Under the pieces are notes generated by a model, which was given only the letters and a program-made list of their open reading frames with translations, was not told the DNA's origin and did no database searches. The translations under genes and the position numbers were made by a program. 64,000 nt of DNA from Ctena decussata. Taxonomy: Eukaryota; Mollusca; Bivalvia; Lucinida; Lucinidae. The first letter of the stretch is position 1. Each line of letters begins with the position of its first letter. The stretch lies in assembly GCA_963989385.1 (NCBI GenBank), contig OZ022498.1:102161298-102225297 (forward strand), read 5' to 3'. Below, in pieces: positions 1-64,000 of this stretch.

Positions 1-130
1 GTAGAGAATTTACTCCTAGGTTCAGCAAATTCTTCCCTTTCAGAGTCGACCCCTATTTACATGTACAAGGGAGGGGGTCGGGGGAATGAATGAGTTGTTT
101 CCTCTGAAAGTGTACCCATTCACCTTCACG
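1..130 (+). repeat. Interspersed repeat family A, 5' fragment
   Basis: Begins at the window edge with GAGAATTTACTCCTAGG and continues through TTCCTCTGAAAGTGTACCC. The same ordered words (TTTACTCCTAGG, a GAAGGGAGG or AGGGAGGGG purine block, then TGAAAGT..ACCCATT) recur near 33650-33780 and 58010-58325. It is an old dispersed repeat of unknown class, and no ORF is seen in it. The following 130-870 stretch holds no recognisable gene or repeat. Confidence 0.5.
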
Positions 131-871
131 CAGTACAATCTTTAAGCCCAAAGCCTAAAGGTGAGGTAGAAGTACGGCCGTTTTTTCGCCGGAGATTCCC
201 AAATGGCATCAGAAAATCACATAAAAATATACGTTCGCATTTATTGTTTTAGATTAAACTAAGTGCAGTCTTTACTACATATAAAATAGACAAGAATTTA
301 ATAGTCATTATGGTAATCTCGTGTCTCGTGCAAACGGTGAGTCTGTTACAAGTTAGTAAATGTCACAAGTCTCGTGTGAACGACGGACACTAGTACCGTT
401 ATTTTCGATTAAGAAGTTTGAAAAGCTGGACGTTGTCTAACAGCAAGGTAAGTTTTGCTTAGTTTGGATATTTTCTAGATATGTATAGTGGAAATTCCCC
501 CAAAACAGTAAAAGGCCTCAGAAAGAATAAAAGGCAAACATTGCTAGGGCATATCTTGGATGGTGAGGCTATAGCTAGGCCAACATTTACGGAGTTGAAA
601 TTCGTGTCACCGGTTAAAGTGTTGTGACTAGAGATAATAGCATTTTTATATGAAAATTAAGATATGCCATGGTCAAATAATAAAGTGAAAACACATGTTC
701 ACGTCATGACCAGATATACTGCCACGGTTCAAAGAATACGGAAAAGTTTTATATGAGACCAGGTTTGTTTAAGCTTTACCTAGTGGCAAACTGACCACAG
801 AAAGCTTCTCATGTTACTCTTCTTAAAATGTAACAAAATTGTAGTAATGTTCACGCGTGTAAAACAACATA

Positions 872-1105
872 TGAGCGGCGACACGAGAAAACCAACAAAG
901 TGTGCGCCCAGCGCAGACTCAGATCAACATGGGCATTCACTCAGTCTGATCAGTCTTCGCTGTCCGCACGGAGGTAGCTCAAACCCTTAACTGTCCTTAA
1001 AGCGCACTGCCAAGACTCTAATCAAACTGGGCGGATGCCCAGGCTGATCTGAGTCTGCCCTATGCGCACAACCACTTTTTTTGGATTTCTCGTGTTGCCG
1101 GTCAC
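872..1105. mobile_element. MITE-1 palindromic element, copy 1
   Basis: The left end GAGCGGCGACACGAGAAAAC and the right end TTTCTCGTGTTGCCGGTCAC are inverted copies of each other. The interior carries the paired words GCGCCCAGCGCAGACTCAGA and TGATCTGAGTCTGC. The whole 235 bp can fold into one hairpin. About ten relatives occur in this window, so this is a non-autonomous palindromic DNA element. Compared with its siblings this copy is diverged, with several mismatches and a short deletion. No ORF is present. Confidence 0.85.
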
Positions 1106-1810
1106 ATTCTCTTACAATTGTCACTGTATTCTAAACTTCAACACATAATTGATACGAATTGAAGTTTTATTCAGAATCAGCTCATTTCAAATTTATTTCT
1201 TTATCGATTTAAGGGTGGTTAATGGTCTTGATGCTTGTATAAGCAAATACCCGAAGCCATGCATTATTAACATATGGATTTTGGGTGTTTAGACATACAG
1301 GATGGACAACGTATGTCATCATCACTTGCTTATAACGGAAAATGTCATGTGTTTCAAAAGAAAATTATCTTTGACCCAAATCATCAGGAAACAGAAAAAA
1401 TATATATCTCAGGTCTTATGAAGCCGATCTCAATGTCGTATAAAGGGTTACCCCGTGCTAATGGCGTTTGCCTGAGGTAATTGGTTTATTACCAGGACAC
1501 TTTCCAAAACTGATCTCATTATCAATCCTTCGAAGTGTCAAATTTCGGAGCTTTATTTCATAAAATGACGGCATTTGGTATAGACAAAATACATTGGGCG
1601 GGGTAACTGCGTTTTATAACATAAAAACTGGCCTTGTAAGGCCGTAGATATAGCTCATTTGAATAAGGCACAAGATAATTTTCCTCCAAACATGCGATAA
1701 TAACCATTATCGGCGCATGATAGAGAAGAACGTTGTCCAGCTTCAACATAGCTATTAGGAGAGCTCGACTCAATAAAATATTTCAGAAATAGATCAGCCC
1801 TAGCAGTTAA

Positions 1811-1928
1811 TGTTAAGTAATAAGTCACAGCTTGAGGGTAGTTGTAAAGTAGGTAATATCACGAGCGCAGAGCGCTAGTGGTATATCTACTTACAACTTA
1901 CCTACAAACTGTGGTTTATTACTCAGCA
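1811..1928. repeat. Imperfect inverted repeat, about 118 bp
   Basis: GTTAAGTAATAAGTCACAG at the left mirrors CTGTGGTTTATTACTCAGC at the right. The inner arms (GTAGTTGTAAAGTAGGTAAT and ACTTACAACTTACCTAC) also pair, around a centre GAGCGCAGAGCGCT. It is a hairpin-like repeat, possibly a decayed MITE. No gene is seen from 1106 to 2160. Confidence 0.6.
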
Positions 1929-2199
1929 TTTTAGTGCTAGAACTAAACTATTTGGAATCTTACATAAGACAGGCTGAAAAACATTCTATTCCTTTAAATT
2001 CATTTAACTTTGCCGTCATCGCGTTCATGATCCTGTCAATATTCTTAACTGTTTCTCAGATACTGTACGATTTTATGGCGATTTTAGGAAAATAAAGAGA
2101 CGTTACACCGTCTATCGCCTAGGAGTTTTCACCAAAATGTCATAAACATCTTCAGTATTAGCCAGTGAAGTCACCAAATAGGCTCTCTCGCTCAGAAAC

Positions 2200-3850
2200 A
2201 GTTAATATTTATCATTGTAAGTATTCCACACTGTCCTTAAAGGTACTCCAATTTGGGCAAAAATGGTATATTTATCATTGTTATATTCCACTCTGTCCTT
2301 CTGACAGGGTGGAAAATATCGTTAGCGAACCCAATGCGGATCAAACCGATGTATTTTTCAAAAGCACAGTGTGAAATACTAACGATGATAAGCACTCCCA
2401 TTTCGGACAGATCGAATGGTAATTCAACGTAAGTTTTCCACACTGTCAGTAGTCTGTATTTAAAGTTTCCACATTTGTTGATTTTAGACTCTATTTTTTA
2501 TTTCATTTTATTTAATAATTTTTTTTTTTTTGGGGGGGGGGGGGGGGAGGGGAGGGGGATAACATGGAATAATCTCTTAAAGGGGCGTTTCGACATTAGG
2601 TGATTTTGGTAAATTTTTAGCAAACGTGGAAGTGTCTTTCTATAGGGACGTTTCTACATTGATGTATTTGGTCAACTAGTGGCAAAATGTAGAAACTTCT
2701 CTACACAGGGGCATTCCACATATGTTTATTTCTGTGATTCTTTTCCAAAACTGTGGAAATATCAATACAAAGGATGGATGAAAAGATGGCTTGCGATTTT
2801 TACGTCCCTTTCAACAGTATTTCAGTCATATCAGGACGATGAGACTATGATAATGAAAGGCTGTGTGGAACCCCGTTTACGGTAGGAAAGATTCTCGCCT
2901 AAAGCGGGATTCTAACCCGGTCCGCTGTCTATGTATTAATCATCGTTTGTATTCTAAACTACCCAACTTGCAGTGTGTGAAATACTAAGATTGATAGATA
3001 CTCCAATGTGCACCAAATTGAAGTAGGTGTCCTTGTTAGTATTCCACATTACTGGTAGGACAGTGTGAAATATTAACAATAATAGGATCACCAAATTGGG
3101 CCAAATCGGTTTATTAATCATCGTCATTTTTCCACACTGTCCTACTGACAGTGTGGACTACTCACGGCGATAGGTACTTCAGTTTTGATCAGTCCGATGT
3201 TTTTTTTTTATCAAAGATAGTATTCAACATTGTCAAAAGGTCACTGTGGAAAACCAACGATCATAGGTACTAAAATCATGGCCAGATCGGAGTTTTATTT
3301 ATCACCAGTAGAACAGTGAGACAAGTGAGGACTTACGCTGGTAGGTACTCGAATAATTGCCAAAGCGATGCATGTATCAACGTTTATATTCCGCACTGTC
3401 CTACTTGCAATATGGAATACTAACGATGAAAGTTACTACAATTAAAGTTCAATTGGTGTTTTTATCATCGTGAGTATTTCACACTGTCATACTGGCAGTG
3501 TGCAATTCTAACGATAATTGGAACTCAGTTACCACGAAATTGAAAAACCTGTCATTGTTAGCATCCCACGATGCCAGTAGGACAGTATGGAATGCTAAGG
3601 TGATAAGTACTCCAGTTCGGGCCAAATCAGAGTATTTATCATCGTTTGTATTATACACTGCCATTAGAATATTGTGGAATACTTACTATTATAGGTTCCC
3701 CAATGTGGACCAAATCGGAGCATTTATCATTGTTGGAATTCCACACTGCCAGTAGGAAAGTGTGGAATAGTTACGATGATAGGTTCTCCAATTACGACCA
3801 TATCGGAGTATGTATCATCGTAATATTCCACACTGTCAGTAGTCCTTATC
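2200..3850. repeat. Tandem array of self-complementary units (about 85-90 bp)
   Basis: The words CCACACTGTC, CAGTGTGGAATACTAACGAT, GATAGGTACTCCAAT and GCCAAATCGGAGTATTTATC recur with a spacing near 85-90 bp, best seen from 3050 to 3850. Each unit includes an inverted core, CCACACTGTCCTAC..GACAGTGTGG, so every repeat can form a small hairpin. The array is interrupted at 2460-2950 by poly-T/poly-G (2518-2562), by ACGTTTCNACATT words and by a SINE remnant. Several short ORFs cross it, but they merely follow the repeat period and are not genes. Confidence 0.8.
2768..2945 (-). mobile_element. tRNA-derived SINE remnant (family S1)
   Basis: This matches the copy at 4740-4935 word for word in places: GGATGGATG, GGCTTGCGATTTT, TACGTCC, CAGTCATATCAGGA, GTGTGGAACCCCGTTTACGGT, then CGGGATTCTAACCCGG. 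The last word is a decayed B box on the minus strand. The tRNA-like head is truncated and mutated here, so it is only a relic. Confidence 0.6.
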
Positions 3851-3889
3851 TGACGTTTCCAGTTTTTTTTTATTTTTTATTTTTTTTTT

Positions 3890-4095
3890 TTTTTTGGAGA
3901 ATGAGGCAACGTCTCTTTATACAGACGTTTACGTCTCTTTTAAAGAGACGTTTCCACATTGTTGATTTTAGTCTATATTTGGGAAAATGTTAAAACATCT
4001 CTATATACGTACGTTTCCACAATTGTTGATTTTAGTCTAAATTTGGGAAAATGTTAAAACATCTCTATATACGTACGTTTCCACAATTGTTGGTC
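3890..4095. repeat. Short tandem duplication beside poly-T
   Basis: A 70-bp word (TTGATTTTAGTC, then ATTTGGGAAAATGTTAAAAC and ATCTCTATATACGTACGTTT) occurs twice head to tail, at about 3961-4020 and 4023-4083. It follows a poly-T run near 3865-3895. It resembles the ACGTTTC/CACATT words at 2585-2700, so both probably belong to the repeat that carries the upstream array. No coding potential is seen. The 4096-4739 stretch is unannotated non-coding sequence. Confidence 0.65.
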
Positions 4096-4739
4096 ATATC
4101 TTTTTAATGAGGAAATATCAATAATATAAAGACTAGCTCTGTGGAATACTTACAATGAAAGACGACTGGACAATACATCCGGGTTCAGTACCTGGTTTAT
4201 TTTTAACCAGTTAACGGGATGGGCGGCCATGTTCAGGGCAAGCGGGAAAAGGCTATAAGTTCGCTTGGCAAGTAAGTCAAGGGTGGAAAAGATTAAGAAG
4301 TTATTCTTAGCCTTTATTTCATCACATCGTTTTTAGAAAGCTATCATTTGCGGCATAATGCTATGTGATCTGGTGTACAATCAAGCTTTAGAATTAATAT
4401 AATTTTACTCGATTCTGCAGATGATGCCTGTCTTCAAGCGGGGTATCGAACAAATTCATGTAAATGTAACCTTTTCCAATTTACCCTTGCCTAGAAAAGG
4501 TCCTAATCGACGCAAGGTCATCATTTGGACATGCTTTGTAGTACTCGAGTACTCAATGGTACTAACGAAGTTTCGAGGCCATCAATCTATGAGACCTTAA
4601 AAAGGTTTTAAAAGTTTTAACCATGTATGGGGATGGTGGCCATATTAATCATGCTAAAAGAAATGTTTTTACGTATTTTGTTTCATTCAACCCATGAATA
4701 CACCGTGTGGAATTTGGTTACTATCGGCCAAGCGTTTCG

Positions 4740-4935
4740 GATTTAAATGGATGGATGGCTTGCGATTTTACGTCCTGTTTACGTCCTACAGTCATATCAG
4801 GATAGGCAGTAATGGAATGCTGTGTGCTAGGGAACCCCGTTTACGATTGAAATGATTCCCGCCTATAGCAGGACTTGAACCCGGGATCGCTAGATCAGTA
4901 GGCCAGCGCTTAACCTACCGAGCTACCGGGGCTCG
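4740..4935 (-). mobile_element. tRNA-derived SINE, best S1 copy in the window
   Basis: Read on the minus strand from 4934, the head starts AGCCCCGGTAGCTCGGTAGG, which contains an A-box-like TAGCTCGGTAGG. About 35 bases later comes GGGTTCAAGTCC, a near-perfect RNA polymerase III B box (positions about 4871-4882). The body continues to TCCATCCATTTAAA at 4740. Related copies lie at 2768-2945 and 50543-50745. The internal pol III promoter and multiple dispersed copies are what tRNA-derived SINEs show. It is not an intact tRNA gene, because the cloverleaf is not preserved. No clear target duplication was found. Confidence 0.75.
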
Positions 4936-6147
4936 TAGTTGTTGCAGAGGTTTCAGTCGTTAAAATTTAGACGGATGACAGCTGAGCTTGCATATTTTAT
5001 AATTTTCTCTGGATCTCGGCGAATGTGGCCAAAATACTCATGATGGCCAATACAGAGTTAAAGTATTTGTCTTTGTTGTTGTTTCAGTATAGGCTATTAA
5101 AAACCTATTTGAAACAATGGATGGCGTTAGCCAAGAAATTTTTTAATGAACAGTTATAAAAATTGAAATTTGTGATGACAAAAGGAGAGCATAGCTCTCA
5201 GGCGCTGTATTTTATCCTGTAATCACTGCGTAACTTAAAGTATCGACCACTAATGGCATCTCTAGCTAACGATGTTTTGAACAACTAGACCCAGAATGTC
5301 TGCTGACATATGAGACATTCTAAGCAACCTCCGCGTTAACCATGCCGTACACCATACATCACCGCCCATACAATCGCTTATACCAAAGTAAAATTGACGG
5401 CACTGTATTTTATAACGTCACTTCATGTTCGTTTACTGTGTATTGCACAAAACTTATGATAGGATTAAGAATGAAGAACACAGAGAATACAGAAAATTGG
5501 AATTCGTCATATCTTGATGTCACTTGGCAGGACAGGCGACAACCACGGCTTCGACTCAAATTTTTCGACAGTTTACACAATAAAACTGTGGGATCTTATA
5601 CTCTGTCATCGACTTCATTGACAAGTCACGTCCATTAACTTTAGACTGCGCATACGGACATGCAATGTTTCTCCTAGGAAGTGTGTAAAATATAAGTTTT
5701 ACCTTGCCGCTAAACAATCCTCGCTTTGTTTACATAAATTTTGTAGCCTCACTCAGCCGGAAGTTCGCCTAATTCTTTCAAAGCCCGTAAATATTGGGCC
5801 TAAAGATTGTACTGCGTGACCTTAAACTTACTTCAATCCACCTGTCAAGCGGATAAAAGTTTTGTTAGCCCATTTATGTCCACTGGACTATTCTATCATT
5901 ACAAGATGGGCGAGGCCATATGTTAATTAAGGGGTGCCTGGTTTAACGTATAACTTAAGCTGAATTACACATTCTTTTTACAAACAGTATAGACACTGAT
6001 CAGATGCCGCGTTTAGCCTATGTCCTTTTTGTGGGGCGCCAGACATTTACCCTTTAAGCACCAAAATTTATATCTGCACTTTTAAATTCAAAAAATGCCT
6101 TGTCCAAGACATTTCATATCGAGTATTCAAAGACTAGAGGTCAAACA
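4936..6147. other. Non-coding stretch without recognised features
   Basis: I see no family motif, tandem repeat or hairpin that I can support. A 98-codon ORF at 5342-5638 has no recognisable domain and no supporting context. This could be intergenic or intronic host DNA. Confidence 0.4.
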
Positions 6148-6240
6148 GCGTAGATCTACATGAGGCGGCTCATTATGAGCCGCCTCATTAGGATCTACAT
6201 GAGGCGGCTCATTATGAGCCGCCTCATTAGGATCTACGCT
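6148..6240. repeat. Double nested palindrome
   Basis: The unit ATGAGGCGGCTCATTATGAG followed by CCGCCTCATTAGGATCTAC occurs twice in tandem. Each unit is itself a near-perfect hairpin (GAGGCGGCTCAT/ATGAGCCGCCTC), and the whole stretch is also palindromic from AGCGTAGATC to GATCTACGCT. A related single version (CAGATGAGGCGGCTC..GAGCC..TACGCTG) lies at 7309-7345. No gene is seen in 6241-6960. Confidence 0.9.
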
Positions 6241-6962
6241 CTTTGCAAATTACGCTATTTTCGTCACTGGTGCTTAAAGGTTAACATGATTAATGGGATA
6301 ATGTATTCGGATAATCGCTCCTCTTGTTGAGTACAATTAAGTTAAGCCTAAGCATAAATAGACCAAATTGAACGCTTTACACCCTGCACAAACTTTTTGA
6401 ACACGATTTGGACTGACCGGTTGAAATTCCTTAAAAAAGAAGTAAATATTTTTGTTTGTTCTTAACGTTGGTCGTGTCACGAAAAACTGTCGAAGGGTAC
6501 ATGTAGATGCCAACTGCGTATGCTCAGATCAGGCTGAGCAGATGCACAATCTGGACAGAGATGAAAACGCGAATTGCTCAGGCAATAAACTAATCGGTCA
6601 GAGGTTAAAAAAGTTCTGCACATGCCCATGGGTGCGGGCTGTTTTTCATATGCGCAAGTTCCATCTGCCCGAAGGCAGATTTTTCGCTTAAAACACGACG
6701 AACAGATTGCGTTTGACCCGTGTCACACGAAAATATAACACGTACTGTCTGTCAGAACAGTGAAAGCATGGATCAGCCTGCACATCAGCTGTCAAATCAG
6801 CTTTCCCCTTTTACATGAACAGTCCGTGGGCATTAAGAAAAGCGATAACTGATCAGCCTGTGCGAATGCGCTGGTTCTGAGTCTTTGATCTTCGCATTAA
6901 CCATTTAGCACCTTTTCACTAGATGCAGTTTATAGAGGCGTACACATCCAAAATAGAATAAT

Positions 6963-7200
6963 TGAGCCGCGACACGAGAAAACCAACAATGTGGTCGTGC
7001 GCCCAGCGCAGACTCAGGTCAGTCTGGGCAGCCGACCAATTTTATCAGACTCTTTGCTTTGCGCTTAAAGGTTACCTAAGAATCTAAGCTACCTCCATGC
7101 GGACAGCGAAGACTCTGATCAGACTGGGCGGATGCCCAGGCTGTTCTGAGTCTGCGCTGGGCGCACAACCACATTGTTGGTTTTCTCGCGTCGCGGCTCT
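6963..7200. mobile_element. MITE-1 palindromic element, copy 2
   Basis: The termini TGAGCCGCGACACGAGAAAA and GTTTTCTCGCGTCGCGGCTC are inverted. The interior has GCGCCCAGCGCAGACTCAGG paired with CTGAGTCTGCGCTGGGCGC. It is full length and relatively intact. An 83-codon ORF running out of it reads the palindrome and is not a gene. Confidence 0.9.
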
Positions 7201-7617
7201 ATTTACTTTTGAAGTGACAAAAAAGCAGGCGACAAAACTCACGTCTGTAGAATTTCAAAAACTGCATCGCGCAAGCTATATTATGTTGAGAATTCAAAGG
7301 ACAGAGGCTCAGATGAGGCGGCTCTTTATGAGCCTTTACGCTGTTTAAAAATTCGAATATTTTCATTTGTGACACTTTAAGGATCAAGTTTACTCGTATA
7401 CGGACGAAGAATGATAGAGGGATATAATTGCTGTGCAAAAAACATTACCAAAACAGTGCGATTAAATAGATCTCTTGTTGCGGTATCTATTGGTAGGTCT
7501 TTTTTTTGCTACATATTCGTCATATACATAAATGTAATACTTTAAACGGCCCGATAGCCTTTGTGGACTTCATTACGAGAAATTGTAGCCAACTACTGCC
7601 ATTTGTAGAACTTGATC

Positions 7618-7857
7618 TGAGCCGCGACATGTCAAAACCAACAAAGTGGCATGTGCGCCCAGCGAAGACCCATCAGCATCCGCCCAGTCTGATCAGTAAC
7701 TTTGCTAGGCGCTAAAATGGTACATGTAGCTCAGGGTCAAAGCTAGCTCTATGCGGACAACGAAGACTCTGATCAGACTGGTCAAATGTCCAGGCTGATC
7801 TGAATCTTCGCTGGGCGCACATGCAACCTTGTCGGTTTTTTGTCCTGGCGCGGCTCA
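7618..7857. mobile_element. MITE-1 palindromic element, copy 3
   Basis: Bounded by TGAGCCGCGACATGTCAAAA and the inverted TTTTTTGTCCTGGCGCGGCTC A. The internal words GTGCGCCCAGCGAAGAC and CTTCGCTGGGCGCAC pair. Its interior differs from copy 2, so the two nearby copies are separate insertions and not a simple duplication. Confidence 0.88.
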
Positions 7858-8039
7858 TCTAATCATAAACTGTAAGAATGTACGAGAAACAGCAAGAAGC
7901 TTAGCGGGACTAAGAATTGAGCCTGAAAAAGTGCACCACTGTAAAAATATTCCCATAGATTTTACGGTAAAAGACATGGCAACTGGCTGCCAGCCCCTTT
8001 ACCGTATAACGTACGGGATACATGTAGTATCGTAACTTT

Positions 8040-8170
8040 TTATTTATTTATTTATTCAAAATTTCATGACAACATATATATACATATACATACAGTATAT
8101 ACATGTGCCATTGGCCATTGGCACATGTATATACTGTATGTATATGTATATGTTGTCATGAAATTTTGAA
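8040..8170. mobile_element. Hairpin (foldback) insertion with 10-bp target duplication
   Basis: Arms of about 52 bp run from TTCAAAATTTCATGACAACA (8055) to CATGTGCCA and mirror TGGCACATG to TTCATGAAATTTTGAA (ending 8170). The only differences are a 4-base TATA length change and an 8-base loop around GGCC. The insertion is flanked by TCGTAACTTT at 8030-8039 and again at 8171-8180. A TTTATTTATTTATT run lies between the left duplication and the arm. It has no coding capacity. The near-perfect arms imply a recent origin. Confidence 0.85.
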
Positions 8171-8742
8171 TCGTAACTTTAATTATGAAAGTGACTGTAT
8201 TTAATTGTATAAAAAAACTTCGCAATTCATCTTTTATACTTATCATAAAGAAATTAACTGCAGAATAAAAACCTTTTTGAACACGATTCAAAGCAAGGTT
8301 CATATACAGTGCAGTCATTTTCCACACTAAAAACTATGGCAATATCCTGTACTTTTTGACGGTAAAAGAGCTGGCAGCCAGTTGTCATACCATTTATCGT
8401 ACGATGTACGAAAACTTTTTACAGTGTGGCCAAGCTTGTTTGTCCTTCAGTTTTATACATGCAGCGGATCGGTAGTAAAGTGAATTTCGAAAGAATCGAA
8501 ACGGCCGACTGCCAAGTACGGTCACTGTCAAGTACGGTGTACAAACAAACCGAACATTATTCTTACCGTATTATTATGTAAACACCGGCGAATCAATAAC
8601 AAACTGAATTAAGCCCCAAAGTTTATGTTAAGTTTATGAGTGATTCACCGGAGTTAAAAACCATAAAGTCCACAAAAAAAATAAAACTCTTACATTTCTT
8701 ATAATTCCAACCCGGTCTCTCTAACAAAAAAATTGTCAGCTA

Positions 8743-9016
8743 TATCCCGGTGTGATGAGAATTCACCGGCATAAGGAATATTTCGCTTATACATGTACCA
8801 TTTTATTGCATTTGGGATTAAGCAAACTGTATAATAAGTTAGCGCTGTATAAAGATTTTACTTCCATTTTTGGTCCAAAATATTTTCATGAGAAGATTTG
8901 GCGTCAAAGCATTTATCAAGTGATGGCCACGGGATACGCATGTGAAATAAAAGAAAAGTATATGGTCATGTTCTACCGGCGAAATCTCATCACCGGCGAA
9001 TTCTCATCATACCCCG
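8743..9016. mobile_element. Short TIR element (TATC..GATGAGAATTC ends)
   Basis: The left end TATCCCGGTGTGATGAGAAT and the reverse complement of the right end, TATCGGGGTATGATGAGAAT, agree at most positions over 28 bp, continuing TC[A/G]CCGG. Internal CACCGGCGAA words repeat near the right end and also upstream at 8585. It probably uses a TA target, but only one base pair of context supports this. The 93-codon ORF spanning it is incidental. Confidence 0.6.
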
Positions 9017-9109
9017 ATACTGAAACTCTTTAAACTTTGCCGCAAAGAAAATGGTTCCAAATAGTGCCAGGTTTCTTATTAATCAAACTATAAAAACCGC
9101 TTTCTTTCC

Positions 9110-9320
9110 GCTCTAAAAGGCCCCATTGCTCTATCAGGGGTATTGCTCTATCGTGAGGTATCGCTGCAAGCTTCTTATCATAGTTTAGTTATTGTAAATG
9201 ACCATAGCTGTAGTAAAAACACCCTTGAGTTTCACATAAGGAGGTTTGAAAATGGAGTTTACTTTCGACATCATGTGCTTGAATAAAACAAATTTAGAAA
9301 GTTGAGATGGAATTGTCAGT
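9110..9320 (+). repeat. Interspersed repeat family B, copy 1
   Basis: Ordered words GGCCCCATTGCTCTA, GGTATCGCTGCAAGCTTCTT, AATGACC, AAAACACCC, AGAGTTTCACATAA or GAGTTTCACATAAG, and ACTTTCG recur at 44580-44780. The first part recurs in reverse at 19640-19755. It is a dispersed repeat of unknown class with no ORF. Confidence 0.6.
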
Positions 9321-9381
9321 AGAGTGCGAGGAACTGTCTTTATTCGGCATGATGTAAGCTTGTACCACACAATCCAGTGAT

Positions 9382-11903
9382 GAGTTTTATAAGGCTAGCG
9401 GCTAAGATAGAGGTAGAGGTAGCCAGGGAAGGAATCTAGCATGTTAAAAAACGGTGTTAGGGAAAATAGCGCTAGGGAAAATGGCGTCTCTCATCCATAC
9501 AAAAAGCTGGCTCTTTTATTGAGGTTAAACACATACGTATATTCCCGTTGAGCATAACAAGGACATTTTTTCTTCATTTTATCGCTGGTCCTAAAATTAA
9601 TGAATGTGTTCTCATCAAATTCTAGACCCAGACGAATTGTTGACAAGGACGCCATACTGAATCTGGAATAGAATTGAATAGGTAGGGGAGATAGCACCAC
9701 TTCGACGATCTACCTTCGCTAGGCTAGCGGCTATTTTTCCTACCTCTATACAAGAGGCCCAAATGGGCCTGATATCGCTCACCTGGCTTTTGTATCCGAA
9801 TGGTCCCCATTCTGATACAAAATTGGTCCAATTCCAGAGATTTTCTCAATTTCACATTTTGCTACTTTTAGTAACAGAGGCCAACTTGTCTGGTCTTTAT
9901 ATATTTACTTTTGAAACACCTCAAGGCAAGAATCATTTTGCAACAAATTTCATCAAAATCCATTCGGGGTTACTGAGATAATGTCAGTTTCATGTTTTGT
10001 GCTATTTTTAGTAACGGCAGATGGCGGCCATCTTAGAATGCCAAAATGCAAAAAATTGAAAAGCTTTCATGCAAGGACCATTTTGACACAAAATTGGTCC
10101 AGTTCCATTGTAATTTTCTAATTTTCAAATTTTGCTATTTTAAGTAACAGAGGCCAACTTGACGGGTCAATATTTGTTAATTTGTGAAACACATCAAAGC
10201 AAGAATCATTTTGCCACAAATTTCGTCTCAATCGCTTCAGCGGTTAATGAGATGTTGTCATTTTCATGTTTTGTGCTATTTTTAGTAACGGCAGATGGCG
10301 GCCATCTTGGAATGCCAAAATGCAGAAAATCGAAAAAGCTTATTGAAATGATCATTCTGACAGAAAATTAGTCCAATTCCACTGAGATTTTGTTATTTTC
10401 ACATTTTTCTATTTTTAGTAACAAAGGCCAATATGATTTGTCTATATTTAGTTACTTTTGAAACATCTCAATGCAAAAATCATTTTGACATATTGTCATT
10501 TTCATGTTTTGTGCTATTTTTAGTAATGGCAGATGTCGGCCATCTTGGAATGCCTAATTGCAATTAATCGAAAATGCTTCATGTAAGGACCATTCTGACA
10601 CAAAATTGGTCCAATTCCATTCAAGGGTTCTTGAGTAATTGTCATTTTATGTTTGTGCTATTTTCAGTAACGGCAGATGTCGGCCATCTTGGAAGCCAAA
10701 TTGCAATTAATCGAAACGGCTTCATGCAAGGAACATTCTGACACAAAATTGGTCGAATTCCATTCAAGGGTTCTTGAGTAATTGTCATTTTTATGATTGT
10801 GCTATTTTTAGTAACGGCAGATGTCGGCCATCTTGGAAAGCCAAATTGTAATTAATCGAAATGGCTTCATGCAAGGAACATTCTGACACAAAATTGGTCG
10901 AATTCCATTCAAGGGTTCTTGAGTAATTGTCATTTTTATGTTTGTGCTATTTTTAGTAACGGCCCCCATGGTGGCCATCTTGGATAGTCAACTGGCATAA
11001 AATTGAAATAATTCCTTTTAAGGACCATTGCTGAACAAATCTGACCCCAATCGATTGAGTTTTCTTGAGACACTGACATTTGAGCAAAATCGGTCTTGTA
11101 AACGCTAAGTAGGTCACTGTGACCTAATTCCGCTATAGATTTTTTCCATTTTTACAATTTTTAATCCAAGGTCCCATTAATGTTCCACACAAACTTTTGG
11201 CCAAATATACTAAATGATTCTGGAGAAGAAGTTGATTTTGTTGTTTTTGCTATTTTTAGTAACGGCGGCCATCTTGGATTCTTGACCTGACCCAATTTTA
11301 CAATTTTAAAACCCTGCAGTCTGGTCATGCTCCATGTAAAATTTGAAACCCATGGGTGCAGTGGTTTTAGAGAAGAAGTTGTTTGAAGTCGTTTGAATAT
11401 GTCGTTTCTTGACATTGGCATTTGAGCAAAATTACACTCGTAAACAGAAAGTAGGTCACTGTGACAAAACTCCGCTACAGATTTTTTTTATTTTTACAAT
11501 TTTGAATACCAAGGTTTCATTGATGTTCCATGCCAAAATTCAGACAAATATACCCAGTGGTTATGGAGAAGAAGTTTATTTTGTTGTTTATGCTATTTTT
11601 AGTAACGGCGGCCATCTTGGATTTTCAACCTGACCCAATTTTACAATTCTGAGACCCTGGAGTCAGGTCATGCTCCATGTGAAATTTGAGAACCATGGGA
11701 CCAGTAGTTTTACAGAAGAAGATGTTTGAATATTTGTTTTTAGGTGTTGACGGACACATTCCGTGACGACGCACGACGCACGACGCACGCCGGACGCATT
11801 GGTATGACAATAGCTCACTATGGCCCTTCGGGCCAGGTGAGCTAAAAACGGGTAGGAAGTTTATCGCTAGGTAGCGGCTACTTTTCCTAGCCTTATAAAA
11901 CTC
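9382..11903. mobile_element. TIR element split by a later insertion
   Basis: The left end GAGTTTTATAAGGCTAGCGG (9382) and the right end CCTAGCCTTATAAAACTC (ending 11903) are inverted copies. TAGCGGCTA..TTTTCCTA words follow inside on both sides (9412-9745 and 11850-11885). The interior at about 9748-11847 is a different element, so this one was interrupted after it inserted. Without the insert it would be roughly 400 bp, the size of a MITE. Confidence 0.7.
9748..11847 (+). mobile_element. GCTCACCTG-type modular element, copy 1
   Basis: It opens with CAAGAGGCCCAAATGGGCCT and TATCGCTCACCTGG, and closes with ATAGCTCACTATGGCCCTTC, GGGCCAGGTGAGCTAAAA. CTCACCTGG and CCAGGTGAG form inverted ends, and each end has a further local hairpin (GGCCC..GGGCC). 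The interior consists of diverged tandem modules of about 139 bp with the signature TTTTTAGTAACGGCAGATG, GGCCATCTTGGAA, ACACAAAATTGGTC, seen at about 10272, 10518, 10665, 10804 and 10945. A larger pair of modules follows with GTAGGTCACTGTGAC (11108 and 11451). No transposase is visible. The class is unknown, and a non-autonomous DNA element is the simplest reading. Confidence 0.7.
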
Positions 11904-12628
11904 GTCTCAGGAAAACGCCACCTTTATCTCAAAGTATCTCGTATAGCAGCGTTTATCAGCCTGTGTGGCTTGCCAAGGCGAACCAGACATACTGTACTGA
12001 ACCAATATATACACTATCTTTCTCTCGTAATGAAAAAGAGCAAGGCGGTTATCATTGTGATCATTTTTTTTTACTTTTCGCGCATAACCGAGTTTTATGT
12101 TCAAATTCACATCAGAACAAGAATGGCTTGCAAGTGAGAAACAGATCTGACGACCATATAAGTATATATCATGGATGTTAGGTGTGGATAGAAAAATCCG
12201 TCACCGAGGGTCACTGTTCGCCATCGCCAGGCTTGCCGAGTGATGCCGAACAGTGATCCCGAGTGACGATACTTTTTCTTGCACACCACGTTTTGTTTCA
12301 ACTTCAGAACTTGTTAAAATGCGTAATTCTAGTGCTTGAGAGGTTTCAATTTGATTTTGAAAGAAGGCGCCGCTTTCAACGACCGCCATTCGGCTCTTTA
12401 CGTCAACGACTGGCGTGCATAAACTGACGTCATTTTTTACCGTCTTCGTGACGTCATCATCTAAAATGCCAACGTCACCTGAAGACGCAGGTACGTGATC
12501 TCCTATACAACCAATGCATTGACAGCTCGTGATTTTTTTCCGGTCCTGGGTCAGAACACCAGGGTAAGATAAGATTTTCTATCCCAGGTGAAAAGAATGT
12601 CATTTTCTATCCGGTGTGCAAGAATGTT
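11904..12628. other. Non-coding stretch without recognised features
   Basis: Several overlapping ORFs of 60-70 codons exist on both strands, but none shows a family motif. ACGTCA-containing words recur at 12405-12475. I see no MITE termini here. Confidence 0.4.
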
Positions 12629-12740
12629 AATTCCTTTATGCCTAGTGTCCCATAAAATGGGACATTGGCAAACAGTGTAGACCCAGATCTGACGTCGCAG
12701 AACGCGACGTCTGGTCAGAGTCTACACTGTTTGCATAAGA
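12629..12740. mobile_element. MITE-2 fragment
   Basis: The order TTCCTTTATGCCTAGTG, AAATGGGACATTGGCAAACA, GTGTAGACCCAGATCTGACG, CGCAGAACGCG, CGTCTGGTCAGAGTCTACAC matches the copies at 54809-54911 and 55518-55744. The core GACGTCGCAGAACGCGACGTC is a hairpin. Confidence 0.7.
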
Positions 12741-12952
12741 AAAAAATGGGAATTCTCTGAAAGAAAAAAAGGAAAGCAGGCACACCTAAATGACAAATGA
12801 TTGGTTGGTTGGTTGGTTGTTTGGGATTTAACGGTTCTTGAGCCAGTATTTCAATCTACATCGAGCATTTCAATTTATATCGAGCCGTCTCTCAGAGAGC
12901 GAGTGAAAGAAAAGAGATGACAAGCGAAGGGAGAAAACAAAAAAATATAACA

Positions 12953-14293
12953 AGAACGAGAGGACCATTGGTCCTGTAGCTCACCTGAGTTCATTCATGC
13001 TCAGCACTCAAGGGTATGTAACTCTAAGGCAAATTGTACAATATGGTCTTGACCTTGCTGTAAAAATAGGTCAAGGTTAACCCAGGATCATCATTTATAT
13101 AATTTTTGTAGTACTAGAGTGCCAGATGCTTCGTACCAAACTCAAGGCAATCTGCCTGCTGATTCTGGAGAAGACGATTTTTAAGGTATACCATATATAT
13201 ACATGGTGTTGATCTTGGTTATGTGACCTCAACTAAATAAAACTTTATTTCACCCCTTTTCCTGAAGGCTGCATTTGGAATTTAACTGAAATTGGCTCTG
13301 TAGTTTCAGAGGAGAAGTCTTTTGAAGCTGTTGACAGATGACAAACGAGTGACCTTTGCCCAAGGTCAAAAGTCAGTGAATGACCTTGACCCCCAGAATT
13401 CATACATGTTGAATTTGACTGCATTTCATATCACAGAGCACAAAGGCAACAGAAGAATGCACTTTTTCGCTTTTTTCATTCGAAAAACCAAAGGGACCAA
13501 ATTTGACCTTGCCATAAAATAGGTCAAGGTCAACCCAGGGTCATCATTTATACAAACTTTGTAGTGCTAGAGTCCCAGATGCCAAGTTTCAAGAAATCGG
13601 CCCATTGGTTCTGGAGAAGAAGATTTTTTAAAAGTTTCTACCATATATGGATATGGCGGCCATTTTGGTCATGTGACCTGAGCAAATATATACTTTCATT
13701 CCCCCTTTGCATGAAGGCTGCAGATGAAATTTAATTGAAACTGGCCATGTAGTTTCAGAGGAAAAGACCTTTGAAAATGTTGACAGTCAACACACAAGTG
13801 ACCTTTGCCAAAGGTCACTAAATGACCTTGACCTCTAGAATTCACAGAGGCTACAGTTGACCTCATTCTCATATCAGAAAGCACAATAGCAACAGAAAAA
13901 TGCATTTTTGAGCTTTTCCAATTCAAAAACCAAAGGGACCAAATCTGACCTTGCCATAAAATAGGTCAAGGTCAACATAGGGCCATCATTTATATTAATT
14001 TTGTAGTACTAGAGTCCAAAATTTTACATACCAATTTTCAAGGCAATTGGACCAGTGGTTCTGGAGAAGATTTTTTAAGGTTTTTAATATATGGGCATAG
14101 CGGCCATCTTGGTAATGTGACCTGGACCAAATATAAAATTTTCCCCCATCCTGTATAGGCTCTGTATTAAGTTTGTCTTCAATTGGCCCAGTGGTTTCTG
14201 AGAAGATGTTTAAAGAGTGTGGACGACGGCGGACGACAGAGGCCTGCCTGTACTATATGCTCACATTTTAGCCTTCGGCTCAGGTAAGCTAAA
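12953..14293 (+). mobile_element. GCTCACCTG-type modular element, copy 2
   Basis: It starts AACAAGAACGAGAGGACCAT and TAGCTCACCTGAG, and ends ATGCTCACATTTTAGCCTTC, GGCTCAGGTAAGCTAAAG, again giving inverted CTCACCTGAG/CTCAGGTAAG ends. The interior is three modules of about 445 bp beginning near 13057, 13508 and 13951. Each carries AAAATAGGTCAAGGT, CATCATTTAT, TTTGTAGT, GGTTCTGGAGAAG, GCGGCCAT and ATGTGACCT. The same words are found at 23040-23190 and 34760-36030. No ORF of interest is present. Confidence 0.7.
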
Positions 14294-14299
14294 GCACCC

Positions 14300-14680
14300 G
14301 CACCTACTGCAAGTAAAGTAGGTCATTGCCCTACCCTTATCCAAATTAGTAGGACGCCCCGGCACTGAAAGTTACCCAGCGCCATCGCCCGACAGCAACC
14401 ACCCCCTATATGACAAATTAAGTTACCCAATATACAGATATAAAATGGGGATGTTGGGTGGTGTGATGGTGCTGTATAAAGCTTCCGGTACCGGGCGTCC
14501 TACTTATTTGGAACATTGTAGGGCAAGGGCCTACTGTGCTTGCAGTAGGTGCGGTTGGGGGTTGTTTGGACATTTTTCCTCTCGTCTTTCATTTCTCTTC
14601 TTTCTCTCTGGGAGACGGTCCGATATCCTGTAGTACTGTCTCAAAGGGCCGTTAAACCCAAAACAATCAATCAATCAATA
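14300..14680 (+). mobile_element. Inverted-arm repeat ending in CAATCAATCAAT
   Basis: The left arm (CGCACCTACTGCAAGTA, TAGGACGCCCCGGCAC) is mirrored by the right arm (ACCGGGCGTCCTACTTATTT, GTGCTTGCAGTAGGTGCG) around 14430. A unique tail GGGCCGTTAAACCCAAAACA followed by ATCAATCAATCAAT closes the unit. A single-arm relative lies at 21403-21660 and a fragment at 12795-12900 (TTGGTTGGTTGTTTGGGATT). The tail resembles the short tandem 3' tails of retroposons, while the arms look like a foldback; the class is undecided. Confidence 0.6.
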
Positions 14681-15061
14681 GATATAAAAGAGTCTCCATA
14701 GTCCTACCAGCGGTTAAAGTCTTCGAAGCACAAATCAATTTAAAACTGGTACTGCCTTCAGTATTATGTCGGTTGATGCGCTTTTATGTCATATAACGGG
14801 CAAAAAAAGGAGGAATATTTTTTTGTTGTTGAAAAAAACAAAAAAAAAAACAAGCCTCTCCATAAAAAATACGGTTTTCCTTTCTGGTTTCCCGTTGAGC
14901 AATAATATTACGCAACAGCGAGACAATACATGAGATCCTCGCCTCACATTGTATTTTTTAACATCTATTCAACGCCTTTACCTTGTATTTTTACTATGTA
15001 ATGAAGTTTGTGAAATCAAAAACATATCATTTTAGTTACCAATTAAACTGACCTATATGGT

Positions 15062-15244
15062 ATGCTAAACGTTGCATTTTTCGATATTTCTTACATTATT
15101 ATTCTATCTTATCTATTTGTATTAATAAAAGTTATATTACTATTCTATCATTGTTTATTACTATTATATATCTGTATATTTGTATTCAACATCCCTTCGT
15201 TTCTATTGTATATGTTCCTTTTACATTCTGTATTCTATCATTTG
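15062..15244. repeat. AT-rich repeat, left flank of the pogo-like element
   Basis: The sequence is dominated by TATTACTATTCTATCATT, TTGTATTCAACATCC and TTTCTATTGTATATGTTCC words. Its beginning (ATGCTAAACGTTGCATTTTT) matches in reverse the sequence ending at 19604, and its end continues into the right-flank repeat at 17880. ORFs here are Phe/Tyr/Ile/Leu-rich artefacts of AT-rich repeat. Confidence 0.7.
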
Positions 15245-15246
15245 TA

Positions 15247-17861
15247 CAATGGACTGGACAGTATCGGATCAAGTTCAATAGAACTCCTGTTTTATTATAA
15301 ATGAATGCTGAAATTATGTCACAATAAGCCGAAGAGATAATTGCTGAGGAACAGGCTGGGTTCCGAGCAGGAAGGAGCACCACAGAACAGATCTTCAACC
15401 TTAGAATCCTGTGTGAAAAGTATCTCCAACATCAGCAGAATCTGTACCATGTCTTCATTGATTTCAAAAAAGCCTTTGACAGGGTATGGCATGCAGCCTT
15501 ATGGGCCACCATGAGGAAGTACAATATCAATGCAAACCTAGTTCGCACCATTGAGCAGCTATATGACAAGGCTACAAGTGCAGTCCTGATAAATGGCAAC
15601 ACAGGAGAATGGTTCAGAACAACAGTTGGAGTAAGACAAGGATGTCTTCTGTCACCCACCCTCTTCAACATTTTTCTCGAACGGATCATGTCTGATGCTC
15701 TGGAAGAACATGACGGAAAGGTTAGCATAGGCGGCAGAAATATTACCAGCCTGCGGTTTGCCGATGACATAGACGCTCTTGCTGAGGAAGAGCAGGAACT
15801 AGAAGCTCTAGTTGAAAGTCTCGACCAGACCTGCACAAGGTATAAGATGGAGATCAGTGCTGAGAAGACCAAACTGATGACAAACAGCGCAGATGGCATC
15901 CAGAGGGAGATCAAGGTAAAGGGGGAGAAGCTGGGTACTGTAAGCAGCTTCAAATACCTTGGAGCAGTTGTCTCAGATGATGGCTCAAAACAGGAGGTTC
16001 TCTCAAGGATAGCACAAGCCACTTCAGCTCTTGCCAAGCTGAAACCAATTTGGAGAGATAACAACATATCTCTTGGATCAAAGGTGACACTTATGCGCTC
16101 CCTTGTCATTTCCATATTTATGTATGCCTGTGAATCATGGACCTTGACAGCAGAGTTAAAGAAAAGAACGCAGGCCTTTGAGATGAGATGCTATCGAAGG
16201 TTACTGAACATTTCGTACAAGGACCATATAACCAATGAGGAGGTTCGCAGGAAGATCCAAGCAGCCATTGGAGAATATGATGAACTCCTGACGCTGGTCA
16301 AGAAACGGAAACTAAGGTGGTTTGGCCATGTCTCAAGGTCTTCTGGTTTAGCAAAGACAATTCTTCAGGGCACAGTGAAAGGAAAAAGAAGAAGAGGTAG
16401 ACAGAAGAAGAGGTGGGAAGACAATATCAAGGAGTGGACTGGAATGGATTTTGCCAGCTCAACTAGGGCAGCTGAAGACAGGACAAGGTAGAAAGGGATT
16501 GTTTTGAAGTCAGCTGTGGTGCCCCAACGACCTAGTAAGGTTATGGGATAGAATAGAAATAGAAATTATGTATGTTTTTACACATAACAATAACAAAATG
16601 TCCCTTCTATCTATCCATGTCAAAAGGTTTACGAAATTTATTCTTTTAAGGGCAGATAACCTATCCAGACTTACAGAGGGTCTTACGACAGTAACGAATC
16701 AGGTACGACAGTATCGGATCATATGATATTATTTTAAAGGAGAGTTTGCAAACCTACTTAGCTTCAGTAATTTGACTACAAAAACAGTTGGACCTATTTA
16801 ACTCTCAGAAGAAAATTTTACAAACCTTTCAACGATCTTTTTCACATGGTCCTTCACCAGCAACGGTTATGTCTGTTAAATAACAGTTGAATATGTACAA
16901 ATGCACAAGCATGCCAATAATTCTTAACTAAGTAATCTCTCGCGCCCTGTAGCACGGAATTACTCAAGCAGTAAAGACCATAATCTGACTTTGTAAAGAA
17001 TACACCCTGATGAGACCGTAGTGTCTGATCATGATCAACAAATTTACGGTGATTATCCGCCTTAACATTGATATTTCAGTGCAAACAGTTTATAAACACT
17101 ACATGGTCAATCAGCGAGTTGTGCTGCATTAATCTGAGTCTACACAGTGTACAAATGTTCATCTGTTAATGGGTTCACACACATGCGAGCTGATCTCGAA
17201 TGTTTAGCGGAAGCTTAGTTGTGCTACGCATAACCTTCATTATCAGACACTAGTGTTTGGGGCGAGGGATAGGGGACATTTTACAAAAAGAATGTTATGT
17301 TATTTTTATACCGATCTTCCTTTAAAGAAGACACAACAGTCACTCAGGTAGTTGATTTATGACTTGTTTTCAGCATCAGATCATGCATCCGACACAAAGT
17401 TTTCCAGCTTATGCCTGTATTTCAGCTCAAATTATATAATGATACGTTACTGTAGTACATCGGTGCTCCACTTTTCAAGTCTTTAGTTTCATCAAATACT
17501 GGGATGTCACAAAAATAATGACTGCCTGTAATTTTAGGGATGTCAGGGCACATTACAAATCAGAATCGATTTCAATCGCCTAATGATAAAATTGTGTAAA
17601 AAAAAAAAAAAAATCTATATTGCGGGTAAAGAGCAACAGTGACTGCAAGCGACGCTGAACAGGGTCCAAGCTTTTCAACAACTCTGATTTGTTTCTCAGC
17701 CGCACATTTCGATCGAATTTTTCACCATGCACTTTGTCATTGGTCTAACTTGATGACTGTAATATAATGGTAAAAAATATTTGCTTCATTTATGAGAAAA
17801 ATTGGTGATAACTTATGAGTGATCCGTTACTGTCGATGATCCGATACTGTCGAGTCCACTG
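15247..17861. mobile_element. TA-flanked TIR element (pogo-like ends) carrying a LINE fragment
   Basis: The left end CAATGGACTGGACAGTATCG (GATCA) and the reverse complement of the right end, CAGTGGACTCGACAGTATCG (GATCA), match at 23 of 25 positions. Both are bounded by TA (15245-15246 and 17862-17863), and the outer flanks are the same AT-rich repeat, as expected for insertion into it. The right end continues with a second word, TCGACAGTAACGGATCA. Both words reappear inside at 16686-16722. TA duplication with a CAGTGGACTC-like terminus fits the Tc1/mariner-pogo group by established rule. No transposase remains; the interior holds a LINE reverse transcriptase relic (15328-16551) and non-coding DNA (16552-17815). 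Confidence 0.7.
15328..16551 (+). pseudogene. Non-LTR (LINE) reverse transcriptase, 5'-truncated
   Basis: An open frame follows a TAA at 15325 and reads to a TAG at 16489-16491. Reverse transcriptase motifs appear in order: EEQAGFRAGRSTTEQI (15346 on), motif A VFIDFKKAFDRV (about 15451-15486), motif B GVRQGCLLSPTLFN (about 15631), motif C FADD within SLRFADDIDAL (about 15749), then FKYLGAVVSDDG, YACESWTL and the C-terminal RWFGHVSR with a basic GKRRRGRQKKRWED region. The endonuclease domain and the N-terminal fingers are missing, so it cannot be autonomous. Reading through the TAG continues in phase for 19 codons to a TAG at 16549, and the sibling 3' end at 18921-19030 has TGG at that codon, so the TAG is a mutated Trp codon. 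A GGGATAGAATAGAAATAGAA tail follows. The exact LINE clade is not decided. Confidence 0.85.
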
Positions 17862-17879
17862 TACTTATTAATATTTCTT

Positions 17880-18230
17880 TACTTTTTTTTTATCTCGTTC
17901 ATTTCTATTGTACATGCTCCATTTCTATTCTGTATTTAGCCATTTGTATTTATTGCTTTTATATTACTATTTTATATTTATATTGGTACAATTGAATTCT
18001 ATATTCGATCATTTGTCTTTTGTACATTTTATATTACTATTTTTTATTTTTTTATTGTATATCAATTTGGTACATTTGTACTATAAATTAGATCATTTGT
18101 ATTCATAAATTTTATACTCCAATTTTATCTTTGTTGATTTCTTTTGTATATTGGTGTATTTGTATTGTATATTCGACCATCTGTATTTACTGATTTCATA
18201 TTACTACTTCATCTTTATTTATTTCTATTG
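17880..18230. repeat. AT-rich repeat, right flank
   Basis: TTTCTATTGTACATGCTCCA, TTTCTATTCTGTAT and GATCATTTGTATT words recur with loose spacing. It is the same material as 15062-15244 and, inverted, 19208-19604. Low-complexity ORFs are not genes. From 18231 to 18920 I see no supported feature. Confidence 0.65.
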
Positions 18231-18920
18231 TATACTGGTATATATTTGTATTCAATCTCTGTTCCCACGTCCAACATTCGTCCAACAATTATACGACCCC
18301 TCAGCATTGCAGGATTTTATTTTGTAAGCTCTGAACAACTTTATTAAGGCCGATAACGATGCATCAACATGTATGCGACGTTTAGTTTACGTTTTTGGCT
18401 TCTATGTTAGTTTCAGTTCCCTAACGTGACCTTGTTTGCAGTAGTCACTCAACTGTTGAAACGACATATTGATGGCGACATTGCATTTGTGTTGATTCGA
18501 AGCTTGCTCGGGTAGCACACAATGCTTACAGGAAGTCATAAAAGTCGTTTCCGTTTTATAAAAATGGCGGAAACATGGCAGTGTTTTCGTCTGGGTTGAG
18601 GCAGATTTGTAAATAGCTGGACGTTGTCGCCCTGTCAGGAGAAAGTACGCATGATAGCTTGTAGGAATGGTTAAGAAAAAAATCCGTCTGCACTTCTACT
18701 AAGACGCGCTTCTCCTATCTATATACATATTCCCAGGATTGTGAAATCGTATGTTCTTAGACTCCGCGAGGAGCAGGCTGATCTTAATCATCGCTATTCG
18801 CACATATACAAGGTATCTGCTTGATTGTAGCTGTCATGATAAAGACGCGCGAACAACGAAAACCTAGACCAGCCTGTGCATCAAGGCATTTGTAATTGAC
18901 TAAGTAATGTCTACTTTCAA

Positions 18921-19030
18921 ATTGCCAGCTCAACTAGGGCAGCTGAAAGCAGGACAAGGTGGAAAGGGTTTGTTCCGAAGTCATCTGTGGTGTCCCAACG
19001 ACGGGGGTAATCTGATGGGATAGAAAAGAA
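18921..19030 (+). mobile_element. LINE 3' end, strongly 5'-truncated
   Basis: ATTGCCAGCTCAACTAGGGC, AGCTGAAAGCAGGACAAGGT and CAAGTCATCTGTGGTG-like sequence repeat the end of the reverse transcriptase relic at 16450-16555. Here the codon after the AGG Arg codon is TGG and the frame ends at a TAA shortly after. The insertion holds only about 110 bases, as is usual for abortive target-primed reverse transcription. A GATAGAAAAGAATAGAAAT tail follows. Confidence 0.85.
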
Positions 19031-19207
19031 TAGAAATCTCTGGATGTCACGTGCACAGTCTTAGTTTTTATTTATTTATTATTACTAAAGGTTCCTATTA
19101 TTACTAAAGGTTCCGGTAAGTAGACATACCCAATTTTTCCTAGCCAATGAAATACAATGTAACAAAGTAAACAAACAAATTATAGAATACAAATTTAAGA
19201 CTGTATT

Positions 19208-19604
19208 GAATATATATAGTCGTCTCAACGAATGCAAATGGTCGAATTAGAATAGAAACATACCAATATACAATAGAAATAAACAAGGTAAAATAGTGAT
19301 ATAAAATGATCGAATATACAATACAAATGGGAACATATGCAATAGAAATGAAGAGCGATTGAAAACAAATATAAAAAATGCAATATAAATAAAACAGATA
19401 AATAGCAATGCAAAATTAATAAACAGAAATGACAGAATATAGAATATAAATGGAACATATACAATTGAAATGAACGGATATTGAATACAAATATAGAAAT
19501 ATACAAAATAAACAATGATAGAATAGTAATATAATATATATAAATATAAACAGATGATATAGAATAATAATATAAAACATTTCGAATAATGCAACGTTTA
19601 ACAT
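19208..19604 (-). repeat. AT-rich repeat, inverted copy
   Basis: Read on the minus strand it begins ATGTTAAACGTTGCATTATT and continues with TATTATTATTCTATATCAT, matching 15062-15130 on the plus strand. Together the two copies form an inverted pair about 4.5 kb apart that encloses the LINE and pogo-like material. Confidence 0.7.
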
Positions 19605-19639
19605 GCCATAGACCTATATACTTTTCAAATTTTATGAGA

Positions 19640-19755
19640 TGCCCAAGTTTTTTAAAGCCGGCTGATCACGATAATATACAATGACCAAACTGTAAGGTCC
19701 TAGGAGAAGCTTGCAGCGATAATTTCATGCTGGTAGAGCAATGGGGCCTTAATGG
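19640..19755 (-). repeat. Interspersed repeat family B, fragment
   Basis: On the minus strand AAGGCCCCATTGCTCTACCA and ATCGCTGCAAGCTTCTCCTA match 9115-9180. Confidence 0.55.
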
Positions 19756-19777
19756 GTTCCGCCGTGACAAATGAAAT

Positions 19778-19875
19778 GAGCCACGACACAAGAAAACCAA
19801 CACAGTGCCATGTGCGCCCAGCGCAGACTCAGATCAGTCTGGGCCATTTTGTTGGTTTTGACGTGTCGCGGCTCA
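19778..19875. mobile_element. MITE-1, short internally deleted copy
   Basis: GAGCCACGACACAAGAAAAC and GTTTTGACGTGTCGCGGCTC are the two termini. GCGCCCAGCGCAGACTCAGA is kept on the left, but most of the right arm is missing, leaving 98 bp. Confidence 0.85.
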
Positions 19876-20439
19876 AATCACTCAATACACGTACATTTAG
19901 CGTGGTTAGTCCAAAGCCAAGCAGCCAACAAAATTGTTTTAGAATCACCTTAATTTCATGTATCAAACGAAAACATGTTTTACATCATTCTTGTGTCTTA
20001 CCCACTCGAATTATTTCAGGGATGCTGCTGATCTTGAGCTTCTACAGCTATTACGGCGGGCAGATCGAACGAATTGTTCCTAAGTTTCAGGTTCGTGCAC
20101 AGCCGAGCAGTGACTTTCAATATCAAGTTCTGTTATCTTTACAGGTATACGACAGAAGTTAGATTTTAGCAATTTTAACTTATTTTTTTAACATTTCCGG
20201 TAATTTGCAACCAGGTCCCGACGTTATAAAACTTTATCGAATGCTCAGCTGAGATTCAAATACGAGAACGCAACGCTAGAAACAATAAATCTCTGAAAAA
20301 TGCATAGGATTGATATGTTTTAATTGACATGCTCAGCGGAGTTGTACATAAAAGGTTCAGTCAAAAATAACTGAGTTATTTCTTTTTTTTTAATAATAAT
20401 AAATAAATAAATATATAATTAAAAAAACAAAAAAAAAAC

Positions 20440-20898
20440 AAGAGGCCAAAATATGCCTATATCGCTCACCTGTGTATTTTGCCACAATGTAAGGCGGAAA
20501 TTTGCAAACAGTGTACATGCAAGGTCCTGGGGCCGTATTCATAAAAAGACTTAAGTCGTTGCTATGCTGTTGCTAAGGGTAAATTTATATGTTGGAGATT
20601 CCCTACAACGATGAAATTTGCTCTGGAGGAACAGTCTTACAAAGACTGTTCCTCCAGAGCAAACTTCATGGTTGTAGGGAATCTCCTTCAAGGAAATTTA
20701 GCCTTAGCAACAGCATAGCAACCACTTAAGTCGTTTTATGAATACGGTCACAGAGGTTATTGAAATTACTGAGTCTTTTGATATTTAGTAATATTCTGTG
20801 AGGCTACTAGGCAAGCAGAAGAGGTATGAGCAGTTTGCCTCAAGTACCAACTGGGCAGACATATTATATAACCTGATAACAATACACAAGACCACCAG
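20440..20898 (+). mobile_element. GCTCACCTG-type element, left part
   Basis: It opens ACAAGAGGCCAAAATATGCC and TATCGCTCACCTGTG, the same start as 9748. A palindromic MITE (20530-20750) sits inside. It is then cut at 20898 by the 20899-30726 interval, and sequence after 30729 (GTGCATTAGATACTGATAAA) may be its continuation. Confidence 0.6.
20530..20750. mobile_element. Palindromic MITE (GGGCCGTATTCATAAA ends)
   Basis: The left arm GGGCCGTATTCATAAAAAGA, CTTAAGTCGTTGCTATGCTG and the right arm CAGCATAGCAACCACTTAAG, TCGTTTTATGAATACGGTC are inverted. Long inner arms (TTGCTCTGGAGGAACAGTCT/AGACTGTTCCTCCAGAGCAA) complete a hairpin of about 220 bp. The flanking bases are CTG and CAG, which are not identical, so the target duplication is uncertain. 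Confidence 0.85.
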
Positions 20899-21402
20899 GA
20901 CCCGGTTGTATCAAACCGTCATTAAACTAATGACAAATTAACCGCTAATTTATCATTAAAGTCCTAATGACAAATTAGTTAATGACGGCATTAAGTCCGG
21001 TTGTATCAAACGTTCATTAAACCGTCATAAGTTAATGATGCGCTAATGACGAGTTTGTCATTAAATCTGACGTCATCGGAACATCGTAACGTGACGTTAT
21101 TAAGACTGCGTGCTATTTAATTGGATTTTCGCGCACTGGTTAAGCAATTAAAATCTTTTCCTACCAGTTTTACATTGTTATTCTTGAGTGCTTGATCTTT
21201 TTCTGCATTTTTCGCACCGAAAATTTAACGACATTTAATATTTTGGTTAAAATGTTTAACAAACAGAAAAGAATAATAATAAATAAATAGAAAATAAAAT
21301 AAATAAAAACTATCTCCCGATTTCATCGCAACGTTCTCCCATCCTCGAAACGATCAAATCAAATCAGAAACAGTTGCAGGATTAAATAAGCTTTTTGGTG
21401 GG

Positions 21403-21660
21403 TTGTTTGGGATTTAACGGCTCTTTGAGATCGTATTTCAGTCTATATCGGGCAAGCACAGTTGGCCCTTGCCCTACGCTTATCCAAATGTGTAGGGCGC
21501 CCGGCACTGAAAGTTATCCAGCACCATCGCCTGACCCTAAAATAACTAAATAAATAAATAACTTTCAAGTATATTATATTAAGGTGAATGGGAACACCTT
21601 CAGGGGAAGCAACATAAACATCCCCAATCAGCCTGTCGCCACTCCAAACCGGGACCAACT
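21403..21660 (+). repeat. Relative of the 14300-14680 repeat, single arm
   Basis: TTGTTTGGGATTTAACGG, TTGCCCTACGCTTATCCAAA, GGCGCCCGGCACTGAAAGTT and CAGCACCATCGCC match the 14300 copy. The unit is incomplete. It is followed to 21900 by sequence without supported features. Confidence 0.55.
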
Positions 21661-22059
21661 CCCAAAGGAAAGAGCGAAAAACAAAAACTGCATTACTCTA
21701 AAGGCCCCTCCAAAAGGGCCATGCCAGCCGAGGGAAAAAAGGAGGTCATAAAAGTTGCCTCCCCTGCTAGTGATCACTCGGTTCTATTTATGACGTAACA
21801 GATTTACGTCATATGAATTAGGTGATCTAGAAACGACAGCATACCAGTAATTTATTTAGGGTTTTAAGTTGATCTAGATCTTGATTAAGCTCGCCTGTAC
21901 GAATGTACAGGAAGAGCTATTGCACTACCCCCGGCGGCGACGGCGTCGGCGTTAGCAAAATGTTTAAGTTTTACGTTAAAGCTTTTTATGTGATGGGCAA
22001 GGCGCTGTCAGGCGAGCTATCCTGTACCACGGAGAGGTCTTGTTATACCCCCGGCATAC

Positions 22060-22160
22060 GAAGTATGTCGAGGGGTATACAGTTTTCGTCTTTCCGTCCG
22101 TTCGTCCGTCTGTTCGTCCGTCCGTCCGTCAGTCCGTCCGTTCGTCCGTACGTAATTTAA
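22060..22160. repeat. CCGT microsatellite-like tract
   Basis: After GGGGTATACAGTTTTCG there is a run of CCGTCCGT/TCGTCCGT units (about 22095-22150). It reads as Ser/Arg/Pro/Val-rich ORFs in two frames. It precedes the tandem repeats at 22158. Confidence 0.75.
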
Positions 22161-22820
22161 CATTTGCGTTAAAGTTTTGCATTAAGTTTTTTTCTTTTAC
22201 TTCTGTTATCCAGAGCTTGTTCATAATTGCTTAGTGTTAGTATAGGATAGATACTGATCAGTATGCATCACCTGATGCTGCTGCTGGCCAAAGGTCAAGG
22301 TCACAGACTTAGAAATTTGTATAACATTTGCGTTGAAGTTTTGCGTTAAGTTATTTTTTCTTTTACTTCTGTTATCCAGAGCTTGTTCATAGGTGCTTAG
22401 TGTTACTACAGGATGGTTACTGATCAGTGTGCATCGGCTTGATGCTGCTGCTGACCAAAGGTCACGGTCACAGACTTAGAAATTTGTATAACAGTTGCGT
22501 TAAAGTTTTGCGTTAAGTTTTTGCTTTTGCTCTGTTTTCATGAAAGTCTTTATTGGAACTTGTTGATATGTGCTTAGTGGTACTACAGGATGGATACTGA
22601 TCAGTTTGCACCACTGGATACTTCTGCAGGCCTACGGTCAAGGTCTCAGACTTAGAAATTTGTACAGCAGTTGTGTTAAAGTTTTGTGTTAAGATTTTGC
22701 TTTTGCCCTATTTTTTGACAGCTTCTATTGAAATTTGTTCAGATGTGCTTAGTGTTACTACAGGATGGACACATATTAGTACCTAAGGGCAAAGTCACAG
22801 ACTTGGAAGTTTATATAACA
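22158..22820 (+). repeat. Tandem repeat of about 165-178 bp, four units
   Basis: Each unit has AACATTTGCGTTAAAGTTTT, a TTTTGCTTTT stretch, a GAGCTTGTTCATA or GAACTTGTTGATA word, TGCTTAGTGTTACTACAGGA, GATACTGATCAGT, and CAAAGGTCAAGGTCACAGAC. Units start near 22158, 22322, 22489 and 22667. A fifth diverged unit lies at 24391-24560, displaced by intervening repeats. No coding potential. Confidence 0.8.
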
Positions 22821-22879
22821 CTAGAAAAGAGCCCGCGCAAGCGCGGAAATATTTCATGATGGTCAAGTTTATAAAAAAA

Positions 22880-23200
22880 AAGCGAGTTTTAATTTTTCAA
22901 TGTAAATGGCCTTAGGCCCAGGTGAAGATATGACCTTTACCATGAATACTCACTAAAGCTTCATTTACCTAATTAGTTCTCTGCATCTACAAACTTTCAG
23001 GTAGCAGACTGCATTGTTTCTAAAAAAAATAAACTTTTTTCACTTTTTCCCACAGAAAAACCTAAGTGACTCAAAAGTTGACCTTGCCGTAAAACAGATC
23101 AAGGTCATCCCAGGGTCATCATTTATATAAATTTTGTTGAGCTTTTGAGTCCTTGATGCGACATGCTAAGTTTCAAGATCATAGGATTTGTGGTTCTGGG
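22880..23200 (+). repeat. GCTCACCTG-family module fragment
   Basis: AAAACAGATCAAGGTCATCC, CAGGGTCATCATTTATATAA and GTGGTTCTGGGGG match the modules at 13057-14100. The unit resumes after the SINE insertion with GTGGTTCTGGGGGAGAAGAT at 23473. Confidence 0.6.
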
Positions 23201-23202
23201 GG

Positions 23203-23472
23203 GAATTGGTTGATTTGATGCTTAACGTCCACGGTAAATAGCTAAGGTCATGTCGGTATGGTCAGTTAACCTAACCACACTATTCCTGGGCAGGCTTAGA
23301 CCTCCTAAGCGGTTAACCAGTACTAAGTGCACATACTTTCGCCAGTAACTGACAACTGCCCTTCTTGAATCAGCGGAAAGAGAAACAAAAGTATGTGGCC
23401 AGACCGGGTTTCGAACCCAGGACCTCTGACTTATGAGTCAGGTGCCCTACCGATTGCGCTACGCGGCCAGGC
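23203..23472 (-). mobile_element. tRNA-derived SINE with 13-bp target duplication
   Basis: GTGGTTCTGGGGG occurs at 23190-23202 and 23473-23485, the two copies being halves of one interrupted module. On the minus strand the head reads CTGGCCGCGTAGCGCAATCG, then GTAGGGCACCTGACTCATAA, GTCAGAGGTCCTGGGTTCGA and AACCCGGTCTGGCCACATAC, with A box TAGCGCAATCGGTAGG and B box GGGTTCGAAACCC. The body then ends in AGCATCAAATCAACCAATT at 23203. The tRNA-like part carries CAT in the anticodon position, but the loop has six rather than seven bases, so it is not a functional tRNA-Met gene. Pol III boxes plus a retroposition-type duplication support a SINE. Confidence 0.85.
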
Positions 23473-23779
23473 GTGGTTCTGGGGGAGAAGATTTTTGAAA
23501 TTTTTTACCATAATAAATGTTTGCCATCTTGTTTATGTGACCTGTCCTGGGTATTTTTTTTTCTGGAAAAAATGGATCCTGGAACGTTTGGGGGGAAAAT
23601 ATTCAAGCCCTCTGAAGACTAAAGGCTTATTTAGCTTCGTTGAATCATTGAAATTGATTTGTCTGCTTCGCTGGAAAAATGCCCTTTCTTACCTGGCGCA
23701 TGTGTGTTAACCTTAGACATTTTTAATTTTTGTCTTTTCGAAAGTTCAGTTCAGTTTGAATTCTCCTAACGACGTTCCC

Positions 23780-23930
23780 CAAGTGGCTCAGCGGTACGTA
23801 ACCATAGCCGCACACACTTGGCGCCGTGTGTCCGTCCAACTTTTCGAAAGACCATGTGCGTTGAGCTTTATTCTTCAATGGGCGAGTTCGATTGGCTACT
23901 CGTATTGACTATCGTTCTGGAAGAAAATGG
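23780..23930 (+). mobile_element. Possible second tRNA-related SINE head
   Basis: CAAGTGGCTCAGCGGTACGT resembles an A box (TGGCTCAGCGG), and GCGAGTTCGATTGGC about 120 bases later resembles a B box. The spacing is longer than in a tRNA, so an insertion or a coincidence is possible. No duplication was found. From 23931 to 25130 there is only a diverged unit of the 22158 tandem repeat (24391-24560). Confidence 0.35.
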
Positions 23931-25133
23931 GTCGTTTCGAGCCAGGGCCGTCGGGACTATGACCATTTAGTTCTTCATCCGTTTAGACATATGAGCAAAA
24001 AATACAAAAATAAATCGTTATTTATGGGGAATGACGTACGTTCATGGGTCGGATTTTTGCATTAGAACCTGCTAAAGTTGGACTTGCTAAGCAGCGCGCC
24101 GATATAACGACGCAGAACCGAAACGACGGTATTAATTTAAAACGTGTATTCGAGTACACGATAATTTCACTCGAACGCACCCATTGTTGACATCGAAGTT
24201 TCTAGAAAAATACTTGGGAGAATTTAAAATGAAAGACGAATTTAATTACCAAAAATTCTTTAAATCTACGTGAAACTAAAACACACGCTAACCGAAATTA
24301 TCAATGATAGCAATATGCGAAAGAACCAGTATAGAAATGCCACCAATTTTGCAGTTTATGCGTTACTTCGTTTATTTAGTATTATAGATTAGTGTTAAAG
24401 TTGTGTATTAAGTTGATATGTTTGCTTATATTTTTGATATACTTGAATGGAACCTTTTGATGTGTGACTAGGTTTACTGCAAGATTGAAACAGTTTTGTT
24501 GACATCATCTGACTGCTGCTGCTGATTGTAGGTCAGGGTCACAGACTTTGAAATTTATATAACCATTTGTGTTAAAAGTGAACTTTAAGTTTGTTTTGTT
24601 TTGATTATTGTGAAATCTTGAGATGTAGCCTAGTGATATGTACCTTCCTGGGCACGTAAAGACAGTTATTTCCTATAGGCGGTGGTTCTGGCTGGGGGTA
24701 TACGTGAGCCCCTGCTCACTTGCTCTAGTTTTTCTTTTATCTCTCTTTTTTTTTTCTTTTCATGGAGAGGGCAAATATACCAGAAATACACACAGTAAAT
24801 GGTAAATGATTCATCAGCAAAATTCGTTTTAATGCTTTTCATCGTCAAACTTGGCTTGGATTAATTTTTCATGTTTTTTCTATCATGAAATTGGAGGCTA
24901 GGGCTTGGCCTGCATGCTATACTTTATCGACAACAGAATAAATTTACCGAAATATGTTATCTCAGGACCAGTACACAAATCCATTGTCTTCTTCTTGGGT
25001 AGGCCCGATCCCTGGTGTGGAAACTTGTTTCGAAAGAAAGAACGAATATCTAGGGAATGAGACGATGCTATAGCAAACACTTTAGTGTGCACCATGATTT
25101 ATTTACTATCGTTATTTTTTATGTAAATAATAT

Positions 25134-27660
25134 GAAACGCGACACGAGAAAACCAACAAAGTGGCTGTGCGCCCAGCGGAGACTCAGATCTGCCTGGGCA
25201 TCCACCAAGACTGATCAGAGTGTTTGCTAAGCGCTTAAAGGGTAGCTTAGGATCTAAAGCCCCAGTCACACACACACATTACGGATAGGGCGGACAGTTG
25301 CGGATAAAATCCTCAGTTTATCCTCAGAATTTGTGGGCGTGGCCTAATTTTATTTAATGAATTTACGGATATTGTTACCAATAGATGCGTATGGATACGG
25401 ATAGGTACGAACTACTAACCTTCCGTTACCTTCTGTAACCTTTAGATGCGGATAAATACCTTCAGATGCGGACTGTTGCGCATGCATAGCAGATAGAAGA
25501 ATAGGAAAGATTAACTGCGACGTCCACATCAGTGTCTACTCCTTGTATGCTCCAGTCACACACACATATACGGATTGTGCGGATACTACGGATGGCCCAT
25601 CCGTATCTATCCGTTTTATCCGTAATGGATCCGTATCAGATCCGCAGAGTCCGTAACTGTCCATATCATATCCGCAGAGTCCGCAGGATCCGCGTTGAAA
25701 TTTTGAAAAGTTTCAAAATTCGGGCGCGGATGAGTAAACCGTAATGGTGCGTTACTAAACGTATATATCCGCATATATCCGTATCTAATCCGTGTCGCAT
25801 ACGTATCTTTTCCGTATCTTATCCGTTATTGAACCTATCATTCCGCAGTCCCACTCCAAGTTGAGGACCGATACGGTTTCAAGCGGATCGTTACCTTTAG
25901 TTACGGAAGCTACGGGTCTCATTCGGCGTACTGTAATGGACTGTTTTCTACAGTACCGTTTCAATACAAAAAGGTTGCGTTTCAATACTGACAGATACCT
26001 ACAGGATGGTTTGGAGAGGCGGCTGTACGGCAACAACACCAGTAGGGGGGGGGGGGGGGGGGGGGGGCAAAGAGACAGAGACTGTATGTATCTCAAGGAC
26101 TACTACAACAGAGAGGCCGGGTCGGTGCAATGGCAGTGACGTATGGTGCAGTTATAGTGCGATCTTATGTTTCTTATTTGTAACAGTTGGGTCATCTTTT
26201 CATGAACTTGCCAATGGCAAAAGTAGGGCCAGCATTTCCCTTATTTGACTTTTATCAATTCAAATTAGTTTTCCAATTTAGGACAAAGTAGTGTTTTTAT
26301 TAATTCCAATTAGTTGTCCAATATAGGACAAAGTTTAATGGTGAAATGAAGCAATAAATATCTACTGGTCAGGCTTGAGTAGCCGAAACTTCGAAGATGG
26401 ACCATGTTCCTTCTTTCGAATGTGTTTTGTGCTCTTGAATGAACTCTTTTAGATTTCTATTTTACTTCAGTGCCACTGGTGTCGTGCCGTTCGGCGACAC
26501 TAAAACGTCTCCCCGTACGTCATCTATAGTGCAGATTATATATAATTTTCCTTTGAGGTAAAGAAAATATTCTAAGAAATCAGAAATTTTTGATTGGTTT
26601 ATATTTATAGTCTAGAGTTTGCTTTTTTTTTTCTTTTAGATCTTTTATGGTACAAACCAGTCTTTGAATTTACTGCCTTATCAAAATTAAGAAATTACAT
26701 TATGCTTTCTCTGGTTTTCGTGACCAAATCATATCGGGGTCACTGATGCGGCTTGAGTAGCCGAATTCTCGAAGTATGGTCCATGTACCTTCCTTAGAAT
26801 GCGTGCAGCGTTCTTGAAGGATTAGAGTAGTATCTACTTTATCAACTGCCGACTGAATATCTATGTCAACCAAGCAGTAAATGGGTATTTTTTCAAATCA
26901 TGGAAGGACAAAGCAGCGAAAGAGAGAGATGGGCTTCGCCTTTCATATGCTATGCCCAAGATACATTGACCCTAACCACCTACCCCCATCCTCCTCCTCC
27001 CCCAAGCCACCGCCCCTACGGTCATTAGGCTATAGAAAATCTTTACTTTTACCCAATTTATAGTTTGGATCCAGGTATACAAATTTAGATAAAAATCTAA
27101 TCTTTCATGAGCACAGAACACTAAACACATTCGAGAGAAGGAGCATGGGCCATACTTCGAGGTTACGATTACTAGAGCCTCATCAATGACCCTGACATGA
27201 CCCATAACTTCCGTAACTAAAGGTAAACATCCGTATGAAACCGTATCAGTCTTCAACTTGGGACTGCGGAATGATGGGTTCAGTTACGGATAAGATACGG
27301 AATAGATACGGATGAGACACGGATTAGATACGGATAGATGCAGATAAATGCGTTCAGTTACGGGCTTTTACGGTTTACTCATCCGCGCACGAATTTTGAA
27401 TCTTTTCAAAATCTGACGCGGATCCTGCGGACCCTGCGGATATGATACGAACAGTAACGGACTCTGCGGATGCGATACGGATCCATTACGGATTAAATGG
27501 ATAGATACGAATAGATATGGACGGGCCATCCGTAGCATCCCCAGAATCCGTATGTGTGTGTGTGACTGGGGCATAAACTACCTCCATACGGACAGCGAAT
27601 ACTCTGATGGTCGGGCTGATCTGAGTCTGCGCTGGGCGCACAACCACTTTATTGTTTCTC
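25134..27660. mobile_element. MITE-1 copy interrupted by a 2.3-kb element
   Basis: The left half GAAACGCGACACGAGAAAAC to GTAGCTTAGGATCTAA (25134-25257) and the right half ACTACCTCCATACGGACAGC to CACTTTATTGTTTCTC (27577-27660) rejoin to the MITE-1 consensus seen at 51714-51951, where the matching bases read TAAGCTACCTCC or ATAAGCTACC. The interruption is 25258-27573 with TAA repeated on both sides. This gives a precise before-and-after view of the insertion. Confidence 0.85.
25258..27573. mobile_element. Non-autonomous TIR element, TAA duplication, CGGAT-rich arms
   Basis: The outer ends are GCCCCAGTCACACACACACA and its inverted copy TGTGTGTGTGTGACTGGGGC, and TAA lies outside on both sides (25255-25257, 27574-27576). 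The right arm (27190-27573) is matched for about 375 bp by an inner left arm starting near 25548 (CTCCAGTCACACACACATAT), sharing GGATGGCCC, CCGTAATGGATCCGTATC, GCGGATGAGTAAACCGTAA and GATACGGTTTCA. The 290 bp between 25258 and 25548 hold a second, partly different left end, so a rearrangement occurred. The arms are packed with ACGGAT/ATCCGTA words. The interior (25930-27180) has a poly-G run at 26046 and two AGTAGCCGAA..CTCGAAG repeats (26375, 26755) but no transposase. Confidence 0.8.
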
Positions 27661-28739
27661 ACATGTACATCTTCAATATGCTTGTGACATCTTTGCATGG
27701 TTTCAAATTGATTGCTTGAAAACTGTAGCTGAATCCATAAACGTGCTATCCTATATTGAATACTAATCTAAAAATGTCCAAGTCGAAATCATGGCCGTTA
27801 TTTGTCAAGAATGATCTTTTCGTCTGCAAAAAGTCACATCTTCATCGCAATTTGCTTGTAAGATCAGTGCATCGTTTCAAGTTCTTTGTTTAAAAACTGG
27901 GGGGGGGGGGGGGGGATTACACAAAGTTGCTATCCGATATTTAGGCCTAAACTCAACATTGTCTAAGTCGAAATCGCCGTAAGTTTGTAAACCTTATTTT
28001 TTAATCCCAATAACGTCACATGTACATCTGCAATATGCTTGTAACATCTCTGCAAAGCTCCAAATGGATTGCTTGAAAACTCTGGGAGGAGTCGATTATA
28101 CAAACATTTCATGCATGAAGGCAAGACAGTCGGACGGACCGAACTGACAGGGGCAAAACATAATACCCCCTGACTATCGTCACGGCGGCCTAATAAAGTT
28201 TATGATATATATAGCTATTTTGATTGCCAACCAAGAAACTTTGCAGCACTTTTTGTCAGAAGCCGAGTCTTATTTTATTTGTTTAAAACTGGCCAAATAC
28301 GGCTGTTTAAAAGAATGAATCTCTTGTGAAAATCTTTCAGAGATAACTACATTAAAATATTCCATGAGTTTATACCATTTTGATGGCTTTCCGAACAACT
28401 TCAGTATTTTACCTTTCGCAGAGACGTACAACTTTTCCTGTGTACCTCTTTCTCGTGTTCCTGTGCACTGTGTACTGTGACAAATTTTACACGTGCGAAA
28501 AGCATGCACAGATGCTGGTTTTGTACTTTTTTGGTACGGCAAATTATGTGGCAAATTATGAGCTGTGTACTGCTTACTTTCTGTTGTGGCTTGCTTAATA
28601 TCTACTGCCTATTGAAAATAGCTTTTCGAGCATAGAGCATGCGCGCACACATCAAGCTTTAGCTCAAACTCTGGCATGTGCGCAAAGGCAATGTGGAAGT
28701 TGAAAGAAAACAGTAGACTGGAAGCAGTATACAGCAATA

Positions 28740-29710
28740 GTTTATGGGCAAGCACACAAAAAGGTATATACCCTGCAGGCAATCAACGTTGAATCAACGT
28801 TGTATGATGTGTAGGGTCAAAGACAAAGGGTACATATTCTGCAGGGACACGACGTTGATTGAAGTTCTGGTGCCCGATATGAAGGCACCCAAAAATTGGT
28901 ATTGTATGCAGACAGGGGTCCGTACACTGTAGGCACACTAAATTGATTCAACATTGTGTGTCCCATGTTCGGGCTCCTAGAATTGGAATATCATCTTCAT
29001 GATCTTACAAAAGAGACACGTTCTGCAGGTACATTAATTAGGCCTACGATGAACAACGTTGTGTGTCCGATGTGTAGGCTCCAAGACTGAAAGTGACATG
29101 CATACAAAGAGATGCATACCCTGCAGACACACAACGTTGATTCATCGTTGTGTGCCCTATGTGTTAAATCCAGGTATGGGAATGTCAAGCATACAAAGAG
29201 GTGCTTACCCTGCAGGCACACAACTCAGGCTTAACGTTTTAGGCTCGATGTGTAGGCTCCCATATGGGCTGTTGGCATACAAAGGGGTACATACGCTGTA
29301 GGCACACATCGTATTTAACGTTGTGTGCCCGATGTGTAGGCTCCTAGACTGGGGGTGCCATGCATATGAAGGGGTGCATACCCTGCAGGCACATATCGTT
29401 GATTCAATGTACGCAGTTGTGTAGACCCCAAGAGTGCGGATAACTTACAAAGGAACATTTCCTGAAGGTACACAACGTTGATTCAACGTTGTATCATCGA
29501 CGTGTAGGCATCCGAAACAGGATGTGATGCATACACATGGCTATGTAGCAGGCACACAACGTTGATTCAATGCTGTAGGTGCGATGTATAGGCGCCTAGA
29601 GTGTGGAATATGGACGTTATGCCTACCCTGCAGTCACCCAACGTTGAATCAGTATTTAATCAACGTTTGTTCAACGTCGATAGCCCGGTGTGTAGGCTCC
29701 CGGAAATCCA
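28740..29710 (+). repeat. Minisatellite, about 11 units of 78-97 bp
   Basis: The unit signature is CATACCCTGCAGGCACACAA, CGTTGATTCAACGTTGTGTG, CCCGATGTGTAGGCTCC. CTGCAGG-like words occur near 28773, 28840, 28925, 29022, 29119, 29210, 29296, 29380, 29464, 29549 and 29627. The centre AACGTTGATTCAACGTT is a near-palindrome in every unit. Apparent ORFs on both strands follow the period. Sequence from 27661 to 28739 contains a poly-G run (27900) and no supported gene. Confidence 0.85.
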
Positions 29711-29870
29711 ACAACCTTAGAAAGTTTAGTTTAATATGGTTTATTGGTCATCAAGTCAAATCGGGTCATAAGTTCTATCAAAAGTCCTTAGATATTGATT
29801 GCGCGCTGCCTGTTGTCTTATGACGTCATCATGTCGTAAGCAGCTGGTCGATACATTTCAAAACAAATAG

Positions 29871-30278
29871 CACACTGGTCTGGCATTCAACACAGGTAAC
29901 GAAGACAACGTACATGAATCTTGCTTGTTCCGCTCATCAGGATAAGTTTGTTTCAGAAGTAAAGTCTCACGGACCATCCGATCCCCAGCTCTTGAAATAG
30001 GAATCAAAAGTTTTACTGAATTCGTATGCATATTCAAGAAATGCTTGAAAACAATTTTTGGCCTACAACGTCTAGGTAACGAATCGGTAAATAAACTTAT
30101 TCAAGCACTGCATTTATACTAGACGGAATTTCTTCAAAAATCTGGTCTGACTAAGAGGTATGACAAACTGCCGGGTCCGTAAGAATAGTAGTTTGAAATT
30201 AATCTAAGAGGTATGCGAAAAAATCAAGTTTTATAGTACGTTGCCTTCGTTGCCTGTGATGAATGCCAGACCAGTGTG
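29871..30278. mobile_element. 408-bp MITE with 42-bp TIRs and AATAG duplication
   Basis: CACACTGGTCTGGCATTCAA followed by CACAGGTAACGAAG, CAACGTAC is mirrored by GTACGTTGCCTTCGTTGCCT, GTGATGAATGCCAGACCAGTGTG, with only a few differences. AATAG flanks it at 29866-29870 and 30279-30283. Interior ACTAAGAGGTATG/AATCTAAGAGGTATG words repeat. No ORF. Confidence 0.85.
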
Positions 30279-30729
30279 AATAGGACCTCAATGATGTTTA
30301 CATAATTTTACGATGCCAAAGGGAAAGAAGCAAGTTTTTAAAGGAAAATGTACCAAGCTTTGGATAACTAACAACTGCTGTATGACATTTGAATGACTGT
30401 AGGTTCTTGCTCTGCATCGAAATGATTGCAGATCGAGGTGTTTGGTTTCTTTTCACGAATTTCCATCTCCTTCGCATTCTACATCGACCATGTTGTCTTT
30501 AAAATGGTCGCTTTTCCGAAATATCGAGGTCGAATCGGACGATGGCGGCCATCTTGAATTGCTTAATGACGGTTTAAAGATACCCCCAGACCATCATTAA
30601 GTTAATGAAGAGATAATGACGAAGTCGCGTCATTAAAAGTTTCATACAACCGAATTTAATAACGCGTTAATTAATGGCGGTTTAATGACGGTTTAATTTG
30701 TCATTTAAGTTTGATACAACCGGGTCCAG

Positions 30730-33275
30730 TGCATTAGATACTGATAAAACTAAACTATACTGAGAGGATTTAAAAACTTCGACTTTTTTTGCTTGTGCGG
30801 ATCCTTTCACTCAGGACAGTGTTTAATAGTTTACGATAAAATGCTTGAAACTTATCAGATTTAAAGATTACGCAGTTTATTCGTATCATTTACTTAAATG
30901 ACGTCAGCAGTAGAGCGTTACGTATCTGAAATGCATATGGCGATGACGGCGTCATCTTATGCACAACTCTTTTAGACCATTTCTTACTGTCTTAATATTG
31001 TAATCCGTCATCCGCGCTGGTTTGCAATTATCATTCTGGTTGATGCTTTCGTGCAAAATCTGTAACGGAAACGGCGTCGACACAAGTTAACGTCATGCCC
31101 TCTGGTTTTTAGTCTCGAATAGCTGCGTTTTTATGATCTTTCAAGCTTACTGTAAACCACGCACGCCGACTTAGATTGTAAATTTCCGTAATTAACGCAT
31201 AAAATTGTTTCGCAACGTATTTTTTGAAACTCAAGCATTTAGCTGGCCCATAAATCTGCACCTATTTGCGATAATCTGGCGCGGTATGCCAAGTAAAGCC
31301 ACAGGCCGACTTCAAACTTTTAAAATTCAATTTGATATCGTAAGAGAAACGTTTTCTCAGAAGACTGTAGACATGAAATGATTCATCTGTATGTAAACTG
31401 CATTAAGAACACGAGGAACGCATGCTTAGCCCTGACCGATTCGGTTGAACGATTTCAAATTCTGGATACGGACATAATCAGGTACATGTATAAAAGAATG
31501 AACTTGTGAAATTTTTGTGGACGTAACGGCATTTATTTTCGAGGTATTTAAAATTAAAGGATGGAAGTATTTAAATCCTTTCAGTATAGCAAGCAAGACA
31601 GACCCTTGTGTTTCCTATAAACTGCAATTGATTAAATTGCCATTTTATAGAACAGTGGATGGTAGCCATGTAAATCTGCATAAATTTGCAAAATGCAAAT
31701 GAACAGATGGTTCTGACCAGATAAACGCCTTTCAGAGTTTCTTAAAACATCCTCATTTTTGTATCTTGCAATTTTTAGCAACAGTGGGCATCTTGCTTGG
31801 TTCGCTGTTTAAATAATTTAAATTTTCACATTTAGTTTTATTTAGTTTGAAATATCTCAAAGCAACAATCAATTTGACATAACTTTTGTAAAAATCCATT
31901 CAGCGGTTATTGATATTTTGTCATTTTTTCCAAGTTTTGCGCTATTTTTAGTAACGGCAGATGGCAGCCATCTTGGAATGCCAAAATGCAAAATATTGAA
32001 ATGGCTTTTTGCAAAGACCATTCTGACACAAAGAACCTGGTATGATAAGGGCCGTTTTTGGCCCCCATTCAAATTCTCTTAAAACTGCATGGTTTCTAAA
32101 TTAAGTGCTTATTATTTGACTGTGCGTTTGGAACAAGCATAAATAATACGTTTCGTGTTTGTTAATTCTTAGAATAACATGATTTCTGACATGCCTATAT
32201 TGCACTGCTAATTACCTGTGCAGAAGCCAATGCAAATGTTTTGATAAAACTTTCATAGAAATGTTCCTTGAGAAGACTTTTATCAGATCATGTATTTTAG
32301 TCCACTGTGCTTTATATTGGTCGCCATGGAAACCAAAATGCAAAAACTGAAAAAAATGCTTAAAATTATCTCCTGAAGCCATGGGGTCAATTAGGCCCAG
32401 ATTTTATCTGTAGCGTCCTTGGACTAGGTGCTCGAAAGTTTGTGTTTTTATGAAAACCGGCTTCTTAGTTGGTTGCTATAGCTACTTAAGAGTTGCATTG
32501 ATTTACAATGGGGAAAATCGAAAAATCGCATTTACTGCTTTACACAAAATAATCTTCAGATAGACAACATCAGTGATTATCATCACGTGCGCCTATATAC
32601 AGGCGGAGAATACACAAGAAAGAAAGAAGACTGCTGAGTCATTTCAGATAGTATGACAAACTTTTTAGAACCCTTTATAAGGTATATGTGTTTTGGCCTA
32701 CTGCTGTTTTTATTGGTTGCCATGGAAACCAAATTGAAAAAAATAGAAAAAAAAAAACTTTAAATTATCTCGTCAGAAACCGTATGCTCTATGATGCTGA
32801 GACTTCGTGGACAGACTGATCATAGTAGCCTTTACAGTTTTATGTTTGCCCTTGTCATTGTTCAAAGGACATGGTTGGTATGGCAACTTATAATGGAAAA
32901 AATGGGATTCGTTGCTAAGCCATTGCCGATATTCAGAACCTACATTTTCAGAAATAATCTTTGAGTGGTCTTCTATCAGCCGTATATTTTTTTTCTGAAC
33001 ACTGCTCATTTTGATCAGTTGCCATGGCAACCAAAAGGAAAAAAAACCCAAAAACCCTTAGAAAGTTATCCTTTTTTGTTGCCAGGGCAATCAAAATGTG
33101 GAAAAATAGTTATTTATTTTGTTATTAACTCAACAGACTGTCAGACTAAGACTCTGGAGTTGTATGTTTTGTAATAGCCTGTACAAATGTGACAGCAATT
33201 TCGAGCATAAACAAATGTGATTGCAATTTTGAGCTAGAGATCTGGTGAGCTTTGTGGCCTGTGTGCCTCTTGTTT
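30730..33275. other. Non-coding region with GCTCACCTG-family fragments
   Basis: From 30730 to 31700 I recognise nothing. At 31850-32040 the module AGTAACGGCAGATGG, GCCATCTTGGAATGCCAAAA, CATTCTGACACAAAG matches 10015-10090. At 32320, 32700 and 33010 a GGTTGCCATGGAAACCAAA or GTTGCCATGGCAACCAAA word recurs roughly every 310-380 bp. At 33240-33275 a minus-strand element start (AACAAGAGGCACACAGGCCA, AAGCTCACCAGA) closes the region. Confidence 0.45.
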
Positions 33276-33649
33276 TTTTTTTATCTTTATACCATATCAG
33301 CCTATTTCCCTTTTGCTCACCTTCTTCTTGGTAGAGACTGAAGTGCTGTCTCTGGGGGCCACCGAGCCACAAACAACCAACAACACCAATAACATGCTGC
33401 ATCACAGCGAGGCCTTACTCTTGCACATATCCGTGTTTAATGAGTTTTGTAGCGCTGTGTTTGTTCCTGTCCTTACAAGAAAATTGCGAAGTAATAAGAA
33501 CTCAGTTCTTTCAACAGTGAAAATCGCATATGGTACAAATTTAATTTACTTATGATTATTTAGTCAGTTTTGTATTATTTGGAAAATCATCATTTAAAAT
33601 ATATATGTGACAACTTTCGTGTCCCAGGAAAATAAATTCCTTCCAAAAG

Positions 33650-33780
33650 GTTCAACTCTTATAGGAAAGAATTTACTCCTAGGGGAAATTTCTTTTCTTT
33701 AGAATTAACCCCATTGAGAAGAGGGCACAAATGAAAATGACAGAGTCGTTCCCCTAAAAGATTGGGTTGCCCATCCAACT
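33650..33780 (+). repeat. Interspersed repeat family A, fragment
   Basis: GAAAGAATTTACTCCTAGGG, a GAGAAGAGGGCAC purine block and CCTAAAAGATTGGGTTGCCC align in order with 1-130 and 58020-58320. It sits directly upstream of the sulfotransferase exon, in its presumed intron. Confidence 0.5.
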
Positions 33781-33910
33781 TAAGAGAATATTCGGTTTTT
33801 GTTGATCATTCACTGTTTCTGGAAAGCAAACGCACCAGCAAACTATTTCTCCGGTGTTACATTTGCCCTTCATTTCTTGGCATCAGCTATTTGTAAATTT
33901 CTTCTTTCAG

Positions 33911-34681
33911 TCCCGCAATTCCGGAAGTTTAGAAGACAGGAAAAGGCATCTTTTATGGGCTTGTCAGTCCCTGAGAGAGAAAAACATGACAGGATTGCAA
34001 GAGCCGGTACATATACTGGAGAATAAGAAATGGGCTGTTTCAGAGCGCTATAAACTACTGGGTTGTAAAATCAGAAAAGTTGGTTCCACTAATATTGCCA
34101 GAGTTCTGTACACACTGGATCATCTGACGGAGAACATGGACTCAAATAAGGTTTCAACAGGGCGAGCTAGATACGGTGCATCATTGAAAATCGGTAAAAC
34201 TGAAAGGAACAAAGCCGATTTGGAGTCTGATTTAGAAACGTTGTATACAAAGTTCATGTTTGTAAGAGATCCGTTGGAACGACTGGTATCAGCCTACAGA
34301 GATCGTAGGCCGAGATCATGGTTTACGCCGACCGGCATATCGTTAAAGAAATTTTTCGAAAAAGTTGTTCAATCTCCTCGTAAAAATGACAATAAACACT
34401 TTATCTCGTATTCAGAATATTGCAATCCTTGCAGTGTGAAATATGACGTAATAGGTTTGTTAGACAATTATGAATACGATATGAGATCAGTTTTAAGAAA
34501 GGTAGGCGTCGATGCAGCGGTTATTCTTCCTAAAAGAAATCAAACCGGATACAGTCAAAAAAGGACAAGTGACATTTTAAAAACTTCCCTACAAAAACTA
34601 CCTACATCTCTTATTAAGAAAGTGTACGAGAAGTACTATTTAGACTACTACTTGTTTGGTTTTAGTAAACCGGAATTCTGA
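33911..34681 (+). CDS. Carbohydrate sulfotransferase (CHST8-14/HNK-1 type), terminal exon
   Basis: The 3' exon of a Golgi type II sulfotransferase of the Sulfotransfer_2 family, which moves sulfate from PAPS to a glycan such as a chondroitin or GalNAc residue. A splice acceptor (TTTCTTCTTTCAG, AG at 33909-33910) precedes the first codon TCC. The exon encodes about 256 residues ending at TGA. The 5'-phosphosulfate loop is GCKIRKVGSTNIARVL; family members usually have CxIPKVGxTN, so Pro is Arg here and the Thr is intact. The 3'-phosphate site is KFMFVRDPLERLVSAYRD. The C-terminal HFISYSEYCNPCSVKYDVIG and LLDNYEYDM blocks are also typical. The transmembrane anchor and upstream stem are missing, so earlier exons must lie upstream, and I did not find them. 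An AATAAA is at 34815-34820. Codon use and the intact frame suggest a live gene. The substrate cannot be decided. Confidence 0.85.
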   Translation, partial: SRNSGSLEDRKRHLLWACQSLREKNMTGLQEPVHILENKKWAVSERYKLLGCKIRKVGSTNIARVLYTLDHLTENMDSNKVSTGRARYGASLKIGKTERNKADLESDLETLYTKFMFVRDPLERLVSAYRDRRPRSWFTPTGISLKKFFEKVVQSPRKNDNKHFISYSEYCNPCSVKYDVIGLLDNYEYDMRSVLRKVGVDAAVILPKRNQTGYSQKRTSDILKTSLQKLPTSLIKKVYEKYYLDYYLFGFSKPEF

Positions 34682-35199
34682 AAGAAAATGGAAAAATTCT
34701 TTATCATAAAATTGAAAAGAAAAGAAAAAGAAAACAAGAGAGCCAAGAGGCCCTGAGCAAAAAGGTTAAAGGTCATCTAGGATCATCATTTGAACAAACC
34801 TAATAGTTTGTCAAAATAAAAGAGACATTGGTTAAAGGTCAAAGAATGAGTTCAACCTCAAAAATGTTCATGTAATCATTTTGTTGTCAGACTGTGTTTA
34901 TCAAATTTTGCACCAAATTCTTTTATGATTTCCATGAACTCTTATGTTTAAGCAGTTTGGTTTGCCAAATAAATCACCAGAAAGCAAAATTGACCTTGCC
35001 GTAAAAAATTCAAGGTCATTCCATGGTCATCAATTAAACAATCTTAATAGGACTCCATTACTCAATGCAAAATAAATAGTTTCAAGGCCATCGGTCGATT
35101 GGTTCTGGAGATGAGGATTTTTAAGGGGTTTTTTTTGCCATATATGGATGTGGCCGCCATGTTGGTCATGTGACCTGGACCGCTTGAACAAATTGTCAT

Positions 35200-36032
35200 T
35201 TGCTCAATCCCTAACATGCCAGATTTCAAGCATCTGAGCCATGTGGTTCTGAGGAAGAAGCTTTTTGAATAGATGTATTCTATGGTTCAAACACAGACCC
35301 CCCCACCCCCCGGAGCAAGACCATTTTAGACCCTGGGGCCATCATCTGAACAAACTTTATAGAAGTTCACCAGGCAATGCTTCATACTAAATTTCAAGCA
35401 TTTGAGTCAAGTGGTTCTGAAACGGAAGTTCTCTGAATACTTATCTATATATTTCTATGTTTCAAACCCAGGACGTCCTGATGCGAGGCCATTTTGGACC
35501 CTAGGGCCATCATTTGAACATCCTTAGTAAAGCACCACTAAGCAATGCGACATACCGAATTTCAAGCACCCGAGCCAAATGTTTCTGAGGAAGAAGATTT
35601 TTGAATGAGTTCTATGGCTCACACCCAGGTCCCCCTTGGGCGGGGCCATTTTTACCCTGGGGCCATCATTTGAACAAACTTGGTAAAGGACCACTAGGCA
35701 ATGCTACAATCCAATATTCTAGCATCTGAACCGATGATTCTGAAGAAGAAGATTTTTTAATGTTTTTCTATGAATTTCTATGGGTCAAGCCCAGGACCCC
35801 TGGGGCTGGGCAATATCGGACCCTGGGGCCATCATTTGAGCAAACTTGGTAAGAACCACTAGGCTATGCTACATTCTAAATTTCAAGCATTTGAGGCAAG
35901 TGGTTCTGAAGAAGATAATATTTGAATATTTTTCTATGAATTTCTATGGTTCAAACCAAGGACACCCTGGGGCGTGGCCATTTTAGATCCTTGGGCCATC
36001 ATTTGAGCAAACTTGGTAAAGGATCACTAGGC
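35200..36032 (+). repeat. Tandem array of about 170-190 bp units, left block
   Basis: The unit carries GGTTCTGAAGAAGAAGATTT, TTCTATGGTTCAAACCCAGG, GGGCCATCATTTGAACAAAC, TTGGTAAAGGACCACTAGGC, AATGC, and AAATTTCAAGCATCTGAGCC. It stops in mid-unit at ACTAGGCAAT where the 4070-bp element begins and resumes at AATGCATCATAAC at 40106. Confidence 0.85.
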
Positions 36033-36035
36033 AAT

Positions 36036-39000
36036 TAGTCCTCGGGCATATGTAGTTCCCGTGAGCATTCGTGTTAATTTTGGCAACATGTGTTAACTTC
36101 ATCAGTGGTGGGTTTACAATGGAAAAACACATGTTACCATTTTTTTCTAATGACTCTTTGGCCGTAACGATCGAAAATATTCGTTACCTATATGTATTTG
36201 CGTTAAAATCATGCAATGTCAAGGTAGGCACCTTATGTTTTATTTTCATTCTCGTTTATTTTTGTATAGAATTATCTGCAAGTGTAAAAAAAATACCGCT
36301 AAGCTTGTTTTACAAGTAGTAACGTAAATAACTTTGATTTATAACATAGTCCATTATAAAACAACTTCCAGTATTACTTCACTGTCTCTCAATTATAAAT
36401 ATAATATCCTGGTAGTTCTTATGGAATAATGTTAACTTGGAGCTACCAGCCTTATCGCTAAGTCTTTTCAGGACTTCATTAGATGTGTTTTATACGTGAC
36501 GAAACTAAGAATATTTCAAATTGTTATAAATAAAGACTTGACAGATTATGAACGGACACACCAGATTTTGCTATTTGCTATTTGTTTTAGCATAAACCAA
36601 ACGTTTTATTGATGTTATTGCACAGCTACTCAATTTCACGATTTTTGAGACAGTAACATACGTAACATCTTTGTATATAAAGCAAAAACTGCTATAACAG
36701 ATTTATTACCTTAAAGAAAAAAATATTCAGCCATAAACTAGCATTTGATTTGTATAAAGGCAAATAAAGTGATAAAGTCAGTTTGATGAAGGTGACATCT
36801 GATCGGTGATTGTCCTGGTAGGTTAAACATTACCAGAATTCAGAAATTCTAAATATTATTGAAAAGATCTGGTACATTAAACATACAGATTGTAAATATC
36901 TAATACAGAAATATAACCCGACCCTTGAAGAGTTAAGCGACCCTGTTATCTAACAAAGCTAACGCGACCATATGCTGACAGAGGATACTTACGTTTGTAA
37001 GACTATCACGTGTTTTACGTGACCAAGGAGAACGTTAATGTTCAGTTTAAGTCGAGAAACAAAACCCGGGTTCAAATGTTGCATAGTAGTATATTACATA
37101 GGTATATCTGGACTACGTATAAAGTTCCTAACGGTTATGTACTAGTTGGGAGTTTAAGAGTGGAGTGTCACAGACATTTATTATAAGTAGAAGAAAAAGA
37201 ATAAAAGGAAGTCGTTTCACGGGCTATCACAGCAATATAGAAATACATGTATACATATACGTTTTTTTTTATATAAATTATCTTTACTTCCATGCTATTT
37301 TTGCCTATTTCTTACTAGTATGATTATATACAACAGTATCTCAAAGGAACTGATTCAGAATGGAACCTATATTTACTTTTGATTTAACGATTAATTTATT
37401 CTTTAAGGGACAGCTTTTAACAGAGTTCTAAGCCACATAACGAAATGGCAAATAAAGATGACAATGTATTTTGATGTAGGATATTGCTGCTCAATTATAT
37501 CTTGGCAAATCCCAGTTTTTCCTAATAATGTATTGAACAATATTCTTCTTTGCAGCACGATAAAAAATTGAAGAGAAGGAAAACGGAATGAGTAACGAAA
37601 ACAACCAATTACTGAGTAGTTTATATATTTCTCATATTATTATTATTTGCTCAGACAGTAATATATTAGTTCTGAATAGCAAGTAAGCAAATGATACAAG
37701 TAATGCATACTGAACATATGAAGTAAATAACCTTAATACCTGATTTTAAATGATTTCATTAACTTTGAACATATTACAATATTGCTTAGCAATAATCACG
37801 GAACTAAACTTCCTATTCATTAAATCTAACTGCTATTCTGAATGATCCTTTTCCAGATATTTTATATACAGTAAGAAAATGCAGCTTTGTGACACCGGTA
37901 ATATCAATACAACAACTGAAGAAATATACATATTAAAAGTTGAATGATCAAAAATGAGTTAGACTTTTGTTACATTTACTTGTTTGTGATAATGTATCAG
38001 AACCCAGATGGATATACAGAATTACCTGACCAAATAAATCTTGGTAATGTTACAATAAGCGATACATGTCGGGCACAGACCGATAATAAGACACTCTGTG
38101 TTTCATAAAAAAACATAATTTGTCATTGTTACATTGTCACAGTGACAATAATATGTTCCAGTGTAACTGATGGGAGCAATACAAACGTGTAACGTTGTGT
38201 ACAATTTAGCATGTAAGTTATAATAATGGGATTAAAACAATCTTGCTTATATGGTAGTACTGTGCAAAGGGCTGTTGAATGAGAATGCAGTCGACATAAT
38301 AGCAATAAGGGTGTTAATAACGGTCGACTGAGCCAATACTTCTGCCAGTTGCCTTAGCTGACAGGCTCTTTTGCGTGTTGGTTGTCTGATTGGCTCGGTC
38401 AACAGCATAGGTATGGAAATATGTATCACCTGTGTGTTATTTCTAAACCTAGGCATAAATCAATATGTCTAATATCAACTTATACATATTTTCCTTGTCG
38501 CATGTAGTTTTAGATGATGAGTTTGTGATGTAGCTATAATTCAGCTTAAATGGTGTTAAGAAAGTTCTACATGCTCCAAATATAAAGCTCTATATGTGTC
38601 TTGTTGAGTTCTTATGTGAATTAAATAGCAAACTTTGTCATCTTAGTACTAGTGGTTATTTAAATGTTCTCTGGCATCTGAGAATTAAGCGTTTGAAAAC
38701 AGTTTTCTCATTAGAATAGATAAAAACAATCCCTGATAGATTACAAACTGTTACTGTTACCTTGCCTTTCAAGTACAATAAAATATAACACTGGAGGGCT
38801 ACACCATCTACAGTTAGCAATTGTCGTCAAATTAGGGGATTCCTATAAAAAAGTTGCATTCTCTCTTCATCTGGCACTGCCACTGATAACTGCTACCTAA
38901 CTTATTCAAAATATACAAGAAGTTCTTTCAAAGATGATCATTCTATCAGATGAAACAGGGTTTAAAAAAAACACATCCTTAATTCATTCAGGCAATTCAT

Positions 39001-40105
39001 TCAGATCATGGTTGTTTATTTAATTATTTATTTTTAGTTATAGTGATATACGTTACAGGTCTTGCGTGACGGATAAGTATTTTTTTTTTAAAAATAGTTC
39101 AGTTTGTTTTTATATACATTGTATCAAGTCATTTAAAAAAAACATGTTTATAAATTTACTTGTTCTCTACATTTCATATGTAAGAGCTGACTGTTGTGAA
39201 GGCTAATGTTACCCCATCCTCGACGTTGACCAGTTTCTAGGCACAAAACAGAAATATAATGCTGCAACAACGATTTTGAGCATCAAAGAGCCTGCCCTTG
39301 ATGACAATGACAAAGGCAAAAATATAACAGTAATGCCTACAGGGTCCCACTTGTATAGCACATGGCTCTGGATTATTATCCCACGGACAGAATACAGTTA
39401 TGTAATGTAATGTTACTGTTACGATGCCTTTTAAATAAAACACCAAATTGAATGTTATTATAGTAGAGTGAATGTAAGAATGGCTTTTTTCGTGCTTACT
39501 AGTACACTTTTCATCTCAAGACATAATACAGACTGTAACAGCCGTTAGCTCTTCTTACTAGTGTTTTGGGAATTCTAAGAAATATGTTACATTCTGTCTT
39601 CAATTGATATTGCAACTGCTAACTGCAATCTAACTGATTCAAAACAGACAAGAAATTATTTCAAAGATAAGAGGAGCATGATTCAAAGACAAGTGATATC
39701 ATATGCTCATTAAGGACCACATGTATAAGCTTCATTCCACCGACGTGGTATAATTCTCATACTTCATTCGAATTTTTGGTTACAGTTATATACTTACAAA
39801 TATATCATGACAGTTGACCAATATTTTAAGACTACATTTTGTTTTATGTAGTAGAATATTCAAAAAGACATATTTATGACATAAAACATTTTCTACAATT
39901 CATTTGTTACACATGGGTGTTGTATTGGGCCAGTGTTACCCCAGCCACTACTTTGGCCATTTTCTAGGTAAAATGATGAAAGGAAAAATGGCAACAACCA
40001 TTTTTCAACTTCTAAAAGGCTTTCCTAAATGACTATGATAAGGGCATAGAATTAAGAGTCATGCTCACGGGACCCCCTTTTTTACCATATATGCCCCCTG
40101 GACTA
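36036..40105. mobile_element. 4070-bp non-coding TIR element with AAT duplication
   Basis: The left end TAGTCCTCGGGCATATGTAG and the reverse complement of the right end, TAGTCCAGGGGGCATATATG, share TAGTCC..GGGCATAT, and both later reach TCCCGTGAGCAT. AAT at 36033-36035 and 40106-40108 is the target duplication. Removing the element restores the tandem unit (ACTAGGCAATGCATCATA), so the boundaries are exact. The interior is AT-rich with no ORF above 83 codons, carries recurring GTAACGTAAATAA, ATACGTAACAT and CGTTACCTA words, and has an internal duplication (38700-39400 against 39400-40070). It shares sequence with 45540-49210. No transposase is seen, and the superfamily is not assigned. Confidence 0.85.
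38700..40070 (+). repeat. Internal tandem duplication within the 4070-bp element
   Basis: Matching ordered words are ACTGTTACCTTGCCTTTCAA against ACTGTTACGATGCCTTTTAA, CTGATAACTGCTACCTAACT against TGCTAACTGCAATCTAACTG, ATTCAAAATATACAAGAAGT against ATTCAAAACAGACAAGAAAT, and GGCTAATGTTACCCCATCCT against GGCCAGTGTTACCCCAGCCA. The period is about 690 bp and the two halves are well diverged. Confidence 0.7.
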
Positions 40106-40129
40106 AATGCATCATAACAAATTTTAGTG

Positions 40130-41330
40130 GTTCTGAAGAAGGTTTTTGAATATTTTTCTACGTACTTCTATGGTTCAAACCCAGGACACCCTTGGGCGGG
40201 GCCATTTTGGAGCCTTGGGCCATCATTTGTACAAACTTGGTGAAAGATCACTAGGCAATGCATCATACCAAATTTCAAGCATCTGAGCCAAGTGGTTCTT
40301 GAGCAGAAGATTTTTTAATATTTTCCTATGTATTTCTATCATTCAAATCCAGGACCCCCTGGGGCAGGGCCATTTTATACCCGAGGGGCATCATTTGAAC
40401 AAACTTGGTAAAGGCCTACTTGCCAATGCATCATACGAAATTTCAAGCATCTGAGCCAAGTGGTTCCGAAGAAAAACAAATTGGAACATTTTTCTATGTA
40501 TTTCCATGGTTCAAACCCAGGACCACCTGGGACAGGACCATTTTGGACCCATGGGGCAACATTGAACAAACTTGGTAAAAGACCAATAGGCAAAGCGACA
40601 TACCAAATTTCAAGCACCGGCGCCAAGTGGTTCTTGAGCAGACGATTTTTAAATGTTTTTCTGTGTATTTCTATGGTTCAAACCCAGGACCACCTGGGGA
40701 CGAGCCATTTTGGACTCTGGGGCCATCACTTGAACAAACTTGGTAAAGGACCACTAGGCAATGCTACATACCAAATTTCAAGTATCTGAGCCAAGTGGTT
40801 CTGAAGAAGATTTTTGAATATTTTTTTTGTATTTCTATGGTTCAGACCAAGGACCCTTTGGGCGGGGCCATTTTGAAGCCTGGGGCCATGATTTGAACAA
40901 ACTTGGTAAAGGACTACTAGGCAATGCTACAAACTATATTTCAAGCATCTGAGCCAAATGGTTTTGGAGAAGATTTTTTAATATATTTTTTATGTTTTTC
41001 TATGGTTCAAACCCAGGACTCCCTGGGGCTGGGCAGTATTGGACCCTGGGGCCATCTTTTGAACAAACCTGCACGAGGACCACTAGGCAATGCTACATAC
41101 ACAATTTCAAGAATCTGCACCAAGCGGTTCTGGAATAGAAGATTTTTAAGTATATTTTAATTTCGAACCCAAGACCCTCCGCCGCAGGGCCATATCGGAC
41201 CCCAGGGCCACTATTTGAATATACTTAGAAGGTAGAATTTTATTAGACAATGCTTCATACCAAATATAAAACCCCCAGGCCTAGCGGTTCTGGGGAAGAT
41301 GTCATTTAAAGCAACGACGAACAACGGACA
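40130..41330 (+). repeat. Tandem array of about 170-190 bp units, right block
   Basis: Six to seven units with ATTTCTATGGTTCAAACCCA, GGACC[A/C]CCTGGGG, GGGCCATCATTTGAACAAAC, CACTAGGCAATGC and TTTCAAGCATCTGAGCCAAG. It continues the left block after the inserted element. Several ORFs around 100 codons (for example 40460-40789) are products of the repeat period. Confidence 0.85.
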
Positions 41331-41532
41331 CTTGACTGATCACAATATTAGCTCACCGTGAGCCTAGGGCTCAGGTGAGCTAAAAAGAATACCAACCAAG
41401 GACGGTATATTGTCATTGCTTTGAAATGGTCCTATCTTGTAGTCCCTACGTAAAAGTTCTAAATAATTGGAAACCTAAGGTATCTTCTTTGGCATATTTT
41501 TGGACGCATCTACTCAATATATGTATTAGCTA

Positions 41533-42502
41533 TTGATATATAACTTACGTAGTAGCCCAAAGTATTCCACAGTGGCAAAGTGGTCAGCAGAATTTAAACG
41601 TGGACGAGACTCCTTAGAAGATGACCCAAGGCCAGGTCACCCTGCTGATGTCATCAGCCAGGAGATGATCGACCGTGTTGAGAGACTTGTGCTAAACGAT
41701 CGCCGAATCAAAGTTGCCGAACTTGCTTCAGAATGTGGTATTTCTAATGGAAGTGTGTACACTATAATCCATGAACATTTAGGCTTGTCAAAAGTATCTA
41801 CCAGGTGGGTACCCAGAAACCTGAACATGCAAGATTGTCAGCAAAGGATGGAGTCAAGTCAAGAACTTCTGGAAGTGTACAATGCCAATCCAGAAGACTT
41901 TCACACTCGTCTTGTAACAGGAGATGAAACTTGGCTTCATCACTGGGACCCACTGAGATACATGTACTAAAAACGAGTCCATGCAAAGGAAGCGCCCTGG
42001 CTCAGCCCAACCTAAGAAATTTCGTACCCAACCATCAGCCGGCAGTGTAATGGCCACGGTTTTTGGGGACTCCAAAGGGATTATATTGATAGATCACAAG
42101 CCTGCTGATATTTCAATTACAAGAGAATACTATGCCAATGTCATTAAACAATTAAGGGTTTCAATTAAAGAAAACCGAAGGGGAAAGCTAGCCGCTGGTG
42201 TCCTTCTTTTGCATGATAATGCCCCTGTGCACAAGTCCAGAGTTGCACAAGCGGCTATTCGTGAGTGCAAGTTCGAGCAGTTAAATCACCCGCCATACAG
42301 TTCAGACCTGGCCCCAAGTGATTATTATCTTTTTCGAAATTTGAAGTTCCACTTGCGTGGAACGAGATTTCGGGACGATGATGAGCTCAAGGCTGCTACA
42401 GAGGCTTGGTTCGGGGACCAAACAGACGACTTCTATTTCAAAGGCATAGACTGCTTAACAGAAAAGTGGGCCAAATGCAGTGGAATATGGTTTCAACATT
42501 AA
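41533..42502 (+). pseudogene. Mariner-type transposase, truncated and frameshifted
   Basis: A Tc1/mariner DDE transposase that would cut and paste its own element at TA sites. The first frame (41533-41970) has KWSAEFKRGRDSLEDDPRPG, a helix-turn-helix region (ASECGISNGSVYTIIHEHLG) and the first catalytic Asp in TGDETWLHHWDP. The second frame (from about 41966 to 42502) has the second Asp in LLLHDNAPVHKS and the third in YSSDLAPSDYYLF, with 34 residues between the last two (DD34D). The two frames meet at 41958-41975, where about ten extra bases break phase. The usual N-terminal first helix-turn-helix is also missing upstream. Sequence shifts at the C-terminus (KWAKCSGIWFQH) suggest a further alteration. 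Related SETMAR-like proteins are common in invertebrates. Inactive. Confidence 0.9.
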
Positions 42503-42640
42503 CTTTATAAAATTCTTTTCTCCAAAAATGTGTTTACTAACAGCCTTAACCTTCTTATAAAAATGACGCAATATGTGACGTCACATACCAGACACATAGA
42601 AGATGGTGAGAAAAGAAAGGCCAGACGGAAATTATAATAT

Positions 42641-42878
42641 GATCCGCGACACGAGAAAACCAACAACGTGGTTTTTCCGCCCAGCGCATACTCAGATCAG
42701 CCTGGGCATCCGCCCAGACTGATCAGACTCTTCGCTAAGCGCTTAAAGGGTAGCCAAGGGTCTAAGCTACCTTCATGCAGAAAGCGAAGACTCTGATCAG
42801 ACTGGGCGGATGCCCAGGCTGATCTGAATCTGCGCTAGACGCACGACCACATAGTTGGTTTTCTCGTGTTGCGGTTCA
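42641..42878. mobile_element. MITE-1 palindromic element, copy
   Basis: GATCCGCGACACGAGAAAAC and GTTTTCTCGTGTTGCGGTTC are inverted termini. GCCTGGGCATCCGCCCAGAC pairs with GACTGGGCGGATGCCCAGGC. It lies 140 bp downstream of the mariner relic. Confidence 0.9.
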
Positions 42879-43464
42879 AATATAAAAATCTTTGTCCTGG
42901 TTTTGAGATAAAAGCTTTAAACTCTAAATATTCGTTGTTCTTAAAAATCTATGTATTTTTGTCAGAAATGTGTAATAAATAAATTTTAATGAAGTAATTG
43001 TCGTAACTGTCCTAAATGCAGCAGTAATGAATCAGTCTAAAAGATGGCGATGGAATTGCAAACAGTCAGATCTTGACCTCTTTTGGACATTGTATTGACG
43101 CCCATGAACACAAACAGCTAGTCAAGAAATGTGTCGCCTTTGGTAAAACTGACAGAAAAAAAAACATGCGGATATATCCATACACTTGAACATGTACCGG
43201 TTTTGATATACATGTAGTTTTTTTTCTATAAATAATTAACGTCTACGATAAATGCATCATAAAGCTATTTATATCTCAAGCAATGGAAACATATCATAAT
43301 TTTAATTTGGACTTTTTGTTTGATTTTACTAAACAGGATTTCTAATAGAAAAAATGTAATCATAGCTCCAGATGAATAAAAATGTTTTTGACGCTGATAT
43401 TCGGATACTTTATTCCATTTTATACTCCCCACTCCCCTCCTTCATCTAATAAGGTGCAACATTA

Positions 43465-43602
43465 TGAAATTCTTGCAGTGCGAAATATGAATGATTATTA
43501 TGAAGGCGATATTGGCATATTTTTAAGATGTGCCGGTGTTGATACGGCTGTTGTTTTTCCGATGAGAAAGCGAACGGGATACATGCATTTTATATTTTGA
43601 TT
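43465..43602 (+). pseudogene. Sulfotransferase exon scrap
   Basis: ATTCTTGCAGTGCGAAATAT, TTTTTAAGATGTGCCGGTG and GTTGATACGGCTGTTG match 34420-34550 of the sulfotransferase exon (CAATCCTTGCAGTGTGAAATAT, TTTTAAGAAAGGTAGGCG, GTCGATGCAGCGGTTA). The reading gives FLRCAGVDTAVVFPMRKRTG, against VLRKVGVDAAVILPKRNQTG in the intact exon. A stretch of about 20 bases is missing in between, and both ends run into unrelated sequence. It is a decayed paralogue fragment about 9 kb downstream on the same strand; ordinary tandem gene duplication followed by loss fits best. Confidence 0.75.
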
Positions 43603-43711
43603 AAATAAACTAGGTGTAAGAGATAGTATTATATTGATTTCTTGAAAAATACTGTAACATGTGCATGTGAAAGATCCTCAAACTAAGTCACCGACAAGCA
43701 TTAAAATAACA

Positions 43712-43947
43712 GTCGCGACACGAGAAAACCAACAAAGTGGTTGTGCGCCCAGCGCAGACTCAAATTAGCCTGGACATCCGGCCAGTCTGACCAGAGTCTT
43801 CGCTGCCTGCATCGAACTACCTGAGACACTCAGCTACCTTTTAAGCGCTTAACAAAGGGTCTGATCAGACTAGGCGGATGCCCAGGCCGATATGAGTCTG
43901 CACTGGGGCGTACAATCAATTTGTCGGTTTTGTCATGTCGCGGCTCA
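43712..43947. mobile_element. MITE-1 palindromic element, copy
   Basis: GTCGCGACACGAGAAAACCA and TCGGTTTTGTCATGTCGCGG are inverted. Interior TTGTGCGCCCAGCGCAGACT pairs with AGTCTGCACTGGGGCG. Confidence 0.88.
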
Positions 43948-44278
43948 ACTATGAAAGTTAAAAAATTCTAAGAATAACAAAGTGCCATAACTGATCAAAT
44001 GACAATTAAAATTCAAAAGCAGATGCACTCTTTCTGAACTATATGGATCAATTAAATTAAACATGTGGCAAGAGTTGTTGGGACTAAGTCTGAGTTAGCA
44101 AATAGCCCCATCAATATTGGGCAATACAATAAAAAAAATCATATCCACATCTTCAGACTTTGTCTCATTAGACAATGTACAAAGTTTCAAATCAATCAAA
44201 CGAAAGACGCAGGAGAAGACGCAGTTCGCCGGAACGATAAACCGGTCCTTTACACGTGCTCTGACTATGTCTATGTGC

Positions 44279-44503
44279 AAGGGCGTAGCTACCTATACGG
44301 CAAATATGCTGGTGCGTATTGAAATTTTGTCAAAATTGACAAAATTTCAAAACGCACCTACATATTTGCATGCTGAAAATTTATAAATTAGAAAAGATTT
44401 CAAACCAATTGCCAAAGTGGCTGAAATTCTAGCTATTCCTTCAAGAAGTAGAGAATAAAACATAGTTGTGAGTATGATGAAATTGTACCTAGCTACGCCC
44501 CTG
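44279..44503. mobile_element. hAT-like MITE (GGGGCGTAGCTA ends)
   Basis: The left end AAGGGCGTAGCTACC and the reverse complement of the right end, CAGGGGCGTAGCTAGG, are inverted, with CTATGTGC (44271-44278) and ATGTGTGC (44504-44511) outside, six of eight identical. An 8-bp duplication with CAGGGGCGTAGC-like ends is what non-autonomous hAT elements show. The interior has a strong hairpin, GAAATTTTGTCAAAATTGAC and AAAATTTC at 44318-44352. Confidence 0.75.
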
Positions 44504-44559
44504 ATGTGTGCAGTCTAGTATGATCACACGCCTTTCACATACTAGTATCTTAAAGGCCC

Positions 44560-44800
44560 TATAGCTCTATAAACATGAAAATTTTCTTCACGGGGTATCG
44601 CTGCAAGCTTCTTTCCATGGTTTCTTCATTGTACAAATGACCGCGATCGGCCGACTTATAACAAATAAAACACCCAAGAGTTTCACATAAAAAGGGTTTG
44701 AAAAATTATTTGGGTCATTTTAGTTGGCAACTAAAATGACCTACTTTCGGTTTCATGTCCTTGAATAAAATGGTAAAAATACAATGTACAAGGGTGGGGC
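44560..44800 (+). repeat. Interspersed repeat family B, copy with inserted hairpin
   Basis: GGTATCGCTGCAAGCTTCTT, AATGACC, AAAACACCCAAGAGTTTCAC, CTTGAATAAAATGG match 9140-9290. A perfect hairpin GGTCATTTTAGTT..AACTAAAATGACC at 44713-44741 is absent from the 9240 copy. The 44801-45500 stretch has a poly-C/poly-G tract at 45280-45317 and no supported gene. Confidence 0.6.
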
Positions 44801-45539
44801 CCCATTCACTGTGGCGCTTTTGTTGATATTGCATCACTCAACCGGAAGCCAGAAAAGGAAAAATCACATTTTGTTGAGCGATTTGTAGCTTTTCAAAAGC
44901 CTGTTTTCCATAGTTTTGCCAGCTATTTGGATCAATTTATGCACATCAACCTACATTTTATCATCAAAAGTGAAGGTTGAAAGGCTTTTCATAATGATTT
45001 GTATTTGGACGTTTTTTACACTGATAGGACTATGGAGACTTTAAATAAGACTTTTTAAAAATGGGTTTCCTCACGACACGTCTCTATAGAAAGCAAACGT
45101 GACGTAATGTAAGTTATTGCAATCCAGCGTGCGCAGATGAAACATCAGAACAATGTAACTTTATGAAAGAAAGGTTGCAAGTTCAGACTGTCATCATGAG
45201 CATACTGCATGAATTTTCTTAAAGATCTGAAACTAAGATATTATGAAGATAACAGTATAGGCCATGAGCCAGATATGGTTTACCCCCCCCCCCCACCCCC
45301 ACCCCCACAGGGGGGGTTTTATAGACCGTACTTTTCTGGAAGTCCAGCATCTTTGAAATATTGTGCAACATGTTAGCCCTCCGGCGAGTGGGGCGTTAAG
45401 CTGTAACAGCCTGTTACAAACGTTACTCATTAAAAAAAATAAACATAAAATAAAAATTATCAAAAATTATATAAAAGAAATAAAAGTCACTTTCCTATGA
45501 TTAAAATTATAATAGAGTCTAATAGAACAATCTAGTAGC

Positions 45540-48500
45540 TAAAAGTTATGATGTTTGAAAGGTCACTTTAGCCTCTATGTTGTAATATACGTAACATTTG
45601 TCTTTACACTCCATTAAAATTGCTATTACGAACCAAAATACTTTCTTTTTGTAAGTTATTCCTTGAATATTAGACCATGTGTTTGTTTTACTGTATTAAA
45701 GACAATTTCTTGATCTTTTCAGAACTACAAAAATCATTATCCTATCTTGTATACTTTGGGAGAAATAGGATGTTGAAAACATTAGCGCCTCATAAAAGTT
45801 CCATATTACAATTATCGCTTTCTGTATAATTCAAGTGCTTGAACTAATCTGTTGGAATGGAAAACAACAGTAAAAGATGATATTGAATATGCCAGCCTAT
45901 TTGAACAGCAAGGAACAGTTCCACAATATTTTTAACGCATTTTAGTCGGCGATAATGATCGATTATATACGTTACCTAGGGCTATTTTTGTTAAAATCAT
46001 ATAATTTGAAGATTGAATTATTTTATTTCCTTTGGTAGCAGTTTCTTCATAAGATTTCTTTTAATATAAGAGAAATAATGCATTCTGTTTTATTTTCTAT
46101 GATAAGCTATTACTAGTAGTAACGTAAATAATATTAACATTTAAGATATTTCATTATAGTATCTTTATTCAGGTTTTTTTCCACTATCACATATAAATAA
46201 CACATATAAGTTTGGTGTTTCTTATGATATATTGTGTATATGGACCTATCAACACTTCTCTCAGTTATTACTTTTTAGGGATTCATGAGATGTGTTTCAT
46301 AAGTGATTAAACACAGTATACTTCAAATTGTAATGTTAAGGGCATTGACATATTCTGCACATGTAAAACGTGTTTTGCTGTTTACTTTGTTATTATATCA
46401 AATAAAAAAGTTTTTCAAAATGGCATTGCCCAGTTTGTTTCTTTTACAATTTGTACATTTGAGTTCTAAAGACAGTAACATACGTGAAATTTTGTTATAT
46501 ACAGCTGAAAAATGATAAAAAAAACATAATGAATAAATGAATAAAAAATAAATACAACTTCAGAAAAGATAAAGCCACAGCTATTAAATGCCAGCATTGA
46601 TTTTGCATATTGGGCTCGAATAAAATGATATACAATCAGTTTCATAACATTAAGAGCTAGGCGGTTTTGACGTGTTTAGTATAAAATAATCAGTATTCAA
46701 CAATCCAAAATGGAGTACCACCTTGTTTATTGACAGGATTTGGTATACTTTATATGTGCACACTGAAAAACTATAAAGCAGAACAGTAAACTTGAAGTTT
46801 GAAGACTTAAGCCAAACAAAGTTCTGCCTCAAAGCTAATGTAGATATTTGCTGGCAGCGTATAATTACTTACTTTTGTAAGACTATCGTATAATTTACAT
46901 TACCAAGGGAAACAACATTGCTGAATTACAGTTAAGAAACAAACAAACTTTTATAAATAATTAATGGTAGTGTCAATACATTGCTTTATTTATGTAACTA
47001 ACAATAATGTGTCAACCAGGAGTTTGGGAGAATAGTATATTAAACATTTAATAGAGAAAAGACACACTGGCAGTTTAGTAGTATACTGTAGCAATCTATA
47101 ATGCTATGTTTAAGGTGATCTGCATTCTATGCTCTTGTTTTTTGCTTTCTTGCTCTTTAAAGTCTAACTACATTTAATAATCTCTTAAAGAATCTCCCTG
47201 CATTCAATCATCTCTTAAAGAATCTATTCATCAAAGAACATAAAGATATGTTTAGTTGGACAATTTTATTTTTTTTCCAGGGACAGTGTTCCAGGAGCTC
47301 TGCATACATAAAGAAATGGCAAATGAAAATTACAGAATATCTTAATGTTGGTCATCGCTGTTCAGATTTTTATGAGCAAATCTTATTTGTTCTCCTTCAG
47401 AATGTACCCGGCTAAACTGTAGTTATGCTTTGCAGCATAATATTGAGAAAAAATAAAAAAAGAAGAAAAGCAAGACAAAACAAGTAACGTTTACAACTTA
47501 TTCATTGAGAGTTTATGAATTCTTCATTTCCGATATCCTTAACTAACAATACAGTATTTCTGAAGAGCAAATAGTCAAGCAATAGAAATAGTGCATACCT
47601 ATATATGCCAAGGAAGGGCTAACCTAAATAAATTACTGCATTAGATCTCCGTGACCTTGTAATACCATATTGTTTACTTTTAGCAATTAATATAGTTGTA
47701 AACTACTTATTTATGATATCTTTAATACTGCTTATCAAATCATCCTTGTCCAAATATGTTAAATACTGTTAGAGAATACAGCATTGTGACAATATCCAAA
47801 CAACAATTTTAATGCTTACAATATTGAAAATTGTCTCTGACTGAAATTTCGTATTTCGTAACACTTTTAGTCCTTGATAGTAACACTAAGTGGGAATAAA
47901 TACACGGGGTTTGCAAACTTACCTGACCAGTTAAGTATTTGTAACAACATAATGAAAAATAGAACTCCTGAACAGGCTGATGACAGAATGTTGTATGCGT
48001 TATAAAGTATGTTACTTTCTATAATTCTTAAATTTTTACACTGTTAATATTTTGTAATGTATTTGACGGCCGGGAACTGCATAAACAGATCACGTAGATC
48101 ACAAATTAACATGTAAGTTAGGATCACGGGAGCCACACATATTTGCCAACCTATGTAAAGCAGTTACTGTGCAATGAAGCTTGTGGCTGACGATTCGACT
48201 GACAGCATAGCAAAAATGGTGTTAATACCTGTCGGCAGAGTTGGTACTGCTTTTGATTGCCTCGGCTGGCAGTCACAGTTACATATATTAAATGGCTCAG
48301 CCAACAGCACATGTAGCGAAATTGGTTTTATCCTCATCATGACGTGAACCTAAATATTAATCAGTTGCAGCATATATCAACTTTTACTTACTTCATTATA
48401 GGCATAAAATTTAAACAAAAAAAAACTTATTTTTATGACGTCACTTTTACGTAAGACTGAATTGAAGGCAAGGTCAAACTGCTTCAGCTGTAACAACCTA

Positions 48501-49210
48501 TGTGCGTCTTGCTGAGTTCGTGTGTATTTCAAAGAGCTAAATTTGCCATCTGTCTACCAGTGGCAAGCTAATACTACAGCAATGAATAATTCATGCCGCC
48601 CGGGAACTAAAATTATGATAACAGATGACTCACAAATCTTATCCCCCGACAAATACAATTATGTAACGTAATGCTACTGTTAGTAAACACTTTCCGGTGT
48701 TTTTTTTTTTTTTTTATTTTTTTTATTTACCAGTTTGAGGACACATAACATTAGGGTTTCTTCATATTTACATATACAACAGTGTCTACTTAAGACATAA
48801 TACAGATAACACTGAAGAATAAAATGCAGCTGATGTTGGCTTTCTTAGCTTTTCTTGTCATTTTGTAGGTTATATTCTTCAAAAATAATATAGTTGCTGT
48901 CCCCATTTAATACATCCACTGCTAACTGCTGCCTTACTTATCTAAGCTGGGCATAAATCAAAGAAGATTGATGGAGCACGTATAAAGTTCAGTCCACCAA
49001 TTCAGAGATTTAGTCTGATTCTGGTGTGTTTTTTTCGTATTTTTGTTGTGATTATATACGTTACATATTTATGGTGACTGCTGGCGAGTTTTGTAAGGCT
49101 AATGTTTTTTACACTAGAACATTGAACAGTCATATATATGACAATTACTTTTCTCTACACTCCAATTCTTACAATCTGCTCCTTATATTACATTTATTTA
49201 GGCAATGAAG
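45540..49210 (+). mobile_element. Diverged AT-rich copy of the 36036-40105 element body
   Basis: The same ordered landmarks recur: GATCGATTATATACGTTACC (45957) against GATCGAAAATATTCGTTACC (36169); TAGTAGTAACGTAAATAATA (46117) against AGTAGTAACGTAAATAACTT (36316); GATGTGTTTCATAAGTGAT (46290) against GATGTGTTTTATACGTGAC; CAGTAACATACGT (46474) against CAGTAACATACGTAACATC; GTAATGCTACTGTTA (48667); ACTGCTAACTGCTGCCTTAC (48917). The TAGTCC termini are not found, so the ends are lost or diverged. No ORF above 76 codons. It is an older member of the same non-coding family. Confidence 0.7.
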
Positions 49211-50040
49211 AGGTACTAACGTCAAATACAATGTAAACTACGTTATACGGGTTAGTCAACTTATCCTTGACAATGTCAATTCCTTGAAACAGCGATTCAT
49301 GTACTAGCAGACAAAACCCAACATTATTTAGGGCAAATACTAACATGGGTATAACAATGGGTATTTCTATTATCATGTGAATATGTCAATTTGGGTAATG
49401 TAATTGACGTTATACGTTAACGCCCCAACGTACACAGGGCTAACATGTATCATTTTGTTTCTTATATAATGTAGTTTCAGAAAATTATAGGGTACAAAAC
49501 TCCCCCTGTAGGTGGAGGAGGGGGGGGGGTCTACGGTCAGCTCAAGGTCTAGTAGTATCACGAATTTAGAATCCAAATAATCATGAAATACTGTTTTCAT
49601 TAGGTTTCATGACCATTATTTACCGTTAAGACGGCAGCGTCTAGAGTCATCATGACTTTAAATTGTTCCAGCTTGATAAGCACTGACATGAACAGTTTGG
49701 TCAGTAGGAATGTCCAATTAGTATGTCACAGCATAACCGTAAACAATGCAATTATCATCTTCACTGACATTGTCGGGGAACCTGAAAATAGCCTACTTGT
49801 TAGGAGTTCTCTCCATCAAACATTCAGTTTTCTATCTAAACTCCGTCGCGGCTGTTGCTTTTAGTTTCTTTGCAATGTTAAGGTTTAGTTGCTTTGCTAT
49901 TGTAGCTTTCAGTTTACTTTTATTCTCAGCTTCTGTTTTTTTCTCTCTCTTTTCTTTCAAGCTTTCTGTTCAGCCGTTCCTCTTTCCTTCTAATCTTCCT
50001 TCAGGTTTAAGTGTCTTTGCCGCGTTAGTTTCTCCGTTAC
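49211..50040. other. Non-coding stretch
   Basis: A GGAGGAGGGGGGGGG tract lies near 49510-49530. The ORF at 49746-50135 is Ser/Phe/Leu-rich because it reads opposite the Glu/Lys/Arg-rich tail of the transposase remnant. Nothing else is supported. Confidence 0.4.
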
Positions 50041-51195
50041 TTAAGCTTTTAGCTTCATTTCATTCTCAGCTTCCCTCATGCTTTTCCTTTTTTCTCTTTC
50101 AAGCTTTCTTTTCTCCAGTTCGTCTTTCCTTCTAAGCTCTGCTTCATTCTTTTCATTGAGTTGTTTGTGAAACTCTTCACAAGTTATCATCCATGCTTGC
50201 ACCAAAACCCTCTTCTTGATACTTTCCGGCCCTGCAGGGACAGGAGGATAGAGTTGTGAGAAGTTTTCTGAAATTAATTCCTCTATGACTAAGGGATAAT
50301 CCCCCCCCCCCCCCCAAAAAAAAAAAAAAAAAAAAAAATTCCACAGAATCCACATGTTACCCGACTTGTTTACGAGCTTGAGGCAGATGCATTTTCACTG
50401 ATATTTTTGTTATGTATTATGGGATCAACTGTGTGCTGTCTGTTGCATTCAGGTTTGCCAGAAGCAAGCTAGCTTTACGGAAGGCACCTGCAGCAGAGAA
50501 ATAGAAATATGGAAATTGGACGTTTAAAAGTATAATCCATGTACATAGGATGGATGGATAAATGACTTGCGATTTTAGTCGTGCTCAACAGTACGTCAAT
50601 CATATCAGGCTGATGGGGGGGGGGGGACAATGAATTGCTGTGTGCTATGGAACGCCATTAACGGATGGAGAGATTTCCGCCTTGGAGGACTGAACTCGGG
50701 ATCGCTAGGTCAGCAGGCCTGCGCTTAACTCACCGAGCTTCATGAGAGTTGAAGTCAAGTTTTATGGGTTTATTGATAAGATGGCATATAATAAAAAAAT
50801 GATGAAAACGTATATTGACGAACGGATGAGTGCAGGTATGAATGGACGAACACAGACGGGAAGGCGAAACCTGTGTTTACATCTTGAGATACTCGTTTAA
50901 TATATAAAAAAAAACTACCTTTGGTTTTACATGCAGCTAGCGAGTAGACTTGATCCATTACATACGATAGGACAACTGGGAACTTTGCTCAGTTTAGAAC
51001 CATGTTTTGTTCAGAAAACATAGGTTGGAATCCATTGCTGAAAATTTTCTCCAATGGTCCATATATGGCGACGTCTTGTGGTTGTAATATCTGTGTAGTG
51101 TTGGCTGGGAGACCAAGAAGCTCCTCATGTCGTCCTACTTCTTTGCAAGTGCAACAATAAACTTTTGTATCATGACTTTTGACACTGGGAAGCAT
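50041..51195 (-). pseudogene. Pogo/Jerky-like DDE transposase remnants
   Basis: Read on the minus strand, three blocks appear in the order expected for the pogo-type DDE_1 family. First, at 51190-51030, ELLGLPANTTQILQPQDVAI followed by YGPLEKIF, the block around the third catalytic region (family form LPPNTTHLLQPLDVGIFGPLK). Second, at about 50500-50430, AFRKASLLLANLNATDSTQL IP, corresponding to AFRKSGIYPFN. Third, at 50240-50041, a charged tail SIKKRVLVQAWMITCEEFHK then LNEKNEAELRRKDELEKRKL, a likely coiled coil. The blocks are out of frame with one another, interrupted by a SINE (50543-50745) and poly-C/poly-A (50300-50338). The DNA-binding and first catalytic regions are missing. It is a dead element, with fair confidence. 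Confidence 0.65.
50543..50745 (-). mobile_element. tRNA-derived SINE remnant (family S1)
   Basis: ATAGGATGGATGGATAAATG, ACTTGCGATTTTAGTCGTGC, GTGTGCTATGGAACGCCATT, GAACTCGGGATCGCTAGGTC and AGCAGGCCTGCGCTTAACTC align with the 4740-4935 copy. The minus-strand tRNA-like head at 50690-50745 is mutated in the B box. It lies inside the pogo-like remnant, so it inserted later. Confidence 0.7.
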
Positions 51196-51713
51196 CGCAT
51201 AGTCCTATGTTTCAGGTAGTTTCATGTAACTAGAACATTCTGGTCTGATTCAGATAGCATTCTCGATTGGCCAAAGGAAGAGTTTGTGTCTATATCTCTT
51301 GCATGATTATAATGTACAGTTTACCATCATATGACCAATAAGATTTTACTTTCTTTGCCTTCTTGAACTGGGTCATTTTATCAACTAATTTCTGGTTTTC
51401 TGGGGTAAAGTCCTCTGTCATGTAAATATTAGATAATCTGAAGCGCGCGTCATAAACTTGGGCTTTTGTCTTAGAAGAAACAAATTTAACAATGACCTAT
51501 CTATTGTTGTTATCGTTGCGTTTGCCTATTGGATGGCATCGATCGATTTCTGCATCAGAAACTGACTGGCCTATTGGAAGGGCTTCATTTAGAATATCTA
51601 GAACTGTAGACTCACGTTCAATAGAATCATTAAATGGCACATTGTTTAGCCGAATGTTGTTACGACGGCCGTATTGTTCCAGATCATTCAATCCTTTGTT
51701 TACTTTACACATT

Positions 51714-51951
51714 TGAGCCGCAACACGAGAAAACCAACAATGTGGTTGTGCGCCCAGCGCAGACTCAGATCAGCCTGGGCAGCCGCCCAGTTTGAAAAGA
51801 CTCTTCGTTAAGTGCTTAAAGGGTAGCTAAGGGTATAAGCTACCTCCATGCGGACAGCGAAGACTCTGATCAGACTAGGCGGATGCCCAGGCTGATCTGA
51901 GTCTGCGCTGGGCGCAAAACCACATTGTTGGTTTTGTCGTGTCGCGGCTCA
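51714..51951. mobile_element. MITE-1 palindromic element, near-consensus copy
   Basis: TGAGCCGCAACACGAGAAAA and GTTTTGTCGTGTCGCGGCTC A are the ends. GTGCGCCCAGCGCAGACTCA pairs with TGAGTCTGCGCTGGGCGC. It interrupts the LINE ORF1 relic and serves as the empty-site reference for the interrupted copy at 25134-27660. Confidence 0.92.
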
Positions 51952-52258
51952 TTTGTTTTTCCAAACATTTTACAGTTGTATCCCTTTCCTCGAGTTCCGC
52001 TTTTTAGGGACGCGATTTCAGATTTTTTTCCTTTAGAACAGGATTCATTACTTCGGTTTTAAACCTTCTTAACGCATCATCGACTGCCCTTGTTATATTA
52101 TTAACGATCGACTTTTCGACCGATTTTTTCAATCACTGACTTTATCCATGCTTCAACTGTTGGCTGCAACTGTATATGTATATAACGGACACAAAGTCCT
52201 TCATGACGTCAGGATCCATAAAACTCTTTTTCATTGCCTCTGGCAGCGAATGAATCTG

Positions 52259-52499
52259 GCCCCGAGGTTATAAAACTTTTTTCATGCTCAACTCAGCTGA
52301 GCATGAAATTTTACCTGCAAATAAATAGCAAATTACTGATAAGTACAGTTGTTTTCTTGCTCAGTTTCGCTGAGTATCAAATTTTCTCTGATTATATATA
52401 TGAAAATGCCAACATAAGTTGGCATTTTCCTATTTATCAGCCGAAAAAATTTCATGCTCAGCTGAGTTGAGCACGAAAAAAGTTTTATAACCTCGGGGC
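52259..52499. mobile_element. MITE with GCCCCGAGGTTATAAAAC ends and CTG duplication
   Basis: GCCCCGAGGTTATAAAACTT followed by CATGCTCAACTCAGCTGAGC is mirrored by GCTCAGCTGAGTTGAGCACG and AAGTTTTATAACCTCGGGGC. CTG lies outside at 52256-52258 and 52500-52502. A central hairpin (AAAATGCCAACATAAGTTGGCATTTT) is also present. It splits the LINE ORF1 relic after the AAELNQ codons. Confidence 0.9.
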
Positions 52500-53031
52500 C
52501 TGGTTCAGTTCAGCTGCTTCCTTTAAGTCAGGGAGGGAGCCGCTGCGCCGTAATTGAGAATAAGACCTTTCAACCCCAGGAGACTCATCTGCTTTACGTT
52601 TTATGTTTGCGTCAGACACCTGTTTTGGATTTTCACTGGAGGCCATTTTGTTAAACGAACAGATTGTGGTAACTTGTGTGGTAACCTCGTATGATCTCAT
52701 CTGATAGTCTGCGTCCTTTTCAACAGTATATGCCTGACAATATACTATGGTACTTAAATGTTACTTTAATGTTACTATAATGAATAATGTTACTATACTG
52801 TTACTATATAACCTGAATGAATGTACGGTTGATGGAGGAGTTATAACTAATATGCAGGGAGAACATAATAATGATATATTACTCTGCTCTTAATTACGAA
52901 AAGAAGAAGAAGAAAAAATACGTCCTAGATATTGGTATAATGACAACAGTAAAATTAAAAGAATAGTTTCTTAAAATTTATATTAAAGTGCATCCCTGTC
53001 AAATTCTAGAAAGTACCATTCAAACTGAAAA

Positions 53032-53270
53032 TGAGCTGCGACACGAAAAAACCAACAAAGTGGCATGTGCGCCCAGCGCAGACTCAGATCAGCCTGGGCA
53101 TCCGCCCAGTCTGGTCAGAGTCTTTGCTGTCCGCATGAATGTAGCTTAGACTCTTAGCTACCCTTTAAGCGCTTAGCGAAGACTCTGATCAGACTGGGCG
53201 GATGACCAAGCTGCTCTGATTCTGCGCTGGGCGCAAAACCACTTCGTTGTTTTTCTCGTGTCGCAGCTCA
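53032..53270. mobile_element. MITE-1 palindromic element, copy
   Basis: TGAGCTGCGACACGAAAAAA and TTTTTCTCGTGTCGCAGCTC A are inverted. The centre TAGACTCTTAGCTACCCTTT,AAGCGCTTAGCGAAGACTC is in the opposite order to copies such as 51714, that is, this copy is reversed. Confidence 0.9.
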
Positions 53271-53362
53271 AATATTTACTTAACTTCAATCTACAGTTGT
53301 AATGAAACAGACACGGTGCCCGGCTGTCCATGGGGTACCAGCAACGACCTGTGATTGTGGCA

Positions 53363-53440
53363 TGAGCCGCGACACGACAAAACCAACAAAGTTTCATGTG
53401 CGCCATGTGAAAACATATTAGCCTGGGCATCCACCCAGTC
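53363..53440. mobile_element. MITE-1 solo left end
   Basis: TGAGCCGCGACACGACAAAA, CCAACAAAGTTTCATGTGCG and AGCCTGGGCATCCACCCAGT match the left half of MITE-1. No right arm follows. Confidence 0.8.
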
Positions 53441-53719
53441 ATTCGGACGCCATGTGCCCGCTGGGATAACATTAAAAGGGGAACATAATGAACTAGAAAT
53501 GTGTCCATAGGACAGGGATGCCCTCGCCTAGTGCCCTAAGTAAGATGGCGCCTTGTTTAAGGTACTGGCACTTGTAGCATAACTAGGTTCACAAAGGCAG
53601 ACTTCTGTGGTACATGTCTTATTGTTTTCCTTGGGCAGACGTATTGTGCTAAAAATGGATGCCATGCAACTTTCCAAAAGAAATAGCCCGGAAACAAGTA
53701 ACTTTTCAAAAACTAACAA

Positions 53720-54400
53720 ACGGAAACCATTATTGTATGAAATGAAGTCGAAAGAGGGCCATAACTCCCACAATAATTGACGGATTTTACCAAACATGGA
53801 TCTTGACCTGTATTTTATGATTATATACATGTACCTGTGTATAAAATATGAATTCAATACACCAATGCTTTCAAAAGATATCGAACGGAAACCATTTTTT
53901 TCATACAATATAAAGTCGAAAAAGGGCAATAACTCCCACAATAATCGAGGGATTTTGCCCAGCATCTAACTAGACCTGTATTTAATGATTATATACGTGT
54001 ACCTGTGTATAAAATATGAATTCAATGCACCAATGCTTTCAAAAGATATCGAACGGAAACCATTTTTTCATACAAAAAAAAGTCGAAAAAGGGTCATAAC
54101 TCCCATAATAATCGACGGATTTAGCCTAACATCGAACTTGACCTTTATTTTATGACTATATACCTGTGTATAAAATATGAATTCAATACACCAATGCTTT
54201 CAAAAGATATCGAACGGAAACCATTTTTTTTCATACAAAATGAAGTCGAAAAAGGGCTATAACTCCCACAATAATCGACGGATTTTACCCAACATCGAAC
54301 TTGACCTGTATTTTATGACCTCTGTATGAAATATGAATTCAATACACCAATGCTTTCAAAAGATATTGAACGGAAACCATTTCGTCCGGGACGTACGTAC
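53720..54400 (+). repeat. Tandem repeat of about 165-170 bp, four units
   Basis: Each unit carries CGGAAACCATTTTTTTCATA, AAGTCGAAAAAGGGC, ATAACTCCCACAATAATCGA, GGATTTTACCCAACATCGAA, CTTGACCTGTATTTTATGA, and TATGAATTCAATACACCAAT, GCTTTCAAAAGATAT. The last unit ends in GTCCGGGACGTACGTACGC and a TACGTACG-rich palindromic run at 54390-54440. Confidence 0.85.
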
Positions 54401-55618
54401 GCACGCTACGCTACGTACGTACGTACGGACAGCGGTGATACCATATGCCCCCCATCCCCCCATTTTTAATGGCGGGGGCATAAAAAAGAGTTATAGTGTT
54501 TGTCCCATGCACATCAACGAAATATATTGGGTGTTTTAAATTTGTGCCAACTTTTATGAAAATACCTTCAACCCATTAGAGTTTAGGTTCTTGTTCTCAA
54601 CATATTGCCTGATGATGCTTCTAATTTCTACCTCATTTCATGAAAATACATTCAACTGTTTGCACACCGTATCCATCCGAAGAAGTTTCGTCTAAAAGTA
54701 AGAATGGAGGTACGTATCTTTTCTCAGATTGGCACATGGTTGTACTAAAGTGCTTAACATGCTTAACATATCTTACAAGATTTGAAAATAGCGGACACAA
54801 TTTTCATATTAACCCATTATTGCCTAGCGTCTCAAAAATGGGATATAGGCAAACAGTGCAGACCCAGATCAGACGCCGCAAACGCGCCGTCTGATCAAGG
54901 TCTACACTTTTGGAAACCATTTTTCCATACAAAATGAAGTCGAAAAAGGGCCATAACTCCCACAATAATAGACGGATTTTACCCAACATCAAACTTGACC
55001 TGTATTTTATGATTATATACCTGTGTATGAAATATGAATTCAATACACCAATGCTTTCAAAAAATATTGAACGGAAACCATTTTGTCCGGGACGTATGTA
55101 AGTACGCTACGCTACGTACGTACGTATGTACGGACAGCGGTGATTCTATATGCCCCCCCCCCCCCATCCCCCCATTTTTAATGGCGGGGGCATAAAAAGA
55201 GTTATAGTGTTTGTCTCATGCACATCACCGATGTATCGGATGTTTTAAATTTTTGCCAACTTTTATGAAAATACCTTCAACCCATTAGAGTTTAGGTTCT
55301 TGTTCTTAACATATTGCCTGATGATGCTTCTAATTTCTACCTCATTTCATGAAAATACATTCAACTGTTTGCACACCGTATCCATACTAAGAAGTTTCGT
55401 CTAAAAGTAAGAATGGAGGTACGTATCTTTTCTCAGATTGGCACATGGTTGTACTAAAGTGCTTAACATGTTTAACATATCTTAAAAGGTTTGAAAATAG
55501 CGGACACAATTTTCATATTAACCCATTATTGCCTAGCGCCCCAAAATGGGATATGGGCAAACAGTGCAGACCCAGATCAGACGCCGCAAACGCGCCGTCT
55601 GATCAGGGTCTACACTTT
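54216..55618 (+). repeat. Direct tandem duplication of about 700 bp
   Basis: The blocks 54216-54911 and 54912-55618 match throughout: CGTCCGGGACGTA, CATATGCCCCCC, CCATTTTTAATGGCGGGGGC, GTTATAGTGTTTGTC, CCTGATGATGCTTCTAATTT, TGGCACATGGTTGTACTAAA and the MITE-2 core. They differ by only a few percent by eye, so the duplication is recent. In the first copy the MITE-2 is cut exactly at the junction (CTACACTTTTGGAAACC). Confidence 0.85.
54809..54911. mobile_element. MITE-2, truncated by the duplication junction
   Basis: TTAACCCATTATTGCCTAGC, GGCAAACAGTGCAGACCCAG, ATCAGACGCCGCAAACGCGC and CGTCTGATCAAGGTCTACAC. The right part present at 55618-55744 is missing here. Confidence 0.85.
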
Positions 55619-55744
55619 TTGCATGCGACAAATGGGTATTTTTCCTCGAAAGAAAACAATAAACTAAACCTGACATCCCTTAAATGACAAATGGACTCGT
55701 CCAATATATACAGATAGAAGATTCCACTAGGCATTAATGGGTTA
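55518..55744. mobile_element. MITE-2, complete copy
   Basis: The left TTAACCCATTATTGCCTAG and right CTAGGCATTAATGGGTTA are inverted ends. The core CAGACGCCGCAAACGCGCCG, TCTGATCAGGGTCTACAC forms a hairpin. No ORF. Confidence 0.88.
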
Positions 55745-56519
55745 CTATAACAGTTCTTGTTCTCTTCGCATGTTGTGGTGATATTTTATAATATGTCTAC
55801 CAAGTTTCCTGAGAATATCTTCAAAGGGTAGAGAAGCTGACAATATTTCCATACTAAAATTGCAAAGGGGCATAAGTCCGTCGAAAATGAAAGTGGAGTT
55901 TTGCATATTGTCTGGTAATTTGCTTTATATTTGTACTAAGTTTCCTGAAAATACTTGGTATTAAAGTTATGGAATGGACACGATTGTGACGGACAGACAG
56001 GCGGACGGACATGCGGACAGGCAAAACGATGGCTCCCTGCAAGAGAGTGGGGGAGGCATTATTCATTGCATAGTTCTGTACACTGTATTCAAGAGGCACA
56101 GATGAATACGGGTACCCCCATTTTCAAAATTAATATAAATTAGCATTGAGTGGTTGGGTAAGTTTTAACATTTTGACTCAAGCGACCACTGTGATGCACG
56201 AAGAGTGTTCATTTTTGCATAATTCTGTTTCTTCAGCCATTTGCTTTAGTTGAAGTGATTTTGTTCACGTAAAAAGGGTATTCCAAAACGTGATTTTTCA
56301 CAAATCGTGATGAAATGCTGAATTTTGTGAATTTTAAAAATGGGGGTGCTTAGTTTAAACTTTATTTGTATAAACATCATACACTTATGTACAGACAATG
56401 GTTAACAGAACATACAAAAGGGATTCAGAAGGAAGTCTGTCGACTTTTGTAAATTTGTATCCCTAGAAATGAGTTCGTGCTTAAACCTATGACACACAGC
56501 ATGTTTAGACAAAGTATAA
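55745..56519. other. Non-coding stretch
   Basis: GGACAGACAGGCGGACGGAC lies near 55993, the kind of GACGGAC tract that often ends these bivalve-like repeats. No gene or other repeat is supported. Confidence 0.4.
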
Positions 56520-57299
56520 AGGCCCTGTCACACTACAACGTTTCAGACAACGTATGCCAACGTATGAAAAATTTATCCAATACGCTGGCATACGCTGGAG
56601 ATAAATTAAAACATCAAACAGCAGCCGGTTTTGGAACGCACACATAGCGTACTGAAACGTATAAATAACTTATTCACAACTTATCCCTAGCGTATACATA
56701 ACTTATACAAGCGTATAACAGCGTGTTCTCAGCGTATCTGTAGCGTTCTTGTCTTATGCCGAACGCATGCACAACGTTAGTCTAACTTACGCCGACCTTA
56801 TGTATGGCGTGTTGGAGCGTGCTTCGACGATCAGATGTAAAGCGACGGCTCTCTGCAACACTTGTTATTGTAGTGGATGTTAATCGATGGATATGCCTAA
56901 AGAACGAAAATTAGAGAACTTTGCAGGTAGTAGCTGACCACCTGCATGCCTACCGTCGTCACTATCATCACCCGACTGCCGTACCTACGATGGTAGCCAA
57001 CCTCCCTCTCGCGGCGCAGACTCCAATGCCTCTTTCGTGGTATCCGTGGCGGCATCTGCAGCAGCTGTGGTGGCATCTGAAGTATTAATCCCCTCTCAAG
57101 CCCCAAAACGACAAGCAGAAGCGGTCCAAGAAGATTCCTTATTTAAAAGTGATGAATTGCTGATCTGTATCCAATATATATAGCTGAAGCCCAGGTCGCT
57201 GGCGGATATGTTACCCAAATACGCACAGTGCGTTCGTGATACGTTGAATAAGTTTTAAGTTCGTCAGGCATAGGTTGGATACGTCCTGGATACGTTCGG

Positions 57300-57515
57300 T
57301 ATAAGTTACAGGTAAGTTACCTATAAGTTAGAAATAAGTTACGCGTACGCTCCACAGCGGACCTGCTGGCTGCCGACGTATTAGTCCAGGCAAACTAGCA
57401 GTTTTTTTCGGTAAACCCAAAACAAATTGCAACAAAAGCTTTTTTGGCATTTTCATAGAGGACAGGCCTTCACATATGACATAACAAAAGTAGGATGAAA
57501 TCGGAAAATGCAAAA
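57300..57515. repeat. Left inverted-repeat arm of the large element
   Basis: Reverse-complemented, this reads GCATTTTCCGATTTCATCCT (ACTTTTGTTAT), then AAAAAAGCTTTTGTTGCAAT (TTGTTTTGGGTT), CTGGACTAATACGTC and GCGTACGCGTAACTTATTTC. The right arm has GCATTCTCCGATTTTATCCT, AAAAAAGCTTTTGTTGCAAT (TTGTTTTAGGTT), CTGGACTATATGTC and CGTACGCATAACTTACC in the same order. The central 32-base block differs at one position. Confidence 0.85.
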
Positions 57516-57899
57516 CATGTTTTTTTTTGCAGTTTTACAAACACGTATTTACTTGTTTATATGTATTTATAATTTATGTTGTTTTATATACCAACATTAT
57601 TGTTACGAGATTTATTTCTAAGAAACTGTACTGATCTCACCAAAATTGAATCTAAACACCTAAGATAGTGTATTGAGCTTTTTCTTGCTGGACATGAGAC
57701 CATCTAAGTATAAAATTTGGTATTACATTACCCCACCCACTACGTTCTGCGTTACAATTTCAACTGACTTCTTGAAGGACAGTGATGAACTTCAATATAT
57801 GTCATGCAAATTGTTTAGCTTTGCATAAACATGCTACAAATTTGGAACACTGACATTTGAATGCATGATAAGAAAGTATCAAATACACCTCAACATACC

Positions 57900-58325
57900 G
57901 TATTAATCCTAATAAGCACCCCTGCTCTAATTAATGCATCCTGTCTCTTTTCCGAAAGTAATATTGACTTTCATAAATTCCTGTTTGCTTCTTATGATGA
58001 GGTAGCTAGTTGAAATGGGGTCTACTCTTGATGGAAAGAATTTGCTCCTACACCTAAACAAACGGTATGAATCCTAATAAACACCCCTGCTCTAATTAAT
58101 GCCCCTGCCTCTTTAGGGAAAGTAATATTAACTTTCATAAATTCCAGGTTGCTTCTTATGATGAGGTAGTTCGTTGAAATAGGGTCTACTCCAAAAGTAA
58201 AGAATTAGCCCCTATGGCAGCAAATTCCTTGGAGCAAATTCCTTCCTTTAAGAGTTGCCCACTGCTGAGAAGGGAGGCAAGGAAAGAGTAGAGTTGCTTC
58301 ACCTGAAAGTATACCCATTTACCTT
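57900..58325 (+). repeat. Repeat family A, tandem pair of about 170 bp
   Basis: AATCCTAATAAGCACCCCTG, CTCTAATTAATGC, GAAAGTAATATTGACTTTCA, TAAATTCC, GCTTCTTATGATGAGGTAG and GGGTCTACTC occur at 57905 and again at 58072. The second copy continues with GCAAATTCCTTCCTTTAAGA, GAGAAGGGAGG and CACCTGAAAGTATACCCATT, the part shared with 1-120 and 33650-33780. Confidence 0.8.
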
Positions 58326-58399
58326 AGTACTGTTTATTAGAGATATGTTGCAGCGCCCCTGGGGCGTTTAATAGTATTAATACAGTACTCATAAACAGC

Positions 58400-58405
58400 T
58401 TTATT
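58400..58405 (-). promoter_or_regulatory. Candidate polyadenylation signal for the nuclease gene
   Basis: TTTATT on the plus strand is AATAAA on the minus strand, about 145 bases past the TAA stop at 58549-58551. A second one (about 58329) lies a further 70 bases on. Either would serve; this is inference from position only. Confidence 0.4.
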
Positions 58406-58548
58406 AGAATTCTTTTTTCACATTCACAGTAAAAATGACTTAAAATATCAGCTTGATGATTTTGGTTAGAACTAAACCAATATCAACAAGTTGATATTCA
58501 AAGTCAGTTATACTGCCACATGCTGTCTTCCCTTAGTGAAGATTGATT

Positions 58549-61500
58549 TTAGTCACTGTCTTCATCAACGTTCATATTGTCCATCTGTACAGAATTCAGA
58601 CAACTGATTCCTCTGCATTCACCACACATTTGTGAGCATGTAAGGCCATGTTTACGACAAGTGCAATGAGAAGTTTTACAAGAGGCTTTACATTTACACC
58701 TAACAACTTTAAGTAATCTGTCTGGAGCAGGAGGTTTGTCAGTATGTACTGCCAGTAGTCTGTTGCCTTTCACGGCCCAACCCCAGTTTTCTGCAAGTAG
58801 GTCATTTCCCTTCCATACTTGAACTTGATGATATGTTCTGAGAGAATGATATCTTGTTGCTGCAGATGTTGGTGGTAAGTTTTCAGGCTTTACAAATTTG
58901 ACGCTACCTGCTACTTTCTGATAAAATGTGTTCAGTCTTAGGGAATCAAGCTTCCCTTCTGGGTTTCCACCAAACAGAATAATCATAGCTTTCTCTCCAT
59001 ACCCAATTATGTCATCCACTGAAATATGTTCATCGTTAGTGAAAACAGAGGCACATTCACGAAAAGTCTTATCTTTTAGATATTTCTTGAGTGCCAGTCC
59101 TTTTCCAAGACCAAATACACTAGACGTTGTGTCACAACCAAGAACTGCATGCACAAACAATAAATCTTTACTGAGGTCATTACCAAGTTTCAGTTTTGTT
59201 TCCTTAATATTCCACACCCTGGCAGCTGTCTTCATATTTCTTCTTTGTTCAGATTTAAAGTAGATGTCATTAGCATTTACAGAGGCATAATGGCACAGCA
59301 GTATAAGGAGATCAGTGTCTTCTCCAATTAAAACTGTTGGATCTCTCTCAGCACTTTCTACAGCTGTTTTGACTATTAGCAGGTCTGCATCGCCCTCAGC
59401 TTGTAGGGCTTTGATGCCATTTTCTGAAAACTTATCTCTCAAGTTACTGATGAACTTTTGTTTGTTCTGTGGATTTGCCAGGAACATATCTTTTTTCATA
59501 TCTAGTGTCATATCACTTGAAAAATTGATAGTGTTTCCTGCCTGGCCCTTACTACGCCTAATATGAGCTGTGTCCTTTGTTGATGGCATTTCACTGTAAC
59601 CATCAAACACAACAACAGATCTAGAACCGTATTTCTGCGTGACATATTTCAGATAGAGATCATAGATATTATTATAACTTAAACCACGAGGCCATGGAAT
59701 GCGCTGAAGTAAGGCACCACCATCTAACACATACTTGCAATTACTCTGTATGGTAGCAGATACAAGGCTAAACTGGTTCCATAAAGCAGTTGTTAGCTGT
59801 GGTTTATTTGCTGCTCTCATTAAGGTGTCATTCCCAAATAGTGATGGTGGGTGAGTGGCTAGTTCATAAGTGAATAAATCTTCAAGTTCCTCAGGTGCTG
59901 TGTTTCCTCTTGCAGCTGAAATTAATCTTTGAAAAAGCAGCTGAGGATCAACAGTCACCATATCATTGTCAATTTTCAACTGTGTTTTACAGTTAAGTGT
60001 GACAGCTTGTGCCTTCTTCTTAAACACAAAAGCCTCTACATGTTTGCCTATCATCTCTTTCAGAATGCTTTCTCCAACTTCTCTGGAATTGTCTACATTT
60101 ACAGTTTCATCTGCAGTTACTCCAGACGCAATACTTCGCAGTGATGGATCACCATCAAATGGGTTCCTTGCTTCAAGGAACACTGCCAGTGCTTTCATAT
60201 CACTGTTGTCTCTAGAAATTCTTGCTTTTGTGCTGTCTTTATGTTGCTCACTAGACATATAGGTAGTGCTACTGAATTCTTCCATTGCTTGGCTTACATC
60301 AGCGCAGGCTGGCATTGATAACAGCCAGACAGTTCTTTGTGATTCCGACATACCCCTGCCCCGAGTTAGACCACCAGACGTTTTAAGGCTTCTCATTAGC
60401 ATTTGTTCAATTATCAGATCTGTGGATAGCCCTGCCCAATGTCTATCACTTCTTCTTATTACATGATACCCCTCTTGGAACAGCTTGTAAACATTGGGGT
60501 TAGATGTTGATAGCTTTTCCATGGTCTGTAAATAGATGTAGGCACTTTTGGCATAAAGATTATGTCCTGATGCGGCAAAGAATGGGAGCATTCTTGACAT
60601 AGACTCTAAATGAAGTTTCCAATTCCCCACTCGTTCTGCCTTTATGAACTGTTTAAGAATAGTGATCATATCTAGATACATAAGCCATAACTTAGCTGTT
60701 CTTGACCTTGCTAAACTTATCTTAGTTTGATTAAGTGTGTCTTGTAATCTTTCAAACACACTATTAGAGCATGCTGATTCTAAATTAATATCTTCATTTA
60801 TCAAGTTGTTAAAAACTTCTTCCAATAATTTTAGATCTGCAGTTGTCTGAATATCTATTTGCTCAGTCTCCATTTCAGTTTCAGTTGCAATCAGTCTGTC
60901 AAGAACCTCTGGCAACAACTCTAGGCTATTGTCATTATTCTCCTCTTCAGTTGACTGTTCCTCATGAAGCTCCATATCCCCAGAGGCCAGGCTATTTATT
61001 ACACTTTCGGCTGTCACTGGTTCTGCAACATTATCAAATATTGAAACTACTTTATCTGATATTGATCTGATGGCTGTCTGCTCTAAAACTTCTTCAACAG
61101 AATATTCAACCACACTTCTTTCGACTACTTGTACAATATTGTTATCTGTTTCCTTTGATGTGTCTGTTACTTTTTCAGTTAAACAATATTCCATTATCTC
61201 TGGAGGTTCTGTAGTCTGCTCTTGAACTGGAATTTCTCTTTCTTTAATCCCTTGGTCTTTAAATGGGAGTGGCACTTTGAATATTTTAGAAAGAATAATT
61301 GCATATAATACAGCCTCTATTAAAATGTGTCCACGAATTGCTCTTGATATTGCCTTACCAGTTAGAATGTGAGCTACTGCTGTATTAGCATATATCACTT
61401 CCAAGAGTTCTTGCAATCCGGATCCACCCATTAAATGTCCAACTGCACCCAGAAAACTCATTTCTGTATGAAGCCCTCCTAACCTTAAGATTATATCCTT

Positions 61501-63323
61501 GATGGCTGTATTAGAGCTTTCACATTGTTGTATCTCGAATGACTTCCACCATAGTGGCTGGTCAAATGTGAGAATTGGGGTAAACTTATACCGTTTTGCT
61601 TGCTCACTGACAAAACACATTGTTGAGTAAATACAAATCTCATCATTTGATTTTAAGTCTATCATTGGCATGAAAAACACAGATGAAACCCCTGGGTGTG
61701 ATCCTTGACTTACCATCTGCATGTAACCATTCCAAGAAGGCCTCTCGGGTTGCAGAAGCCATGACGTTTTCCACAGCAAGTCCGCATTTGCTGTGGCATC
61801 CTCAGTTGAAAAGTCTGGTAATTTATCATATTTCAGTAACGATAAAACACCTTCCCTTGGCATAAAGAAAGCAATATTTATCTTGCCTACAGAGGCAATG
61901 TCCTCGGCTGTTACATTTACTCTTGGAACAGTTTTACATATTTCAGTTTGTAGGGTTACAGTAGCTATTATACCCATGCCATGAAACGTGTTAAATCCAT
62001 CAAGAGTTCTCAAATTATGATCAACATTATCAGCTATGTGTTGAACAAACATACCAGGCTTTAAACCAGGAATATCAGTTCCTAAATTAACCGCTGCACT
62101 TCTTTCATATCTCTGAATCTCAGAATATGAAGAGCAAAAACCTAGTTGATTGAGTGTATCAACCAGAAATCTAGATCCAAACTGTCTGTGCATTTGCACG
62201 CCCAGACCCAGTTGAAGAGGTGTGTTGAGTATTCTTGGCCTGGCTGACTGCATAATCGCTTGTCCAATAGAGGCAACTTTTGTATCAGAACCTTTACCAA
62301 CAAAAACATTTTGTAGGAACACTTTCAACGTTCCAGGAAGAAATGTCAGATTTTCCTCTACTGATCTATCTCGTCACTTGATGGGTAAGTAGAAGAATCT
62401 GCGCTTATTGATTTTATGTCATTCTTTATTAGCTTTGCAGCTGTTTCTATAAGTCTGTATTTTTCAGATTCTGAGTCTTCCTTCTTCGGTGATTCGTAAA
62501 ACTGATGGAGTATTACTGAAGCATTTGATCTGAAAGTCACTACATTTGATTTACCATCAAGTTCTGTTACTATGATTCTGTCTCTGAAATGATCAGTTAG
62601 GCGTTTTTTCATATATGGGAAACTATACGGTTCAAACTCTGTGCCATCCAGATAGTCATTCATTCTATCAATGAGATAATTTATAGTTATCTGCTCTTCA
62701 TCGTTTTCTTCTAAATAACGGGTTACTCGCAAAAATGCACATTCTCTATCTGTAACTGATGGTCTTCCACGCTTGCTTGGATTTGAGTTGTCTTCTTCTC
62801 TGAAATCTCTATAGAGTATAGGTATCTGTTTGAAGGTTCTAAAATTTGTACTACACTGTCTATGATAGACTGCATCAGATGCTGGAAGATCCTGGGAGTA
62901 TTCCAGCCTAGCCATGACTGCATGAGACCAAGAATCATTTCTCTGTGTACAAATATCCTGTATGGTGCTCTTGATTTCTAATGTTCTTACACTAGAGACT
63001 TGACATTTGTCATGAGGTCGTTTAGACTCTGTTGATTTGCCACAGAAAATACAGTCTGTTTGGAAGTCAAATGTAGTTTCTGAACGCAACAGACGCTTTG
63101 GTGTTGCAGCAGCTTCTCCTTCCTTTCTTAAAAACAAATCAATGCTCTTAGTATTCGTATACTCAAGTCTACAGGATTTGTGTACAACTAGGCCAGGTTT
63201 AGCTTCTATTTCATCCCCGAGCAGTTTACTGGCTTGATTAATACTATCAGCTCCTTTCTGTCGAAGTGTTACGGTCTCTCCACCTTCTTCTATATCATTA
63301 TTACACAAAATACACCTGTCCAT
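58549..63323 (-). CDS. Transposon-borne PIN/FEN1-like nuclease with zinc modules and CXC domain (one frameshift)
   Basis: Two minus-strand frames form one protein. The first (63323-62358, ATG start) has 321 residues with two Cys/His modules: C4-C7 with H48-C51 (VVHKSCRLEYTN), and C91-C94 (CIFCGK) with H154-C157 (VYHRQCSTNF). The second has no ATG at its start; it is open from 62373 and reads RDRSVEENLTFLPGTLKVFL onwards to TAA at 58549. Counted from the TTG at 62328 it has 1259 residues: a conserved N-terminal block (VASIGQAIMQSARPRI), an acidic linker (360-500), then a PIN/FEN1 fold with VLDGG (867-871), VVFDGYSEMPSTK (906-918), QAEGDADLLIVKTA (976-989), GEDTDLLILL (1002-1011) and an H3TH-like LGCDTTSSVFGLGKGLAL (1063-1080). 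It ends in a CXC-type domain (CKCKASCKTSHCTC, 1211-1224). A single one-base shift near 62358-62373 separates the frames. The product would be a structure-specific DNA nuclease, probably DNA-binding and nuclear; its role in mobility is inference. No introns are apparent. Confidence 0.75.
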
Positions 63324-63810
63324 TCTGATTTTCTATAAGTAGCTTGGATGTGTCTCTCAGCTAGATTTTGTTAAAGTGAAACAGTGTTGTTATCATTGAC
63401 TGGGATTACTCGTTTGTCCATGTTATCTGAAAAATTGAGAAAAATATTAAGAAACATGATATGACCTCTGTATCCAGCCTATACTCTGAAAATAGAGCTA
63501 CACACACTGATTCTTCTCAGATATACTCACTGAAGCTGTAACAGTAAAATTATCGTAGAAAAATTGTGAACTCAAATTTTGCATTGGTGGGTGGGGTAAC
63601 CCAGTATTAATATATATAATACAATAGACCTGTTAAGCATATCAACAAGGCTGATGATGTGGACTACAGCCATAAGATAAAGCTGTTTTATGAACAACTT
63701 CTGTGGACTAAATCACATTAGAACTGATGTGTAGAAGCAGTTATGACAACAACAGTACGTTTACGGTGTTTTAAATCCTTTGAAAACAAAAATAAGCAAA
63801 AAAACAATTT
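63324..63810. other. Upstream region of the nuclease gene
   Basis: About 490 bp lie between the start codon and the right inverted-repeat arm. They should hold the promoter and 5' leader of the minus-strand gene. I cannot identify a TATA box or initiator with confidence. A splice donor/acceptor pair cannot be excluded. Confidence 0.35.
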
Positions 63811-64000
63811 TCGCATTCTCCGATTTTATCCTACTTTTAGTATGTTATAGACCTAGGTCTAGGGAAGTTAAAACTGCAAAAAAAGCTTTTGTTGCAATTT
63901 GTTTTAGGTTCTCCCACTATTTGACTGGACTATATGTCAATGTATGATTAACTTACAAGTTGCGTGCATGAACGTACGCATAACTTACCTGTTGCGTACA
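63811..64000. repeat. Right inverted-repeat arm of the large element, cut by the window edge
   Basis: This matches the reverse complement of 57300-57515 block by block. It ends in AACGTACGCATAACTTACCT GTTGCGTACA, the same ACGTA/AACTTA word style as the left arm. Confidence 0.85.

What the first reader, a model, noticed from the sequence alone, without database searches (positions are those of the whole stretch)
56520..64000. A possible new transposon type: long inverted repeats around a FEN1/PIN-like nuclease gene, with no DDE transposase
Seen: inverted arms at 57300-57515 and 63811-64000 (one block 31 of 32 identical) enclose a single 4.8-kb minus-strand gene. Its C-terminal third has the acidic residues and helix-hairpin element of the FEN1/XPG nuclease fold, plus a CXC domain. 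Known: cut-and-paste transposons normally encode DDE or HUH/tyrosine recombinases; FEN1-type enzymes are host repair nucleases. Inference: either this nuclease drives or assists mobility, or the element depends on a transposase in trans and carries the nuclease as cargo. I believe related uncharacterised proteins are multicopy in other invertebrates, but that is recollection and needs a search.
Basis: partly seen in the sequence, partly recalled or inferred. Interest (0 to 1): 0.88.

Follow-up and report, generated by a model that had tools for sequence, protein, structure and literature searches.

The report
AcademX-type transposon nested in a MITE

Summary
The inverted arms, the long minus-strand gene, the FEN1/XPG-like domain and the CXC-like tail are real; the boundaries and "no DDE transposase" are not. 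The element is 57382-63932 (6,551 bp; 5'-TAGTCCAG...CTGGACTA-3'; imperfect ~140-bp inverted repeats). It lies in a Harbinger-like MITE (56520-57381 plus 63936-64237); five other MITE loci show the empty site with a single TAT, so the duplication is TAT. Seven of nine gene-bearing loci examined, and both of two complete non-coding derivatives, have exact 3-bp duplications. Relatives (373 hits; named ones include corals, molluscs, a sea spider) encode one ~1,500-aa protein; the window copy is split by a frameshift. A model of the transposase part aligns best with P-element, Hermes and RAG1 recombinases, with invariant candidates D100 or D103, D256, E641; the C-terminal part matches EXO1/FEN1/XPG with conserved catalytic acids. 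A nuclease-bearing DDE element with 3-4 bp duplications is what print calls AcademX. New member of a known kind. The nuclease's role is open: I infer that it works on the 5' (non-transferred) strand, either cutting it during transposition (35%) or in later repair (40%).

The parts
57382..63932 (-). Whole transposon (6,551 bp), AcademX-type; gene on the minus strand
   Evidence: Ends shared with copies on C5 (98.9% and 95.3% over its two aligned stretches) and C18 (95.0% and 94.4%); terminal motifs and TSDs; empty site in five outer-MITE loci; length
57379..57381 (.). Left target-site duplication TAT
   Evidence: uninterrupted MITE copies read GCCGACG-TAT-GTCAACG, window reads GCCGACG-TAT-[element]-TAT-GTCAATG
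63933..63935 (.). Right target-site duplication TAT
57382..57526 (+). Left terminal inverted repeat (imperfect; starts TAGTCCAGGCAAACT)
   Evidence: terminal pattern occurs 416 times in the genome against 0 for the reversed control
63798..63932 (-). Right terminal inverted repeat (read from the end: TAGTCCAGTCAAAT)
62358..63323 (-). ORF1, 321 aa: N-terminal Cys/His-rich (probable zinc-binding) part of the transposase protein, separated from ORF2 by a frameshift in this copy
   Evidence: relatives carry it in one frame with ORF2
58549..62328 (-). ORF2, 1259 aa: DDE transposase + FEN1/XPG-like nuclease + CXC-like tail
61429..62058 (-). RNase H-like catalytic core, ORF2 residues 91-300 (strands 94-104, 115-125, 215-223, 252-255, 280-283; D100/D103 and D256)
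   Evidence: Model mean pLDDT 80.8; alignments to P element, Hermes, RAG1, PFV integrase; D100, D103, D256 in 46 of 46; coordinates
60424..61428 (-). Interruption between the second and the proposed third acid, ORF2 residues 301-635: helical segments around a poorly modelled linker (about 359-486)
   Evidence: Secondary structure and pLDDT; coordinates
60364..60423 (-). Helix carrying the proposed third catalytic acid E641 (ORF2 residues 636-655)
   Evidence: E641 in 46 of 46 rows; the aligned ranges to P element, Hermes and PFV integrase run past this helix (first and last aligned residues only are given)
58792..59808 (-). FEN1/XPG-like nuclease, ORF2 residues 841-1179; acids D869, D909, D980, D982, D1004, D1006, D1066
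58594..58704 (-). CXC-like nine-cysteine tail, ORF2 residues 1209-1245
   Evidence: Cysteines present in 45-46 of 46 rows; two of the 120 listed relatives are named 'Tesmin/TSO1-like CXC domain' by a source; Pfam gave no CXC hit
57884..58214 (.). Two tandem copies of a ~165-bp repeat between gene end and left terminus
   Evidence: window against itself, 167 bp, 86%; period 164, 1.9 copies
56520..57381 (+). Left part of the host element: Harbinger-like MITE (AGGCCCTGTCACAC...), TSD TAA at 56517-56519; not part of the transposon under study
   Evidence: 42 matches at 95-100%, the window itself included; ends and TWA duplications
63936..64000 (+). Right part of the same MITE; it continues outside the window to about 64237

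Best explanation
An Academ-superfamily DNA transposon of the nuclease-bearing (AcademX) lineage. Shown: a 6,551-bp unit with ~140-bp imperfect TIRs, 3-bp target duplications, copies of the same and of two sister families, complete non-coding derivatives with the same ends, and (in relatives) one fused protein = Cys/His-rich N-terminus + DDE transposase (modelled RNase H fold with a helical insertion) + FEN1/XPG nuclease + CXC-like tail. Inferred: the N-terminal and/or CXC-like cysteine modules bind the TIRs; the DDE centre (D100 or D103, D256, E641) nicks the element's 3' ends and joins them to target strands 3 bp apart; the FEN1/XPG centre works on the other (5') strand. I put two versions of that last step close together: it cuts the 5' strand and so removes the donor flank, which after strand transfer is a 5' flap, the usual FEN1/XPG substrate (35%), or it acts only in later repair of flaps and gaps (40%). 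The window copy entered a Harbinger-like MITE and now carries a frameshift.
For: Ends, empty site and TSD; 3-bp TSD in 7 of 9 gene-bearing loci and in 2 of 2 complete non-coding derivatives. In the structural alignment ranks 1-11 of the 50 rows shown are P element, Hermes, ISCth4 or RAG1; D100, D103, D256, E641 46/46. Nuclease fold, catalytic acids 45-46 of 46, EXO1 the top hit of profile searches of the PDB, though weak (E 0.011-0.014); fused in one ORF in relatives, named ones from corals, molluscs and a sea spider. Literature: AcademX carries a nuclease and makes 3-4 bp TSDs (PMC10045372 passage); Academ is a DDD/E superfamily (PMC9587614 passage); bivalves rich in Academ, 100 curated consensuses, mean 5,565 bp (PMC10294476 passages).
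Confidence: 0.9

Rival explanations
1. A new transposon type in which the FEN1/XPG nuclease itself is the recombinase and there is no DDE enzyme.
For: The nuclease catalytic acids are conserved; Pfam finds no transposase domain in the window ORFs; Foldseek alone found no significant match for the first 730 residues of ORF2.
Against: Those residues model as an RNase H-fold recombinase with invariant D/D/E candidates; TIRs with short fixed TSDs are usual for DDE elements (established knowledge).
Confidence: 0.03
2. The nuclease is passenger cargo and plays no part in mobility; mobility comes from the DDE part alone.
For: Most DDE elements have no nuclease (recalled); print describes a sister lineage, AcademH, that carries a helicase instead.
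Against: Fused in the same ORF in relatives and catalytically conserved.
Confidence: 0.12
3. Same element, but the nuclease acts only after integration or excision, on gaps, hairpins or flaps at donor or target, in place of host FEN1/EXO1/GEN1.
For: Closest folds are repair nucleases EXO1, FEN1, XPG, GEN1; P, hAT and RAG-like transposases make the double-strand break themselves (established knowledge).
Against: None specific; not separable from the 5'-strand cutting step by sequence alone.
Confidence: 0.4
4. A single large element 56520-64237 with long TIRs.
For: The outer ends are themselves inverted and flanked by TAA.
Against: The outer left part has 41 further matches in the genome; the 5 loci read across the site lack the gene there and have a single TAT; similarity of the C5 and C18 gene copies stops at the inner ends.
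Confidence: 0.01
5. A domesticated single-copy host nuclease gene with chance repeats.
For: Long intact ORFs exist elsewhere in the genome.
Against: At least nine gene-bearing loci in three families, with TIR ends and 3-bp TSDs.
Confidence: 0.01

Closest known systems
AcademX lineage of the Academ superfamily (Kojima 2020, not read; described in PMC10045372, passage)
   Same: DDE transposase plus nuclease; 3-bp TSD; size near the 5.6-kb bivalve Academ mean (PMC10294476 passage)
   Different: No difference established; sequence identity to a named Repbase family could not be measured
AcademH lineage of Academ
   Same: Same superfamily according to print
   Different: Carries a helicase and makes 9-10 bp TSDs (PMC10045372 passage); here nuclease and 3 bp
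P element and hAT (Hermes) transposases, RAG1
   Same: RNase H fold with a long helical insertion before the last catalytic acid (insertion in those proteins recalled)
   Different: TSDs of 8 bp (P, hAT) or 5 bp (Transib/RAG) (recalled); no fused FEN1/XPG domain (recalled)
KolobokE / KolobokP
   Same: Eukaryotic DDE elements that encode a nuclease (PMC9587614 passages)
   Different: Nucleases are PD-D/ExK and His-Me finger, not FEN1/XPG; Kolobok TSD is TTAA (recalled)
Tn7 TnsA/TnsB
   Same: Possible division of labour: a second nuclease for the 5' strand (recalled)
   Different: TnsA is a separate restriction-like enzyme (recalled); the role of the nuclease here is untested
EXO1/FEN1/XPG/GEN1 repair nucleases
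   Same: Fold and catalytic acids
   Different: Host proteins, not fused to a transposase

Membership tests
AcademX (Academ superfamily) | Encodes a DDD/E transposase | tested here: met
   Model aligns with P element, Hermes, ISCth4, RAG1, PFV integrase; D100/D103, D256, E641 in 46 of 46; Foldseek and Pfam alone did not show it
AcademX (Academ superfamily) | Encodes a nuclease (the 'XPG-like' detail is recalled) | tested here: met
   EXO1/FEN1/XPG fold, acids conserved
AcademX (Academ superfamily) | 3- or 4-bp target-site duplication (PMC10045372 passage) | tested here: met
   3 bp in 7 of 9 gene-bearing loci and 2 of 2 non-coding derivatives; empty site TAT
AcademX (Academ superfamily) | Transposase sequence clusters with Repbase Academ entries | not testable with these tools
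   Repbase is not available and Kojima 2020 is not held
AcademH | Helicase and 9-10 bp TSD | tested here: not met
   TSD is 3 bp; no helicase family among the Pfam hits of the two window ORFs and five relatives
FEN1/XPG nuclease superfamily | Seven catalytic acids on the FEN1-type fold | tested here: met
   correspondence to FEN1 D34, D86, E158, E160, D179, D181, D233 assigned by eye from recalled FEN1 numbering
PIF/Harbinger (outer MITE) | TWA target duplication (recalled as the Harbinger mark) | tested here: met
   TAA or TTA at the window MITE and at L044, L045, L046 and L048; L047 holds tandem or nested copies and was not scored
PIF/Harbinger (outer MITE) | Related autonomous element with Harbinger transposase and the same TIR | not tested
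   -

The most novel reading that the evidence does not exclude
The fused FEN1/XPG domain is the dedicated enzyme for the non-transferred (5') strand: a DDE transpososome in which strand transfer and 5'-flap removal are done by two active sites of one polypeptide, a eukaryotic single-chain counterpart of the TnsB/TnsA pair.
Probability: 0.3. Interest if true: 0.55.

Novelty: new member of a known kind. Interest (0 to 1): 0.24.

Why it matters
It corrects the claim of a transposon type without a DDE enzyme, and gives exact ends, an empty site and target duplications for a nuclease-bearing element whose sister families have long intact ORFs in the same genome. That makes the role of the XPG-like domain in AcademX transposition, for which I found no test in the papers searched, open to experiment. 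The nested arrangement also shows how a MITE's own inverted ends can be mistaken for the TIRs of an element inserted into it.

Tried and rejected
Reading 56520-64237 as one element: rejected on the empty site. E289 ('HTEMSF') as third acid: rejected, E in only 25 of 46 rows; E310 in 42 of 46; E565 and D637 are invariant too. E565 lies in the helical insertion of the model, so E641 is preferred by inference. Pfam on the window ORFs gave nothing significant; in five relatives the only hits with E below 0.02 were DUF6589 (best 3.5e-6, 26.4 bits against a cut-off of 27) and XPG_I (0.013 in one protein), besides unrelated-looking families at E 0.03-0.23. NCBIfam in four relatives gave nothing relevant. 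Foldseek for the transposase half gave no significant match; the DDE reading rests on VIA-align and conservation. A search of this genome for a helicase-bearing sister lineage was not achieved. Papers: searches. Only passages were seen, of PMC10045372, PMC10799480, PMC10294476, PMC9587614 and PMC12730594; the last does not mention Academ. No held paper found by these searches was seen to describe the Academ nuclease domain in detail.

My first joining of overlapping loci assumed wrong orientations for C5 and C18 and was replaced; its window-against-window part stands. The 46 rows are 45 proteins picked by hand (mostly long ones) from the 120 listed of 373 hits, plus the window ORF2. The two structure alignments used 71 of the 120 plus a window fragment.
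Full report
Boundaries. The window lies at C1:102161298-102225297 of a 1.66-Gb genome; I did not identify the host species. Copies of the gene on C5 (98.9% and 95.3% identical over two stretches) and C18 (95.0% and 94.4%) lose similarity to the window at 57379-57381. The termini read TAGTCCAG[G/T]CAAA at both ends, with duplicated flanks TAT (window), TAA (C5) and CTT (C18).

Empty site. The sequence 56520-57380 has 42 matches at 95-100% identity, the window included; 40 of 695 candidates were scored, so this is a lower bound. In the five of these loci that I printed across the site the DNA runs GCCGACG-TAT-GTCAACG without the gene; the window reads GCCGACG-TAT-[57382...63932]-TAT-GTCAATG. The element is therefore 6,551 bp with a 3-bp TSD, and the outer 56520-57381 / 63936-64237 is a separate 1,164-bp element. 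That outer element starts AGGCCCTGTCACAC and is flanked by TAA or TTA in the window and in L044, L045, L046 and L048, as expected of a Harbinger-type MITE (recalled mark).

Family. A protein search of the genome gave 59 matches, from 475 candidates of which 37 were scored. I examined the ends of nine gene-bearing loci in three families: window, C5, C18; C17, C8, C16, C9; C3, C15. C17 with C8, C9 and C16, and C3 with C15, are 98-99% identical over their longest stretches, while the two sister families are about 48-53% identical to the window protein over the larger matched stretches. Exact 3-bp TSDs: TAT, TAA, CTT, TTA (C17), ACA (C8), AAA (C16), TTT (C3): 7 of 9. Misses: C15 has CAA/AAA beside a mutated end; in C9 one end was not found. 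More distant relatives (about 27-30% identity) and shorter fragments were not examined for ends. Long intact ORFs exist at C3 (1503 aa), C17 (1450) and C8 (1429).

Non-coding derivatives. The terminal pattern TAGTCCAGGCAAACTNGCNNTTTTTT occurs 416 times exactly against 0 for the reversed control. Five such loci (L004-L008) share the terminus and 74-76% identity over the first ~500 bp with the window element. For two of the five I fetched the other end: C8:18197288-18200708 (3,421 bp, TSD CAT) and C16:2698670-2702136 (3,467 bp, TSD TAT). Both match the window element at both ends (left ~500 bp at 74%, right ~370 bp at 76%) and give no tblastn hit to ORF1 or ORF2 at E 0.01. They look like derivatives mobilised in trans (inference). 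Their interiors hold repeated units (period 154 in L004); the window element has two ~165-bp units at 57884-58214.

Protein. The window has ORFs of 321 and 1259 aa in different frames; relatives encode both in one ~1,500-aa frame. The search gave 373 proteins, 120 listed; named ones come from Porites, Mytilus, Mercenaria, Littorina and Nymphon.

Classification. Passages seen: PMC10045372 says AcademX makes 3-4 bp TSDs and AcademH 9-10 bp, linked to the nuclease and the helicase they encode; PMC9587614 lists Academ among DDD/E superfamilies and describes nucleases of other types in Kolobok; PMC10294476 reports Academ expanded in bivalves, with 100 curated consensuses, mean 5,565 bp. Kojima 2020 itself is not held, and that the AcademX nuclease is XPG-like is my recollection. 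The three AcademX features that I could test are met; direct comparison with Repbase entries was not possible.

Mechanism. Shown: ends, TSD, fold assignments, conservation. Inferred: 3'-end nicking and strand transfer by the DDE centre; TIR binding by the cysteine-rich parts; work of the FEN1/XPG centre on the 5' strand. For that last step I give about 35% to cutting of the 5' strand during transposition (after strand transfer the donor flank is a 5' flap, the substrate of this enzyme class), about 40% to a role only in repair and about 12% to cargo.

Verdict. A real transposon, correctly suspected to combine mobility with a FEN1/XPG nuclease, but of a kind already named; the 'no DDE' claim and the boundaries are wrong.

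Noticed in passing
56520-57381 and 63936-64237 (last part in L010): High-copy Harbinger-like MITE of 1,164 bp, TSD TAA/TTA, ends AGGCCCTGTCACAC; 42 matches at 95-100% identity, the window included. It is the landing site of the studied element.
   Followed up: partly
L004-L008, L062, L063: Elements without similarity to the protein but with the same TAGTCCAG terminus; two read whole (3.4-3.5 kb) with 3-bp TSDs CAT and TAT; 416 such termini in the genome.
   Followed up: partly
57884-58214: Two tandem ~165-bp repeat units downstream of the gene inside the element.
   Followed up: no
L012/L026 (C5:34217895-34218754): The C5 copy carries an internal tandem duplication (matches of 476 bp at 99% with an offset of about 385 bp); the C18 copy lacks the stretch corresponding to window 60197-61460.
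   Followed up: no
55546-55744: Dispersed repeat that recurs beside the C5 and C18 copies and twice downstream of the window element (about 64779-64968 and 68637-68843).
   Followed up: no
L047: Two outer MITEs in close or nested arrangement (two left ends about 890 bp apart, two right ends about 270 bp apart).
   Followed up: no
L038-L040: Distant (about 27-30% identical) relatives of the same protein in this genome, one with an open frame of 1538 aa; ends not determined.
   Followed up: no
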